Shown here in pieces: positions 1 to 51,329 of a stretch of 51,329 bases of DNA (position 1 is the stretch's first letter; every line of letters starts with the position of its first letter). Source of the stretch: a virus; IMG/VR virus record IMGVR_UViG_3300009103_001281, positions 1 to 51,329 of that record; one strand, 5' to 3'. Position numbers and translations under genes: made by a program. The notes beneath the pieces are model-generated. The model was not told where the DNA came from, did not search any database, and worked only from the letters and a program-made list of their open reading frames with translations.

Positions 1-3000
1 CGCCAGACACACCTACCCAATCAACCTCAAACGACACATTACCTCTCGTGCTGTCTAAAGCAGATAAAGAATAATCTCCAGACTGAATACTGAAATGTAA
101 TCTGGAAATTCCATCATTTCTATACACATGCGGATCAGTGGGGCTGTGATAAAAATCCTTTCTCTTCCAGTAGTTTGCATAATTTACCGTATTAGAGTCA
201 TAAGTAGACACATCAACGGTTCTAAAAGCTCCAATTCCTCGCGCAGCATTTCCATACTCCCACCATGCAAAATCTTCATATCCTGACATAGATGCAGTCG
301 TAGGATACCAAGTGTCCCACTCAACAATCTTCCACTCTCCAGTCATATCATCAATATCATATGGTTGAATATCATCATCGTAATCATATATCGTAGAAGG
401 AAGAAGAACTCCTCTTCTGTAAGCCATATTAATTGTAGGATTGCCTAGATATTCACCGTCTGTCACATTGTAGTAATAGCCCGCGGGAATCATATTAATA
501 TTATTGGCACCAATATCACTCACAGAATGACCATATTGGTGCAATTTTCGTATCTTGACTTGTACGAATCTAGCACCACCTTCAGTCACATTTTGATTAT
601 TTGCGACTTCTGCTCCTTGAATTAGTGGAGATATATTATCACCTCCACGAGAACCTTCCCAGTCTGGTTGTCCGTATACCTGCATAAATGCCGAATAGGA
701 AGCTGTATTTCCCATACTCAACAAAACAGTCGAACCATTCGCAACAGAAGGTAGCATTACATTAGGCAATGCATCATCCATCGAGACGCCAGTACGACCT
801 GTACTTAGAAAACTATTTGCAACTATAAATTGAATAAGAGACCGATGGTTTCTCACTCCAGTATTTGTACCTATACCTTGATAGATACCATCTACTTTTC
901 CACCAAATGTATAGAAAACCCTTCTAGCCACATCTAACTGAGTCCAGGTGCTCGACAACGAAGCTGGCTCATCAGAAGCCCAAGAGAGTCTCTGCCAATC
1001 AAACAGCGCATGTGTATCTGGACCCGAAATTGGCTCTGCACTATGGAAAGATCGATTATCTCCAGCATCACCGAGTGTGTCGGTGCCAGTGAAAAATTGC
1101 AATGTTAAGTCAATAACATCTATCACATCATCAACACTACCAGCAGCCAAGGACAAGAACATCTCTGCACTGTCACCTGGTTTCTTTCCATCGACCATCT
1201 CAGACTGACCAAAGATCAGGCCAAACATTTTCATTCCAGCAGGATGGGCTAGTTCTTTGATGAGACTTTCATATGATTCAACGTCAAGACCAGACCGGAT
1301 CGCATACGAAAAGGCTTGATAGTATCGACTATCTTGTAGCTTTTGGCTAGAACTCAACTGACCAGTATCGTCTCGCGTTTGGCCCTTTGGTGTGAAGTTA
1401 CCGCTGATCGATGCACTCAATTCAGCATTAGAAGCAGCCTCAATCTTGAGATAATCGACCTCTATTGTATTTTCTGGATCGATATATGAAACAATATAGC
1501 GACCAAGGTCTGGGCGCCAAATTCCTTTACCACTGACTCCATCAGGAGATATAAGTTCCCCTACAAGAAAATCTCCTTTGTTTGGATCAGGAACAAACGT
1601 ATTTGCTGGAAGCCCAGCAGCCAGTCCCCCCTGATTCATTATAGTTACCCAAGTATTGTGGGGTTCGGGCCACCACTGGACCAAAACAAAACTCTTACTT
1701 GAGCCACTGCCTCTTCTTGGAGCAAAACGAGTGCTTACGTCTTCATTTGAAAACATGATATACGTTGCATTTCCGGTTCCAGTAGTTCTATATCTTCCCT
1801 CGGCCGAGCCGGCGCCCTCATCACCAAATCCCGTATATATATCTTTGGCCCCAATACTCGAATCTTGTGGACGCCAAACACGATCATAAGGACCAACTAT
1901 CGAACCATTGCATACGACAACAAACTCTCCGGTTGCAGATCCGCCCGTGGGTAACAAGCCCGATAAAGTAGAATCTCCAACAAACTGCAAGTTTGCGTGT
2001 TCGCCACGCATGGTCGCACCGACTCCGATAATACCATTTTCCTCTGGATACACAGGGAACGTATTTGATCCATATGCACCTTCATTCAAAATCATGTATG
2101 GGCGCATATGGGTTACGGTGCTGTGCAGATTTGCAGGATTCGTATAATCGAATTCCGGACCATCAGGAGGGCCTTCATTCGATCCATCACCAAGCCCCTG
2201 GAAGTATGCACTATATGTGGTCCAATCGGAAGTCAATTTTCCTTTATTGATCACAAATTCATGCGAAGCATCTCCACCATATGTGTATGTTAGTCTATCC
2301 TCTCCAGTCTTCGATGCAACATAGACTGGACCATTATTCGAGGCTTTCAATCCAACAACACCAAAATGAACATTTCCAACAAGAGGTATGCTGTTTCCAT
2401 ATGATGTTACAGCCGTGTTCTTGACATGTCTCGCACGAACGGACATCTTGTATATTGTATTTGCATCACGATATGGTATGTCTTCAGTGTGATATAATGC
2501 AAGTCTTCTTGTGTTCGCAGAAAGAACTCTCGCGCCCGATACATCCGAAACTGTTTCAATTCTAAAGTCTACATTAGCTGCATCAGAAAAGCCATCAACA
2601 TACCAAGAACCGCCTAACGGAACGTGACCTTCTGGGTTTCGGAATAGTGCTTCGATTTCATTATTAGAGAGTGGTCGTGTGTAATATCGAGCTTCATCAT
2701 AATAACCTGCCGCCCCACCATATGCTGCAAATCCACCAGTGGCAGACGTGTCGACCTTCCATAAATTTTTATCAGGCAAGGTGCCTCTGCCGCCTAACAC
2801 AACAGCCCGTCTCTGGTATCTTCCGGCAGAAGGTCCGCCGGCACCAACGGTTGCGCCAGTCAAACCATAATACGTGTCGCCAGTTAAATTAAACTGGTCG
2901 GCATCAGTACTATAACCATTCGCATAACTAGAATTTGCCTTTGGGTCTAGTGCAAATGTTTTAATGACAGGCTTGGTTCCATCTGCATAATATATATGAA

Positions 3001-5527
3001 ACGATCCTCGTTCATTGACATAATCATTAGTGATCGCAAACATGTGCCAAACATTCTGTCGAAGCCCACCATAATCTTGATATTCTATTGTCGGCTCCCC
3101 GGTTACCTCTGGTCCTCGTGACACAAAATATAGACGCCCAAGACCCCAACTATTTCCACTTGACCTTGATGGTCGATCAGTATGCCAATATTTTGTTGTC
3201 CATGCTCCTTCAGGAGAGGAGTTCAAACTTCCTGCGTTTGGTGGATATGGATTTGCCCCTGTATCTGGATGCACTGTCGTTAGCGTAAAATAGCCATATC
3301 GGTCGATAATTCTACTAAAACTCGCGACATTCGCAGCAGGTTTATACCAAAAAGTCCAAGTCTGCTGCTCATCATCTTTAATCTCATCATGACTCATGAG
3401 CCCAATAGCACCAGAAGAAATATCTGCATTAGCACCATAATAATACGGTGTTCCCGGACCCGTACTTGGCTTCCAACCCTCACCACCGTTTACCCTAACA
3501 TTCATTGTATGCATACTGGCTAGATATATCGAGCTGTTTCCTGTTACAGAATTATTTTCACCGAAAACAAAATCATAGCTATTTGCAAAGGGATAGTAGT
3601 CTCTTAGCGTGCTGCCGTGACCTCTATTAAACTCTATATTCATATTTTTGTAATGAACTATGGGGCGAACTGCATGGTGACCATGACCAGTATGATCCCA
3701 GATGATCACAGAATTTGGATAAAATTCTCCACTGCCCGTAAATTGCCCAACAGTGTTTGGATAGTCACTCGCGTTCGTCGCGCCTGCTGGAACAACGCGA
3801 TGTTCATCAGGAACGATATATCTCTGTGCGCCTGGCGTGTACGATGCAGCAGGAGTCGCTTCAGTGGTGCTCGTATTAGGAAGCAATGGTAAATTCAAAT
3901 CTCTAGCACGAACATAGGTGGAATCATAATTCATTTTCCAATGAGCTTTTAGTCCATCAGTTGGAATAGGAACAAGATTTGTAGCAGTCAAACTATAATT
4001 CGAGTTAGATGAATATCCTCCAGAGAGCTTCGATAGTTGCCCCCTGTTGTCATCAGGAGCATAAAAATCTTCACCAATATGTCGGTTTTTAGCCCACAAA
4101 TCCCAATTACGCAAAATACGAAATGCAGCTATGGCGCTTTCGTTGTAAGCTGCATAATGAGCCTGACTAAATGCATCAGCAAGAGATAACGCAGGGCGAA
4201 TCAATCCTTTATATTTGTCAAAAGAGTCTAAGAATATCGTTTCAGTTTTTCCAGATTCAAATCTAGTCTTATTGTGTATTCCGTATAGAGTGGCTGTTGG
4301 CTTTTCAATATACTTCATTCCCGAATTGGTAATTTCGATTTCTTTCACTTCACCTTTAGTACCAATAGCAGAAACCTTTGCTCTCGCTCCTTCGGCCTGT
4401 GATCCACCCCCAGTAATAGTAACCACATCACCGACTTCAAAGTTTGATCCACCCTCTGCAACATCAATTTTCGACACGACACCACTGATAGTACCCGACA
4501 ATTCAGTGCCATCGGCTGGATTGATTTCATTATATGTTCGTATGGACTCTCCTTCTAGAAATTGCCCAGTGATATTATCGCGATCAAGTCTCAACTCGAT
4601 ATAATTTGTAGCAATAAATGATTTTATCACCGCGGATTCTACAGTAGTAAAGGCTCCACTAGTAACACCAATGACAATTCGACCAACAAATAATGCAGGA
4701 TCTAAAATTTGTTCCACGCCATCCACACTACCAGTCGTATCAATTCTGATAGTTGCTGGGCGATCCCAATGGTCATAATCGGTAGGATATTCATTTTCTA
4801 ATCGACCAGAAGCTCTTAACATATCCTCTTCTGGATAATAAACCTCAACCTCTTCGTCAAAGAAAATGCGAAACAAAAACTTAAAAGAATTTTCGGTTCC
4901 TCTAGAACTATAAAAATCACGAAGATGCTTGATCGCTTTTCGTTTGTCGGCCGTTCCAGCAAGTTCTAATGGGAAACTAGCCGCATATTCATCTTTAATG
5001 AAGTTGATATAGTCGTCAAGCGTATAATCAATGTCCTGATAATCAAGCAAATTCTTGGCAGAATATATCGCTCCAGGAGGAGCCTTATCAGCATCATTAG
5101 AACTAACATAAACAGCACCACTCGTCTGACCATACAACAAAGCTCCATCGCCAGGGCGAAGAGTTTTTACAAACCTGTCATTTGTGCCAGTAATTTGATT
5201 TAGAACAAGCGTTCGTGTTGATCCATCTTTTGATATTGTGTAGTTATATACTGTACCAATACCAGTAGGAGTGTCAGATCCCAAATCTGCATACTGATAT
5301 ACTAATTCACCTTTCTCAAAAGTTCCACCATATGTGATTGGATTGCCTTCATTGTCCGTAATATAACCAGGGTTTGATATAACCAAATCTAATTCAATAG
5401 GCGGGCCCAATAACTCAAGATACTCGTAATAGCTCTCAAGAAATCGAACAAATGAAGGAAACTCATCACGAACAAACTGAGGAACCTGATTCAATATTAA
5501 TGGAGATGTTTTGGTATCAAATGCCAT
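1..5527 (-). CDS. Giant baseplate wedge / tail-fibre structural protein with LamG-like domain (partial)
   Basis: The frame opens at the ATG at 5527 and stays open to base 1, so more than 1,840 residues are present and the C-terminus lies outside the window. The N-terminus (motif FVRFLESYYEYLE near residue 26) and a stretch around residues 205-225 (SRGTENSFKFLFRIFFDEE) are typical of the large virion protein that follows gp6 in marine T4-like phages. This position matches T4 gp7/gp8, the outer wedge. Roughly residues 640-960 resemble a concanavalin-A/LamG jelly roll, with phrases such as TWTFWYKP, an RIIDRYGYF strand and YYDEARYYTRPLSNNEIEAL. The region after that is beta-rich and full of Gly, Ser and Asn. 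It is the last visible gene of the late operon, 22 bases downstream of gp6. The protein probably joins the wedge to the fibres and may bind glycans. The family name is inferred from position and motifs. Confidence 0.75.
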   Translation of the reverse strand, partial: MAFDTKTSPLILNQVPQFVRDEFPSFVRFLESYYEYLELLGPPIELDLVISNPGYITDNEGNPITYGGTFEKGELVYQYADLGSDTPTGIGTVYNYTISKDGSTRTLVLNQITGTNDRFVKTLRPGDGALLYGQTSGAVYVSSNDADKAPPGAIYSAKNLLDYQDIDYTLDDYINFIKDEYAASFPLELAGTADKRKAIKHLRDFYSSRGTENSFKFLFRIFFDEEVEVYYPEEDMLRASGRLENEYPTDYDHWDRPATIRIDTTGSVDGVEQILDPALFVGRIVIGVTSGAFTTVESAVIKSFIATNYIELRLDRDNITGQFLEGESIRTYNEINPADGTELSGTISGVVSKIDVAEGGSNFEVGDVVTITGGGSQAEGARAKVSAIGTKGEVKEIEITNSGMKYIEKPTATLYGIHNKTRFESGKTETIFLDSFDKYKGLIRPALSLADAFSQAHYAAYNESAIAAFRILRNWDLWAKNRHIGEDFYAPDDNRGQLSKLSGGYSSNSNYSLTATNLVPIPTDGLKAHWKMNYDSTYVRARDLNLPLLPNTSTTEATPAASYTPGAQRYIVPDEHRVVPAGATNASDYPNTVGQFTGSGEFYPNSVIIWDHTGHGHHAVRPIVHYKNMNIEFNRGHGSTLRDYYPFANSYDFVFGENNSVTGNSSIYLASMHTMNVRVNGGEGWKPSTGPGTPYYYGANADISSGAIGLMSHDEIKDDEQQTWTFWYKPAANVASFSRIIDRYGYFTLTTVHPDTGANPYPPNAGSLNSSPEGAWTTKYWHTDRPSRSSGNSWGLGRLYFVSRGPEVTGEPTIEYQDYGGLRQNVWHMFAITNDYVNERGSFHIYYADGTKPVIKTFALDPKANSSYANGYSTDADQFNLTGDTYYGLTGATVGAGGPSAGRYQRRAVVLGGRGTLPDKNLWKVDTSATGGFAAYGGAAGYYDEARYYTRPLSNNEIEALFRNPEGHVPLGGSWYVDGFSDAANVDFRIETVSDVSGARVLSANTRRLALYHTEDIPYRDANTIYKMSVRARHVKNTAVTSYGNSIPLVGNVHFGVVGLKASNNGPVYVASKTGEDRLTYTYGGDASHEFVINKGKLTSDWTTYSAYFQGLGDGSNEGPPDGPEFDYTNPANLHSTVTHMRPYMILNEGAYGSNTFPVYPEENGIIGVGATMRGEHANLQFVGDSTLSGLLPTGGSATGEFVVVCNGSIVGPYDRVWRPQDSSIGAKDIYTGFGDEGAGSAEGRYRTTGTGNATYIMFSNEDVSTRFAPRRGSGSSKSFVLVQWWPEPHNTWVTIMNQGGLAAGLPANTFVPDPNKGDFLVGELISPDGVSGKGIWRPDLGRYIVSYIDPENTIEVDYLKIEAASNAELSASISGNFTPKGQTRDDTGQLSSSQKLQDSRYYQAFSYAIRSGLDVESYESLIKELAHPAGMKMFGLIFGQSEMVDGKKPGDSAEMFLSLAAGSVDDVIDVIDLTLQFFTGTDTLGDAGDNRSFHSAEPISGPDTHALFDWQRLSWASDEPASLSSTWTQLDVARRVFYTFGGKVDGIYQGIGTNTGVRNHRSLIQFIVANSFLSTGRTGVSMDDALPNVMLPSVANGSTVLLSMGNTASYSAFMQVYGQPDWEGSRGGDNISPLIQGAEVANNQNVTEGGARFVQVKIRKLHQYGHSVSDIGANNINMIPAGYYYNVTDGEYLGNPTINMAYRRGVLLPSTIYDYDDDIQPYDIDDMTGEWKIVEWDTWYPTTASMSGYEDFAWWEYGNAARGIGAFRTVDVSTYDSNTVNYANYWKRKDFYHSPTDPHVYRNDGISRLHFSIQSGDYSLSALDSTRGNVSFEVDWVGVSG

Positions 5528-5548
5528 CTATCTAAACAACTCCTAATA

Positions 5549-7453
5549 TTAATATTTCTGTGATCCATCATACGAAGGATCTAATGTTGTGCTATATGAC
5601 GAGGCTTCGTCTACAAGTTGAATGTTAATATCAGACTCATTAATAGTGATAATCTGAGAGGCTGTAGCAATTACGTCATTATTCTCAGGAACTCCTCGAA
5701 TGCCAATTGATGTAGTAGCCTCATCAGGAATAAACCCAACAAGAGAAACGACTCCAGTATCATAGTCAACCGTTCCGATATTTGAATTTAATACGGCCCC
5801 GGTACTGGAGATAACTTGCATTGCTCCATTCAAATCTCGCAGCGAACAACCCAAATTATTAAAATAGGTAAAGGTCGTACTCGTAACAGCACCTTCATGT
5901 GTTGAATGTGGATGATATATTGGATTTGCCAAATTGATTGTGTAGTTTCCTCCAGTTCCAACTACTGGAGAAAACTCAACTCTCATCTTCACCGAAAGTA
6001 GATTATTGCTAATCGACGAATCAATATTGTCAATTGATGTTAGCAGATTAGAATATTTAAAATAAGAATCAAATTTTTCCAAATTCTGATCAGAATAATC
6101 TTGAATATTCAACGAAACTAATGTTGCCATAGATGATGGCGTGATTGTCGTCTTTCGACTATCATATTTCACGATAGAAGATAATTCCAAAAATATGTAT
6201 TCAGGATCAACAATAACTGGTCGAATCGTCACAACATTTGTCGGAGATAAAATAGTCTTTGCAATTCTATTCTTTTCTTCGTTCGTGAGCACAAATCCAA
6301 CCTTTGGTTTAATTGCAATATAAACTGCTCCATAATCTGGAGGAGTATTCTCTTCTCCACCCCAAACACGAATTGCATCAATGTCTGGATAATCAGTAAC
6401 CAATCTCGTCTTATAGTCATTGGCTGTTACTGATCGACCCTGGGCTTCATAATTAAGTGGAGCCAGAAATTTAATTGAAGAAATTGATTCTCTGTCAGAT
6501 CCACCCGAGGCACTCTTTACAATTGTTGTAGAAATTACACTATCGAAAGTTCCGGTTCTAGGATAGGTCAAAACACTATCTACAACTGGAATAGGATTAC
6601 ACGAGAATACACTCGCGCCATTTCCTAGTGTAGCCTTCGTCAAAGCATAACTCATAGTAACGATATTACCAGGTTCTGGCTTATATCCAACTTGGCCATC
6701 ACCAAAATATATTTCAAATTTTTGATCAAATCCCTCTTGTAACCAATATACCTTATCAGTAGACGAAACTGAAGTCGAATCTGCAACACGAGTAAATGGC
6801 TCAAAAGATGTTCCTGCTGCCGTATCAGCAACAGTCACTATCAGTGTTGTCATATCTGCTTCTTCATTTGGCACAATAAACTTTTGATCAGTTCCTTCAT
6901 TTGAAACCACATACTGAACAGATGTGGATACGCCTTCTTTTATTTGAACCGACGAAGCCAAAAACGATCTAGAATAATTACCGCTACCATCACCAACAGC
7001 AGAAGTAGATACGACTGATGCAGTAAAAGATTCTATTGCAAGAAATGTATATGCCTTATCGTTTAGTGTAGTCTTAAATATATGACCTTTCGGAATACTA
7101 ATGCTAGAAGGCAAATTACCCTCCGTATCTACGACACTAAACGAAACATCCACAGTAGCAATAGATCCTTGAGGAGAGGTTGGAATATAATTTAATTGCT
7201 TTGCTCTCGACACTACAGAATTTCGGATAATTGCACTATCCAAAAACATCTCATTACCAATCATGTTTGTGTAAAAACCAGTGTAATGTGTATTATATGC
7301 AAGAATATCTAAAAGAACAGAAAGCCCAGAATCATCAAAATCATAATCAGTAAATTCATCCTGACCGCGTAAATAAGCCTTTAGATTCGACTTGATTAGG
7401 TCGAAATCTAGTTCAGTAACTTCAAGTTTATTGGTATTTGTTGTTGTGGCCAT
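5549..7453 (-). CDS. 6: Baseplate wedge protein gp6 (J-like)
   Basis: 634 residues, close to T4 gp6 (660). gp6 dimers form the inner ring that ties the six baseplate wedges together. The N-terminal part (LTELDFDLIKSNLK-like segment, then a DYDFDDSGLSVLLDILAYNT-type motif, then MFLDSAIIRNSVVSRAKQLN) is the signature of the gp6 / phage J family. The middle is the beta-rich J domain, with YWLQEGFDQKFEIYFGDGQVG around residue 240. The C-terminal part is divergent and beta-rich. The stop codon is 22 bases upstream of the LamG protein, and the start follows the gp25 stop directly, so translation is likely coupled. I see no frameshift or truncation. Confidence 0.92.
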   Translation of the reverse strand: MATTTNTNKLEVTELDFDLIKSNLKAYLRGQDEFTDYDFDDSGLSVLLDILAYNTHYTGFYTNMIGNEMFLDSAIIRNSVVSRAKQLNYIPTSPQGSIATVDVSFSVVDTEGNLPSSISIPKGHIFKTTLNDKAYTFLAIESFTASVVSTSAVGDGSGNYSRSFLASSVQIKEGVSTSVQYVVSNEGTDQKFIVPNEEADMTTLIVTVADTAAGTSFEPFTRVADSTSVSSTDKVYWLQEGFDQKFEIYFGDGQVGYKPEPGNIVTMSYALTKATLGNGASVFSCNPIPVVDSVLTYPRTGTFDSVISTTIVKSASGGSDRESISSIKFLAPLNYEAQGRSVTANDYKTRLVTDYPDIDAIRVWGGEENTPPDYGAVYIAIKPKVGFVLTNEEKNRIAKTILSPTNVVTIRPVIVDPEYIFLELSSIVKYDSRKTTITPSSMATLVSLNIQDYSDQNLEKFDSYFKYSNLLTSIDNIDSSISNNLLSVKMRVEFSPVVGTGGNYTINLANPIYHPHSTHEGAVTSTTFTYFNNLGCSLRDLNGAMQVISSTGAVLNSNIGTVDYDTGVVSLVGFIPDEATTSIGIRGVPENNDVIATASQIITINESDINIQLVDEASSYSTTLDPSYDGSQKY

Positions 7454-7840
7454 TTATCGAAGCCTCTCTAAAAACAATGAAAGCGACTGAGGAACATTTT
7501 GATTAAGTACCGTAAACCGTATTGTAATACTATATCCATTTCGATCTAACTGCGGATCGACAAAAATTTCATCAAGCAATACTCTTGGTTCGTAATTGCG
7601 AATAGCCTCTTCGATTACTGACTTCACATCCATGGCGGTGGATGCCGTAACATTCTCAAAAAGCAAACGATTAATATTACTACCAATCTCTGGATGAAAT
7701 AATCTATCTCCTTTATTCGTTCTCAACAAATATCCAAGAGCGCGCTTTACGGCAACTTCGCCTTCACTAACCAATAACTTATTCGTATTTGGATGAGCCG
7801 CAAAATTTAAATCTATGTCCCTAAAAACAACGGAAGGCAT
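7454..7840 (-). CDS. 25: Baseplate wedge protein gp25 (lysozyme-like fold)
   Basis: 128 residues, matching T4 gp25 (132). gp25 sits at the core of the baseplate wedge and is involved in the start of sheath assembly. The family's conserved EPR motif is at residues 84-86 (NYEPRVLLDEI), which in T4 takes part in packing with gp6 and gp53. The upstream half (LLVSEGEVAVKRALGYLLRT and GDRLFHPEIGSNI) is also typical. It has its own candidate late promoter (7869-7876). The name lysozyme-like refers to a distant similarity, and no hydrolase active site should be assumed. Confidence 0.93.
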   Translation of the reverse strand: MPSVVFRDIDLNFAAHPNTNKLLVSEGEVAVKRALGYLLRTNKGDRLFHPEIGSNINRLLFENVTASTAMDVKSVIEEAIRNYEPRVLLDEIFVDPQLDRNGYSITIRFTVLNQNVPQSLSLFLERLR

Positions 7841-7868
7841 TGCAGTTTTCCTTATTGTAGATTGTATC

Positions 7869-7876
7869 TATTTATA
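7869..7876 (-). promoter_or_regulatory. T4-type late promoter -10 element (TATAAATA) for gp25-gp6
   Basis: The minus strand carries an exact TATAAATA, the T4 late promoter consensus read by gp55 with the coactivator gp33. The gp25 ATG lies 28 bases beyond it. The same octamer, or a one-base variant, stands at nearly the same distance before gp48 and before the plus-strand gene at 18674, which supports a real signal. It overlaps only the non-coding gap after the upstream gene's stop. Confidence 0.75.
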
Positions 7877-7879
7877 AAA

Positions 7880-8905
7880 TTAAACCAGATTTGCTGCCTC
7901 CTTGAAGCCCTGTGTACCAACTATTTTTAATACAGGCTTCAAATCATCATTTTCTGCTAACGATAATGCAGCCTTTGCCTCTAACGATGATGTCTGAAAA
8001 TATGATGCAGTGTTCTGCATTTCTAAATCTTTCCCTATCCACTTTCGCATAAATCTTCCTAGATATAAAGTAGAAGAAGCATCAGAATCGGCAGATGAAT
8101 TGACATGTAATCTCAGCTCATCAGCAATAATATCTCCCATTTCCTTTACTGTAATTTTATCTCCAGCCACCAATGGAGCGGACTGAGCATGAAGCAATCT
8201 ATCTCTATATGATGTACAGGTAGAAACGATTCGTATTGAGGCATTGGTTGGAGGTGGCTCCAATGTTAGAGACCCTGAAATAGCTGCATCGATAATACTG
8301 GAAAACATAGCATTAATAGTATTACCAGCAGCAAAATCTCCTGCTATAGTATTACCAGAAGTGTTTAATGCATAATATGTCGAAAGTCCAGAAAGAGCTG
8401 ACAATGTAGAATTGCCACTCATATGCGTATTCGATTCGCCATTAGCAGTTGCGATATAATTTGGAGAATCGTTTGCACCACTTCTTGCATCCGTATGAAA
8501 AAGAAAATCACTACACGCATTCTGATACTTTTGGAGCAGATCAACGATAACATTATGTTGGGTCAATGAGTATGAGTTGGCAGTTTGAGATCCAGTATCA
8601 GTCAAATCTTGAAGAACAATACCACCAGGGCTCCCGCCATCCGCTCCGGCCGGATATGCTGCAAGTAACGCTGACATGAATCCTTCTTGTGTAACTGCAT
8701 TCTGACTAAATGAAGTAACATTTGCAGTAGTAATTCCAGAACCAATTGCATAAGGATTTACATAAATCGATCCTGTACGAATCTGGTCCACAACATCTGC
8801 TACAATAACATTATTTGACGAAGCTGGAACTGTTATGGCAGGCTCGTCAAATAATGATTCATTTGTTTGTGCTATAATATCTTCAGGATTAATTTCTTCA
8901 GCCAA
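7880..8905 (-). CDS. Putative virion protein of the baseplate operon, function unknown
   Basis: 341 residues. I do not recognise a family. The protein is rich in Ser, Thr, Ala and Asn, with an acidic N-terminus (AEEINPEDIIAQTNESLF), a low-complexity middle (SNSTLSALSGLSTYYALN-like segments) and a more helical C-terminus ending in FKEAANLV. No signal peptide, membrane segment or catalytic motif is evident. It lies between the PAAR tip gene and gp25 with 3-base spacing to the former, so a role in the central spike, hub or wedge of the virion is likely by context only. The start is the first ATG, just downstream of the PAAR gene stop. Confidence 0.7.
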   Translation of the reverse strand: MAEEINPEDIIAQTNESLFDEPAITVPASSNNVIVADVVDQIRTGSIYVNPYAIGSGITTANVTSFSQNAVTQEGFMSALLAAYPAGADGGSPGGIVLQDLTDTGSQTANSYSLTQHNVIVDLLQKYQNACSDFLFHTDARSGANDSPNYIATANGESNTHMSGNSTLSALSGLSTYYALNTSGNTIAGDFAAGNTINAMFSSIIDAAISGSLTLEPPPTNASIRIVSTCTSYRDRLLHAQSAPLVAGDKITVKEMGDIIADELRLHVNSSADSDASSTLYLGRFMRKWIGKDLEMQNTASYFQTSSLEAKAALSLAENDDLKPVLKIVGTQGFKEAANLV

Positions 8906-8908
8906 AAC

Positions 8909-9214
8909 TTAGCCTCCTATTATCACATCCGGACTAGCTGGAAATGTAATTACGTTGAAAATACCACATCCAACTAAATCACCAACTCTAGCAGCAGGTC
9001 TTCCGCTAATATAAACAGTCGTCGATCCTGTGATCACAGTTCCAAGATGAGCAGAAAGCGGCGGGCACGTATGTACACTAAACGAATCTCCCAATAATAT
9101 AGCAGGAGCCCCATTAATCATAACAGTTGACGATCCTACGCCAACAGAAACCTGAGGAGGAAAACAATCATGACCAGTGGACATTGATATTCCTGTAAGT
9201 GCTGCATTTGGCAT
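8909..9214 (-). CDS. PAAR-repeat spike tip protein (gp5.4-like)
   Basis: 101 residues, the usual size for a PAAR protein. PAAR proteins form a sharp cone that caps the membrane-piercing spike of contractile tails and type VI secretion systems. T4 gp5.4 is the phage example. The motif PAARVGDLVGCG is visible near residues 73-84. Gly-rich turns (STVMINGAPAILLGDS) and conserved Cys and His residues (GHDCFPP, HTCPPLSAHLG) are the expected metal ligands. The gene directly follows the spike gene, which fits its assembly onto the spike end. Confidence 0.9.
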   Translation of the reverse strand: MPNAALTGISMSTGHDCFPPQVSVGVGSSTVMINGAPAILLGDSFSVHTCPPLSAHLGTVITGSTTVYISGRPAARVGDLVGCGIFNVITFPASPDVIIGG

Positions 9215-9225
9215 AATGTATCTCC

Positions 9226-10422
9226 CTAGTTAATAGTAACCAAACCACCACGAAGCGAAACTGTTGCTCCAGATATACTAGCATATCCGGCTGCAATAGT
9301 CTGAGATGTTGATGTTACAGTGGACACCGAAGCTGGAGTTAAACCGATAAACGAAGTTGGTACGCCTGCTGGACCAGATCCTATCGTTTGAGAAACCTGA
9401 GCAACAATAGATGAAGTCAATACAGCATTATGTTGAGCAAAGGTAGAATTATACGCTGCTCGTATTCCAACTGTTTCGGTTTTATTCATTCTCACTACTT
9501 TGTTTTCCGAAAACAAAACGCCAACTGATCGGTTTCCACTCAATCCAATCAATGCAGTCAATGGGCTTCCCACAACAATTGTTTCATTTCCACCAATATT
9601 TAACTGATGATCACCACCCAAATCTACCTTTTTCTTTCCTACAATATCTTCAAAATAATCTCCGCCTTTGCCTTCAGCTCCCGAAAGTCTAAATGCAGCT
9701 TGGTCTCCATCGACAACGACATTATGTCTACCTTTTACCCACAGATTATAATTACCATCTACTTGCTGAGTAAAATTACCTTTAGTATATAGATTGCAAT
9801 CTCCTTCAACTGTGACAAAACAAGCACCCTGAACATGAACCGCTTTATCTCGAACCGTAACCGAATAATCATCTCCAACTATGCGAGTCACCTTTGTGCC
9901 GTCAGGATATACTTCATAATATGTTCCAATTCGATGCGATTCTTTAATTCGCTCTCGACCTGGAGTATCATCTGCTTCAAACAAATGTCCACTCTCAGTT
10001 TCCCTTACCGAATTGTATGGATATACTGCACCAAAAGGATCAGGAGGAAACGGCAAAGCCACAGGCTCTTTCTTGCCTTCGACACCAGGAGAAGCCACAT
10101 ACATAAAATGTGTATTCTGAGATTCTAATGATACTCCTCTTGCTCGTCTTGGAACATTGGCTTCTTTCAGATCAGCATCAAGAGACTCGGTAAATGGATA
10201 ATTCTCCGAGACTAATGTTCCAGATCCTTTTAAGTCTGGAATAATTCTACGAGGAGCAAAATTTACGAACCCCTTTTCATTTCGTGCTCTGTCATCATAA
10301 ACCGCAGTTTCACCAAAAGCAACGTGTAAGTTCGCATCTCTTGGAATAGTTTGCTGAAAACGAATTTGACGCGATCCGTCTTTTAATGCATAAAATGGAG
10401 CATTATTGGCAACCACACCCAT
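9226..10422 (-). CDS. 5: Central baseplate spike, beta-helical (C-terminal part of T4 gp5)
   Basis: 398 residues. The segment from about residue 165 (YYEVYPDGTKVTRIVGDDY) through about 240 (NLYTKGNFTQQVDGNYNLW, then VKGRHNVVVDGDQ) is the repeating beta-helix typical of gp5 and VgrG needles, and shorter repeats continue beyond residue 280. The N-terminal 150 residues are polar and have no recognisable OB fold and no lysozyme domain, unlike T4 gp5 (OB, lysozyme, helix). The OB part appears as the separate gene at 11152-11454. It is followed by the PAAR tip gene after 11 bases. It pierces the outer membrane during injection. The assignment rests on the helix repeats and gene order. Confidence 0.8.
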   Translation of the reverse strand: MGVVANNAPFYALKDGSRQIRFQQTIPRDANLHVAFGETAVYDDRARNEKGFVNFAPRRIIPDLKGSGTLVSENYPFTESLDADLKEANVPRRARGVSLESQNTHFMYVASPGVEGKKEPVALPFPPDPFGAVYPYNSVRETESGHLFEADDTPGRERIKESHRIGTYYEVYPDGTKVTRIVGDDYSVTVRDKAVHVQGACFVTVEGDCNLYTKGNFTQQVDGNYNLWVKGRHNVVVDGDQAAFRLSGAEGKGGDYFEDIVGKKKVDLGGDHQLNIGGNETIVVGSPLTALIGLSGNRSVGVLFSENKVVRMNKTETVGIRAAYNSTFAQHNAVLTSSIVAQVSQTIGSGPAGVPTSFIGLTPASVSTVTSTSQTIAAGYASISGATVSLRGGLVTIN

Positions 10423-10442
10423 ACTATTATATCCCTCTCATG

Positions 10443-11159
10443 TCAGGCAACAGTCTCATCATTAGGTGTAACGAGTGTTCTAACATCCGTCAGAACATTT
10501 CCAACACGCTCAAAAGAAGCATCAAGAGTTTCACCAATTCCTACAAATCCTGCTTCGGCATTTTCTATATCCGCACCATTCGCCAAAAAGGCAAATCCCG
10601 ATTCAAGATCAGAAATAGGACCACTCAACTCAGTCATTATCTGATTCGTTGCCATTGCACTTAACTTTCCGTATATCTGTTTTTTCACTTCATCGTCATC
10701 TCCAGATAGAATACCGGGAATGGCCAACGATCCAGCAAATCCACTAGCAAAATCTCCAGCAGCGTCACACAATGTCGTTGATAAAAATCCACCAAAATCG
10801 TCACCCGCCGCAATGAGACCCTGTGCGACAGCCTCGGCCGTCTGTAGATATGGTTCTGCCTTTTGCATTATCTCATCAAACTCTTGCTTTGCTCTAGCCA
10901 TAGCCACATTAACTGCTGTTTGTGCTAAATTTGATGCTAACTGCTCGGCGCCGGCGAGCAGATCACTTGCACCTCCTTGTATTTCTTGCCTAATCAGGTC
11001 TGGATTAAATATTTTGAGCACACGACCAATTTGATCTAGGGGATTAGGAATACCTAATTCAGACAAAGGATCTCCCATTACTGCCGTCAAGGCTTCTTGA
11101 TTCATAGGAAATGTAAACTCTTGCCCGCCAAATGAAATTGGACACGATTTTTCAGCCAT
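10443..11159 (-). CDS. Ala-rich helical protein between gp5-OB and spike genes, unknown
   Basis: 238 residues with no family I recognise. The N-terminus (AEKSCPISFGGQEFTFP) looks beta-rich, and the rest is mostly Ala-rich amphipathic helix (LLAGAEQLASNLAQTAVNVA, then FDEIMQKAEPYLQTAEAVA). It overlaps the end of the OB-fold gene by 8 bases and precedes the spike gene by 20, so it is co-translated with the two halves of the split gp5. An adaptor or chaperone for hub-spike assembly is a reasonable guess from this position, but there is no direct evidence. Confidence 0.7.
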   Translation of the reverse strand: MAEKSCPISFGGQEFTFPMNQEALTAVMGDPLSELGIPNPLDQIGRVLKIFNPDLIRQEIQGGASDLLAGAEQLASNLAQTAVNVAMARAKQEFDEIMQKAEPYLQTAEAVAQGLIAAGDDFGGFLSTTLCDAAGDFASGFAGSLAIPGILSGDDDEVKKQIYGKLSAMATNQIMTELSGPISDLESGFAFLANGADIENAEAGFVGIGETLDASFERVGNVLTDVRTLVTPNDETVA

Positions 11160-11454
11160 TGTATGCTCCTGTGTTAATAGTTCCTAATATCACACGATCT
11201 TGAGTCTGAATACCATCTCGACAAAATCCGACCACCCACGTTCCTTCTTTTGGTGGATGAACTACCTGATCACCATTAAAAGGTAACATAGGATATGCCC
11301 AAGGCAGGTCGGTTGTAGGCTGAGCATTACGGTCTTCATTGTCGATACCGAAACAACGAACACGAACACGACCAATACCAAAAGGATCCATTCGGTCTTC
11401 AACTATTCCAACAAACCAATAAAATGATCCATCACTTCCCTGACCTGTTCTCAT
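11152..11454 (-). CDS. OB-fold hub protein (N-terminal gp5/VgrG-like domain)
   Basis: 100 residues. The sequence FYWFVGIVEDRMDPFGIGR, followed by RVRVRCFGI and then PWAYPML and GTWVVGFCRDG, is the gp5/VgrG OB-fold signature, including the usual WxxP and GTWVxV strands. In T4 this domain is the N-terminus of gp5 and sits on the gp27 trimer. Here it stands alone, and the beta-helix is encoded by a separate downstream gene. The start overlaps no other gene, and the AAGG just before the ATG can serve as a ribosome binding site. It lies next to the kinase gene (4 bases) and the hub gene. Confidence 0.82.
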   Translation of the reverse strand: MRTGQGSDGSFYWFVGIVEDRMDPFGIGRVRVRCFGIDNEDRNAQPTTDLPWAYPMLPFNGDQVVHPPKEGTWVVGFCRDGIQTQDRVILGTINTGAYNG

Positions 11455-11458
11455 AACC

Positions 11459-12475
11459 TTATGCCTTCAATTCTTTTCTCTTAATTTCTTGACGCACAGA
11501 AGGAGGAATTCTATCACCCATCCAGTCGTTCAGTTTCTTTTGAATTTCTTTATCCGCAATAAATCTCTTGCCCGCTTCCTTTACCTTCAGATAAGTAAAC
11601 CCCTTGACAACAGGGAATGATCTATTCTTTGGATTGTTAAACTTAGGAGTCACTTTAATTTCATTACCTTTCTTATCAGTCCAATAAACAGTAGACTTGC
11701 CTAAAATAACATACACACCACCATTCACATTCTTAGGAATATTTCCTCGAACAATATCTGACATCGTTCGTGCTGCGCCCTCATGCGTCTGCAATAAAAT
11801 CTTACTAGGAACTCTTCGATTTCTCTCCATATTTGCCTGTACTGCAAAGTCATAATCAGATAGTACCCAAACAATATGTATGTTCTCTGGTTGATATCCA
11901 ACAGACAATAATTGAGAAACTGCTTCGGTCATATTTCTAGTATTCTTCAGCGTCACATCAAAAACAATATTCGGTAAACGGTCTCTCGACTTCGCACCAC
12001 CAAGAAGATAATTTAGTGTCTTGTCTCTAATTCCAAGATTATCAACTAAGTTATGCAACGTAAATACATCATCTGCATTTCTCAAATCCAACTCGTCAAG
12101 ATCCTTTGTTGGCATTTGAGGAATACTTGGAGAAGTTCCTGCTGGATCGTTGGCATGAGATTTTGCATAATTCATCACAGCCTTTTTTCGTAGTTCAGTT
12201 CCACTGACACCTTTCTGCACCTTTGATGCATCTTTACGAATACCATCGAGCTTCATGAATGCACTTTTCCATTCGTCTACATCACGAACCTTAAACTTAT
12301 TGGCATCCATATAATTACCTAAAGAGAATCCTTTACCAGATCCAGCACCGCCAGCTAGGAAAACAACCTGACCATAATTGGCTCCCTTTCCAATCACAAT
12401 CAATTTCTCTTCTAGATATTCTTCGTGCAACAAAAGATTTTCATACTCTTCTGCGGTTAGCGTAATTCTTGCCAT
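11459..12475 (-). CDS. P-loop kinase (zeta-toxin-like) inside the baseplate operon
   Basis: 338 residues. A Walker A motif GGAGSGKG is at residues 42-49, preceded by a hydrophobic strand (GQVVFLA). An acidic strand follows (VRDVDEWK, around 62), and then a segment PNIVFDVTLKN with ILLQTHEGAARTMSDI downstream. This layout resembles zeta-toxin and polynucleotide-kinase-like P-loop enzymes that phosphorylate a small molecule or RNA. The substrate is unknown. It is cleanly spaced within the late structural genes, 3 bases after the hub gene stop and 4 bases before the OB gene, so it is expressed with virion proteins. The C-terminus is very basic (PPSVRQEIKRKELKA). It could be a virion-carried enzyme or an assembly factor. 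Neither is shown. Confidence 0.75.
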   Translation of the reverse strand: MARITLTAEEYENLLLHEEYLEEKLIVIGKGANYGQVVFLAGGAGSGKGFSLGNYMDANKFKVRDVDEWKSAFMKLDGIRKDASKVQKGVSGTELRKKAVMNYAKSHANDPAGTSPSIPQMPTKDLDELDLRNADDVFTLHNLVDNLGIRDKTLNYLLGGAKSRDRLPNIVFDVTLKNTRNMTEAVSQLLSVGYQPENIHIVWVLSDYDFAVQANMERNRRVPSKILLQTHEGAARTMSDIVRGNIPKNVNGGVYVILGKSTVYWTDKKGNEIKVTPKFNNPKNRSFPVVKGFTYLKVKEAGKRFIADKEIQKKLNDWMGDRIPPSVRQEIKRKELKA

Positions 12476-12478
12476 TTG

Positions 12479-13831
12479 TTATGTCTCCCTTTCGTCGAGA
12501 TATGGCGGGAAAGGATTACCAAAAGTATCAGTTCCTAAATCCATACTTGTAGTGTACATAGACTTTTTACCAACACCACCTATCGATATATTATGCGTAA
12601 TCGATAATATAATATAATTAGCTGATAAGTATTTATGTGAACTTTCTTTCTCATCACTTACTGGTGTTGCCGAAGGAAGAGAAACATTAACAACTTCTCC
12701 CAAAACGCGCCTTGGATCTCCATTAGCCTCCACTTCAAGTCTAATTCCTGTATCTGGTCCAAACTGAACACCATATGATTGTCTAGACAATGCAAACTCA
12801 TCTGAACTTAAACTGTCCGATTGTGTTCCCCAAGAACAATAATGTTTGCTTGATAATTGGATACAGGTATCATTTAATTTACCCAAAGCACGATTATTCG
12901 ACAGCATGGGCTTATCATTAGGATATCCAGAATTAAGATGTTTAAAATCATCATAAGATTCAAAATAATCATAAGTCGTAATTTTAGAATTTCTCAAAAC
13001 AGGATCATATGACATGCGGGTCGATGCATATACTCCCATCATAGAATCTGAATATGAATCTAACTCTCGCGCAACGCGAACTGCACGCAATGACCGATAA
13101 ACATCTGCCACATTTCTAGAAGTAATCGGATCTATATTTACCGCTCCAAATGTATAAAACTGTCCTATTGGATAGCTATACAATTCATCTAGTGTCGATA
13201 ATACAAATTCAGAAGGTCTCTCAAAAAAATAATAATTAGCCGAACTCTGATGTTTGCTCGACTCACACTTAGTGGTCAACCAATTAATTGTATCGTATGG
13301 AAATAAATTAGGAACAATAGCAGAATTTATTCCAACAGACTCATCAAGTATTGCTAAAGGTTTTCCTTCTTCCCCTCTTATGTAATTATTAAATATTGAC
13401 TGAATCATATCACTAATCAACATATTTTTATAAGTTCTTCTAATTCTTTGCTGCTTACTTCGATACAACGGTATAGATAAAAATCTTAATTCATAAAGCT
13501 GTTGTCTTCCTCCAGGAGCTATTGTTCGATTATGAACACCAGTAACGACACCAAATACATCAAGAGGAGCGTTCTCTAAACTAGAAACGACCACAGAAAT
13601 TTCAACAAACTCATTTCCATGAATACCAAATTGCTGATCCATACCTAAAGACTCGGATATAACAATCGATCCACCAAATCCTTGTCGATGAATGTTATCA
13701 GTAATCTGTATATTCGTAACTACACCACGAAGGTCAAGTATAGTTCCTTCAGATGTATATAAATTTAATGTCTTTAGACCATCAAACGATCCACCAGTAA
13801 CAATTCCCTCTAAATGTTCTGCCTCTTCCAT
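12479..13831 (-). CDS. 27: Baseplate hub protein (gp27-like)
   Basis: 450 residues (T4 gp27 is 391). The N-terminal region (TLNLYTSEGTILDLRGVVTN then QITDNIHRQGFGGSIVISES) is the tube-like beta domain seen in gp27 and late-control-D hub proteins. A middle segment (RIRRTYKNMLISDMIQSIFN then IVPNLFPYDTINWLTTKCES) matches the conserved helical insertion of hub proteins. gp27 trimers convert the six-fold tail to the three-fold spike and bind the gp5 OB domain, which is encoded two genes downstream. An AAGGAA ribosome binding site precedes the ATG. The family is assigned by motif and gene order. Confidence 0.8.
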   Translation of the reverse strand: MEEAEHLEGIVTGGSFDGLKTLNLYTSEGTILDLRGVVTNIQITDNIHRQGFGGSIVISESLGMDQQFGIHGNEFVEISVVVSSLENAPLDVFGVVTGVHNRTIAPGGRQQLYELRFLSIPLYRSKQQRIRRTYKNMLISDMIQSIFNNYIRGEEGKPLAILDESVGINSAIVPNLFPYDTINWLTTKCESSKHQSSANYYFFERPSEFVLSTLDELYSYPIGQFYTFGAVNIDPITSRNVADVYRSLRAVRVARELDSYSDSMMGVYASTRMSYDPVLRNSKITTYDYFESYDDFKHLNSGYPNDKPMLSNNRALGKLNDTCIQLSSKHYCSWGTQSDSLSSDEFALSRQSYGVQFGPDTGIRLEVEANGDPRRVLGEVVNVSLPSATPVSDEKESSHKYLSANYIILSITHNISIGGVGKKSMYTTSMDLGTDTFGNPFPPYLDERET

Positions 13832-13834
13832 AAT

Positions 13835-14728
13835 TTATTCCTTCATTAAAGATTCAAATTCTGATATGAATCCAGAAAGAAGATCAGGACGCAATAATAA
13901 TATATTTCTTTTACTATCATTTGTATCGTTTTCATATGTGTAATTAGAAACAGCAGTCGTAGTCGTCGCTGGATTGCTATAGTCTTCCAAATCCGTAACC
14001 ATTTTCTCGAACAATACATTACCTTCATCGTCTTTAATATCTCGTTCAAAATGATGAACATTAGTTAAGACGCTCACAGTCTCCTGAGCAATATCGGTAT
14101 TTGCGAAAAAACGAACAAAGGTATTCGATTGCAAATCGGTAGAAAACTTAGTCATCGTATCAACTGAAACAACTGTTTGGTCTGCGGTATAACTTAATTT
14201 TCTAATTCCAGGAATAAAATCTTTATCAGTAGAGCCTTCTGTGTCCGAATACCAATCATAAGGAAGCACAACTGATATACTATCACCAACCTTTATTTTA
14301 GTTTCAATATTTTCTGTAGCAGTAAACTGAGTAGTGGTTGCCGTATGTGATGCTATGTTTCCATCTACACCAGCCGATCCATCATAAATCGTAACCGACG
14401 CAGATGTAATTTGATCAATTCCGTATTTCGTATTAATGAACGATTCAAACTCTTGTGTGTTCAATGATATATCATAAAAAGGATCTTCAAAACTATTAAT
14501 CAGCATAATCACCCAATGATACTTAGGAGAACCATATAATTGATAAGATATATCTTCCAAAGTCTCACCATCCTTCATTGCATAAGCATAGAATAGTGTC
14601 TTGTCAGATAACTGTTGTGTCTTGGTTCGTATCCGTTTGAGTACATCAACGACAACCTTTGTATTTCCAATATCATCGGAATCATAATCAATCGTAGGAA
14701 ACATTTGAAAATACGATTTATCTGCCAT
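13835..14728 (-). CDS. 53: Baseplate wedge protein gp53
   Basis: 297 residues, longer than T4 gp53 (196). The diagnostic part is near the N-terminus: FYAYAMKDGETLEDISYQLY, then GSPKYHWVIMLIN and EDPFYDISLNTQEFESFI. This is a LysM-like gp53 module followed by the wedge-contact segment. gp53 clamps adjacent wedges together with gp6 and gp25 and triggers sheath assembly. The C-terminal third is an extension with predicted beta strands and an acidic end. The stop is 3 bases before the hub gene and the start 3 bases after the gp48 stop. Confidence 0.88.
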   Translation of the reverse strand: MADKSYFQMFPTIDYDSDDIGNTKVVVDVLKRIRTKTQQLSDKTLFYAYAMKDGETLEDISYQLYGSPKYHWVIMLINSFEDPFYDISLNTQEFESFINTKYGIDQITSASVTIYDGSAGVDGNIASHTATTTQFTATENIETKIKVGDSISVVLPYDWYSDTEGSTDKDFIPGIRKLSYTADQTVVSVDTMTKFSTDLQSNTFVRFFANTDIAQETVSVLTNVHHFERDIKDDEGNVLFEKMVTDLEDYSNPATTTTAVSNYTYENDTNDSKRNILLLRPDLLSGFISEFESLMKE

Positions 14729-14731
14729 AAC

Positions 14732-15904
14732 TTAAAATCCTTGGTCGATATGGTCTTTGGTGACAAGTGCAACTTCTGTAAAATTTAAAGTCATTTGCGT
14801 CTGTACAGGATGACCATCGTAAAACGTAGCATTCGTCTCAAATGGATTTCTTGTAACATTAATAGACGTAAGAGCACATGGTTGAAATTTGTGAGTCTGA
14901 TCTTCATTAAAATATGAAATGTTAAAAACATCAGGATACTTAAAAAAGACACCAGAGTCGCTTCTATCATATCGAGGGGCTGCAAAATACTTAAAAGACT
15001 GGACGATCTTATGAATTTCCTGTGCTTCTCTTCTATTTCTAGGTGCCATTGTAAAATCAAATGTAAAATTTCTAAAATTTACATTTTGAAATAATGCTTC
15101 TAGGTGAGGATTCAAAGCCTGACCAGAAGTTCTTTTTAATATTGTATCACCCAAGCCTTGGCTGTTTATTCTGGAACCAACTTCATCGGCCAATAATTTG
15201 GCTGCAAGATTCATTCCCTGTCCAGTATTTGTTGCATCATTTATAAGCTCTGCAAAAGCGGCTCCGGCTCCACCACTCTGTGCGGCAGAAAGTGTTCTCA
15301 TACCCAAACCACCTAAAGCTCCCAACTGGGCTGTAGTATTCCATTCAGGAGCATAACTTTCTTGTAAGTTTGGAGGAGTGTATAATGTTATCGAGCCTCG
15401 GCTAGTGCTTTTACTAGAATTAGTTGCAGAAATAATCAATCCAGATATAAAACCTATCGCATCAATAGCTTCTCCTGGAAGTTTTTTTCCTGCAACATTA
15501 GCAATTCCCGCTTTAGCAGATAATTTTGCCAATTCACCAGCAGCTTCTCCTGCTTTGGTAGCAACACCACTAACTATATTTTTAAAAAAATTGCTTTTCG
15601 ATTCCTGCTTATTCGCTCTAGCTTCCGAAACAGTTCTCGCTACCTTTTCCGTTTGAAGTGTTGCGCCTCTTATGGTAAGTGGCTCAAACCTCATAAAATG
15701 TCTCTCTCCAGGACCTTCAACATTCAATGGATATTGAAGTCGAACATATTTATCAACCTTTTTGGCTCCGCCACCAAATTGTAAATCCAACGCACTAGAT
15801 GCCTCATCTAGGACTGCTTGGCCGCCACTGATGGTACTATCTACTACGCTTTTTACAGTGATGGGATTGTCATCTGAACCCGAACCGGCTGGTAGATTGC
15901 TCAT
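14732..15904 (-). CDS. 48: Baseplate tail-tube protein gp48
   Basis: 390 residues (T4 gp48 is 364). Conserved blocks are YPLNVEGPGERHFMRFEPL at about 54, ITLYTPPNLQESYAPEWN at about 172, ALNPHLEALFQNVNFRNFTF at about 263, and a C-terminal CALTSINVTRNPFE followed by MTLNFTEVALVTKDHI. These are characteristic of gp48, which with gp54 builds the first rings of the tail tube on the hub. A GC- and Ala-rich central insertion (residues 90-240) is longer than in T4. It has a strong AGGAGG ribosome binding site and its own candidate late promoter 28 bases upstream. Confidence 0.9.
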   Translation of the reverse strand: MSNLPAGSGSDDNPITVKSVVDSTISGGQAVLDEASSALDLQFGGGAKKVDKYVRLQYPLNVEGPGERHFMRFEPLTIRGATLQTEKVARTVSEARANKQESKSNFFKNIVSGVATKAGEAAGELAKLSAKAGIANVAGKKLPGEAIDAIGFISGLIISATNSSKSTSRGSITLYTPPNLQESYAPEWNTTAQLGALGGLGMRTLSAAQSGGAGAAFAELINDATNTGQGMNLAAKLLADEVGSRINSQGLGDTILKRTSGQALNPHLEALFQNVNFRNFTFDFTMAPRNRREAQEIHKIVQSFKYFAAPRYDRSDSGVFFKYPDVFNISYFNEDQTHKFQPCALTSINVTRNPFETNATFYDGHPVQTQMTLNFTEVALVTKDHIDQGF

Positions 15905-15931
15905 TTTATGATTTCCTCCTAATACTAATGG

Positions 15932-15939
15932 TATTTATC
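15932..15939 (-). promoter_or_regulatory. Candidate late promoter -10 (GATAAATA) before gp48
   Basis: A one-base variant of the T4 late consensus TATAAATA, placed about 28 bases before the gp48 start, the same spacing as the gp25 and 18674 promoters. It overlaps the stop codon of the gp26 frameshift extension, so part of the match could be coincidence. Confidence 0.5.
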
Positions 15940-16123
15940 CACGCGATGCCATTTCTGCTTTTTCATTTTCCTGTTTTACATGCTCAATCAACATCATCGT
16001 GTATAATTCTTTTTCCCAAGGAATCATATTCTCTAGCTCAGTCAGGCTCCATTTATGATACTGCATAATACTAAAATTCATTCTATAATAATTCACCAAC
16101 GTCGAATGGCTGAGCCCTATTAA
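15935..16123 (-). CDS. gp26 -1 frameshift extension (tail-assembly chaperone T-like segment)
   Basis: This is the frame entered if ribosomes slip -1 on the T run at the end of gp26. From the TTA codon at 16123 it is open for 62 residues to a TAA at 15937-15935. It begins LIGLSHSTLVNYYR and continues with a helical segment rich in Trp, Glu and Met (QYHKWSLTELENMIPWEKEL). An internal ATG at 16081 would give a separate 48-residue protein, but no convincing ribosome binding site precedes it, and the 14 sense codons upstream in the same frame suit a fusion better. The fused product would be 297 residues. Organisation and composition match the G-T fusion of lambdoid tail chaperones. Confidence 0.7.
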   Translation of the reverse strand, partial: LIGLSHSTLVNYYRMNFSIMQYHKWSLTELENMIPWEKELYTMMLIEHVKQENEKAEMASRG

Positions 16124-16827
16124 AAAAAACCAGCAAGTCCCTCCACAAGAATCTCATTTTCGTGGCCATTCTTACAAACATGAGTTTTCTTATAAGACAA
16201 CTTAGGCATGGTCTCAAAAAAATCAGTCACCTTCTTAAAACAAGTCTGAGGCAAACCATACAAAAAATCTTCCATTTCTTCTCTACTAGTTTCCTTTGCA
16301 TAATATACCGAAGTATTATCATAAATTGATTCAATCGAATTGATAATAACACTAAAACTTTGTTCGATATTATTTGTATCCGAATTTTGAATAGTAGCAG
16401 TATCACGCACCGTTGGATATTTCATCACAACACCCACATCATCAGTCAACTGTAGACGATTCGTATGATCTTTATTTTTATCTATTGTAATATCTTCCAG
16501 TAGATTGATTTGGAATTCAAGTTTATCATCACATTCCTTACAAGCTATTGCTAACTCTACATGCTCTCCAATGGACCTAGACCTCAATTGAAGAAAGTAA
16601 TATTCGATATCAAATGTTGGATGTTTAGAAAAATCTATCGAATCATCAAAACAACATTCATTAAGAACTTGAACAATTGCATTCATTATTTCAGTTTCGT
16701 CTCCACCCTCTTGAGCCATCAACAACAGTTTTTCTTCCTTTACTAAAAATGGCCTATAATTTATAGACTTTCCATTAGAAGGAAGCTCTAGTGTAAATGT
16801 GGGCGTAGCTATCTTAGGTAATGCCAT
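16120..16827 (-). CDS. 26: Baseplate hub assembly protein gp26 / tail chaperone (T4_baseplate family)
   Basis: 235 residues (T4 gp26 is 208). The start (PTFTLELPSNGKSINYRPFL) and the KEEKLLLMAQEGGDETEI segment with FDIEYYFLQLRSRSIGE at about 85 are the recognised signature of the T4 gp26 family. A CxxC pair (ACKEC, about 105) and a C-terminal Cys-His segment (THVCKNGHEN, about 217) suggest a zinc-ribbon insertion. In T4 gp26 is needed for hub assembly and is not a major structural part. Here it ends on a slippery T run and probably also makes a -1 extended form. A GGAG ribosome binding site precedes the ATG. It lies between the gp54-like gene and gp48. Confidence 0.88.
   Translation of the reverse strand: MALPKIATPTFTLELPSNGKSINYRPFLVKEEKLLLMAQEGGDETEIMNAIVQVLNECCFDDSIDFSKHPTFDIEYYFLQLRSRSIGEHVELAIACKECDDKLEFQINLLEDITIDKNKDHTNRLQLTDDVGVVMKYPTVRDTATIQNSDTNNIEQSFSVIINSIESIYDNTSVYYAKETSREEMEDFLYGLPQTCFKKVTDFFETMPKLSYKKTHVCKNGHENEILVEGLAGFF
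16122..16129 (-). promoter_or_regulatory. Slippery site for programmed -1 frameshift (T8)
   Basis: On the minus strand gp26 ends GGT TTT TTT TAA. The heptamer T TTT TTT fits the X XXY YYZ slippery pattern, so both Phe tRNAs can re-pair one base back. The zero-frame stop comes immediately after, which is the usual arrangement for efficient slipping, and the -1 frame is open for 62 codons. Confidence 0.65.
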
Positions 16828-16850
16828 AATATATTCTCCATATTATATAA

Positions 16851-17546
16851 TTAAAACGCAAGGTCAGCAAGATTTTCTGCAAAGGTGCGACCCCTCTCCC
16901 AACGCTTGATGGCTTGAACTCCATTTCTATTGATCAAGGACATTCCAAACTCATCAATCGCTCCATCTATATCTAAGTTTGGATATAGATTGTTTGCAGA
17001 TAACCAATTTCCAAAAGGTGAAAGCGAAACTCTTTGTGGTATCGCCTTTCTGATAGAAAACACAACAGACAAATTATGTATAACTCCACTGGCACTCCAA
17101 TCAAGTGCCATCGGATTAACATTTGTCGGAAATGCATCTACAATACGAGTAGAATATGATACATTCCCCTGAGTATCTAGTTGCTCAATTTCAATATCAC
17201 AGGCATAGTTATCATAATAATTTGCTCGACCTGTAGTCACTTCAACCATCGCATTTTGCCATTCGTCGAACAGTGGCTTTGGAAATAAATCATCATCCCT
17301 ACAATAAAAACTCAACTGCAAATCATCATAAACATTTCGATGAGCCTGGCGTCGTCGTGTGCCGTATGTATTAACATCGGAAGCATCTATTAATCTACCA
17401 GGAATTGATCCCTGATTACACAAAAAGGTCATCGCTTCTATACTATGAGAACGAAATAATGGACCAGAAAAAAGAACACGGAAATTGCTCTGTACTCCTA
17501 ATCCTTTTGATATTTGATTTCTAAAGGCTGATATATCAAAACTCAT
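16851..17546 (-). CDS. Tail-tube-like baseplate protein (gp54-like)
   Basis: 231 residues from the ATG at 17546, chosen over an upstream in-frame start because AAGGAA lies nine bases before it and the ATGA overlaps the previous stop. The sequence FLCNQGSIPGRLIDASDVNT and DDLQLSFYCRDD near residues 40-90 resembles the tail-tube fold shared by gp19, gp48 and gp54. A conserved segment TNVNPMALDWSASGVIHNLS follows. Its place next to gp26 and gp48 suggests the tube initiator gp54 rather than the main tube protein gp19. The exact paralogue cannot be settled by eye. Confidence 0.65.
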   Translation of the reverse strand: MSFDISAFRNQISKGLGVQSNFRVLFSGPLFRSHSIEAMTFLCNQGSIPGRLIDASDVNTYGTRRRQAHRNVYDDLQLSFYCRDDDLFPKPLFDEWQNAMVEVTTGRANYYDNYACDIEIEQLDTQGNVSYSTRIVDAFPTNVNPMALDWSASGVIHNLSVVFSIRKAIPQRVSLSPFGNWLSANNLYPNLDIDGAIDEFGMSLINRNGVQAIKRWERGRTFAENLADLAF

Positions 17547-18172
17547 GTATTTTGTTTCCTTATGGTATCTCTGCTCTCTTTCCAAACCCGTTGTCGGCGA
17601 GCGCCTTTAAAACGATCCATAGGAAGAAACAATGCAATTTCCCAATCTTTAGGATCAACTTTCAAAAACTTACCACTTACCTGACTCGTCAAATATCGTT
17701 TTATGCATGGCCGATAATACTTATATTTAGCCAGTCCATTCAATATATCATACTCAATTAATGTGGGTCTAAGTTTCGTGGTAGAATCATACTTTTCATT
17801 ATTTAACGCATAATATAAATTATCCATAAATCTAGCTCTAAGTATAGGAGGCAAGTAATGCATATTTAAAGCCAAAAACCCATCGTCATAATTCTCTATA
17901 GGAAACACCAAAGGAAACCGATCATAATAATCTAGCGTCTCTTTCATCTTTGGCTCATAAAAGAAACAATACATATTACCTAAGATTCTTCTACCACGAA
18001 GAGCTGGTGTTTGTTTTCTTAGATTTTCAATCATGATTTTTCTAGGAACAACACGAACAGTTTGCGAAACATCACGAAACCAATCCTTGGCTCGTTGCTC
18101 ATACACAGGTAGCACCTCAGCTTCAGCGCCCCGATGATAGATTCGTTCAAATGTTGTTCTTCTTGCGGCCAT
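17543..18172 (-). CDS. Conserved T4-like head/tail assembly protein next to gp4, role unassigned
   Basis: 209 residues, basic at both ends. Segments such as NMYCFFYEPKMKETLDYYDR and PLVFPIENYDDGFLALNMHY recur in marine T4-like phages, to my recollection. I cannot give a confirmed function. In T4 the neighbours of gene 4 are gene 2 (DNA end protector) and gene 53, and since gp53 is identified elsewhere in the window a gp2-like or connector role is possible. It overlaps gp4 by 26 bases and ends in an ATGA overlap with the gp54-like gene, so the three are co-translated. No ribosome binding site is evident before the ATG. Confidence 0.7.
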   Translation of the reverse strand: MAARRTTFERIYHRGAEAEVLPVYEQRAKDWFRDVSQTVRVVPRKIMIENLRKQTPALRGRRILGNMYCFFYEPKMKETLDYYDRFPLVFPIENYDDGFLALNMHYLPPILRARFMDNLYYALNNEKYDSTTKLRPTLIEYDILNGLAKYKYYRPCIKRYLTSQVSGKFLKVDPKDWEIALFLPMDRFKGARRQRVWKESRDTIRKQNT

Positions 18173-18629
18173 ACTTGTATTTATCCGGTTTGATTATTTT
18201 TATTCCCTTCTTTGTGAGTGTATCTTCTGTCCATATCTGAAACTCCCAACCTCTATCTTTCGCATACTCTTCTGCATACTCCCACTTTGATATGTTTGTT
18301 CCATATCTCTTTACTTCGGTAATATATCTTCTCGTAGCACGCTTACCTTTTTTTGGAGCTTCAACTTGTTTTTTTGGTTTAATTTCAACCAGAACAGTTT
18401 TGCCAGATTGATATGTGATTTTCAAATCAACAAAATATCTGTGAAGTTTCCCATCAACCTGCGAACGATATGGCACAACAACTTCTTCTGAACACCAAGA
18501 CACAACGTCAGGATTTTCGTCACACCAACGAAAGGCTTGACGCTCCCACAGACTACGATAGGTAATCTTTTTATAATCACCCGCATACTTATGAATATTC
18601 TTTGGTTTCCATTTTCCTCTATATGCCAT
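18147..18629 (-). CDS. 4: Head completion nuclease gp4
   Basis: 160 residues from the ATG at 18629, the start that gives the family N-terminus MAYRGKW (T4 gp4 is 150). Visible blocks are YRSLWERQAFRWCDENPDVV, then EEVVVPYRSQVDGKLHRYFV, then VLVEIKPKK, and the C-terminal GWEFQIWTED. These match the PD-(D/E)xK nuclease-like gp4 family, with the D of RYFVDLKI followed by the ExK of VEIKPK. gp4 is required to finish filled heads so that tails can join. It is the first gene of the leftward operon and is divergent from the plus-strand gene, only 44 bases away. No clear leftward promoter is visible in that gap. Confidence 0.9.
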   Translation of the reverse strand: MAYRGKWKPKNIHKYAGDYKKITYRSLWERQAFRWCDENPDVVSWCSEEVVVPYRSQVDGKLHRYFVDLKITYQSGKTVLVEIKPKKQVEAPKKGKRATRRYITEVKRYGTNISKWEYAEEYAKDRGWEFQIWTEDTLTKKGIKIIKPDKYKYGRKKNNI

Positions 18630-18638
18630 GTAACTATG

Positions 18639-18646
18639 TATAAATA
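18639..18646 (+). promoter_or_regulatory. T4-type late promoter -10 (TATAAATA), plus strand
   Basis: An exact TATAAATA in the 44-base gap between gp4 and the plus-strand gene, 28 bases before its ATG. The spacing equals that of the leftward late promoters. A GGAG ribosome binding site lies between it and the ATG. Confidence 0.8.
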
Positions 18647-18673
18647 TACCTAGCATTTCATGGAGAAAACACT

Positions 18674-20083
18674 ATGCCGGCAGTCACAATAGCACAAGTT
18701 AAAGAACAGGGAAGAAGAAATAGACCAGAAGGTGCGCCAGGAAACCAAAAAGGTGTATATACGCGCATACACGAAACACTAAAAGTACACACTGGATTTC
18801 ATCAAGATATACTTCGTACTCTACAAGAGGGTCTGATTTTTGAGAAACAAAAAGAAAGGGAAGAAGATGCAGAGGCCGCGGCCGAATCACTAGACCGTCA
18901 AGGAAAAGATATATCTGGCATAACCAAATCCGTCGAAGGAATGCCAGCAATGCCATCAGGACTGAAAAAGAGCTTGCTGCCTTTACTTCTACTAGGTTTA
19001 GGTGGAGTGGTCTTTAGTGCTGTTACAGGTTTGGTTAAAGGTTTACAGGAAGTAGTAAAAGGGCTAACGTGGGCAAAATTTATAAAAAAATTCGACTTCA
19101 TTTCAGACATAGGAAAACTATTTAAACCTTTAGGTACTTTATTCAAAAACCTACCAGGAATGAAAGGAGCATCAGCCGCAGCTGGAGCTGCTGGAGGAGC
19201 ATTAAGAAGTATCATAGATATAATCCCTGGGGGAAAATGGATAACTGCGTTATTAGGGAAAGGTCTCAGAGCGATTCCTTTTGTAAACGCATTGTTTGGA
19301 ATATTTGAGTTCGTTCAGGCATTTATGGAAGATTATACTACTACAGAAGGAACTGAAGGGGATAAAATTATTGCAGGTTTTGGAGGAGGCCTTGAAGCCC
19401 TAATTCAATTCTTTGTAGACGACCTATTAGTATTCATACAAGACGGATTAGCATTTGCGGCTAAGTGGTTAGGCTTTGAAGGAATTGGGGAAAAAATTAA
19501 AAATTTCGATATGCCTGATTTCTCAGAAATATTCGCCGATATATACGATTTTGTCGTAGAGATGGCTAAAGGGGATGAAAAGGGAAAACAAAATAAAGAA
19601 ACATTACGCCAAGCAATACGGGACCTTGACTTCAGTATCCAGGCAGGTATAGCTGACATGCTTATCGGAATCGCATCAAGGCTACCGTTTGGATCTGAAG
19701 CTGCTGTACGAAGTTTAAGAGGAGCAAAACATCTTATAGCAAAAGACCTTGGAATAGATCCCAAGCGATTTCCAACACTATTAGCTGATCATCCAGTAAA
19801 TTTAAAACCTTCCGAAGAGTTCTCGGCGAATGACCTCACCGAGAATCAAAGCTGGTTGAATAGAATATTGTTTGGGCCGACGGCAGAGGAGATTGAAGAA
19901 TTTAATCGGACAATCAAGCCCCGCGCGAAGCAGCAGCCGGGAAATATTACTCAAACCAATGTAAATGCACCACAACGAACTACCGTGGACAACTCTAACG
20001 TAAATATCGTAGGAAAGGACTCACAGTCTACGGTTCCTTTCGTTTGGCACCCAGTGTATGGGCAGTTTGGCGGCCCGCAATAA
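18674..20083 (+). CDS. Putative tape-measure-like / tail-lumen protein
   Basis: 469 residues and the only gene on the plus strand. A charged helical N-terminus (FEKQKEREEDAEAAAESLDR, about 57-76) is followed by strongly hydrophobic Gly-rich segments (LLPLLLLGLGGVVFSAVTGL near 100 and FVNALFGIFEFVQAF near 200). A Gln/Asn/Thr-rich tail follows (NITQTNVNAPQRTTVDNS), a kind of ending often seen in tail-internal proteins of these phages. Helices plus hydrophobic stretches are typical of tape-measure proteins that are ejected and insert in the membrane. T4 gp29 is the formal tape measure (590). Homology to it is not demonstrable by eye. It has its own late promoter and ends at a terminator shared with gp32. 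Confidence 0.6.
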   Translation: MPAVTIAQVKEQGRRNRPEGAPGNQKGVYTRIHETLKVHTGFHQDILRTLQEGLIFEKQKEREEDAEAAAESLDRQGKDISGITKSVEGMPAMPSGLKKSLLPLLLLGLGGVVFSAVTGLVKGLQEVVKGLTWAKFIKKFDFISDIGKLFKPLGTLFKNLPGMKGASAAAGAAGGALRSIIDIIPGGKWITALLGKGLRAIPFVNALFGIFEFVQAFMEDYTTTEGTEGDKIIAGFGGGLEALIQFFVDDLLVFIQDGLAFAAKWLGFEGIGEKIKNFDMPDFSEIFADIYDFVVEMAKGDEKGKQNKETLRQAIRDLDFSIQAGIADMLIGIASRLPFGSEAAVRSLRGAKHLIAKDLGIDPKRFPTLLADHPVNLKPSEEFSANDLTENQSWLNRILFGPTAEEIEEFNRTIKPRAKQQPGNITQTNVNAPQRTTVDNSNVNIVGKDSQSTVPFVWHPVYGQFGGPQ

Positions 20084-20086
20084 ACG

Positions 20087-20117
20087 AAAAAATCCCCACA
20101 CCATAAAGGTGTGGGGA
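20087..20117. terminator. Bidirectional intrinsic terminator between converging genes
   Basis: A perfect 10-bp stem TCCCCACACC / GGTGTGGGGA with loop ATAAA. On the minus strand it is followed by six T, giving a textbook terminator for gp32 (stop 26 bases upstream of the stem). On the plus strand it is followed by CTCTTT, a weaker end for the tape-measure-like gene. Confidence 0.9.
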
Positions 20118-20142
20118 CTCTTTGCGAGCTATGATTTATAGA

Positions 20143-21021
20143 CTACGACTCATCTGCCAACTTGCTGAAGTAATCTAGCTCATCATCATCCACAGATTCG
20201 GCAAAGGAACTTCCGGTTGCTTCCTTTGCAGGAATCTCAGGTTCAGGATCGATGTCGTCGATTCCGGTCGGATCAACCACCTCTGTTCCCAACACCCTAT
20301 TCAAGCGAGACTTCAAATCATCATAGCTCTTGAAATTCTCTGGCGCCACCAATTCTTCCAGAGAATTACACTTGTTATATGCTTCTTCCATCTGCGATTC
20401 ATCATCGAACAACTGACCAGGCGATGCGAAAGCTGAATTATCATAATTACGATAACCAGCAACCTTGCGAGCGCGCAACTTGAAATTTGCACCAGCCCAC
20501 AGATCAAAAGGATTCATCGCCTCATCATCCTCAAACTCAGGATTCATCGCCTCATTGATCTTATCAAAAATCTTCTTACCATACTGAAAGAGAAAGACCT
20601 TTCCATTATTCTCAGGATTTGCAGGATCCTCTACCACGAGAATATTAGAAAAATACTTCAGTCGCCGCTTCTGCTTTCGTGCAATATCCTTATCAGAATC
20701 AAGCCCACTATTCCAAAGCTGAGAATTATATTCAGAGACAGGATCTTTCTTACCAATAGTAGTCAGCGAGTTCTCAATATACCAACCACCAGGACCCTGA
20801 AAGCCATGATCCCAGAGACGAACCCACGGAATATCCTCACCAGTAGGAGCAGGCAGAAAACGAATAACCGCATGGCCATTGCCTGCCTTATCGACAGTCA
20901 ACTTCCAATAGCGATCATCGTCTCCGTTCGACTCAAACGACTTGGAATTCATCTTCTCCAGTTCGGAAACTAGATTCTTTAGCTGATTACTACTCTTCTT
21001 CTTTAGGTCTGCAAATGACAT
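20143..21021 (-). CDS. 32: Single-stranded DNA-binding protein gp32
   Basis: 292 residues (T4 gp32 is 301). The N-terminal basic segment (LKKKSSNQLKNLVSELEKMN) provides cooperativity. The core runs through HAVIRFLPAPTGEDIPWVRL, GPGGWYIENSLTTIG, and DPVSEYNSQLWNSG to LKYFSNILVVEDPANPENNG. The C-terminus is acidic (DDDELDYFSKLADES), the part that recruits partner proteins. The core lacks the Cys and His zinc ligands of T4 gp32, so zinc binding is probably absent. It coats single-stranded DNA in replication and recombination. It is followed by a strong terminator, and its leader holds a hairpin and an A/C-rich unstructured stretch that could allow autoregulation as in T4. Confidence 0.95.
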   Translation of the reverse strand: MSFADLKKKSSNQLKNLVSELEKMNSKSFESNGDDDRYWKLTVDKAGNGHAVIRFLPAPTGEDIPWVRLWDHGFQGPGGWYIENSLTTIGKKDPVSEYNSQLWNSGLDSDKDIARKQKRRLKYFSNILVVEDPANPENNGKVFLFQYGKKIFDKINEAMNPEFEDDEAMNPFDLWAGANFKLRARKVAGYRNYDNSAFASPGQLFDDESQMEEAYNKCNSLEELVAPENFKSYDDLKSRLNRVLGTEVVDPTGIDDIDPEPEIPAKEATGSSFAESVDDDELDYFSKLADES

Positions 21022-21060
21022 TTGTATTTCCTTTGTATTGTTTTGTGTGTTTCAGTATTC

Positions 21061-21079
21061 GTCAGAAGTATTCTCTGAC
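21061..21079 (-). promoter_or_regulatory. Hairpin in the gp32 leader (possible translational operator)
   Basis: Perfect 6-bp inverted repeat GTCAGA / TCTGAC with a 7-base loop, about 40 bases before the gp32 ATG. The bases between it and the AAGGAA ribosome binding site are A/C-rich and unstructured. T4 gp32 represses its own mRNA by nucleating at a structured element and spreading over such a leader. The parallel is inference. Confidence 0.45.
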
Positions 21080-21113
21080 ATTACTGATATATATGCTGAG
21101 ACATTCGATTATT

Positions 21114-21722
21114 TCAGTTCCTTTTCAGAAATTCTCCTTTCACAATTTTCTTATATCGCTTAGGATCAATTCGCAAAAACGGCTGATACTGTGTAAAAGT
21201 CTTATACAGACCAGGCCAAATGATAGGATCATCAATAGTATTATTCCAATCATCGAAGAACGAAAGCACTACGTTCAATCCGATCATGCTTTCCATTTGA
21301 ATCTCGTTGTTGGTATAATAATTCAAAAGCTCAGGATGCTGACCACCATTACACCGAAGCGTCGATACCCAGTCACCGTCACACAACTCATATACGCGAA
21401 CCACGTCTTGCTGAAAATTATATCCAAGAGATTCCTGATAGGCTTTCCATTTGATATAAAAATTGTCTGCTTCTACACCAACGAAATCTCGAATCCACAT
21501 CTTTGGATTCCGAATGAAACCACTCACATAAAAGTTTACCAAATCGTCTCGCATAGGAAACAAATTGGCAATCTTCTTGAAGTAAAACTTATCTCGTCTC
21601 GTATCGAACGAAGACTTATTCAACTTCATCTTTCCATGATATTTAAAGAAATCATAGGAAGACTTGTGGTCGAAATGTTTCTTGAGTGCGATATAGGCTT
21701 CATATGCCTCAAATGCAGTCAT
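21114..21722 (-). CDS. 59: gp59 loader of the gp41 replicative helicase
   Basis: 202 residues (T4 gp59 is 217). The N-terminal FEAYEAYIALKKHFDHKSSY and DFFKYHGKMKLNKSSF segments are diagnostic, as is the downstream PMRDDLVNFYVSGFIRNP. gp59 binds forked DNA and gp32 and loads the hexameric helicase. It lies between gp33 and gp32, the same order as in T4. Its ATG overlaps the stop of the small membrane gene upstream (ATGA), so translation is likely coupled. The gap to gp32 contains the gp32 leader. Confidence 0.9.
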   Translation of the reverse strand: MTAFEAYEAYIALKKHFDHKSSYDFFKYHGKMKLNKSSFDTRRDKFYFKKIANLFPMRDDLVNFYVSGFIRNPKMWIRDFVGVEADNFYIKWKAYQESLGYNFQQDVVRVYELCDGDWVSTLRCNGGQHPELLNYYTNNEIQMESMIGLNVVLSFFDDWNNTIDDPIIWPGLYKTFTQYQPFLRIDPKRYKKIVKGEFLKRN

Positions 21723-21898
21723 TCAAATTGATACCAATTTAATGCAAATCCGCAGTTGGCAATCGCATAGCAAATGAACACGATAGCCAAACCGATGTTA
21801 CCATGATGAATATAAGCTATACCTTGCAACACATAAAGAGCAGCAGCCATCAGCAAAGGAGCAGGAGAGTTAATCGCAAAATCAATTAGCCAATTCAT
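21719..21898 (-). CDS. Small two-helix membrane protein between gp33 and gp59
   Basis: 59 residues. It begins MNWLIDFAINSP, then has a hydrophobic run (LLMAAALYVLQGIAYI), a short HHGN turn, and a second run (IGLAIVFICYAIANCGFAL), so two membrane helices are likely. It overlaps the end of gp33 by 17 bases and shares ATGA with gp59, which supports it being a real gene. Function unknown. A role at the membrane in lysis or replication is possible but has no direct support. Confidence 0.65.
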   Translation of the reverse strand: MNWLIDFAINSPAPLLMAAALYVLQGIAYIHHGNIGLAIVFICYAIANCGFALNWYQFE

Positions 21899-22106
21899 TT
21901 TTAACTAGACGAAACCTCTTCGCATCACGATGAATATTCTTCTGCAACCTATGATTCATCAACTTAGCCGCAGCTTCAACTTCAATTCCGAACTCTTCAG
22001 CCCGAACACATACAGCATCAATATAATTCAAATTACCATTATTCTTCAGTACAAGAGACTCAACACTTCTCGAAAATTCATTAGAGGACTTCCTAGTTTT
22101 CTTCAT
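21882..22106 (-). CDS. 33: Late transcription coactivator gp33
   Basis: 74 residues, shorter than T4 gp33 (112) but like the short gp33 of marine T4-like phages. The pattern NLNYIDAVCVRAEEFGIEVE followed by AAKLMNHRLQKNIHRDAKRF is the recognisable core. gp33 bridges RNA polymerase bearing gp55 to the sliding clamp gp45 and so activates late promoters such as the TATAAATA sites in this window. The location directly upstream of gp59 and gp32 is as in T4. The basic N-terminus (KKTRKSSNEFSRS) is variable. Identification is good but rests on a short protein. Confidence 0.8.
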   Translation of the reverse strand: MKKTRKSSNEFSRSVESLVLKNNGNLNYIDAVCVRAEEFGIEVEAAAKLMNHRLQKNIHRDAKRFRLVKNELAN

Positions 22107-22109
22107 TCA

Positions 22110-22688
22110 TCACCTATAAAAAATATGATTATCAATCTTTGCAATTTGCTGCAAACTCTTTGCCCAATGAGGATTTACATAATCTGCATGGTAGTGAGTC
22201 GCACCAAACTCATCATCAAAGAGCATGTCCTGATTATAGCGCATTATCAACTGCTTCGCAACATTCTTTGACACTTCCCATTGAGGATCATGTACTTCAG
22301 GATTATCAGATTTACCATCCCAATACCAAGAGAATTGACTCTTCTGAAATATCACATCACAAATGCTGTCAGGATAATTAGGATGCTCAACACGATTCAG
22401 AACTACAATACCAACTGCTTCTTTACCTGAAACAGACTGATTACCTGCCTCAAAATAAATATTCTTTGCAAGGCAATCTACTTCAATCTGCTTGTGCATC
22501 GCCGGAGTCTTTTCAGTCTCGGGCGATTGTTCCGCAGTATATCGACGATTCTCATAATACTCTTCGTCTGGCATTTCCAAAACAACAATATTATAGAAAT
22601 GCAAATGCTGAGAGAATATCCATCCCCAACAAAAACTAAGAGCAAACAGCAACGTCAATATGAAAACTTTAAGTGCCGACACATGCAT
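22110..22688 (-). CDS. SleB/CwlJ-type cell-wall hydrolase (endolysin candidate) with N-terminal anchor
   Basis: 192 residues. Residues 7-27 form a hydrophobic N-terminal helix (FILTLLFALSFCWGWIF), a signal anchor or signal peptide. The hydrolase domain starts near residue 70: CLAKNIYFEAGNQSVSGKEA with the catalytic Glu at about residue 80, then GIVVLNRVEHPNYPDSICDV and the conserved QFSW near residue 121. SleB/CwlJ enzymes cut the peptidoglycan glycan strand. It is probably the endolysin, exported by the host Sec system as in signal-arrest-release endolysins. Its start overlaps the stop of a 32-residue membrane peptide by one base (TAATG). Confidence 0.85.
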   Translation of the reverse strand: MHVSALKVFILTLLFALSFCWGWIFSQHLHFYNIVVLEMPDEEYYENRRYTAEQSPETEKTPAMHKQIEVDCLAKNIYFEAGNQSVSGKEAVGIVVLNRVEHPNYPDSICDVIFQKSQFSWYWDGKSDNPEVHDPQWEVSKNVAKQLIMRYNQDMLFDDEFGATHYHADYVNPHWAKSLQQIAKIDNHIFYR

Positions 22689-22786
22689 TACAATTCGCCA
22701 TCAATCAGATACTTGATTACCATTAAGGTAAACATGAAAGCCAACATCAAATAGTCTGACTTATGTGGAAAGGTACTAAAGTCCAT
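22688..22786 (-). CDS. 32-residue membrane peptide coupled to the cell-wall hydrolase
   Basis: MDFSTFPHKSDYLML followed by a hydrophobic run (AFMFTLMVIKYLI) and the end DGEL. It fills the gap between the nuclease and hydrolase genes exactly: it begins inside the end of the nuclease gene and ends in TAATG with the hydrolase. An AAGG-containing ribosome binding site precedes the ATG. The single short membrane helix next to an endolysin suggests a tiny holin-like or regulatory peptide, but this is inference only. Confidence 0.55.
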   Translation of the reverse strand: MDFSTFPHKSDYLMLAFMFTLMVIKYLIDGEL

Positions 22787-23444
22787 TTTCCTTCCTATAT
22801 GCAAGTGTCAATTCCTTGAAAGGAATTATCCAATTGGCAACTTTCTCCTCAAATACCTGAGGATAGTCTTGGTCCACTGCAATGACAACCACTACCTTTT
22901 TAATTATCATTCCAGTATGCTCATAATACATTCTGGCATATGCAGCACATTGCATGAAATAATTTGTAATCCACTCTTTCTTTTTCGTCTTATTTGATGT
23001 CTTAAAATCGATGACAGATAATTCACCATCCCATTCGGCAATACAATCAACTCGACCGGCAACAGTCAACCAATCCGAATATAATGCCAATTCTTGTCCA
23101 TGCACATTATCGATATGCTCGTCCAACAATGGTTGAATACTTTTAAACATTGAAATTCGATCAGGCATATAATTTTTGAGATAATCATCATCATTGTTTA
23201 TATACTTTTCACAAATCGAATGGACGTGCGTTCCTCTTGTCGATGCCTTTCTAGAAATAGCATCAGCTTTATCATGACCAACCCTATCTCGCCACTTCTT
23301 TATAGAGTCTCGCGATAGCATACTCAATACCGAAGTGACAGATGGATACAGCACACCATTCACATTGTAAAATCTAGAACCGTTGACATTTTTCGTCTCC
23401 AATTCTAGACTAGGTATATTCGAGTTTTCGACATGGCAAAACAT
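22776..23444 (-). CDS. PD-(D/E)xK nuclease (RecB/Cas4-like)
   Basis: 222 residues. The core is GQELALYSDWLTVAGRVDCI (Glu at about 118, Asp at about 133), then ELSVIDFKTSN with the D146 and K148 of the (D/E)xK motif, and the QCAAYA motif at about 165-170 (Gln165) that marks the RecB/Cas4-like subgroup. A His-containing helix (RGTHVHSICEKYI) lies upstream as expected. This family is common in T4-like marine phages and probably trims DNA ends in recombination or degrades host DNA. It shares TGATG with the zinc-ribbon gene, so they are co-translated. The substrate is not known. Confidence 0.85.
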   Translation of the reverse strand: MFCHVENSNIPSLELETKNVNGSRFYNVNGVLYPSVTSVLSMLSRDSIKKWRDRVGHDKADAISRKASTRGTHVHSICEKYINNDDDYLKNYMPDRISMFKSIQPLLDEHIDNVHGQELALYSDWLTVAGRVDCIAEWDGELSVIDFKTSNKTKKKEWITNYFMQCAAYARMYYEHTGMIIKKVVVVIAVDQDYPQVFEEKVANWIIPFKELTLAYRKENGL

Positions 23445-23719
23445 CAGGTATACTTATCAGCTTTTCCAGTATAGTTCAAAGGACTCAAAGGATGATCTTC
23501 CTTTATCTTTTGAATGACCTCTTTGAACTCAGAAGGATTGCGATGCACTCCCAATGCAATAGGATCTCCGATTCTAGGTGGATTTCCCATATACTGCTCA
23601 ACGTCTTCAGCCGAACACGAAGGGCAAGGCTCCTCTGTCGGAAAATGCCTTTCGGCAATTTTCAATTGTTCCTCAAACCGATGACCACAGCCTTTGCATT
23701 CGTAATCATACAAAGGCAT
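23444..23719 (-). CDS. FmdB-type zinc-ribbon protein
   Basis: 91 residues. The N-terminus MPLYDYECKGCGHRFEEQ and a second pair PCPSCSAEDVEQYMG give a four-cysteine zinc ribbon (CxxC...CxxC) of the FmdB family. The C-terminal half (RNPSEFKEVIQKIKEDHP) is a charged helix. Such proteins occur in many marine T4-like phages, usually near late-transcription genes. A transcriptional role has been suggested for the family but is not established. It overlaps the nuclease gene through TGATG. Confidence 0.85.
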   Translation of the reverse strand: MPLYDYECKGCGHRFEEQLKIAERHFPTEEPCPSCSAEDVEQYMGNPPRIGDPIALGVHRNPSEFKEVIQKIKEDHPLSPLNYTGKADKYT

Positions 23720-23720
23720 A

Positions 23721-23927
23721 TTAAACGCTCTCTAGATCATCCATGAGTCCAGACTCAATTCTATCGAGAACATTGATAATATCATCTTCGGTAATTTCAA
23801 AACTGATTCTACTCATAACCCAATCTACGATTTCGGAATCATTCATCAGCCCTTCATCCATGGCCTCAAGAACAGCATTCTCAACTTCATAGATTGCGCT
23901 ATCTTCCAGATAACTTAAATTGGACAT
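23721..23927 (-). CDS. Small acidic protein, unknown
   Basis: 68 residues, strongly acidic and probably all helical (AIYEVENAVLEAMDEGLMND and ITEDDIINVLDRIESG). No motif is recognised. Spacing is one base to the zinc-ribbon gene and three bases to the gene upstream, so it belongs to the same transcription unit. Acidic proteins of this size in phages sometimes inhibit host enzymes or mimic DNA, but nothing here shows that. Confidence 0.65.
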   Translation of the reverse strand: MSNLSYLEDSAIYEVENAVLEAMDEGLMNDSEIVDWVMSRISFEITEDDIINVLDRIESGLMDDLESV

Positions 23928-23930
23928 TTT

Positions 23931-24299
23931 TTACTCCAGAGGAGAAAGCATCATGAATACATCTCGATTCGGCGAACCATCAAAATACGCTCGCATAAAA
24001 TCAAGAGCACTATCATAATCCTGAGGATTCAAGCCAGAATATTTGGTCAAATCGTCCGATGCCAAAATCTGACAAATCTTATTTACAGCAGCTTCCTTAG
24101 ATCGAGCAGTGATAAACGCTCGCGTCGGCTCAGAATCAATATCAAAAACCAAACCTACCAACCAAACGAACGTACTCAAATCCTGATCAGGATCAGATAA
24201 ATTTTCCCAAAACTCATCAGAGGTACCAATCTCATTCTGATTCAAATCAGGACTACCACTTCCGACGATTGTTGCGTCTTCTACATTACCTTCAGCCAT
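23931..24299 (-). CDS. Conserved-looking small protein, unknown
   Basis: 122 residues. The N-terminus is low complexity (GSGSPDLNQNEIGTSDEFWE). The rest holds FVWLVGLVFDIDSEPTRAFI, ITARSKEAAVNKICQIL, and ALDFMRAYFDGSPNRDVFMM, which suggests a small alpha/beta fold. No catalytic motif seen. It is the first gene after a terminator (24356-24389), and a TATACT lies in the 100 bases upstream without a good -35. The start has a GGAGAG ribosome binding site. Confidence 0.65.
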   Translation of the reverse strand: MAEGNVEDATIVGSGSPDLNQNEIGTSDEFWENLSDPDQDLSTFVWLVGLVFDIDSEPTRAFITARSKEAAVNKICQILASDDLTKYSGLNPQDYDSALDFMRAYFDGSPNRDVFMMLSPLE

Positions 24300-24355
24300 T
24301 GTTTACTCTCCATATATGAAAAATGACAGATACATAGTATATATAGTCGAAATAC

Positions 24356-24389
24356 AAAAAACCCCCATACCTAAATTTGGCATGGAGGT
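24356..24389 (-). terminator. Intrinsic terminator after the small membrane gene
   Basis: On the minus strand ACCTCCATGCC / GGTATGGGGGT forms an 11-bp stem with two G-U pairs and loop AAATTTA, followed directly by a T run. The G-U pairs become mismatches on the plus strand, so it acts leftwards. Confidence 0.85.
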
Positions 24390-24399
24390 CTTTTTTTTA

Positions 24400-24594
24400 C
24401 TATTTACAGAACTGTGAAATAGAAAGAACTACAAGATATACCAATGCCAAAAATGTAGTGAAGAATCCATGACGATTTTGTATGGACTTTAATTCACTTT
24501 CCTGAAGGTCGAGAACTCTTAGTCGAGCATGTCTGAGCCTACGTTCTTCGTCTCTTTCGATATTATCAAGATGTGTTCTTTCTTCTCTTGTCAT
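24400..24594 (-). CDS. Small protein with C-terminal membrane helix
   Basis: 64 residues. The first 45 are charged and helical (REERTHLDNIERDEERRLRH, then LRVLDLQESELKSIQNR). Residues 43-62 form a membrane helix (GFFTTFLALVYLVVLSISQF), with FCK at the end. This gives a tail-anchored coiled-coil topology. It starts inside the upstream gene (29-base overlap) and stops 11 bases before a terminator. No function recognised. A spanin- or holin-like lysis role is conceivable but unsupported. Confidence 0.6.
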   Translation of the reverse strand: MTREERTHLDNIERDEERRLRHARLRVLDLQESELKSIQNRHGFFTTFLALVYLVVLSISQFCK

Positions 24595-24877
24595 TCTTCT
24601 TTGCCTTCTTCTTCTTCTTCTTAGAAGTATTGATCTTGCCGGAAGAAGTATAATTATTTAGCCAGAGAATCAGCTTCGGAGAAACAGAAGACCAGGTTGC
24701 AACCTGCTCCAACGCTTCTGACTTCGACAACACACCGTGCTTAACCTTTTCCTTCATGCCAACTCTAAGACCGGCAATCTGTTCCTGTGATAGAGAGGAA
24801 ATGTACGCTTCTCTCTCTTTGGCACGAGTTACTGCCTCCTCACGCCTCTGCTCCTTACGACCAAAATGGCTTCTCAT
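24566..24877 (-). CDS. Basic lysine-rich protein, unknown
   Basis: 103 residues from the ATG at 24877, which has an AAAGGAG ribosome binding site. An upstream TTG in frame lies in that site and is rejected. The N-terminus is charged (RSHFGRKEQRREEAVTRAKE). The middle (LSKSEALEQVATWSSVSPKL) looks folded. The C-terminus is extremely lysine-rich and probably disordered, which suggests nucleic-acid contact. It lies 23 bases downstream of tRNA-Ile and is transcribed with it. Confidence 0.65.
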   Translation of the reverse strand: MRSHFGRKEQRREEAVTRAKEREAYISSLSQEQIAGLRVGMKEKVKHGVLSKSEALEQVATWSSVSPKLILWLNNYTSSGKINTSKKKKKKAKKNDKRRKNTS

Positions 24878-24900
24878 ACACACTCCTTTCAAGTGTCAAA

Positions 24901-24978
24901 TGGTAGACCCGGCGGGACTCGAACCCGCGACCTCCCGCTTATAAGACGGATGCTCTAACCGGACTGAGCTACGGGTCC
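24901..24978 (-). tRNA. tRNA-Ile (anticodon UAU)
   Basis: Minus-strand cloverleaf with encoded CCA: acceptor GGACCCG / CGGGTCT (one G-U), D arm with AGCTC...GAGC, anticodon stem TCCGT / GCGGG with loop CTTATAA (anticodon TAT, reading AUA), and T arm GCGGG-TTCGAGT-CCCGC. AUA is a rare codon in many bacteria but common in AT-rich phage genes. The upstream ORF runs 24 bases into its 5' end. Confidence 0.93.
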
Positions 24979-25167
24979 ATTATCATCGTCGGCTAAAATA
25001 TCCGACTCCGCTTCCGAAGATTCTTCAGAAGCACTCACTTCATAATATTCTTCCATGTAATCGGAAGTAGTATTCTTGGCACCACCACGAGGAGACCGAC
25101 GATCTTTCATCGCTCCCCCTCGACGAAACCACGCATCTACAGCATTCCAGTTTCTAAAACGTGCCAT
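24955..25167 (-). CDS. Small protein, basic N-terminus and acidic C-terminus, overlapping tRNA-Ile
   Basis: 70 residues. The N-terminal half is basic (RFRNWNAVDAWFRRGGAMKD, RRSPRGGAKN), and the C-terminal half is acidic (SASEESSEAESDILADDD). An AGAGGAAG ribosome binding site precedes the ATG. The last eight codons and the stop lie in the tRNA-Ile acceptor and D arm (ending ...PVAQSG). Short basic proteins of this kind are common in large phages, but I know of no function. Processing of the tRNA from the same transcript would remove the stop codon, so the natural C-terminus is uncertain. Confidence 0.6.
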   Translation of the reverse strand: MARFRNWNAVDAWFRRGGAMKDRRSPRGGAKNTTSDYMEEYYEVSASEESSEAESDILADDDNGPVAQSG

Positions 25168-25206
25168 AATCTTCCTCTGGTCCGGCCCTCGACCATATGA
25201 GGTTGC

Positions 25207-25238
25207 AAAAATGGAGGGGCCGCAATGCGACCCCTCCA
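25207..25238 (-). terminator. Intrinsic terminator for gene 25264-25596
   Basis: On the minus strand TGGAGGGG-T-CGC / GCG-G-CCCCTCCA forms a 12-bp stem (one U-G pair) with a three-base loop ATT, followed by five T. Confidence 0.85.
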
Positions 25239-25263
25239 GGTCTTACCTATTTATTATTATACG

Positions 25264-25596
25264 CTACGAGACAGCAGCAACCGCAGAGGTGTCATCACCA
25301 ACGGCATCGAGCTCCGAATCGTCAGCGTTCTCCTTAATTACCACATCAATATCTTCCGCGCTATTGGCGTCAGCGACAGGAAGCGAGAACCGATAAGCCA
25401 CGACCTTGCGGCCGTCCTTCACCGACTCAAGAGGCACACCGGCCTTGTTCTTAATCTCCCAGATATACGTCGGAAGACGATAGAACTCAACGCCAGTACC
25501 CGCCAAAACTTCTGCGAGATCCTCCTTCGTGATCGCCTCGGGCGACACCGCCTTGATTGCTTCCAACACCTTCTCAAACTGCTTGACCTTCGCCAT
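25264..25596 (-). CDS. Small early protein, unknown
   Basis: 110 residues. The N-terminal part is helical (AKVKQFEKVLEAIKAVSPEA, ITKEDLAEVLAGTG) and then there is a beta segment (VEFYRLPTYIWEIKNK, RKVVAYRFSLP). The C-terminus is acidic and low complexity. It resembles a small winged-helix or HTH-like layout (AITKEDLAEVLAGTG), which is only suggestive. It forms a one-gene unit with a consensus sigma70 promoter carrying palindromes, a strong GAGGAGG ribosome binding site and a terminator, so it is probably expressed very strongly soon after infection. GC content is higher than in neighbours. Confidence 0.75.
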   Translation of the reverse strand: MAKVKQFEKVLEAIKAVSPEAITKEDLAEVLAGTGVEFYRLPTYIWEIKNKAGVPLESVKDGRKVVAYRFSLPVADANSAEDIDVVIKENADDSELDAVGDDTSAVAAVS

Positions 25597-25623
25597 GAGG
25601 TCCTCCTCTTTTGTATTGCAGTA

Positions 25624-25651
25624 ATTATAGCACCACCATGGTGCATGTCAA
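25624..25651 (-). promoter_or_regulatory. Consensus sigma70 promoter with palindromic spacer
   Basis: TTGACA at 25651-25646, a 16-base spacer, and TATAAT at 25629-25624: both hexamers are perfect. The spacer is almost entirely an inverted repeat (GCACCA / TGGTGC, 25630-25644), suitable as an operator. It drives the gene at 25596 and must be read by host RNA polymerase, so it is an early-type promoter. Confidence 0.9.
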
Positions 25652-25652
25652 T

Positions 25653-25671
25653 GGATAAAACGAATTTATCC
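25653..25671 (-). repeat. Palindrome next to the -35 element
   Basis: Perfect 7-bp inverted repeat GGATAAA / TTTATCC with a five-base centre, one base upstream of the -35 box. It could be a second regulator site or an RNA hairpin at the end of the tRNA transcript. There is no T run, so it is not a standard terminator. Confidence 0.5.
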
Positions 25672-25680
25672 GAAATGGTA

Positions 25681-25747
25681 TGGCTCCCCAGGTAGGACTT
25701 GAACCTACAACCCTTCGGCAATCAATTTCTTCAACTGCCGAATGCAT
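25681..25747 (-). pseudogene. 3' fragment of a tRNA-Asn copy (T arm, acceptor 3' side, CCA)
   Basis: The 38 bases at 25681-25718 match the 3' part of the intact tRNA-Asn (25940-25977) with two differences, including a perfect T arm, the acceptor 3' strand and CCA. Beyond that the anticodon loop is replaced by a longer sequence, although CCGAATGC is again shared. No 5' acceptor strand (TCCCCAG would be needed) exists upstream. This looks like a truncated or recombined tRNA copy. The adjoining ORF terminates inside it. Confidence 0.75.
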
Positions 25748-25836
25748 TCACGAATATCCACATGTTCTTCCGTATCCTTTGATACAGGTGTTCCTGTTTC
25801 ATATTCACAAACACCACACAATTTACATATTAACAT
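25705..25836 (-). CDS. 43-residue cysteine-rich peptide ending in the tRNA fragment
   Basis: Starts at the ATG at 25836, with AAGGA nine bases before it, 22 bases after the end of tRNA-Trp. An earlier in-frame start inside that tRNA is rejected. The sequence begins MLICKLCGVCEYETG (CxxCxxC), continues VSKDTEEHVDIREC, and ends with a basic amphipathic helix (IRQLKKLIAEGL). The last fourteen or so codons, including the TAG stop, coincide with the tRNA-Asn-like fragment. It may bind a metal. Function unknown. Confidence 0.5.
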   Translation of the reverse strand: MLICKLCGVCEYETGTPVSKDTEEHVDIRECIRQLKKLIAEGL

Positions 25837-25857
25837 AATCATTATCCTTATTTTAAA

Positions 25858-25933
25858 TGGCAGGCTCGGGAGGACTTGAACCCCCAACCACCGGATTTGG
25901 AGTCCGATGCACTACCAATTGTGCTACGAGCCT
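25858..25933 (-). tRNA. tRNA-Trp (anticodon CCA)
   Basis: Minus-strand cloverleaf with encoded CCA: acceptor AGGCTCG / CGAGCCT, anticodon stem TCGGA / TCCGG with loop CTCCAAA (anticodon CCA), T arm GGGGG-TTCAAGT-CCTCC with one weak pair. It lies 6 bases from tRNA-Asn. Confidence 0.92.
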
Positions 25934-25939
25934 AAAAAA

Positions 25940-26015
25940 TGGCTCCCCGGGTAGGACTTGAACCTACAGCCCTTCGGTTAACAGCCGAATGCTCTGCCAA
26001 TTGAGCTACCGAGGA
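25940..26015 (-). tRNA. tRNA-Asn (anticodon GUU)
   Basis: Minus-strand cloverleaf with encoded CCA: acceptor TCCTCGG / CCGGGGA with one T-G pair, D arm GCTC...GAGC, anticodon stem TTCGG / CCGAA with loop CTGTTAA (anticodon GTT), T arm GTAGG-TTCAAGT-CCTAC. Its 3' half is repeated as a fragment at 25681. Confidence 0.95.
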
Positions 26016-26022
26016 ACATGTA

Positions 26023-26097
26023 TGGTGGGCTCCCTGGGACTCGAACCCAGAACCTTGGGGTTAAAAGCCCCCTGCACTACCATTGTGCTAAGAGCCC
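26023..26097 (-). tRNA. tRNA-Lys (anticodon UUU)
   Basis: Minus-strand cloverleaf with encoded CCA: acceptor GGGCTCT / GGAGCCC with one G-U pair, anticodon arm GGGGG-CTTTTAA-CCCCA (outer pair G-A mismatched), anticodon TTT, T arm CTGGG-TTCGAGT-CCCAG. It begins six bases after the stop of the upstream protein gene, so it is processed from that transcript. Confidence 0.92.
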
Positions 26098-26103
26098 GAA
26101 AAA

Positions 26104-26829
26104 CTATGAGGCTGAGCCGACATTCTCCTTGACTTCAACGCGGTTGAACATCGTCTCCATGCCACCATGATACGATGAAATGGAATGCTTCTTTGGCGTC
26201 ATACGAGCCAGGAAACAATCGTCTACATCAATACCCATCGACTCAGGCGCGCGGTTAGAAAAGAACACACCGAGATTGCCTTTTCTATCGCAAATATTGA
26301 AGACGTAGAAATCTCGATTTTCAACATACCGATAACTCTTCAGCTTGACGAAGAAATCATCACGGCTGCCGATCTTACCGATAAACTCGGAATCAGAAGA
26401 GGCTTCCACAGCTTCACTCTTCCGCTTTTCGTATGCGGCCTTCTTCTCCATCGTATTGTAGACACACGCCACAAAGCCGAAATCGGACTTGGTGATGTAT
26501 CCGTCTTCTACAGTTCGATATCCACCAAGAGGCAGCATCCGAAGCGAACGGTCGAAGTCCGACTCGGAAGCATACGGAGCATCATTATTGAGAGCGGTGA
26601 GCCAGGAGATCGCGTGAAGGGCCCGCTTCTTATCTTCCTCTTCGATTGGACCGAACTTACTCGGACCATTCTCGGCGAAGAACTCACGCAAGCAGTCGGC
26701 CGTCGCCACGACTCCAGGTCCGCCACGCTGGGCGTCGGTCTTGGAATAGTAGCCGTTGCGCCGAGTCTCGGCTGCGACGAACTCCAACGCCACGCGAAGC
26801 GGATATGTGGGCACAGGTTTACGCGCCAT
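26104..26829 (-). CDS. Conserved phage protein with C-terminal OB-like domain, unknown
   Basis: 241 residues. The N-terminal part is helical (PLRVALEFVAAETRRNGYYS). From about residue 148 (FIGKIGSRDDFFVKLKSYRY, then DFYVFNICDRKGNLGVFFSN and ending CFLARMTPKKHS...TMFNRVEV) the pattern of beta strands resembles the OB-fold modules found in other large phages, which often bind nucleic acid. This is a weak fold-level guess. It overlaps the upstream small gene by 11 bases and continues directly into the tRNA genes. Its DNA is clearly richer in G and C than most of the window. Confidence 0.65.
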   Translation of the reverse strand: MARKPVPTYPLRVALEFVAAETRRNGYYSKTDAQRGGPGVVATADCLREFFAENGPSKFGPIEEEDKKRALHAISWLTALNNDAPYASESDFDRSLRMLPLGGYRTVEDGYITKSDFGFVACVYNTMEKKAAYEKRKSEAVEASSDSEFIGKIGSRDDFFVKLKSYRYVENRDFYVFNICDRKGNLGVFFSNRAPESMGIDVDDCFLARMTPKKHSISSYHGGMETMFNRVEVKENVGSAS

Positions 26830-27043
26830 TCACTTCCTCCACAATCTCAAAGTTAGGATCATTGACCTCTGAGATCCATCGCCAATCTTCCGTAGTGACA
26901 GATCCAAGACTGAGAAAAGGACCAGGCGCGCTGGTCGGGAACTTGACCGACTCGCGCACGGCCTTGACCACCCAGAGGTCGCCATGCTGCGAGATGCGAT
27001 TCTTGCCGTGGCGCGAAATGCCACGCAGACGGACTGTACTCAC
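26819..27043 (-). CDS. Small GC-rich protein with GTG start, unknown
   Basis: 74 residues. The GTG at 27043 is chosen because GGGGAG lies eight bases before it, while the longer frame would begin upstream of where transcription from the promoter at 27073-27101 should start. The sequence STVRLRGISRHGKNRISQHG, DLWVVKAVRESVKFP, and TTEDWRWISEVNDPNFEIVE looks like a compact beta domain. No family recognised. It is the first gene of the unit that ends in the tRNA cluster. Confidence 0.65.
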   Translation of the reverse strand: MSTVRLRGISRHGKNRISQHGDLWVVKAVRESVKFPTSAPGPFLSLGSVTTEDWRWISEVNDPNFEIVEEVNGA

Positions 27044-27072
27044 GGGAATATCTCCCCACTCAATCAACACAG

Positions 27073-27101
27073 AGTATACATTACTTATCGACAGAAGTCA
27101 A
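27073..27101 (-). promoter_or_regulatory. Sigma70-like early promoter for the tRNA operon
   Basis: TTGACT at 27101-27096, 17-base spacer, TATACT at 27078-27073 on the minus strand, one mismatch from consensus in each hexamer. Transcription would start near 27066 and cover two protein genes and tRNA-Lys, -Asn and -Trp. Confidence 0.8.
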
Positions 27102-27329
27102 TGGATTCTTTAAAAAAACTTGCCTCGTAAGTATGCGAAATCAAAGAACTTTTAGACTTTCTTCTAAGTCGTTGATTTTGCTCATGTTTCTAACTGCTCT
27201 CAAAACGGTTTCTCCAGCGATTTAATAGACCCCCTAGAGTCAATATACAGGTCTAGAGAAGAAAAGCCTGGAGAGGGCGACCTCCACCGGCTGATTCTCT
27301 ATATGAGCGCCCGGAGACCGGAGAAGGGA
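27102..27329. other. Non-coding gap with structured segments
   Basis: No convincing gene in about 230 bases. Minus-strand content includes several G/C-rich inverted segments just after the stop of the zinc-finger gene (27260-27325), one followed by TTTTCTT that could end its transcript, and a small hairpin ending in seven T near 27108-27131. A 14-codon minus ORF (MSKINDLEESLKVL) lies between these but has no good ribosome binding site. A small RNA is possible. Confidence 0.4.
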
Positions 27330-27515
27330 TCAGAACTCCCTAAGGCGGTCCTTCTCTCGTGAACAGTCTGCACATGCCCATAACGGACGAGATGTAATTT
27401 TATTGTATTCTTCTGCTATTACTACACGGAACACTTTAAGAAAAGAAGACTGCCCACAAAAATCACAATGATAATATTTTTGTTGATCATCAAATTCGGA
27501 ATTTAATTTCAACAT
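27330..27515 (-). CDS. Small zinc-finger protein
   Basis: 61 residues with CDFCGQ (about residues 17-22) and CADCSREK (about 48-55), a four-cysteine zinc ribbon separated by a beta-rich segment (FLKVFRVVIAEEYN). The C-terminus is charged. Zinc ribbons of this size in phages commonly bind nucleic acid or RNA polymerase, but the target is unknown. The upstream gene's TAG directly abuts the ATG, so translation is coupled. It is the last gene before the non-coding gap. Confidence 0.7.
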   Translation of the reverse strand: MLKLNSEFDDQQKYYHCDFCGQSSFLKVFRVVIAEEYNKITSRPLWACADCSREKDRLREF

Positions 27516-27764
27516 CTATGCTTCCTTTGTATCATTTTCTCGATTGACATATGGAGAACACTTCGGGCAGCCAAGCATCGTACCACTGACCTCAACATTA
27601 CCATCACCATCAACCGAAGTCTGAATTAACTCTTCCTCAACTAACACTTCCATAAAGGCCTCGCCGCCCGCGAGCACACCTGCATTGTATCCATTCTTCC
27701 AACTAAAGTATATTGCTATTATATATAATAAACCAATAATGAAATAACCAAATTCAACAGCCAA
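27516..27764 (-). CDS. Membrane-anchored small protein with CPKC motif, TTG start
   Basis: 82 residues. Residues 5-22 are a membrane helix (FGYFIIGLLYIIAIYFSW). Then an acidic segment (GGEAFMEVLVEEELIQTS) and a CPKC motif near residue 66. The start is TTG at 27764 with AGGA six bases upstream. No ATG fits. The N-terminal anchor would leave the CPKC part in the cytoplasm or periplasm. A redox or metal role is possible. No family recognised. Confidence 0.6.
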   Translation of the reverse strand: MAVEFGYFIIGLLYIIAIYFSWKNGYNAGVLAGGEAFMEVLVEEELIQTSVDGDGNVEVSGTMLGCPKCSPYVNRENDTKEA

Positions 27765-27772
27765 ATCAAATC

Positions 27773-27982
27773 CTAATAATCATAGTATTCTTCATCCATA
27801 TTTTCAATCAAATCAACCAAATCGTCTTCGTCATAAGAAATACCATTACTATAATCTGAAGCAATCTGATTAATCATATGATTATGGTTGCGTCTTTTTT
27901 GCTTTCGTCTCTTCTTCCTAGTATTCTTTGCCTCTACATACTCATCATCATCGGTATATCGAGTGGAATTCTTTACGTCCAT
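27773..27982 (-). CDS. Small charged protein, unknown
   Basis: 69 residues with a basic patch (TRKKRRKQKRRNHNHMINQI) between acidic ends (DDDEYVEAKN and DDLVDLIENMDEEYYDY). Such bipolar charge suggests disorder or RNA/DNA contact. It is 3 bases downstream of the next gene. No motif recognised. Confidence 0.6.
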   Translation of the reverse strand: MDVKNSTRYTDDDEYVEAKNTRKKRRKQKRRNHNHMINQIASDYSNGISYDEDDLVDLIENMDEEYYDY

Positions 27983-27985
27983 TCT

Positions 27986-28420
27986 TTATTCGGTCCTTTC
28001 TGGTAAATTTAGGTCAGGAAATGCCTGACATACAATTTCATATGTTAATCCCTTCACCTGAAGATCCTTATCTTTCATCTTCAGCAACAATTCTGCTTCG
28101 GTCGCATGAACACTTTCCAAAATATCAATAAAGAGTTTTTCTCTCAATCGCTTATCTTGAATCAGGTCTCCTGCATTCACAAAATATCCAAACTTTCTCG
28201 CTTCCATTTCTAGATGAGATGGAGCGTGCCCAACAGGAGCATCATCTGGCGTGTAAGGTGGTACACCAGGAGGAAGTTCCAAGTTAAGATTTGGATGAAA
28301 TGCACCCTGCAAAATCGTCTTGAGTGCAAATGATTCGTGTTTTCTTAAGCAGCCGATTCTATCTCTCGTACTTTTTGCCTTTTCAAATAATTCAAATACT
28401 TCAGGTACAGTAGGCGTCAT
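27986..28420 (-). CDS. Conserved T4-like phage protein (DUF6433-like), unknown
   Basis: 144 residues from the ATG at 28420. This start has GGAG at the right distance, while the longer frame would use a TTG. The sequence TVPEVFELFEKAKSTRDRIG, LKTILQGAFHPNLNLELPPG, then PPYTPDDAPVGHAPSHLEME is a pattern I associate with a widespread uncharacterised family of marine T4-like phages. The identifier is from memory. The protein is mostly helical. It lies just after RNase H, which hints at a replication role without proof. Confidence 0.75.
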   Translation of the reverse strand: MTPTVPEVFELFEKAKSTRDRIGCLRKHESFALKTILQGAFHPNLNLELPPGVPPYTPDDAPVGHAPSHLEMEARKFGYFVNAGDLIQDKRLREKLFIDILESVHATEAELLLKMKDKDLQVKGLTYEIVCQAFPDLNLPERTE

Positions 28421-28435
28421 TCTATTCTCCAATCA

Positions 28436-29311
28436 TCAAAATTCTTGTATACAGTCCATTAAATTGCGAAGCCTCTTCTGAATAAAGAAATTCAAAAGAC
28501 CGCTTCTATCAGGAATATCACAATTATCATATGCATCTAAAATCTGAATTTTCAAATCTTCTGGCACATACTTCAAATCGATCAACTCACGATTTCGACA
28601 AAATCCTCTCCAGGCATTTTCGTCCATACCATCAGGCTTCTCATCTTGATCCAGATTTATATCAGAAACCCACTCATTCAACTTTTTGGTTGAAAGCGGC
28701 TTCTGCCTGTGCCCTTGAACAAAAACACCATCTCCAGACAAACAGTTAGGAATGCCATCACTTCGATCACCCCTAAAAATGTGCTCTTTTAGGAATACAG
28801 AAGGATCGTCAGTTTTAAGAAACTTCTTTTGTACTGGAGAATATTGGTCCACGTTTTCGATATACTGTAGTTGCATAAAATCTTTATCACCAGACAAGAT
28901 CAAAGTAGGTTCTGATGGATCACTTCGATGCATTGCCAACATTGCAATAATGTCGTCTGCCTCCGCTCGATAAACGTCAATTACCTTATACGGAAAATAT
29001 TCCGTCAACTCATCACGAATAGTATTTAGCGTTTCAAAAATTAGATTCCAATCATAATCCGAGGAAGCACGAGTCTTTTTTCTGGATGCTTTGTAGAACG
29101 GAAAGATTTCTTTGCGCCAATAATTTCTATTGTCACAACACAGCACCAACTCGCCATACTTCTCTTTGTATGAGCTTCGATACATGCGAAGACTATTCAA
29201 TACCATATGGCGAATCAGATTCTCATCCACTTCCATATGCTGATTGTATTTACTATTCAAAGATACCATTAAATTACTAATCGAAATTTGATTTAGGTCA
29301 ACGAGAATCAT
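28436..29311 (-). CDS. rnh: RNase H / 5'-3' FEN-1-type nuclease
   Basis: 291 residues (T4 Rnh is 305). The segments LVDLNQISISN (first Asp), ELVLCCDNRNYWRKEIFPFY with KASRKK, YRAEADDIIAMLAM (acidic cluster at about 115), LILSGDKDFMQLQYI (about 137), and DGIPNCLSGDGVF (helix-hairpin region) are the conserved active-site blocks of the T4 RNase H/FEN-1 family. It removes RNA primers from Okazaki fragments and works with gp32 and the clamp. Its start overlaps the upstream membrane gene by 14 bases. It is upstream of gp33-gp59-gp32 as in T4. Confidence 0.93.
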   Translation of the reverse strand: MILVDLNQISISNLMVSLNSKYNQHMEVDENLIRHMVLNSLRMYRSSYKEKYGELVLCCDNRNYWRKEIFPFYKASRKKTRASSDYDWNLIFETLNTIRDELTEYFPYKVIDVYRAEADDIIAMLAMHRSDPSEPTLILSGDKDFMQLQYIENVDQYSPVQKKFLKTDDPSVFLKEHIFRGDRSDGIPNCLSGDGVFVQGHRQKPLSTKKLNEWVSDINLDQDEKPDGMDENAWRGFCRNRELIDLKYVPEDLKIQILDAYDNCDIPDRSGLLNFFIQKRLRNLMDCIQEF

Positions 29312-29537
29312 TGCGACTTCCCAGCCTCATTTCAAAAAATCGACGTATCGTGTATCCAATAAGAATGCTCTGGAACGACCAATATATCATCATACCTACA
29401 TTTTGACTAGACGAAACCTTTACACCAAACCACTCGTATACAAATAACTCAGCCGTAATAATCGCAATTACGAGAACACTCATTCGACTAATTACAACTT
29501 CAGTTAGTGCCTCTCTTCTAGTTTGTTCAATTCTCAC
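29298..29537 (-). CDS. Small two-helix membrane protein, GTG start
   Basis: 79 residues. A basic N-terminus (RIEQTRREALTEVVISRM) precedes two membrane helices (SVLVIAIITAELFVYEWF and GMMIYWSFQSILIGYTI) and a basic end (RRFFEMRLGSRNDSR). The layout is like the DUF2061 type of small membrane proteins in phages, with weak similarity only. The GTG start overlaps the stop of the upstream gene (TAGTG). Function unknown. Confidence 0.65.
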   Translation of the reverse strand: MRIEQTRREALTEVVISRMSVLVIAIITAELFVYEWFGVKVSSSQNVGMMIYWSFQSILIGYTIRRFFEMRLGSRNDSR

Positions 29538-30655
29538 TACTTTACTATCCTTACTATTACCATGTCAGCATTAATACGACCGGTAACCTTTGTTTCCTTT
29601 GCTTTAATCATATCCATCAACTTCCGCAACTTTACCTTACCGCCCTTCATCACGTCAGGCAAAATTTGTTCAGGCTTGCGAATCTTCTTCTTGAATGATT
29701 TAGTCGAGTCCCACTCTTTAAGTGTCGTACCTTTTATCACAATACCAGAATCAGACACATACCGATACAAAAAACGATTCTTGGTGTCAAAGATCCACAC
29801 CTGAGACGCATCAATCATATTTTCGGGAGATTCGCTCGCAATCTTATATGTATCATCGGACTTCTTATACTTTACCGAAGATACAATTTCAGCAACAGAC
29901 CGAACTTTACGACGGCGCGGCTTGCGACTCTTCTTGGCTGAGTCTGCCCAGGCTAGTGCATCAGCCACCAACGACTGAATAAACTTGAGATACCGCTTCT
30001 TCTGCGGCTTCGTCAAATACGAATAGGCTTCGTTCAGCTCATCGTCTCTACCAGAAACAACATCTTTCAACTCATCGCAAAGCGCATCATAGTATGTTGC
30101 AATCTTGCCAGACAACATTCCTTTTACTTGCTTTGCCTTGAGCCACTTATACAGATTGAAATCTGATTTGCAACCATTCAGAAGAAACTCGTCAACTTCA
30201 CCTTCAATCTCACCAATGAGGTGAGACACCTGTGTCCGAATTCGTTCCTGAATATTGATAGGCTTGGCAACCTTCTTTGCTGCCTTCTTTTTTCGAGTCT
30301 TCAAAATCTCCTGAGCTTCAGATACCAGAGACTCTACTTCAGCATCAAGGCGCGCCTGTGTGTCCTCAGGAAGAACAAGACCATTTGTTGCCATTCGAGC
30401 AACTGCGGAATATGTACGCTTGCCCGTTACGTTCGTGGTACGAAGAACAGCACCCCTCTTCTTATCAATAGACGCAACGTAATCTACCATAAACGCATGG
30501 CATTCTTTGGGAGAATACACATAGTTGTAATAATTGAGAGCTTCGGAAATCTTGTGTTGCAATTCTTCCGAACTCAACTCAGACACATCATTCCATGTCG
30601 GTTCTTTTGTACCGTAAATTGTAGCTTCGTACTTGGCACCTTTACGCTTTGCCAT
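29537..30655 (-). CDS. Conserved large basic protein of T4-like marine phages, unknown
   Basis: 372 residues from the ATG at 30655, the first start downstream of the promoter, with AGAGG upstream. The N-terminus (AKRKGAKYEATIYGTKEPTW) and the NYYNYVYSPKECHAFMVDYV segment recur in marine T4-like phages, to my recollection, always without a function. The middle is lysine-rich (LKTRKKKAAKKVAKPINIQE), the rest is helical and then beta-rich (VWIFDTKNRFLYRYVSDSGI). High basic charge suggests nucleic acid binding. It is the first gene of the early unit that runs on through RNase H. Confidence 0.75.
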   Translation of the reverse strand: MAKRKGAKYEATIYGTKEPTWNDVSELSSEELQHKISEALNYYNYVYSPKECHAFMVDYVASIDKKRGAVLRTTNVTGKRTYSAVARMATNGLVLPEDTQARLDAEVESLVSEAQEILKTRKKKAAKKVAKPINIQERIRTQVSHLIGEIEGEVDEFLLNGCKSDFNLYKWLKAKQVKGMLSGKIATYYDALCDELKDVVSGRDDELNEAYSYLTKPQKKRYLKFIQSLVADALAWADSAKKSRKPRRRKVRSVAEIVSSVKYKKSDDTYKIASESPENMIDASQVWIFDTKNRFLYRYVSDSGIVIKGTTLKEWDSTKSFKKKIRKPEQILPDVMKGGKVKLRKLMDMIKAKETKVTGRINADMVIVRIVK

Positions 30656-30684
30656 GAAACCCTCTGCTAAATTGTTCGCTAGTA

Positions 30685-30713
30685 AATATACAACACATAG
30701 GATCAAATGTCAA
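30685..30713 (-). promoter_or_regulatory. Sigma70-like early promoter inside the end of a glycosyltransferase gene
   Basis: TTGACA at 30713-30708, 17-base spacer, TATATT at 30690-30685 on the minus strand. The -35 lies in the last codons of the gene at 30703-31605. It gives the genes from 30655 leftwards their own start, separate from the sugar cluster. Confidence 0.85.
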
Positions 30714-31605
30714 TGAATAGATCCACAAATTTCTGCATATGATTCTTTATGGTATATTGCTGAACCTTATCATAGGCATATTCCAAATTTGGTGTTGCTT
30801 CCTTCAAATTATCATTGACACTCTCGGGCGCAAGAATGTCAGATGCCAATCCAACATCAGTGGAAATAATAGGAGTCTTCGTCATAGCGCATTCTGATAT
30901 TGCCTGGGGTCCTCCCTCTCTACGAGAAGACACTATGTACAGATCAAGACAATTATACAATTCATTCAATATATCAAAATCGCACATTTCAAAATAGTAG
31001 TATGGTATACCAGCATTATCTAATCTATTCATCACATATTGCCTTCGCCATCCAGACAATACGACACTAAACTTAAAATCAATAGACTTCAAATATTCAA
31101 GATAATCACACAGAATGTCTGGACCTTTAACTAACTTAGGCGATTTTAAATCGTGACCTTCTGTGTCTCTCTGAAAAGAACCAAACAAAACACCCTCTAT
31201 CGGTAACTTATATTTAATTCTCAATTTTTTATAATTACTATCATAAGGTTTCCATATATTTTCATTGACCCAAAATTTCAAAGACGTAACTGGTTTATTC
31301 GTGAGCTTCCGAACATCCTCAGCACTTTTATCACACATAGCTTGATAATGGTCGACAAATTGATCACGATATTTAAATGCCTCATAATCAAATTTTTCTG
31401 GCGCAATATGTGTAATTGTGCTTACCACCTTTTTCTCTGCTAATATTTTAGGATTCCAATTCATCCATGTATAACTATCGAGCATCCATAATAAATCAGC
31501 ATCTAATGGGTTGTCGGTAGATAATTCCAAATGATTGTCGCACCATTCCTTTTTATAGCGATCTAATATCCAATTTTCATTAGGTGCATTCACATAAACT
31601 TTCAT
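30703..31605 (-). CDS. GT4-like glycosyltransferase
   Basis: 300 residues. The C-terminal Rossmann half shows the retaining-transferase pattern: LYNCLDLYIVSSRREGGPQA, then ISECAMTKTPIISTDVG, with the E of REGGP and the E of ISE placed as in the EX7E motif. The N-terminal half has the expected (DADLLWMLDSYTWMNW) substrate-side fold. The family transfers a sugar from an NDP donor. Donor and acceptor unknown. It is the last gene of the sugar cluster and overlaps the early promoter at its end. The start ATG follows a GGAG-like ribosome binding site. Confidence 0.82.
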   Translation of the reverse strand: MKVYVNAPNENWILDRYKKEWCDNHLELSTDNPLDADLLWMLDSYTWMNWNPKILAEKKVVSTITHIAPEKFDYEAFKYRDQFVDHYQAMCDKSAEDVRKLTNKPVTSLKFWVNENIWKPYDSNYKKLRIKYKLPIEGVLFGSFQRDTEGHDLKSPKLVKGPDILCDYLEYLKSIDFKFSVVLSGWRRQYVMNRLDNAGIPYYYFEMCDFDILNELYNCLDLYIVSSRREGGPQAISECAMTKTPIISTDVGLASDILAPESVNDNLKEATPNLEYAYDKVQQYTIKNHMQKFVDLFIDI

Positions 31606-31635
31606 TCCACTACTTTCTCCAACATATTCATGTCC

Positions 31636-32628
31636 TTATATCCAGCTGGAATCACCAAGACTCAAATCTATCAACCCATCTTCCATTGTCCACAACATAT
31701 CACCATTCATCATTGATTCGATATGTTGAGCAATAGCAATTTGTGACTCATCAAATCCATGTTCAAAATAATTATTCTCCCACGAAATCTCAGAACCATT
31801 TGGCAGAATGGAAGTGAGTTTCACCAAAACACCATCATCGAAATGCACTCCGACACCTCGATTATATGTATCCCCATCTTCTGCAATGGCACTAAACCAA
31901 GGTGTAGATTCGTCTTTCAACAAACAACCAGAAACGAAAGTTCCTTTACTTCCATGTATACGAATCGAAGGAGTACCTCTCATATTCTTGGCGATTTCTC
32001 TTTTTGCTAAATCAGAATGTTTAAACAATAGTGTTGCTCCATTCTCAAATTCAGCCAGAGTGATATTCCAATAATCATCATTATCATTCAGTGGATAATT
32101 TTTATGAGTCGATGCTATAACATTTTTAATACCGACATCTTTTCCTACATAATTTCTAAGCTGAGCCATGCCATGATAGTTATATGTTCTATAATCATTC
32201 TCAACTAAATGAATATCGCCCAACAAACCAGCCTCAATGACTTTCTTTTTAAAACATTCTAAAGGAAGAAATGGCCATTGCTCAACAACACCAACAACGA
32301 TACCAGACTCTTCTACAGTCGCCCGTATCACATCCCAATGCTGAGGAGGAGGAAAAGGAGTCTCCACTAAAATATCACACTCAACTTTTGTAGCCTCTAG
32401 TACAATTTGAGGAGTCGCATAATATGGCACAACAGCAAGCAGAAAATCTGGCTCATCATGATTCACTAATTCTGATACTGTCGCAAAAACTTCATAGTCT
32501 CCTACTTCATCGGATAGCTTACCAGACTGTGTAACAAATCCAGAAATCTCTAAATCAAAAGATTCGATCACATCCTTATAGTAATCGACATATCTTTTTC
32601 CTGCACCAACAATTCCTATTTTTTTCAC
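31636..32628 (-). CDS. GFO/IDH/MocA-family NAD(P)-dependent oxidoreductase (possible sugar 3-ketoreductase)
   Basis: 330 residues from the GTG at 32628, which overlaps the previous stop as GTGA. The N-terminal KKIGIVGAGKRYVDYYKDVI is a Rossmann nucleotide-binding motif. Residues near 95 (CDILVETPFPP) match the family EKP motif, but Lys is replaced by Thr, an unusual loss of the catalytic Lys. The C-terminal domain has the family's beta sheet (WNITLAEFENGATLLFKHSD). In dideoxysugar pathways the C3 ketoreductase is of this superfamily (for example KijD10). A sugar dehydrogenase for another substrate is equally possible. Confidence 0.8.
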   Translation of the reverse strand: MKKIGIVGAGKRYVDYYKDVIESFDLEISGFVTQSGKLSDEVGDYEVFATVSELVNHDEPDFLLAVVPYYATPQIVLEATKVECDILVETPFPPPQHWDVIRATVEESGIVVGVVEQWPFLPLECFKKKVIEAGLLGDIHLVENDYRTYNYHGMAQLRNYVGKDVGIKNVIASTHKNYPLNDNDDYWNITLAEFENGATLLFKHSDLAKREIAKNMRGTPSIRIHGSKGTFVSGCLLKDESTPWFSAIAEDGDTYNRGVGVHFDDGVLVKLTSILPNGSEISWENNYFEHGFDESQIAIAQHIESMMNGDMLWTMEDGLIDLSLGDSSWI

Positions 32629-33320
32629 GCTGTCATGTCCTTCCACATCTCTTGACATTTTTTGGCATGTTCGTCCAAAGAATGTTCATAATTAAAGCAA
32701 TATATAATTCTCAAATTTTTCTCTCTTGCCGGCAAAGTAGAATGCAACATCGAAGTGTTGAATATAAAGTATGTATCATTTGAACTATTAATTGTATGTA
32801 TCCTATTTTCTGTAATCTGAGAAAAATCTGACGCTCTATCGTATTGCATCGTCAATGCCGTATTAGGCACACACGCTAAAACAGGCTGCGGTTCTCTATC
32901 AAAGTGTGGATAGAATATCAACTTTAAACCAGGAGGAAACATTCCAGAAAAATTACCATCATATACATATGTGTCTCTATGCCATTCTTGATAACTACTC
33001 TTTCCATCTGGATAAGGATGTGCATTTCTAATCTGAATATGAGATAAACATAAATTCAAACCAATCACATCTTTAATGTAAAGATCAATTCCATGTTCGA
33101 CTAGAACATCAACAAAAGACTCATCATAATCAAAAACAGAAGGTTTCAGGTCTTGTGTGTATGGATACTTTTCAACAAAGTGATAATCATCCTTTAGCGT
33201 TTCATCATATATAGTTTTCAATGCGGACATATAATTGATATAAGTTTTACTGGTAATATCAAAAGCATTCGTGCTAAAATTATTCAAATAAAAATTCTTG
33301 GCTTGTTCTCGTATAATCAT
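32625..33320 (-). CDS. Phytanoyl-CoA-dioxygenase-like 2OG-Fe(II) oxygenase
   Basis: 231 residues. The iron triad is readable: HRD with H114 and D116 (EWHRDTYVY), the distal H193 (SMLHSTLPA), and R204 (KNLRIIY) for 2-oxoglutarate. The double-stranded beta-helix region FPPGLKLIFYPHFDREPQPV lies between. These enzymes hydroxylate small molecules or sugar-like compounds. In natural-product clusters related enzymes modify sugars and aminocyclitols. It overlaps the MocA-like gene through GTGA and the upstream glycosyltransferase by 4 bases. Confidence 0.82.
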   Translation of the reverse strand: MIIREQAKNFYLNNFSTNAFDITSKTYINYMSALKTIYDETLKDDYHFVEKYPYTQDLKPSVFDYDESFVDVLVEHGIDLYIKDVIGLNLCLSHIQIRNAHPYPDGKSSYQEWHRDTYVYDGNFSGMFPPGLKLIFYPHFDREPQPVLACVPNTALTMQYDRASDFSQITENRIHTINSSNDTYFIFNTSMLHSTLPAREKNLRIIYCFNYEHSLDEHAKKCQEMWKDMTA

Positions 33321-34285
33321 TTATCTAATTCTTTTTCTATCTCTTTCAAAAAATAATCAGTAATAACTTCTGGTGTACAATATGTTTCAAGATAATATTT
33401 AATCTTATCTCCCCATTCTTCATGATTTTCTATTATTTCCCCAAGATCGTCTTCCCATGTGTCAGAATTATAATCAAGTTCTGGATAATATTCTTTCCAC
33501 GAATAAGGAAAATCTACATCACTTGTTCTAAGAATAACACACTTACCAAACCAACCAAACTCAAACATTCTATGCGAAATGCTAGAAGTTGTTGGCATAT
33601 CATACACGACTTTAGTATTCATGCTCCTCGAAATCAAAGTTTCCATAGGAACATCATAAATGTGGTCATAAGTATATTTTGATTGTTTTACCTTATTGAT
33701 AATTTCAATTCTTGCAGAATGTTCATTCATCCCAGTATCTACTGCTGGGCCATAACCGAACCATTCATATCCCATCCAAGACATTCTACTATCAAACTTA
33801 GACCTATTAGGATCATAATACTTTCTTGGCTTTGCATATAGACCAACATCTATAATTTTTTCTGTACTTTTGTTTATTTCCATTAATTCATTTCTACTTT
33901 GCCAAATAGAGGGAAAATATGGATAGGTTCCCCAATACATAAACGGAATTGTTCTTCCATTATTTTCAGAAACAATTTTGTCCGTTTCTATACACATAGA
34001 AGGAGAATACCAATTCTTAAAAAACAAAAAAGGCTTATCTTTAGTATCCTCCACTATCCAAAGAACTCGCTCACAAGGCTCAATAGTTCCCCACTCCACC
34101 GCATGTCCATCAGAAGCATCAATATATACATTTAAATTCTCACCGTAAAGACATGCAGTCTTTCTTGGTTTTATTCCGCCCCATGCACCATCTTCTCTAA
34201 AAGAATTAAAAATTCCTGCTTCTTTTAATTTTGGAATTATATACCAGAATCTATGAGGGGCCATTACAGCATCAAATTTAATCAT
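33317..34285 (-). CDS. Glycosyltransferase-like protein (GT-B, C-terminal CgeB-like part)
   Basis: 322 residues. The C-terminal segment (TTSSISHRMFEFGWFGKCVI, then FPYSWKEYYPELDYNSD and DDLGEIIENHEEWGDKIKYY) resembles the second Rossmann domain of glycosyltransferases of the CgeB/GT-B type. The N-terminal half holds (KFDAVMAPHRFWYIIPKLKE) with less clear motifs. A sugar transferase is the best reading, but with an unverified family. It lies between the dioxygenase and the radical SAM gene with tight spacing (overlap or 1-2 bases). Confidence 0.65.
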   Translation of the reverse strand: MIKFDAVMAPHRFWYIIPKLKEAGIFNSFREDGAWGGIKPRKTACLYGENLNVYIDASDGHAVEWGTIEPCERVLWIVEDTKDKPFLFFKNWYSPSMCIETDKIVSENNGRTIPFMYWGTYPYFPSIWQSRNELMEINKSTEKIIDVGLYAKPRKYYDPNRSKFDSRMSWMGYEWFGYGPAVDTGMNEHSARIEIINKVKQSKYTYDHIYDVPMETLISRSMNTKVVYDMPTTSSISHRMFEFGWFGKCVILRTSDVDFPYSWKEYYPELDYNSDTWEDDLGEIIENHEEWGDKIKYYLETYCTPEVITDYFLKEIEKELDK

Positions 34286-34286
34286 A

Positions 34287-35456
34287 TTATATAAACTCCT
34301 TATGTTTGAGCGTTTTAGAAAGTTCTTCTTTTCTTTTATCTAATTTGTTAAGATACTGTTCATTGCCCATATTGTTATAAATTTCCCACACAGCCTTATT
34401 GCTTTCATGTGGCTTACATAATTGCGTACAATTAGAGAAACATTCTACATCATCAATTTGATGCATGACTTCTTTTTTCTTCTCAATATTTCCCCAAATT
34501 TCTTTAAAGGTAGACTCATATAAAGAACCATAACTATACTGTTTATAGCCTCTATGATTGGTACAAACATATACATGACCATCAGCGCCAACACAGGGTT
34601 GCACCTGAGAACCTAGACATTTTTCATATCGTCTTCCATAAAGTTCGGGATCACTTTCTAAGTCAGATAGTTTATATCCATTTATCTGAAATTTATCTCC
34701 CAAAATACTTTTAGCCTCCTCTAGTAGAGGATCTACTCGATTGTACCAAAAATCTTGTTCTCTTTGGACCCCATCTTCCCTCTCTCTATTAACAATCTCT
34801 GGTTTAAATTGGCAATATTCCAAATCATAATCAACAAAAAATTTAGCAAAGTCTACAATCTCATGATAGGTATCGGGCGTAATTACAAACCCCACACCAA
34901 TATCAATTTTATTATCAGCCTGTTTGTTTGTTTCAATGAGAGTTGTAAGATTCGCCACCATCTTATCCCATCCTTCATTGCCTTTAGCGCGGCGAACAGA
35001 ATCATATGTCTCTTTAGTTCCTGCATCAATCGAAAATCTAGCCCAAGTCAAATTATTCACAAATGCATCAAACAAATTCCACCTATCTATTAATGTTCCA
35101 TTTGTAAATATTCCCATTTTAATATCAGAATTGTTCCCAACAAATTCAAGTGCTTCTTTAAAAGCAGGATTGATTGTCGGCTCTCCGCCGCCGGTCCAAT
35201 TAATTGCCCGAACTCCCATGTCAATAAAATCCTGACATAAATTAAGCAAAACATCTTTGGGCATAATAGATCGATCAAAGGTTTCTAGGTTTTTAGATTC
35301 TGGCAAATGTATATATGATGAAATACAAAAATAGCAACCATGATTACATGCATTACTAGGATCAACCTCTACCAAAATAGGGGCAGGATTTTTTCCTTGG
35401 AGAAAATCTAAAACACGGTCACTATTTGCAATAATTTTAGCTTGTGGATCAAACAT
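34287..35456 (-). CDS. Radical SAM / SPASM enzyme
   Basis: 389 residues. The radical SAM cluster CxxxCxxC is at Cys37, Cys41 and Cys44 (ACNHGCYFC), followed by the GGEP motif (about 90-93) and FTNG (117-120). A C-terminal SPASM-like region has Cys280, Cys288, Cys298, Cys339, Cys343 and Cys347, enough for an auxiliary iron-sulfur cluster. SPASM enzymes modify peptides or sugars, including dehydrogenation of aminocyclitol-type substrates, and can act on glycans. The substrate is unknown. It is flanked by glycosyltransferase-like genes on both sides, so a sugar substrate is plausible. Confidence 0.88.
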   Translation of the reverse strand: MFDPQAKIIANSDRVLDFLQGKNPAPILVEVDPSNACNHGCYFCISSYIHLPESKNLETFDRSIMPKDVLLNLCQDFIDMGVRAINWTGGGEPTINPAFKEALEFVGNNSDIKMGIFTNGTLIDRWNLFDAFVNNLTWARFSIDAGTKETYDSVRRAKGNEGWDKMVANLTTLIETNKQADNKIDIGVGFVITPDTYHEIVDFAKFFVDYDLEYCQFKPEIVNREREDGVQREQDFWYNRVDPLLEEAKSILGDKFQINGYKLSDLESDPELYGRRYEKCLGSQVQPCVGADGHVYVCTNHRGYKQYSYGSLYESTFKEIWGNIEKKKEVMHQIDDVECFSNCTQLCKPHESNKAVWEIYNNMGNEQYLNKLDKRKEELSKTLKHKEFI

Positions 35457-35459
35457 CTA

Positions 35460-36467
35460 CTAAACAATTCCTCCTATTGTCTTTAAAAGATTTGCAACCT
35501 TTACTTTGCTAGTATGATACTTCAAAACATGATCATAACCAGCTTGACCTATTTTTATGCATAAATCTTTATTGTTTAAATAATATTCAAGTTTTTCTTC
35601 AAATTCTTTCATATTAGAATACTCAACCCAATGGATTCCATCCTTTGGTCTATTAGGACACACTGGCATAGGTTTCTGAATAAAACATAATGTTTTATTC
35701 GCCATAATTTCCCATTCTCGATATGTAAAATTACTAGCGCCCCATGCAGCAACACTAATATAAGATTGCGATAAAACTTTAAAATAATCATCAAGCGGTA
35801 TACGAGTTCCTAAAATATGATTTGGCCCATTTCTAGGAATATTATAGGTGGTGTCATAAAATTTATTAGCCTTTGGATCACTACAAAAATTATAAATGTC
35901 AGACCTTAATCCAGTTGTAAAATGACCAAAGGAACAAAATATATCATACTTTTTTTCCAAATTATAATAATTTCTAAACATGGAATTTTCGCAGCCATAT
36001 GTAAACGGAATAGCGCCCCGGTCTACATCTTCTGGATAACATTCTCGTTTAAAATACCATTTACAATAATCAAGCATATCTTCGTTCATCCAAGGCTCTT
36101 GTTTATATCTCCTTTTATCGTCCAATCCATAAGAAAGTGCTATAGAAGCATTACTTGTCCCAGTATAATTCCATTCAGAACCATCCCAATATACAGTAAC
36201 TTCGGGTCGATTTATTTTTTTAACAAGATCCTCCTTTCCCACACCAAGAGGACCATACTTACCGCCAGTCTTTGCCCATAAATAAAAAATAAAATCTGCA
36301 TCTTTAGAATGTTCTATTATTTCATCTTCAGTATATGCTTTTTTAATTCCATTTCCTAAATGACTAGCAATAACCTCAACACCATTTTCATATAAACCCT
36401 CCGCAATGAAAGCAACAGTAGTGTCTTCTTTAAAATAGGTAGTATCATGTATAAAAACAATTTTCAT
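35460..36467 (-). CDS. Glycosyltransferase-like protein
   Basis: 335 residues from the ATG at 36467, which overlaps the previous stop as TAATG. An upstream in-frame start would lie in the other gene and is rejected. N-terminus MKIVFIHDTTYFKEDTTVAF is a Rossmann first strand. The C-terminal part (FTYREWEIMANKTLCFIQKP, then HWVEYSNMKEFEEKLEYYLN) resembles the C-terminal domain of GT-B enzymes that use a glycosyl donor. Aromatic and acidic residues are numerous (WDGSEWNYTGTSNASIA). Donor and acceptor unknown. Confidence 0.7.
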   Translation of the reverse strand: MKIVFIHDTTYFKEDTTVAFIAEGLYENGVEVIASHLGNGIKKAYTEDEIIEHSKDADFIFYLWAKTGGKYGPLGVGKEDLVKKINRPEVTVYWDGSEWNYTGTSNASIALSYGLDDKRRYKQEPWMNEDMLDYCKWYFKRECYPEDVDRGAIPFTYGCENSMFRNYYNLEKKYDIFCSFGHFTTGLRSDIYNFCSDPKANKFYDTTYNIPRNGPNHILGTRIPLDDYFKVLSQSYISVAAWGASNFTYREWEIMANKTLCFIQKPMPVCPNRPKDGIHWVEYSNMKEFEEKLEYYLNNKDLCIKIGQAGYDHVLKYHTSKVKVANLLKTIGGIV

Positions 36468-37171
36468 TACAAAAGTTCCTTCATTTTTTCGCAATTCATC
36501 GACACATCACTTGGCATTTCTACTTCATGATTATCATATATAGAATTTTTTTCAATTTCTGTTTTTTTCCGTTTAACAAAATCATACAAAAACATAGAGT
36601 CTCCACCGACATTAATTATTCCAGTTTCATCCAATAAATCTAAAACAATCTTCGCAGCATCGGTGTTATATATTGTGCTTTTTTTCAAATCACCAAACAC
36701 CTTTGAATGTGGATAAGGATACTCACACATAGATATTCGCAAAATCAAAGAATTATCATATAGCTGAACTGCACATTCTCCTCCTAGCTTAGACCATGCA
36801 TATTTATTTACCGGAAACACACCATCTATTTCCTTGTAATTTCCTTTAGTTCCTGGATAGACAAAATCAGTTGAAATGTAAACCAATTTTATATTTCTTT
36901 TTAAACACGCCAAAACAACATTACTAGTTCCGATAATATTGGATCGAATACTCCTATCAGGAAAATCATTATGTAATGCCATAGGTCGAGCAAATGCACC
37001 CGAATGGATAAAAATATCTGGACGAACATCATCAACAACATTTTCTACATTAGTTAAATCGGCAACATCTAACTTAGACTTATCTAAAGCAACCATTTCG
37101 TATTCAATATTCTGCTCAACTAACTGTTGTGCAAACTTTCCATTTCCACCAGAAACAATAATTTTTTTCAT
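36467..37171 (-). CDS. SDR NDP-sugar reductase (RmlD-like 4-ketoreductase)
   Basis: 234 residues. The nucleotide-binding motif is KKIIVSGGNGKFAQQLVEQN, followed by STDFVYPG (100-107) and the catalytic pair Tyr124/Lys128 (NKYAWSK). These are the marks of RmlD, a dTDP-4-dehydrorhamnose reductase. At 234 residues it is shorter than RmlD (about 290), and the C-terminal substrate part is reduced. It probably reduces C4 of an NDP-keto-sugar, which would be the last step of a dideoxysugar pathway. It neighbours a 2OG oxygenase gene upstream and a glycosyltransferase downstream. Confidence 0.82.
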   Translation of the reverse strand: MKKIIVSGGNGKFAQQLVEQNIEYEMVALDKSKLDVADLTNVENVVDDVRPDIFIHSGAFARPMALHNDFPDRSIRSNIIGTSNVVLACLKRNIKLVYISTDFVYPGTKGNYKEIDGVFPVNKYAWSKLGGECAVQLYDNSLILRISMCEYPYPHSKVFGDLKKSTIYNTDAAKIVLDLLDETGIINVGGDSMFLYDFVKRKKTEIEKNSIYDNHEVEMPSDVSMNCEKMKELL

Positions 37172-37830
37172 TAGAACTCCAAATCATTATTAAACTTTGC
37201 CTTGAATGCATCTCGAACATCTTCATTCTTTGCAGACCAGAACATCACGCCCAATGTTTTTCTAGTAAACTCTTCCGTTGGGTTAGGAAAGCCATGCCAA
37301 GAATTTTCAGAACACTTAAAGACATTCAGTCGATTATACTTATAAGGAACTCTTGTATGAGTGTGTTCTCCATCATGGAGCAGTAAGTCAAATGAAGAAT
37401 TATAATCCTCAGAAATACACAAAACTGCACTGTACTCCCTGACCCAGTTTCGATGCAGTCCATGAACCTTGGCATCAACATGCATTCCCAAATATCCTCC
37501 AATGGGAGTTATCATCATACCACCGCCATAATAAGAAGTATCTGGAAATGCATCATTAGTAAGATCACCAAAAGCTACATTGGGATCAAAGTGTGAAGCA
37601 ATGTAATCCAATACAAGAAGAGCAGAGGGAGTTGTTAGCTGACGATTCTTAGAGCAATACTGAATCTGATTATCACCCTCTCCATATTTTACCCAATCAT
37701 CATCAGGCACAACATCAAAACTTGTTGCGGCTGCTCTTACCAAAGACTCTGAAGGTATAAAATTGTCTATTGATATATGAGGATAAGGTTCACTCTTCGT
37801 ACTTATTCGATTAAATTTAACTCTTTTCAT
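37171..37830 (-). CDS. 2OG-Fe(II) oxygenase (prolyl-hydroxylase-like)
   Basis: 219 residues. The double-stranded beta-helix carries the HxD pair H117/D119 (YLGMHVDAKVH), distal H179 (NSWHGFPNP) and Arg190 (TRKTLGVMFW), the residues for iron and 2-oxoglutarate. The N-terminal EPYPHISIDNFIPSESLVRA is the usual family lead-in. Members hydroxylate proteins or small molecules. Phage members are often in glycan regions. It overlaps the upstream glycosyltransferase gene by 14 bases and shares one base with the SDR gene start. Confidence 0.85.
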   Translation of the reverse strand: MKRVKFNRISTKSEPYPHISIDNFIPSESLVRAAATSFDVVPDDDWVKYGEGDNQIQYCSKNRQLTTPSALLVLDYIASHFDPNVAFGDLTNDAFPDTSYYGGGMMITPIGGYLGMHVDAKVHGLHRNWVREYSAVLCISEDYNSSFDLLLHDGEHTHTRVPYKYNRLNVFKCSENSWHGFPNPTEEFTRKTLGVMFWSAKNEDVRDAFKAKFNNDLEF

Positions 37831-38779
37831 TTTGAACTCTTATCTTTTCTATCTGAGATTTTACTATAAACGAAATATCTTCATCTAATTTAAAATATTC
37901 AACATCCACTTTATTAGGAACATCGTGCAATAAATTATAAGTAGGGGTTAAATAAATTTCATTATTTAATTGCACAGGCCAAGAAGCTCTATATTCAGGT
38001 AAAGCTGGAATAGTATCTCCGGGCTTTGGTTCCCAATTTCTATTATAATCCGTTTCTTCACATGTATGAAGATATCCAAATGGTGTAATTTTATATCCAA
38101 GCTGGACATAGCGATTAGTAAAAGGTATTTCTCCATTATCCACATGACCCGGAATTACATCAATATAATTAGAATCATCTGAAGAAATGTAATTTAACTC
38201 ATCATCGTCTGATGGGATTCTTCCATATTTTTGTATCCCCTCTTCTATGTACTTTTTATGAATCAATGTCATTCCATCATGTGAATGAACAGGCCAATAT
38301 CTTGTATCAGAAGTTCCCGCTAACGCAATCACGGCAGTATTGTCATTTTCATTATCTTCTCTATACTGCAATACGGTTTCTTTATAATAATTTTTAGCTA
38401 ACATGACATAATCATCAGGAATAAACATAAAAAAATCATACTTATCTCTGAATGTCTCATATGCAACTCTAAATGCTGAATAATTTTTTCCTTTATTTTC
38501 TTTATTTAAAGTATAAATTTTTCCACACTTAGTCTTTTTTTCATTAATAGAATTTAACCAATTCTTGCCTTCCTCAAATCCAGAATCATTATTAACAATT
38601 ATCAAATCATATGGCAATCCGGCGTCAAGATTAGTTTCAACATCTACAATAAACTTCAAGTTGTCTAAACACATAGAACTATCTATAAAATATTGTCCAT
38701 GTCTTGGCCATCCAATATTTGTATTTCTAATGTGCCTTGGTCCAAAGTATGTACATATAACTTTACAATATTTTTCCAT
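37817..38779 (-). CDS. GT-A-type glycosyltransferase-like protein
   Basis: 320 residues. A nucleotide-sugar fold is suggested by YDFFMFIPDDYVMLAKNYYK (Asp-Asp motif near residue 120) and by the N-terminal VICTYFGPRHIRNTNIGWPR. The middle has a segment (GMTLIHKKYIEEGIQKYGRI) and the C-terminus includes YGYLHT-type aromatic strands (PFGYLHTCEETDYNRNWEPK). This is a GT-A arrangement (DD/DxD for metal and nucleotide), but family assignment is by eye. It overlaps the oxygenase gene. Confidence 0.65.
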   Translation of the reverse strand: MEKYCKVICTYFGPRHIRNTNIGWPRHGQYFIDSSMCLDNLKFIVDVETNLDAGLPYDLIIVNNDSGFEEGKNWLNSINEKKTKCGKIYTLNKENKGKNYSAFRVAYETFRDKYDFFMFIPDDYVMLAKNYYKETVLQYREDNENDNTAVIALAGTSDTRYWPVHSHDGMTLIHKKYIEEGIQKYGRIPSDDDELNYISSDDSNYIDVIPGHVDNGEIPFTNRYVQLGYKITPFGYLHTCEETDYNRNWEPKPGDTIPALPEYRASWPVQLNNEIYLTPTYNLLHDVPNKVDVEYFKLDEDISFIVKSQIEKIRVQNEKS

Positions 38780-38780
38780 T

Positions 38781-39965
38781 TTATAAAATCCTCACACAAG
38801 GAACATGGGTAATAAACCTACCATCAAAATAAAGTTCTTTCTTCCTAATCTCTTCAGCAAAATTCCATGCACCCAAAAAAGCATAATCAAAAATGTCAGA
38901 ATCTTCTTGGGGAACAATTGGAATATGCATACCCGGAGAATACTTATGTTGTTTTTCTGGAGTAGTATCCGTGATACACGATATTAGATCAGGACCAATA
39001 TCACAATAATTAAAGACTGTAGTTGACTTTGATGTTGCACCATAACTAATCACCTTTTTATTTTGGTCCGCACATCGGGTCAATAGATTTCTCAAATCTT
39101 CCTTAGACTGAGCAACCCTTTCAGCAAATCGGTTAAAGCACTCAATATCATCCAAGCCAATAATTCTCTCATAATCAATATACTTATCAATATTAGGCTC
39201 AGTACGATGACCTACTTTTTGGGCCCAGATTCTATTAGATCCACCATGAACATTCAGCAAATCTACATGAACGATCTCAAGACCATTTCTTCTCAGAAGT
39301 TTAGATAATGCCATTACTGAAAAAATATGAGGATGCTCATCGTATATTTGGTCATAAGAATTATTATTGATCATACTAGCAAGAGACGGGTCTTCAAAAA
39401 CAAACAAACCATGAGGCTTGAGTAGCGACTCAACTGCGGAGAATGTTTCGTCTAGATCAGGAATATGACAAATGCAATTTGCAGCAAAAATCAAATCCAT
39501 ATATCCATTCTCTTGCCCAATCTTTTCTGCTAGATTTCTATTCCAAAAATCACAATAGGTTTTATAGCCCAGATCATTAGTCTCTTTTGCAAAATTCGCA
39601 CATGGCTCTACAGCAAAAGTATTCTTATTGTCCCAATTTTTCAGAAACACACCATCATTAGAACCAATCTCTAAAACTCTAGGCGGACCGCCCCAAATTG
39701 CTTCCCACTCAAACAGGTACTTAGTTGCAATGTCAGAAAAACGCGAAAAATGATCCACCATAGTCTTCGACATTGAGCCTCTATATGCATAGGTGTCGTT
39801 AAACATCAACTCTGGTTTGACATAATCCAATTGAGTGACCAAACACGTCTCTTCATCAAAACCAACGGAAAGATTATAAAAAAACTCATCTACAAAATTT
39901 TGTTCAGATAGAAACCCATTCGCAATAGGTTGTCTGCCCAAATCTAAAAATGAAACTTTAGGCAT
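38781..39965 (-). CDS. SAM-dependent sugar C-methyltransferase (TylC3/KijD1-like)
   Basis: 394 residues from the ATG at 39965. The SAM-binding motif is PRVLEIGSNDGVFLKNW, followed by a second motif (DLIFAANCICHIPDLDETFS). The C-terminal region (VISYGATSKSTTVFNYCDIG, then DLISCITDTTPEKQHKYSPG and HIPIVPQEDSDIFDYAFLGAW) is characteristic of the sugar C3-methyltransferase family that makes branched deoxysugars. The usual N-terminal four-cysteine zinc region is missing. The protein begins at the LDLGRQPIANGF motif that follows it in relatives. It would act on an NDP-3-keto-sugar. Confidence 0.82.
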   Translation of the reverse strand: MPKVSFLDLGRQPIANGFLSEQNFVDEFFYNLSVGFDEETCLVTQLDYVKPELMFNDTYAYRGSMSKTMVDHFSRFSDIATKYLFEWEAIWGGPPRVLEIGSNDGVFLKNWDNKNTFAVEPCANFAKETNDLGYKTYCDFWNRNLAEKIGQENGYMDLIFAANCICHIPDLDETFSAVESLLKPHGLFVFEDPSLASMINNNSYDQIYDEHPHIFSVMALSKLLRRNGLEIVHVDLLNVHGGSNRIWAQKVGHRTEPNIDKYIDYERIIGLDDIECFNRFAERVAQSKEDLRNLLTRCADQNKKVISYGATSKSTTVFNYCDIGPDLISCITDTTPEKQHKYSPGMHIPIVPQEDSDIFDYAFLGAWNFAEEIRKKELYFDGRFITHVPCVRIL

Positions 39966-39966
39966 T

Positions 39967-40605
39967 TTAAAGCCTTTCCCAATACTGATCAACTACCATT
40001 TTAGTCTGATTTGTAATACTATACATTTCAACATCCTTATAACACGACACCGGCAAAACTCTAAAATCAACACTGACCCTAGACTTGCATGTATCATTCA
40101 CCTTATTTCCGTGCAATAATGTTGCGCCTTTCCACATTACGCACTCACCAATATCGGCTTCAATTGGACTGTAATCCTTTTTCCCCGGCGAGGACTCTAC
40201 CCATATAGTATTTGTTCCCCATGCTTTAGTTAAGGGTAAATAGAAATTTATCTCATCCTTGGTATGGCTATAATCACAATCTTTATGAAATTTTGCAACT
40301 GCTATATTATCAGGCTGATGTACTCTGAAGGTAGGTATTCTCTGATATAAAAAATCTTCATTAATAATTTCAGCAATAACGTCCTTCATAAAAGAATGAT
40401 ATATTTCATAAAAATTTGTAGTGTTTATTCTGCTATAAAATTCTTTATGATAAACCGTAATTTGATCCTCAACTACAGCATCAAGTAAATCATACTGTTT
40501 GCTGCCGATCCATTGGGTGTGAATTTCATCCAACATACAATTATCATATAAGGAGGAAACTTCTCTGACAAAATTATATTTTTCAATCTCATATTCAAAC
40601 TTCAT
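39967..40605 (-). CDS. StrG-like 2OG-Fe(II) oxygenase, copy 1
   Basis: 212 residues from the ATG at 40605. The upstream in-frame starts lie inside the preceding methyltransferase gene. The motif AKFHKDCDY gives H107/D109, distal H165 is in LLHGNKVND, and Arg176 in SRVSVDFRV. The segment INFYLPLTKAWGTNTIWVES is the conserved block of the streptomycin StrG type. These proteins are oxygenase-like and of uncertain reaction in the aminoglycoside pathway. A paralogue lies at 47560-48207. It ends one base before the methyltransferase start. Confidence 0.8.
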   Translation of the reverse strand: MKFEYEIEKYNFVREVSSLYDNCMLDEIHTQWIGSKQYDLLDAVVEDQITVYHKEFYSRINTTNFYEIYHSFMKDVIAEIINEDFLYQRIPTFRVHQPDNIAVAKFHKDCDYSHTKDEINFYLPLTKAWGTNTIWVESSPGKKDYSPIEADIGECVMWKGATLLHGNKVNDTCKSRVSVDFRVLPVSCYKDVEMYSITNQTKMVVDQYWERL

Positions 40606-40609
40606 AAAA

Positions 40610-41194
40610 TTAACTTCGCAACAACTCCGAAATACTTGGGCGATACTCTCGATCAGCATCAGTGTCCCAGTAAACATCACTATCTAATACCCTATACGAA
40701 ACCCCCGTTTGGGTAATTTTTTTCATCTCATATTTCACCATCCAATCAGCATAATCCCTCTCTACGGAACCACCCTCAAAGAAAACTCTACAATTAGAAT
40801 CAACCATTTCAGAAAACTTTCGATTTAGCTTCAAAATAGTGTCTCCAGTATTTGATATATCAACATGCAATACATTAAAACCAATATTTATATCCAGCCA
40901 ATCATCAAATGACATATTTTTCACAACAACATTATCAAGCACGTTATATCGCTCTAAATTGGCCATGACTGTATCATGGTTAGAACTAATATACTCATAG
41001 TCGTCAAAAAGATCATATGCATATACAGTTCCGCCTGTTTGCTTTGCTGCCAATGCCAAACAAACCGTCGAGTACCCATTCAATATTCCAATATCCACAA
41101 GGGTTTTCGCATTAGTTTCTATAGCGGCATCATACAAAAATCGACCCATCTCTCTGTGTCTATAGCTAGAGTTTATTTCTGGATTTATAAACAT
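40610..41194 (-). CDS. SAM-dependent methyltransferase-like protein
   Basis: 194 residues. The ATG at 41194 has AGGAGA seven bases upstream. The motif KTLVDIGILNGYSTVCLALA and the strand TVYAYDLFDD followed by NVVVKNMSFDDW form a class I methyltransferase fold of the MTase_24 type, with FNVLHVDISNTGDT at the expected acidic strand. Its acceptor is unknown. It is followed by the StrG-like gene after four bases. It is like the genes at 43197 and 44528. Confidence 0.72.
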   Translation of the reverse strand: MFINPEINSSYRHREMGRFLYDAAIETNAKTLVDIGILNGYSTVCLALAAKQTGGTVYAYDLFDDYEYISSNHDTVMANLERYNVLDNVVVKNMSFDDWLDINIGFNVLHVDISNTGDTILKLNRKFSEMVDSNCRVFFEGGSVERDYADWMVKYEMKKITQTGVSYRVLDSDVYWDTDADREYRPSISELLRS

Positions 41195-41237
41195 CAAACT
41201 ATCTCCTGTCTGTCAAAATCTAAAAATTTTAATAAAT

Positions 41238-42281
41238 TCATTTTTTTATTTTTTCAAAAAATTCTTTAAACCTGTTAAATAAATCCACCGGAGAAGACTC
41301 TCGTAATTCGGTACGGGAAACGTCCTCAACAATACAAACATTTTTTAAATTATTTGTTAAATTTTTATGCCATTGATACCGAAACCTATATCCAAATTCC
41401 TTTGCCGATTGCATAAAAACGGGAGTTCCTACAAAATAAGGAAGCATTGCTGCTCCTGTTGCACCATAAATACTACAATCCGTTAATTGTAATAATGCAA
41501 TTTGTCTTTCTACAGAATCTTTTCCTTCAAACCGAATAGACTTAATATATTTTTTATTTCGTTCATACACCTCAGAATCACGAAAAGATAAAGAACCTCC
41601 GTTACATTCAATCGGGGGTATGTCAATAATACACACATTTAAGTTCAATACATTAATAAGCATATCAACAAAAATTTCCCAATGTTTTGGATCCCAATCA
41701 TCACTACATAAACGCAAACCATTTTCCAACGGTTCTCCGAGGGCAGTTCGCCCCCAAACCCTATATCTAAACCGTGCTAATAATGCAACTGTTTTTCTTT
41801 CGGAATCTTCAAAAGCAATTTCTTTTTTCATTTCATTTAATATATCTTCGCTTGCAGAATAATATTCGTACTCGGCGTCTGGAAGTTGTTGATTTGAACT
41901 TTCAGTAGTTCGATTAGGATCTGCTGGCGGCAAATAAACAACAACAGATTCAAATGTATTTTGATAATGCGAACAAAGTTGTTCTAAAAAAATCTTTAAT
42001 TGATCTGGAATTCCGCGGCCGGCTGTGTGCGGGTCTTCGTTTGGAAAAATTTGCATACAATTTGACGGATATACCAAAGTATCTTCTAAGTCTTTCGGAT
42101 ATGTAATATATTCATCTATAAAATCACGATATAAAATAGACCGCCCTTCATATCCAACATGAATCGCATGAAAATCTTTAAACTCAGTATTTCTTTTTTT
42201 CCTTATCTCAGGAACCCAAAATTGAAACTCATATGAAAATTCTCCACACCAAGGGCCAAATATAACTAAATCTTTAGACAT
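41238..42281 (-). CDS. Glycosyltransferase-like protein (GT-B, O-fucosyl/heptosyl-type fold)
   Basis: 347 residues. N-terminus KDLVIFGPWCGEFSYEFQFW resembles phage and bacterial proteins that begin with a short Rossmann strand and a conserved GEFSYE segment. The C-terminal half (ERQIALLQLTDCSIYGATGA, then AMLPYFVGTPVFM) is like the donor-binding half of GT-B transferases that detect a free position of the nucleotide sugar. Family cannot be fixed. It overlaps the GT4 gene by 8 bases. Confidence 0.6.
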   Translation of the reverse strand: MSKDLVIFGPWCGEFSYEFQFWVPEIRKKRNTEFKDFHAIHVGYEGRSILYRDFIDEYITYPKDLEDTLVYPSNCMQIFPNEDPHTAGRGIPDQLKIFLEQLCSHYQNTFESVVVYLPPADPNRTTESSNQQLPDAEYEYYSASEDILNEMKKEIAFEDSERKTVALLARFRYRVWGRTALGEPLENGLRLCSDDWDPKHWEIFVDMLINVLNLNVCIIDIPPIECNGGSLSFRDSEVYERNKKYIKSIRFEGKDSVERQIALLQLTDCSIYGATGAAMLPYFVGTPVFMQSAKEFGYRFRYQWHKNLTNNLKNVCIVEDVSRTELRESSPVDLFNRFKEFFEKIKK

Positions 42282-43200
42282 GTAAAATCACCTTTTCATA
42301 ATCACTACACATTCGTCCAGATGACAAATATGTATAATCTATATTACGCACACTATCATCATAATTATCCATTATTTTTTGGAGTCCTTCAAAAAATGTA
42401 TCCATGTCATGAAACTCTATACCATGATTTTTACATAACTCATTAATACCACCGCCGTCTCTGTGATACAACACAGGAAGACCAGAAGCAGAGCCTTCAA
42501 TATGATGCATACCACAGGGTTCAAATCGTGAAGCTGTTACATATACATCATGCTGTCTCAATTCATTTCCCAATTTCTCCCCATGAAGTGGAGAAATTAA
42601 CCTAGTATTCTTTGGTTGATATTGATTATTATACCTACCTACATAAGTAAATTCTATATCATCTCTACCTAACTTATCTAATGCCGTATATATATCAAAC
42701 CCCTTCATCCAATTGTCCGACCAATGGTGTGTTACCAACTTAATAGGAGAATCGCCTTTACGATTATATTCTACCTTTGGATAAAAATGAGATAAATTAC
42801 AGCCATTATATATGACATCATATTCTCTATTAAATCCCCTTTCTACAAAATAATCTGCCAACCATTGACTGATAAAAATTGTGTGGTCAGCTATAATATT
42901 AGATTCCAATAAAAGAGAATCCATAAAATCGGTTCCCTTCCTTCGATCACATTCATTAATCCTATGAATTATTTCTGTATCTGGAAATTTACTTACATAT
43001 TCGCTGATCTCGTCAACAGAATAGCCAGCATTCCGGTCAATTCTTTTGGGATCTACCATAAAAATAATATCAATATCATCCTCAAAATCAAAACAAACAT
43101 CATGATCTTTTTGCTTGAGATGCTCAGACATTGCCTTCACAAACAAATTGCCACCACCCCACGGACCATCAACGACTTTACGATTAAACATAATCTTCAT
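42274..43200 (-). CDS. GT4 glycosyltransferase
   Basis: 308 residues from the ATG at 43200. N-terminus MKIMFNRKVVDGPWGGGNLF has the donor-site Gly-rich loop. The middle (DYFVERGFNREYDVIYNGCN) and the C-terminal DVYVTASRFEPCGMHHIEG with ASGLPVLYHRDGGGINELC show the EX7E-type retaining motif (E of FEPCG and E of HIEG). This is a typical GT4 enzyme of glycan assembly. It overlaps the upstream methyltransferase by 4 bases. Confidence 0.85.
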   Translation of the reverse strand: MKIMFNRKVVDGPWGGGNLFVKAMSEHLKQKDHDVCFDFEDDIDIIFMVDPKRIDRNAGYSVDEISEYVSKFPDTEIIHRINECDRRKGTDFMDSLLLESNIIADHTIFISQWLADYFVERGFNREYDVIYNGCNLSHFYPKVEYNRKGDSPIKLVTHHWSDNWMKGFDIYTALDKLGRDDIEFTYVGRYNNQYQPKNTRLISPLHGEKLGNELRQHDVYVTASRFEPCGMHHIEGSASGLPVLYHRDGGGINELCKNHGIEFHDMDTFFEGLQKIMDNYDDSVRNIDYTYLSSGRMCSDYEKVILHV

Positions 43201-43781
43201 ATCAAAACCGCTTCCCAATCGTCGATCAAATTACCTAAAGGATTATAATCTTTCTCTTCTCCCATAAATCTTTTAATTCCAAATTCTTGTGCAACCCTCT
43301 TTACTCCAGAACCAACCAAGCCATAATCGTGAAGACAAATATCAATATCACCATACATTCGTTTTATGTTACTGACATCAGAAAAGACATGCCCATAATC
43401 ATGCAACGCATCAATAAACACAAAAGAAACAGGAAGAGATTCTAAAACAGACCAACCATTGTCTTCTTTATTATAAAGATCCATCTGGATAAACTCAACC
43501 CAATCTCTAATACCATATTTTTTATGAAGAGCTTCTGCTTTATACAACACATCAGAAGAATTATCAACACTATACAAAACAGAATCACCCACCTCAAAAC
43601 ATGCGTAAGATAAAAATATTGTGCTGCGACCAATATTAGTTCCAAGTTCTAAAACACACCTATGTTCGTTTTTCACAATTATATCGTGCAATTCCATCTT
43701 TAGCTTGTTTGTAGCCGTTGATTTATAATCACTCTTATCTGGAATTTCTTTCAACAAGGTCCTCAGATTCAAATCAATCAT
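43197..43781 (-). CDS. SAM-dependent methyltransferase-like protein (MTase_24 type)
   Basis: 194 residues. The first motif HRCVLELGTNIGRSTIFLSY is the SAM loop, SVLYSVDNSSDVLYKAEAL is the acidic second strand, and PVSFVFIDALHDYGHVFSDV carries the third motif with the Asp-His pair used by metal-dependent O-methyltransferases and cephalosporin-hydroxylase-like proteins. The acceptor is unknown. It overlaps the neighbouring genes on both sides, so it is co-translated with a GT2-like and a GT4 gene. Confidence 0.78.
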   Translation of the reverse strand: MIDLNLRTLLKEIPDKSDYKSTATNKLKMELHDIIVKNEHRCVLELGTNIGRSTIFLSYACFEVGDSVLYSVDNSSDVLYKAEALHKKYGIRDWVEFIQMDLYNKEDNGWSVLESLPVSFVFIDALHDYGHVFSDVSNIKRMYGDIDICLHDYGLVGSGVKRVAQEFGIKRFMGEEKDYNPLGNLIDDWEAVLI

Positions 43782-44541
43782 TTAAAATACCTCTGCAAAA
43801 CTCTAACCACCTATTGTATCCCGCTTTGCCATCAAAAATTCTATCTGACATCCAATGCAAATTTCCAAATTTAGCAGTTCCCCTACCCAAATGTAATTGC
43901 ACAACATTGTCATTAGAATCTACACATCTATCAATTCCAGACTCGCCCCAAGTATTATAAGGTTCATTTATAATCTCAACCAGAGACGAATCTGCCCAAG
44001 TATTCCGAAAAGCGCAACACGTCAAATTATTTTCTTTAACATATTTTGTAAGTCCATGGGCAGTGTCCAATCCTTCAGACTGCCTCATATCAACAATTTT
44101 TGCAATTTCACTTTTAACAAAAAAACCACTTGCAGCTATAGCAGCGAGTTCTGTGTGTGTATCTCTCCGCATTCCAATTAAACTATATCCCTGATTAACC
44201 TTATCAAATAGTTCAATAAAAAAATTTGAACACACCACTAAAGTATCCGAATCACAAACCAAAACCCAATCGTCATTTACATATTTCATTCCTACGTTTA
44301 AACCCAAACCATGATTCGTTCCCGCTCCAGCAGACAATTTATCTTGTATCGAATTTTGCACCCAAGTAACATTAGGTGATATAGAACAAACTCGATCTTT
44401 ATAGGATGTTTCTTTTGAATTTTCTACAACAATATAATTAATGGTTAAATCTTTTGGTTTAAACTTCTCACAACTTTTTATCAAATTTGAAATTAAATCT
44501 TCGTTTAATAGTGATACTGATAATAGACTAATACTTTTCAC
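43774..44541 (-). CDS. GT-A glycosyltransferase-like protein, GTG start
   Basis: 255 residues. Starts with GTG at 44541, preceded by GGGAGA. The nucleotide-binding fold includes YIVVENSKETSYKDR and the metal-binding CDSDTLVV (DSD motif near residue 97), followed by LIGMRRDTHTELAAIAASGF. It is GT2-like in layout. The C-terminal helix (GYNRWLEFCRGILND) is polar. The acceptor is unknown. It overlaps the methyltransferase gene by 14 bases on its upstream side. Confidence 0.7.
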   Translation of the reverse strand: MKSISLLSVSLLNEDLISNLIKSCEKFKPKDLTINYIVVENSKETSYKDRVCSISPNVTWVQNSIQDKLSAGAGTNHGLGLNVGMKYVNDDWVLVCDSDTLVVCSNFFIELFDKVNQGYSLIGMRRDTHTELAAIAASGFFVKSEIAKIVDMRQSEGLDTAHGLTKYVKENNLTCCAFRNTWADSSLVEIINEPYNTWGESGIDRCVDSNDNVVQLHLGRGTAKFGNLHWMSDRIFDGKAGYNRWLEFCRGILND

Positions 44542-45289
44542 AACTCTCCCTACCTTCGACTATAAAAACAGCTTTACCTTTCCAATTGAATCGTGGAGAA
44601 TCTTGATATATTTTGGTGGAAAAAAATCCATATTTTTTAAAAATTTCTTTATGTGCCCTACTCTGTCCGCTTTCGCCTTCAGTCCAACACCATGGTGTAA
44701 AAGGACTTTTGATGACAATATTTTCATCTTCATTATATATCAATCCACCATTCCAATCATCATATCTGATGATTGTATCTGCAACTATAAGATTATTCCT
44801 AAACATAAAATCTAAAGCATCGTATGTAGAAGAATACTGATCGCAATCGATATTCACAAAAATAGCAGGATTCATTTTCTTTGCGTCTACTATTTCATCA
44901 ACTAAGGAATTAGAATAAAATCCAGCAATAAGACTTAAATTAAAACTTTTATTTCTAATACTAGACTCTAATATATTAGAAATTTCTTTTGGACTTTTAT
45001 TGCTGAAACGACTTCCAGGCTTCATATTACCCTTTCGCCACATATTTCTTGATATTGAATCAAAAGAATCTTCTGGAAATCCTTCAAATGAATCGAAACC
45101 AAACACATTTTTTGGAGAATAATTCCAATCCGAAAATATAGACTTCATCCACAATAGAGATTGGCCTTCATACACGCCAAACTCGTATACATCTTCTTTA
45201 TCAAAATTCTGCCTACTTTCAACAGTTCCATCAATACCTCTAATCACCTCATTAACTTTATGTAAAGCAATTTGAAAACTCATATCCAT
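44528..45289 (-). CDS. TylF/MycF-type O-methyltransferase
   Basis: 253 residues from the ATG at 45289, directly after the RmlC stop. The SAM motif is DVYEFGVYEGQSLLWMKSIF, with VFGFDSFEGFPEDS following. The acidic metal-binding segment FVNIDCDQYSSTYDALDF and IIRYDDWNGG give the Asp residues expected of the TylF/MycE family, which O-methylates sugar hydroxyls in macrolides. The closest analogue in pathway terms is the methylation of a deoxysugar. Substrate unknown. It is in the RmlC-dehydratase-reductase block. Confidence 0.8.
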   Translation of the reverse strand: MDMSFQIALHKVNEVIRGIDGTVESRQNFDKEDVYEFGVYEGQSLLWMKSIFSDWNYSPKNVFGFDSFEGFPEDSFDSISRNMWRKGNMKPGSRFSNKSPKEISNILESSIRNKSFNLSLIAGFYSNSLVDEIVDAKKMNPAIFVNIDCDQYSSTYDALDFMFRNNLIVADTIIRYDDWNGGLIYNEDENIVIKSPFTPWCWTEGESGQSRAHKEIFKKYGFFSTKIYQDSPRFNWKGKAVFIVEGRESCEKY

Positions 45290-45290
45290 A

Positions 45291-45857
45291 TCATTCACCA
45301 AAAGTATTCTTAAAGGTTTTCCACATTGTATCCTGTTCAGAAATAACCAAATCGTCGCAATTTTTCCAATCAATATTTAAATAAGGATCATTCCATATTA
45401 ATCCTCTATAATCATCATAACAATAAAACTCATCAGTTTTATATATAACCGCACAATCATCTGTTAATGTTTTATATCCATGAGCAAACCCATGAGGAAT
45501 CCACAATTGATTATTATTATTATCACTTAATTCAGCCGAAACCCACTGACCAAAAGTATCTGAATCTTTTCTTATGTCAACCACAACGTCAAGTATAGCA
45601 CCCTTAATGCAAGTCACTAACTTTGCCTGAGGTTTAGTTTCTTGATAATGCAATCCTCGAATAGTATTCTTATACTTATTATATCCAAGACTATCTTGAA
45701 CAAAATTTGTCTCTTTCCAAAAATCAGAAACCACATTATTTGAATCTTTAAAGATTTTATTCACATTATATGCTTCATAAAAATATCCTCTGTTATCTGG
45801 AAACACATCAGGACTAATTAAAACAATATCTTTAATTTCTAATTGTATAAAATTCAT
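45291..45857 (-). CDS. rmlC: dTDP-4-keto-6-deoxyhexose 3,5-epimerase (RmlC-like)
   Basis: 188 residues, the normal RmlC length. The family marks are FPDNRGYFYEAYN, then TIRGLHYQETKPQAKLVTCI with the catalytic His70, DVVVDIRKDSDTFGQWV, and WIPHGFAHGYKTLTDD at 119-134. It epimerises C3 and/or C5 of an NDP-4-keto-6-deoxyglucose, giving the L-sugar. In dideoxysugar pathways the related 5-epimerase does the same step. It lies directly downstream of the NDP-hexose 2,3-dehydratase. Confidence 0.92.
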   Translation of the reverse strand: MNFIQLEIKDIVLISPDVFPDNRGYFYEAYNVNKIFKDSNNVVSDFWKETNFVQDSLGYNKYKNTIRGLHYQETKPQAKLVTCIKGAILDVVVDIRKDSDTFGQWVSAELSDNNNNQLWIPHGFAHGYKTLTDDCAVIYKTDEFYCYDDYRGLIWNDPYLNIDWKNCDDLVISEQDTMWKTFKNTFGE

Positions 45858-45869
45858 TAACTTTCTCTC

Positions 45870-46607
45870 CTAAAGATACGACATAATACTTCTCAAATGA
45901 GGATTTACTATATTATCCATTTTAAGCATCTGTTTAATTTGATATAAAGTAGCCCAATAAAAATTATCAGGAATTTCAATTGCGTCCCTTGTCTCTACTA
46001 ACATATTCATAACTCTCTTATGATAAAATCTTCCTCCATCTTCTGGATACCAATGATTGAATATTATTTTTTGATTACTATTCTCATCAAAATATTCAGC
46101 AAATCTTGGAATCGAACCCCCATGAATAGCACGCAAATTATCATAAGTGACCTGAAGTGTAGGAGACAATAAAACATCATCATAATTTCCGGGCTCAAAC
46201 TTAGCCTCTATTAAATATTTTTCATCTTTTTTGAGCAATCCTACAACACTAGACTCAGTTCCTTGGTCTATCATAGGTTGATACCAACCATTTTTCGACT
46301 CTCTTATATTCGTTTCAGTTTTTACTCCAATTACCTTAAAAAATCCATTAGACATATGTTCTATATTTAAGGTCTCTTCATTTAGCTTCCACATTAAATC
46401 AGAATAAACATCAGCCAAATTACATTTTTTAGTATTTACTTTAGATCGAATATTCGATTTAGTTTCAGTAAACCAATTCAAAATGTCATCGACACTTTGC
46501 GAATCATCTATAGACTGCAAAAAAGTATTCAGCCTAAATTCAATCTCATCATCTAATAGTTTATTATGACCACAAACTATCTCAATTATCTTATCTTTAA
46601 TTTCCAT
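45870..46607 (-). CDS. NDP-hexose 2,3-dehydratase, single-repeat form
   Basis: 245 residues from the ATG at 46607. The region SKNGWYQPMIDQGTESSVVG, then EAKFEPGNYDDVLLSPTLQV, RAIHGGSIPRFAEYF, GGRFYHKRVMNMLVE, and DNFYWATLYQIKQMLKMDNI with NPHLRSIM is the block sequence of the TylX3/EvaA/EryBVI dehydratase family. These enzymes remove the C2 hydroxyl of an NDP-4-keto-6-deoxyhexose, the committed step to 2,6-dideoxysugars. Known members have two such halves and about 460-480 residues. This one appears to have one. The reaction is inferred from family; activity of the half-size form is untested. Confidence 0.85.
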   Translation of the reverse strand: MEIKDKIIEIVCGHNKLLDDEIEFRLNTFLQSIDDSQSVDDILNWFTETKSNIRSKVNTKKCNLADVYSDLMWKLNEETLNIEHMSNGFFKVIGVKTETNIRESKNGWYQPMIDQGTESSVVGLLKKDEKYLIEAKFEPGNYDDVLLSPTLQVTYDNLRAIHGGSIPRFAEYFDENSNQKIIFNHWYPEDGGRFYHKRVMNMLVETRDAIEIPDNFYWATLYQIKQMLKMDNIVNPHLRSIMSYL

Positions 46608-47325
46608 ATTGATCCTTATACAGTCTAATATTATCTTCAGAAGTCTTTTTGGTGTCAATATCACTATCTAAATATTCAACTTCATAATGAATATTACCAT
46701 ATTTTATATCAGATTCAAATATATTAGCAACTTCTTTCAATTTAATATCAGCATTTGATCTCAACACCTTAACTCCATCATGATCAGAAAGTGCAACATC
46801 TAGCACATCTTCATATAGAATATAATTCATAACAGTATCTTGTGTTAAGGCAATATCTTCGCAATGCATAATTTTTTGAAAAGTATTTTTTTTCATATAC
46901 TTTCCCAATAAAGCAGAAGGACGAATTATTAAATAATTATCACAAAGCTCTTTGACTACAATTTCTGAAATTCGTTTAGTAACTCCATATGGAGAATCTT
47001 TAGCTTCGTCAATGGTCGAAATAAGAACAAATTTTTTATGAGGAATTTTTGTCAATTCTCTAGTCAAAAATACATTATCATGAAATAAATCATCTTGAAC
47101 ATCAGTCCAATCACAATGACTAATAGTAGCAGCACAATGTATTATTAAATCATACTCTTTAAATTCCATAGTATATGCGGGGTATGTATGTTTTTCATCT
47201 GATACTATATGTTTTTTAGGAAAATCTAAAACACTATCCCCTCTTCTATAAATATCACATTTGGGTAAACATTCATATATCCATCTACCCAAACCACTAC
47301 TCGATCCCGTAAGCAAAATTCTCAT
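46597..47325 (-). CDS. SDR NDP-sugar reductase/epimerase
   Basis: 242 residues from the ATG at 47325. The cofactor motif is MRILLTGSSSGLGRWIYECL, with Ser103/Thr104 (LISTIDEAKD) and Tyr113/Lys117 (SPYGVTK) as catalytic residues. The C-terminal half (IRPSALLGKYMKK, then YILYEDVLDVALSDHDGVKV) is the extended SDR substrate part. It could be a 4-ketoreductase or an epimerase of the dideoxysugar pathway. It overlaps the dehydratase by 11 bases, which supports a joint function. Confidence 0.82.
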   Translation of the reverse strand: MRILLTGSSSGLGRWIYECLPKCDIYRRGDSVLDFPKKHIVSDEKHTYPAYTMEFKEYDLIIHCAATISHCDWTDVQDDLFHDNVFLTRELTKIPHKKFVLISTIDEAKDSPYGVTKRISEIVVKELCDNYLIIRPSALLGKYMKKNTFQKIMHCEDIALTQDTVMNYILYEDVLDVALSDHDGVKVLRSNADIKLKEVANIFESDIKYGNIHYEVEYLDSDIDTKKTSEDNIRLYKDQYGN

Positions 47326-47326
47326 A

Positions 47327-47563
47327 TCATTCTTCTTCAAAAATTTCAATACACAAAACATTAGAGTCATTAATGATAAGCAACCTACCATCATCAGTCA
47401 TCATTTTTGTATATTGTCCCTGTTTTATTGTTTCTGGTTTTATTCCCGTAAAAGTTCGCTTCACGCCATCCTTGAAATGAAATATTTGTGTTACTGTTTT
47501 GGAATTTAAAAAGTAGCTAGAACTTATAGATGATTTCAAATCAATTTCTTTTTGTTCTTTCAT
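47327..47563 (-). CDS. Small beta-rich phage protein, unknown
   Basis: 78 residues. The sequence LKSSISSSYFLNSKTVTQIF, then HFKDGVKRTFTGIKPETIKQ and QYTKMMTDDGRLLIINDSNV resembles small uncharacterised proteins that recur in T4-like phages, to my recollection. It is one base from the SDR gene and overlaps the StrG-like gene end by 4 bases, so it is translated with the sugar genes, but it has no sugar motif. Its role in this operon is unexplained. Confidence 0.7.
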   Translation of the reverse strand: MKEQKEIDLKSSISSSYFLNSKTVTQIFHFKDGVKRTFTGIKPETIKQGQYTKMMTDDGRLLIINDSNVLCIEIFEEE

Positions 47564-48207
47564 AATATACCTCCATAAAATCCACCAATTTTAAATGGTA
47601 TTTTCATATTTACTGAACCATGTTCGCTTGGAAAATATCGAGACTCTGGAATAACTCTAAAATCGAAACTAACCCTTGTTATAGAAGTTGTGTTTATTTT
47701 ATTCCCATGCATCAAATAACTACCATGCCATTCGACACAATCACCGTAAGTATTTTCAAAGGGTGTATAATCACCTTTATCTTCCACTGTTTCAGCCCAT
47801 ACCGTATTTGTTCCATACGCATCTGTTAAAGGAACAAAATAATTTAACTCATCAACCTTTTTAGCCCAGTCTGAATCTCTATAAGTCTTATCTTTATGAA
47901 AATTTCCAACTGCAACATTATTTGGTAAATGTATTCTTATATCAGGAAGTTCTTGATATATTATATTTTCACCAAATCTAGGTTTAATCACATCAGCCAG
48001 AAATTTCAAATATACATCTTTGATAGATGAATCTTCTCTCCATCTATTGTAATATATTTGATTCCAATGCATATACATGTCTTGTTCTCTGGTCAATAGT
48101 GGATATTGTTTTTCCACATGAAGCTGAGCCAAATCATCAGTTTCTAACCAGTCACATAAAACTTTTTTAAAGTCATATTTTTCTGTACTATAATTAAACA
48201 ATTTCAT
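47560..48207 (-). CDS. StrG-like 2OG-Fe(II) oxygenase, copy 2
   Basis: 215 residues from the ATG at 48207. The HxD pair H104/D106 (VGNFHKDKTY), distal H167 (LMHGNKINT), and Arg178 (ITRVSFDFRV) line up with the copy at 39967-40605, including ELNYFVPLTDAYGTNTVWAE. The two copies share the whole layout but differ in the N-terminal third, so they may act on different substrates. It overlaps the upstream GT4 gene's end by 14 bases. Confidence 0.8.
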   Translation of the reverse strand: MKLFNYSTEKYDFKKVLCDWLETDDLAQLHVEKQYPLLTREQDMYMHWNQIYYNRWREDSSIKDVYLKFLADVIKPRFGENIIYQELPDIRIHLPNNVAVGNFHKDKTYRDSDWAKKVDELNYFVPLTDAYGTNTVWAETVEDKGDYTPFENTYGDCVEWHGSYLMHGNKINTTSITRVSFDFRVIPESRYFPSEHGSVNMKIPFKIGGFYGGIL

Positions 48208-49102
48208 TAAAAAACTCCAAATACATTTCAGCAACACATTCCATAGAAATATATTTATTATGTACGTTCTCAATCTTTCGACTAAAATCTAAAGTGCTAG
48301 GAACATTATATGCAAAGGGCTCAAAATTCCACTCGTCTTCCTCAATCACAATCGCATTAAGACCAGCAACCTCTATCGTACCACCAAGAGACGAACATAT
48401 GATTTGACATCCTGCCGCTCGCGCATCTACCACAACATTAGGGCAACTATCGAACCTTCCTAAATGAATAAAATAATCAGCCCTCTTATACAACGAAATC
48501 AAATCCGCAATTTCTAGATTGCCTACAAATACAATTTTACTCGCATCAGGATTCACATAATCTCGCATATCACCAGCAACGCATAGTATATCATTATCTG
48601 CACTATGCTCTTGGAAGTAACGTATGTTCTCTTCTAGCCTTTTAATATATCTCTGTCTACCGTCTTCATAGAACCAAGAAGAAGCGCAGCACCAAATCTT
48701 ACTATGGTTGTCTAATCCAACAGCAGCAGGAATGTTTTTGATATAATCAAAATCTGTTCCATTGTGAATAATTCTGTAATTATCAGTCTTACCGAAATGA
48801 TGCTCGATCAGTCTTCGACTCCAATCAGACTGAAAGACAACACCATCTGCCATTTCATATGTTCTACGAATCGGCTCGTTCATACTATGGTAATCTTGCT
48901 CAACATCATAGTATATGCCATCCAATCTCTGAATTAAAGGAATATCAGATTTTTGAGTAGCAATCACATAGGCTAACTGAACATCATCATTTCCTGTATT
49001 GACACCATGACCATTCAGCAACAAATACTCAGCCAGCTTTCTTGCTGCCCAATGCGGACCTGCACTTGAGTTCCAGTCTACATGATCAAATAATATATTC
49101 AT
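48194..49102 (-). CDS. GT4 glycosyltransferase
   Basis: 302 residues from the ATG at 49102. Marks are the N-terminal MNILFDHVDWNSSAGPHWAA, the VVFQSDWSRRLIEHHFGKTD segment, IIHNGTDFDYI, and the C-terminal HLGRFDSCPNVVVDARAAGC with QIICSSLGGTIEVAG. The Asp/Glu positions replace the usual EX7E with a less typical pattern. It is a retaining GT-B enzyme of glycan assembly. It shares 4 bases with the FkbM-like methyltransferase gene. Confidence 0.84.
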   Translation of the reverse strand: MNILFDHVDWNSSAGPHWAARKLAEYLLLNGHGVNTGNDDVQLAYVIATQKSDIPLIQRLDGIYYDVEQDYHSMNEPIRRTYEMADGVVFQSDWSRRLIEHHFGKTDNYRIIHNGTDFDYIKNIPAAVGLDNHSKIWCCASSWFYEDGRQRYIKRLEENIRYFQEHSADNDILCVAGDMRDYVNPDASKIVFVGNLEIADLISLYKRADYFIHLGRFDSCPNVVVDARAAGCQIICSSLGGTIEVAGLNAIVIEEDEWNFEPFAYNVPSTLDFSRKIENVHNKYISMECVAEMYLEFFNEIV

Positions 49103-49722
49103 TCTAGTTCGCACAATAAAGAATCAATTAAAGAAACGATGTCAACATTTCTCTCTGGCTTCCATTCAGTAAACCTAAGAATATCTATATCATTATCAAT
49201 CAGCAAATTATAATACTCATCGACTCTATTCCTAAGCTCTCCAACTTTTTCAATATCATGACCGGTTCCTAGAAATAATGAAAAATGCTTTCTCAGATCC
49301 GAAGCAATCAGATCCTTAAACAAAAAATATTCAGCTCCTTCTATATTGGCTTTCATTATATTCAAACATCCATTCAATTCAATTTTGTTTTCACACAACC
49401 ATTCCGAAAATACGAGTCCTTTAACTTCTTCATAATCATTCGGAAGCACATTATTTTTACTATCAAAAATCGAATGACCTACTGTATTTGGCGAATGATA
49501 CAATCTCACATTTTCTCCATGTGTTTCTGCAATCGCTCCATGGACTATGGTGACATTTTCATTATCAATAAAGTGACTATTCATATTATTCCAATATGAG
49601 TAGGATGCTTCAAATCCATATGCTGAATATTCTTCTACCCCTAACTGCGGAAAATAATAATTGACCATCCAATGAATTTCTTCACCGCTACAAAGCCCAA
49701 AATCAAAATAATTAACTTTCAT
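49099..49722 (-). CDS. FkbM-type methyltransferase-like protein
   Basis: 207 residues. The N-terminal FDFGLCSGEEIHWMVNYYFP holds the SAM loop in altered form. The family signature is in MKANIEGAEYFLFKDLIASD (KxxIEGAE), typical of FkbM O-methyltransferases that act on sugars. The mid region (VTIVHGAIAETHGENVRLYH) fits the second conserved block. Acceptor unknown. It overlaps its neighbours by 4 bases on both sides. Confidence 0.8.
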   Translation of the reverse strand: MKVNYFDFGLCSGEEIHWMVNYYFPQLGVEEYSAYGFEASYSYWNNMNSHFIDNENVTIVHGAIAETHGENVRLYHSPNTVGHSIFDSKNNVLPNDYEEVKGLVFSEWLCENKIELNGCLNIMKANIEGAEYFLFKDLIASDLRKHFSLFLGTGHDIEKVGELRNRVDEYYNLLIDNDIDILRFTEWKPERNVDIVSLIDSLLCELE

Positions 49723-50477
49723 AATACACCTACCAACGACCCTTTCTTTTGTCTAGCCCGAATCTGTTCTGCAATATCAATCTGCTCTTGTGGTTCTACC
49801 TTATGCACGTTCATAGGATTTTCATCGTTATACACATACAAAATATCAGACACAAAATGTACCTTCTCACAAGCCATTTCCATCAAAGGAAACATAATGG
49901 CTTGATCCCATGCGTATCGATAATAACTTTCAGTCTCATCACACAAGTCTTCAGACGTAATGTGCTTTGCCAACTTATACTTAAATGTACGAAGATGGCT
50001 CGCGCGCCACTGCGGATCTTTTCTATAGTCACCAGCCTTCTTAATATCTTCTGAATAATCACTCACATGAAAAGATGAATCATGTCCACCAGGATATACT
50101 ACATAGCTTCCATACGTCAACCAACAATTCTCTTTTTCGTATATCTCACGAACACGAGACAAAACAGTCTCGTTGGCCAACCAATCATCACCATCCAAAC
50201 AAATAATCACATCTTCGTCATCGGCATCCATGTTCTGAATCATGGAATGAATATTGTATAGTGCATATTCCCTTTGTTGATTTTGTCGAAGATTAAACAC
50301 ACCATCAAGACCATACTCAAAAATAAAATCTTCAACATAGTCTACTGTATTGTCGCTAGAGTAATCATCTGTAATGATACATTCAAAATCGTCATAGTCT
50401 TGATTCATTACACTAACCAAAGCATTCTTGATATACGACTCTGCATTATAAACTGGAATAATAATTTTGAAATGCAT
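49719..50477 (-). CDS. GT2 glycosyltransferase
   Basis: 252 residues from the ATG at 50477, which overlaps the previous gene's end; the longer frame is rejected. The family marks are FKIIIPVYNAESYIKNALVS, IITDDYSSDNTVDYV, and the metal site CLDGDDWLAN (DGDD). The C-terminal part (SEDLCDETESYYRYAWDQAI) is the acceptor-side helix. GT2 enzymes invert at the anomeric carbon. Sugar and acceptor unknown. It is followed by the FkbM-like gene. Confidence 0.9.
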   Translation of the reverse strand: MHFKIIIPVYNAESYIKNALVSVMNQDYDDFECIITDDYSSDNTVDYVEDFIFEYGLDGVFNLRQNQQREYALYNIHSMIQNMDADDEDVIICLDGDDWLANETVLSRVREIYEKENCWLTYGSYVVYPGGHDSSFHVSDYSEDIKKAGDYRKDPQWRASHLRTFKYKLAKHITSEDLCDETESYYRYAWDQAIMFPLMEMACEKVHFVSDILYVYNDENPMNVHKVEPQEQIDIAEQIRARQKKGSLVGVL

Positions 50478-50479
50478 CA

Positions 50480-51329
50480 CTATACCTTCTGTGGAATATG
50501 ATTTTCGGCTACAAACTTTGCCTTTTCGTCTGCTCCCCAAATCTGAGGAAGAGTCGAATAGTGTACATGATGACGATTAATTCGTTCTTGTTTCAGTCTT
50601 ATATATCTATCTCTTTGTGTTGTTTTCTTTACCAGTCCATTTAGATCATATGGCCAACCAAGCTCAGGATCAAACTGCTTATCTTTTCGCGTCAATGAAG
50701 TATCATTGGAACAATCATATACATAAATCTCATTACAGTCGGTATTTACAAATCGAATCTTTCCATCAAGGTGCGCCAATATCGCATCTAGCAAATGGAA
50801 ATAATCATCCGTGATTGTGTCGCCCTCTAGATAACGAATATCTGCATCAACCACTTTATTCGATACGCAAAGATATGGCTCACCTCCTAGAATGTTTCTA
50901 CCATCCCAATATGTATAGCCTTGCATAGGAACCGGTCGAATGTCTAGAAAAGACCAAACATACAAATCAGCAGCAGCCTTAATTGTGGGGCGACCGTCTT
51001 GAGGAGGGGCAGTTCTTAACGAATCAACAAAAGGAGACGTACCACTAAGATAGTCAAACTCAGACTTCAGCCATAAATCGTACACACACTTAAATGCCAT
51101 AGGATAATAATAATCATCACCATCAATTAGCATCAGGTGTGTATATTCATTTTCGTCTCGAATCGATTTGTAATAATCATATACAGAATTTTTACCTCTT
51201 CCGCAATGACCATCACTCTCTGTTTCGACTACATCATATCCTTGCTCTTTGCCAAAATATTCCTCAATCTGAGGATAGTAATTTTCATCCAAAGAATTGA
51301 CTACGATGTGAACATCAAAATCGAAATCT
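50480..51329 (-). CDS. GT-A glycosyltransferase-like protein (partial at the right edge)
   Basis: The frame continues upstream of the in-frame TTG at 51292 to the window end without a stop (DFDFDVHIVVNSLDENYY...), so the real start lies outside. About 283 residues are visible. The metal motif LIDGDDYYYPMAFKC is at a GT2-like position. Later segments (YTYWDGRNILGGEPYLCVSN and DTITDDYFHLLDAI) are acceptor-side. It overlaps the start region of the GT2 gene. Donor and acceptor unknown. Confidence 0.7.
   Translation of the reverse strand, partial: DFDFDVHIVVNSLDENYYPQIEEYFGKEQGYDVVETESDGHCGRGKNSVYDYYKSIRDENEYTHLMLIDGDDYYYPMAFKCVYDLWLKSEFDYLSGTSPFVDSLRTAPPQDGRPTIKAAADLYVWSFLDIRPVPMQGYTYWDGRNILGGEPYLCVSNKVVDADIRYLEGDTITDDYFHLLDAILAHLDGKIRFVNTDCNEIYVYDCSNDTSLTRKDKQFDPELGWPYDLNGLVKKTTQRDRYIRLKQERINRHHVHYSTLPQIWGADEKAKFVAENHIPQKV

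Follow-up and report, generated by a model that had tools for sequence, protein, structure and literature searches.

A candidate NDP-hexose 2,3-dehydratase with a single repeat in the sugar cassette of a T4-like marine phage

The window analysed here is the whole of the 51,329-nucleotide IMG/VR virus record IMGVR_UViG_3300009103_001281, a fragment of a T4-like phage whose baseplate wedge protein is nearest to those of Methylophilales phage Melnitz (41%) and Pelagibacter phages. As listed in Table 1, the minus strand carries a gene for a 245-residue protein that matches NDP-hexose 2,3-dehydratases, with its ATG at 46607 and its stop codon at 45870. The first-pass annotation had described a half-length member of this family in a virus, and this description holds: the open reading frame is uninterrupted and the same architecture recurs in other viral records. 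A longer listed reading frame (264 aa) opens with a GTG at 46664, which falls within the upstream SDR gene. The ATG at 46607, where the gene shares 11 bases with the end of the SDR gene, is preceded by TATAAGGATCAAT, relatives show TATAAGGAGAAATATG or TATAAGGAGAAGTATG at the same place, and the ribosome-binding site of this start codon is conserved among them. Comparison with relatives gave dN of 0.28–0.35 and dS of 1.2–3.0, most relatives differ among themselves by dN of 0.11–0.14 and dS of 1.5–2.5, and dN/dS is about 0.05–0.3, with substitutions mostly at third codon positions. The gene encodes one intact dehydratase repeat on which purifying selection acts.

Table 1. Sugar-pathway genes and associated features in the 51,329-nucleotide window
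Feature	Coordinates	Strand	Evidence
Single-repeat NDP-hexose 2,3-dehydratase (predicted)	45870..46607	-	245 aa; PF03559 4.2e-50; EvaA 2.5e-46
SDR-type reductase, YGVTK (YxxxK)	46597..47325	-	PF01370 2.5e-06 on ORF 46597-47394
RmlC-type dTDP-4-keto-sugar 3,5-epimerase	45291..45857	-	TIGR01221 rmlC 205 bits, above cut-off; PDB RmlC 2e-46
Conserved ORF upstream of SDR	47560..48207	-	76–79% identity in the same 6 viral records as the SDR
Sugar C-methyltransferase, TcaB9/KijD1 type	38781..39992	-	PF08421+PF13489+PF08484; PDB 5t64 1.7e-85
Gfo/Idh/MocA oxidoreductase	31636..32658	-	PF01408 7e-07
RmlD-like SDR	36467..37171	-	PF04321 2.6e-29; PDB RmlD 5e-21

Neighbours expected of a deoxysugar pathway are present in the form of the SDR, RmlC and C-methyltransferase genes. 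The SDR adjoining the dehydratase, probably the 3- or 4-ketoreductase of the pathway, is 60–67% identical to its counterparts at the same position in six other viral records, and the RmlC gene, 12 bases downstream of the dehydratase, is likewise adjacent in those six (54–56% identity). The C-methyltransferase matches PDB 5t64, a sugar 3-C-methyltransferase, and an enzyme of this kind with PF08484 is encoded in 5/5 short-dehydratase viral records longer than 30 kb, the window included. Two further genes may contribute: the Gfo/Idh/MocA oxidoreductase is possibly a sugar 3-ketoreductase, with no match in the other viral records that have the cassette, and the RmlD-like SDR, not found in other viral records, is a possible 4-ketoreductase. 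No RmlA or RmlB type was recognised among the scanned proteins of the window, so the substrate must be supplied by the host or by a missing part of the genome; one related phage record (L004) has an RmlB-type 4,6-dehydratase gene at 10976-11926. In mycarose- and kijanose-type routes, 2,3-dehydration, 3-ketoreduction, C-methylation, epimerisation and 4-ketoreduction lead to a branched 2,6-dideoxyhexose.

The ORF upstream of the SDR contains an HxD...H...R pattern that suggests a 2-oxoglutarate/Fe(II) oxygenase. Neither it nor a second oxygenase-like ORF at 39967-40680 was assigned a Pfam family; the two are related, both matching one ORF of other viral records, and the former is more conserved across phages than the dehydratase itself. 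The surrounding region (29500-51300), about 22 kb long, is made up of genes for glycosyltransferases, methyltransferases and radical SAM proteins, with T4-like replication and baseplate genes alongside; most of it is not conserved in the viral records that have the dehydratase cassette. Within this glycan cluster, 32625-33320 gave a weak, sub-cut-off match to the halogenase HalD (PF23169, E 9.5e-4).

The same single-repeat gene is found, once in each, in viral records L002, L003, L004 and L086–L089, at 54–62% identity. The order oxygenase-like ORF, SDR, dehydratase, RmlC is common to the six other viral records compared in full, and the conserved SDR-dehydratase-RmlC cassette occurs in 7 viral records including the window, the dehydratase being of the short form in each. 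Another viral record (L092, G013) encodes a doubled, two-repeat dehydratase of 449 residues at 5944-7290 and is without the C-methyltransferase. Searches of GenBank phages by tblastn and of PHROGs gave no match to the dehydratase, and we found no report of a phage or half-length 2,3-dehydratase in the literature searched.

The Pfam search placed exactly one Hexose_dehydrat (PF03559) unit on the protein, at residues 41–245, scoring 170 bits against a curated cut-off of 25. Profile positions 3–203 of 203 are covered, so the protein is a whole repeat, not a truncated piece. EvaA (PDB 4j7g, 471 aa), the sole solved relative by sequence, has two tandem repeats and matches the phage protein twice, through its A half (39–245, 89 bits, 34% identity) and its B half (261–458, 70 bits, 29% identity). 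The first-pass expectation of about 245 residues with one set of conserved blocks was thus borne out by the family profile and by alignment to each half of EvaA. No second copy was detected in the window: the family search returned a single match, and a six-frame scan with every filter off recovered the dehydratase at E 4e-76 and nothing else below E 0.5. The window is a fragment as deposited in IMG/VR, so this is a judgement on the record itself, and the virus may hold another copy outside it. The possibility of a second half lying close by in frameshifted or split form was also rejected: the SDR occupies the upstream flank and RmlC the downstream one, and the six-frame scan found nothing further.

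An AlphaFold2 model of the protein (pLDDT 91) retrieved EvaA (4j7h/4j7g) as the top Foldseek match, with E 4e-14 and TM 0.68–0.70, and on the strength of this model we are confident of an EvaA-like fold. The next matches were the E. coli GDP-mannose hydrolase NudK and ADP-ribose hydrolases, which would suit a generic Nudix nucleotide-sugar hydrolase with no dehydratase activity. We consider such an identity extremely improbable: EvaA is far ahead in both fold and sequence, the Nudix box (Gx5Ex7REUxEExGU) is absent from the 245-residue sequence as read, and the dehydratase glutamates described below are present. The protein therefore has family match and catalytic residues beyond a general Nudix fold.

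One of EvaA's two pockets is inactive; according to a review, E139 and E190 of pocket A are essential, their mutants being inactive, while pocket B tolerates changes (PMC8987622). These glutamates align with E138 and E189 of the phage protein and are kept in 10/10 single-repeat proteins. The same source gives E352 and D353 as pocket-B residues; in the PDB chain position 352 is Val and 353 is Asp, and the E352 numbering may be a slip. Around the glutamates, the phage protein has the rest of the A-type block (E138-P139-G140-N141, H162, G164, E189, K197), together with a pair, R102-E103, of the type found in B halves.

An alignment of 89 A halves, 89 B halves and 10 distinct single repeats was scored for a six-residue block (E138, P139, H162, G164, E189, K197) and for the Arg-Glu pair (R102, E103). 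The block is complete in 86/89 A halves, none of which has the pair (0/89), whereas all B halves have the pair (89/89) and each is without at least one block residue (0/89 complete). Single-repeat proteins have both (10/10 for each). The residues were picked after the alignment had been viewed, so these counts describe a pattern and are not a blind test of it; the pattern was first noticed in 74+74 halves and 2 single repeats of cellular origin, and persisted in every sequence added afterwards. At some positions that are otherwise conserved in A halves the phage forms have another residue, such as Y for Q at 187 and V for N at 199. B halves, which could decay freely were their pocket dead, never lose the pair, and the straightforward reading is that the Arg-Glu pair acts in trans, within the A half's active pocket. 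The complementary distribution of motifs would fit halves that complement each other in trans.

These patterns bear on whether the phage protein is an enzyme at all. It might be a catalytically dead protein that binds nucleotide sugars or regulates, a remnant of the doubled enzyme minus one half; its half length and the precedent of an inactive pocket in EvaA itself (PMC8987622) would be in keeping with such a role. Yet all six block residues are retained in every single repeat, as they are in no B half, and the gene sits under purifying selection in a conserved cassette, so we regard a dead protein as unlikely. Of the two possibilities raised by the first-pass annotation, an ancestral-like single-repeat enzyme acting as a homodimer and a non-catalytic binding protein, the enzyme is thus preferred and the binding protein disfavoured; as for "ancestral", the motif pattern speaks for it and the tree is undecided.

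Single repeats are not confined to viruses. A scan of bacterial genomes with the single sequence found nothing, and an alignment-based scan yielded 554 relatives, the best 80 of which (bacterial and archaeal loci) were kept. Nearly all of these best 80 of 554 are doubled, at about 470 residues; the exceptions are single forms in Actinomarina and OCS155, split forms in two Nitrospirota, and cut or frameshifted loci. In the two Nitrospirota (L005 4701-6313 and L064 4611-6286) two overlapping genes encode one half each, A and B, so that the dehydratase is naturally two-chained and the halves can exist as separate chains. Family searches over wider samples found single-repeat genes in 4 of the 42 genomes sampled from the order of Actinomarina, as well as in two more genomes of its class; the sampled phyla of Prochlorococcus, Alphaproteobacteria and Crocinitomicaceae genomes gave few positives, with doubled forms only. 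The cellular single repeats (L012, L020, L095, L096, L108, L109) have both motif sets and share a clade with the phage forms, but align with the phage protein at only 32–35% identity across the aligned stretch. At the two loci read, a Gfo/Idh/MocA oxidoreductase gene lies within 4 kb of the single-repeat gene (Actinomarina) or directly downstream of it (OCS155), and RmlA and RmlB types are encoded near the Actinomarina gene. No further PF03559 copy was found in the Actinomarinales genomes that have a single-repeat gene.

The existence of separate A and B chains makes it conceivable that the phage protein is an A half that has recently lost its B half and is now paired with a B-half-like host protein, the more so as its nearest halves by identity are A halves (34% against 29% in EvaA). 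Several observations make this very improbable, the first being that the phage protein carries the Arg-Glu pair that no A half has and that B halves supply. In addition, the best tree places the single repeats in one clade (100/98) apart from the A halves, grouping them with actinobacterial A halves costs 31.6 log units (AU p 0.06), and in the Actinomarinales genomes that have it the single-repeat gene is the one copy found.

In that best tree the single-repeat clade branches from the backbone, with all A halves (97/70) on one side and all B halves on the other, which fits pre-duplication descent, since a lineage older than the duplication would join there. AU tests did not reject alternative placements near this node (p 0.25–0.54); joining the single repeats to the main A halves gave p 0.54, and joining them to the Geobacter-type A halves gave p 0.44. 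These two placements leave room for another origin, in which an active single repeat arose from an early doubled enzyme through loss of one repeat before the A halves lost Arg-Glu. This concerns origin only, its mechanism overlapping with the one we prefer, and we hold it possible, at well below even odds. A placement inside the A halves demands two losses of the Arg-Glu pair or a regain. Nor would a simple deletion between repeats suffice: the pair is N-terminal to the block, so a fusion of A-half N-terminus and B-half C-terminus would have neither. Taken together, the motif pattern and the backbone position somewhat favour pre-duplication descent of the single repeats. The fuller proposal, that the phage and Actinomarinales-type proteins are direct pre-duplication descendants acting as two-site homodimers and that the halves of doubled enzymes later decayed in complementary fashion, is one to which we give a little under even odds. 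If true, after duplication one half lost the base-reading pair and the other lost the catalytic block.

Based on these comparisons, it appears, with a probability of roughly 0.7, that the phage protein is a working NDP-4-keto-6-deoxyhexose 2,3-dehydratase with one repeat, a homodimer in which Arg102-Glu103 act in trans, feeding a branched-sugar pathway. The activity, the homodimer, the trans role of the pair, the sequence of pathway steps and the identity of the sugar are inferred, as follows. Each subunit would provide its own site with the pocket-A block, E138 and E189 with H162, G164 and K197, and would reach into its partner's site with Arg102-Glu103 from an N-terminal beta-hairpin, so that the homodimer would have two complete active sites. 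In doubled enzymes such as EvaA, the A half would have retained catalysis and the B half the Arg-Glu pair that serves pocket A. The product, NDP-3,4-diketo-2,6-dideoxyhexose, would next be handled by the SDR reductase and the RmlC epimerase encoded alongside, and probably also by the C-methyltransferase, to end as a branched 2,6-dideoxy sugar for a glycan made by the surrounding glycosyltransferases. The second pocket of EvaA has been called a gene-duplication remnant, and the single repeats offer a living comparison: the residues lost by each half of EvaA are those kept by the other, and the short form retains them all. A statement about an extinct ancestor thereby becomes assayable on one small protein with two predicted active sites, which is also a candidate compact 2,3-dehydratase. 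To the sugar chemistry of T4-like phages this would add C-2 deoxygenation, probably with C-methylation.

The closest parallel to the proposed dimer comes from the dimeric Nudix sugar hydrolases NudK and Bd-NDPSase, which share a single-repeat fold with the phage protein and form homodimers whose N-terminal elements are domain-swapped and whose sites draw on both subunits. In support of the trans reading, the second monomer of these enzymes contributes 46% of the buried substrate surface, and the base is read by an Arg-Glu pair (R37′, E38′) in the N-terminal domain of the partner (PMC4629899). The corresponding N-terminal region of E. coli NudK reads REV, and in the phage protein the conserved pair likewise lies in an N-terminal hairpin; the distance to the next core strand is about 17 residues versus about 9 in NudK, so the same role may be proposed for the pair from its location. 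A profile comparison of the phage protein with E. coli NudK detected no sequence similarity, and the link to Nudix proteins is therefore one of fold. NudK-type hydrolases, moreover, have a Nudix box, which the phage protein is without, and hydrolyse a pyrophosphate. EvaA of Amycolatopsis orientalis (PDB 4J7G/4J7H), TylX3, OleV, Gra27 and SpnO have the same Pfam family, fold and catalytic glutamates as the phage protein, and pathway neighbours of the same kind. The difference lies in architecture: EvaA fuses two repeats of about 470 residues in all and divides the roles between an active pocket A and a remnant pocket B, whereas the phage protein has a single repeat that carries both sets of residues.
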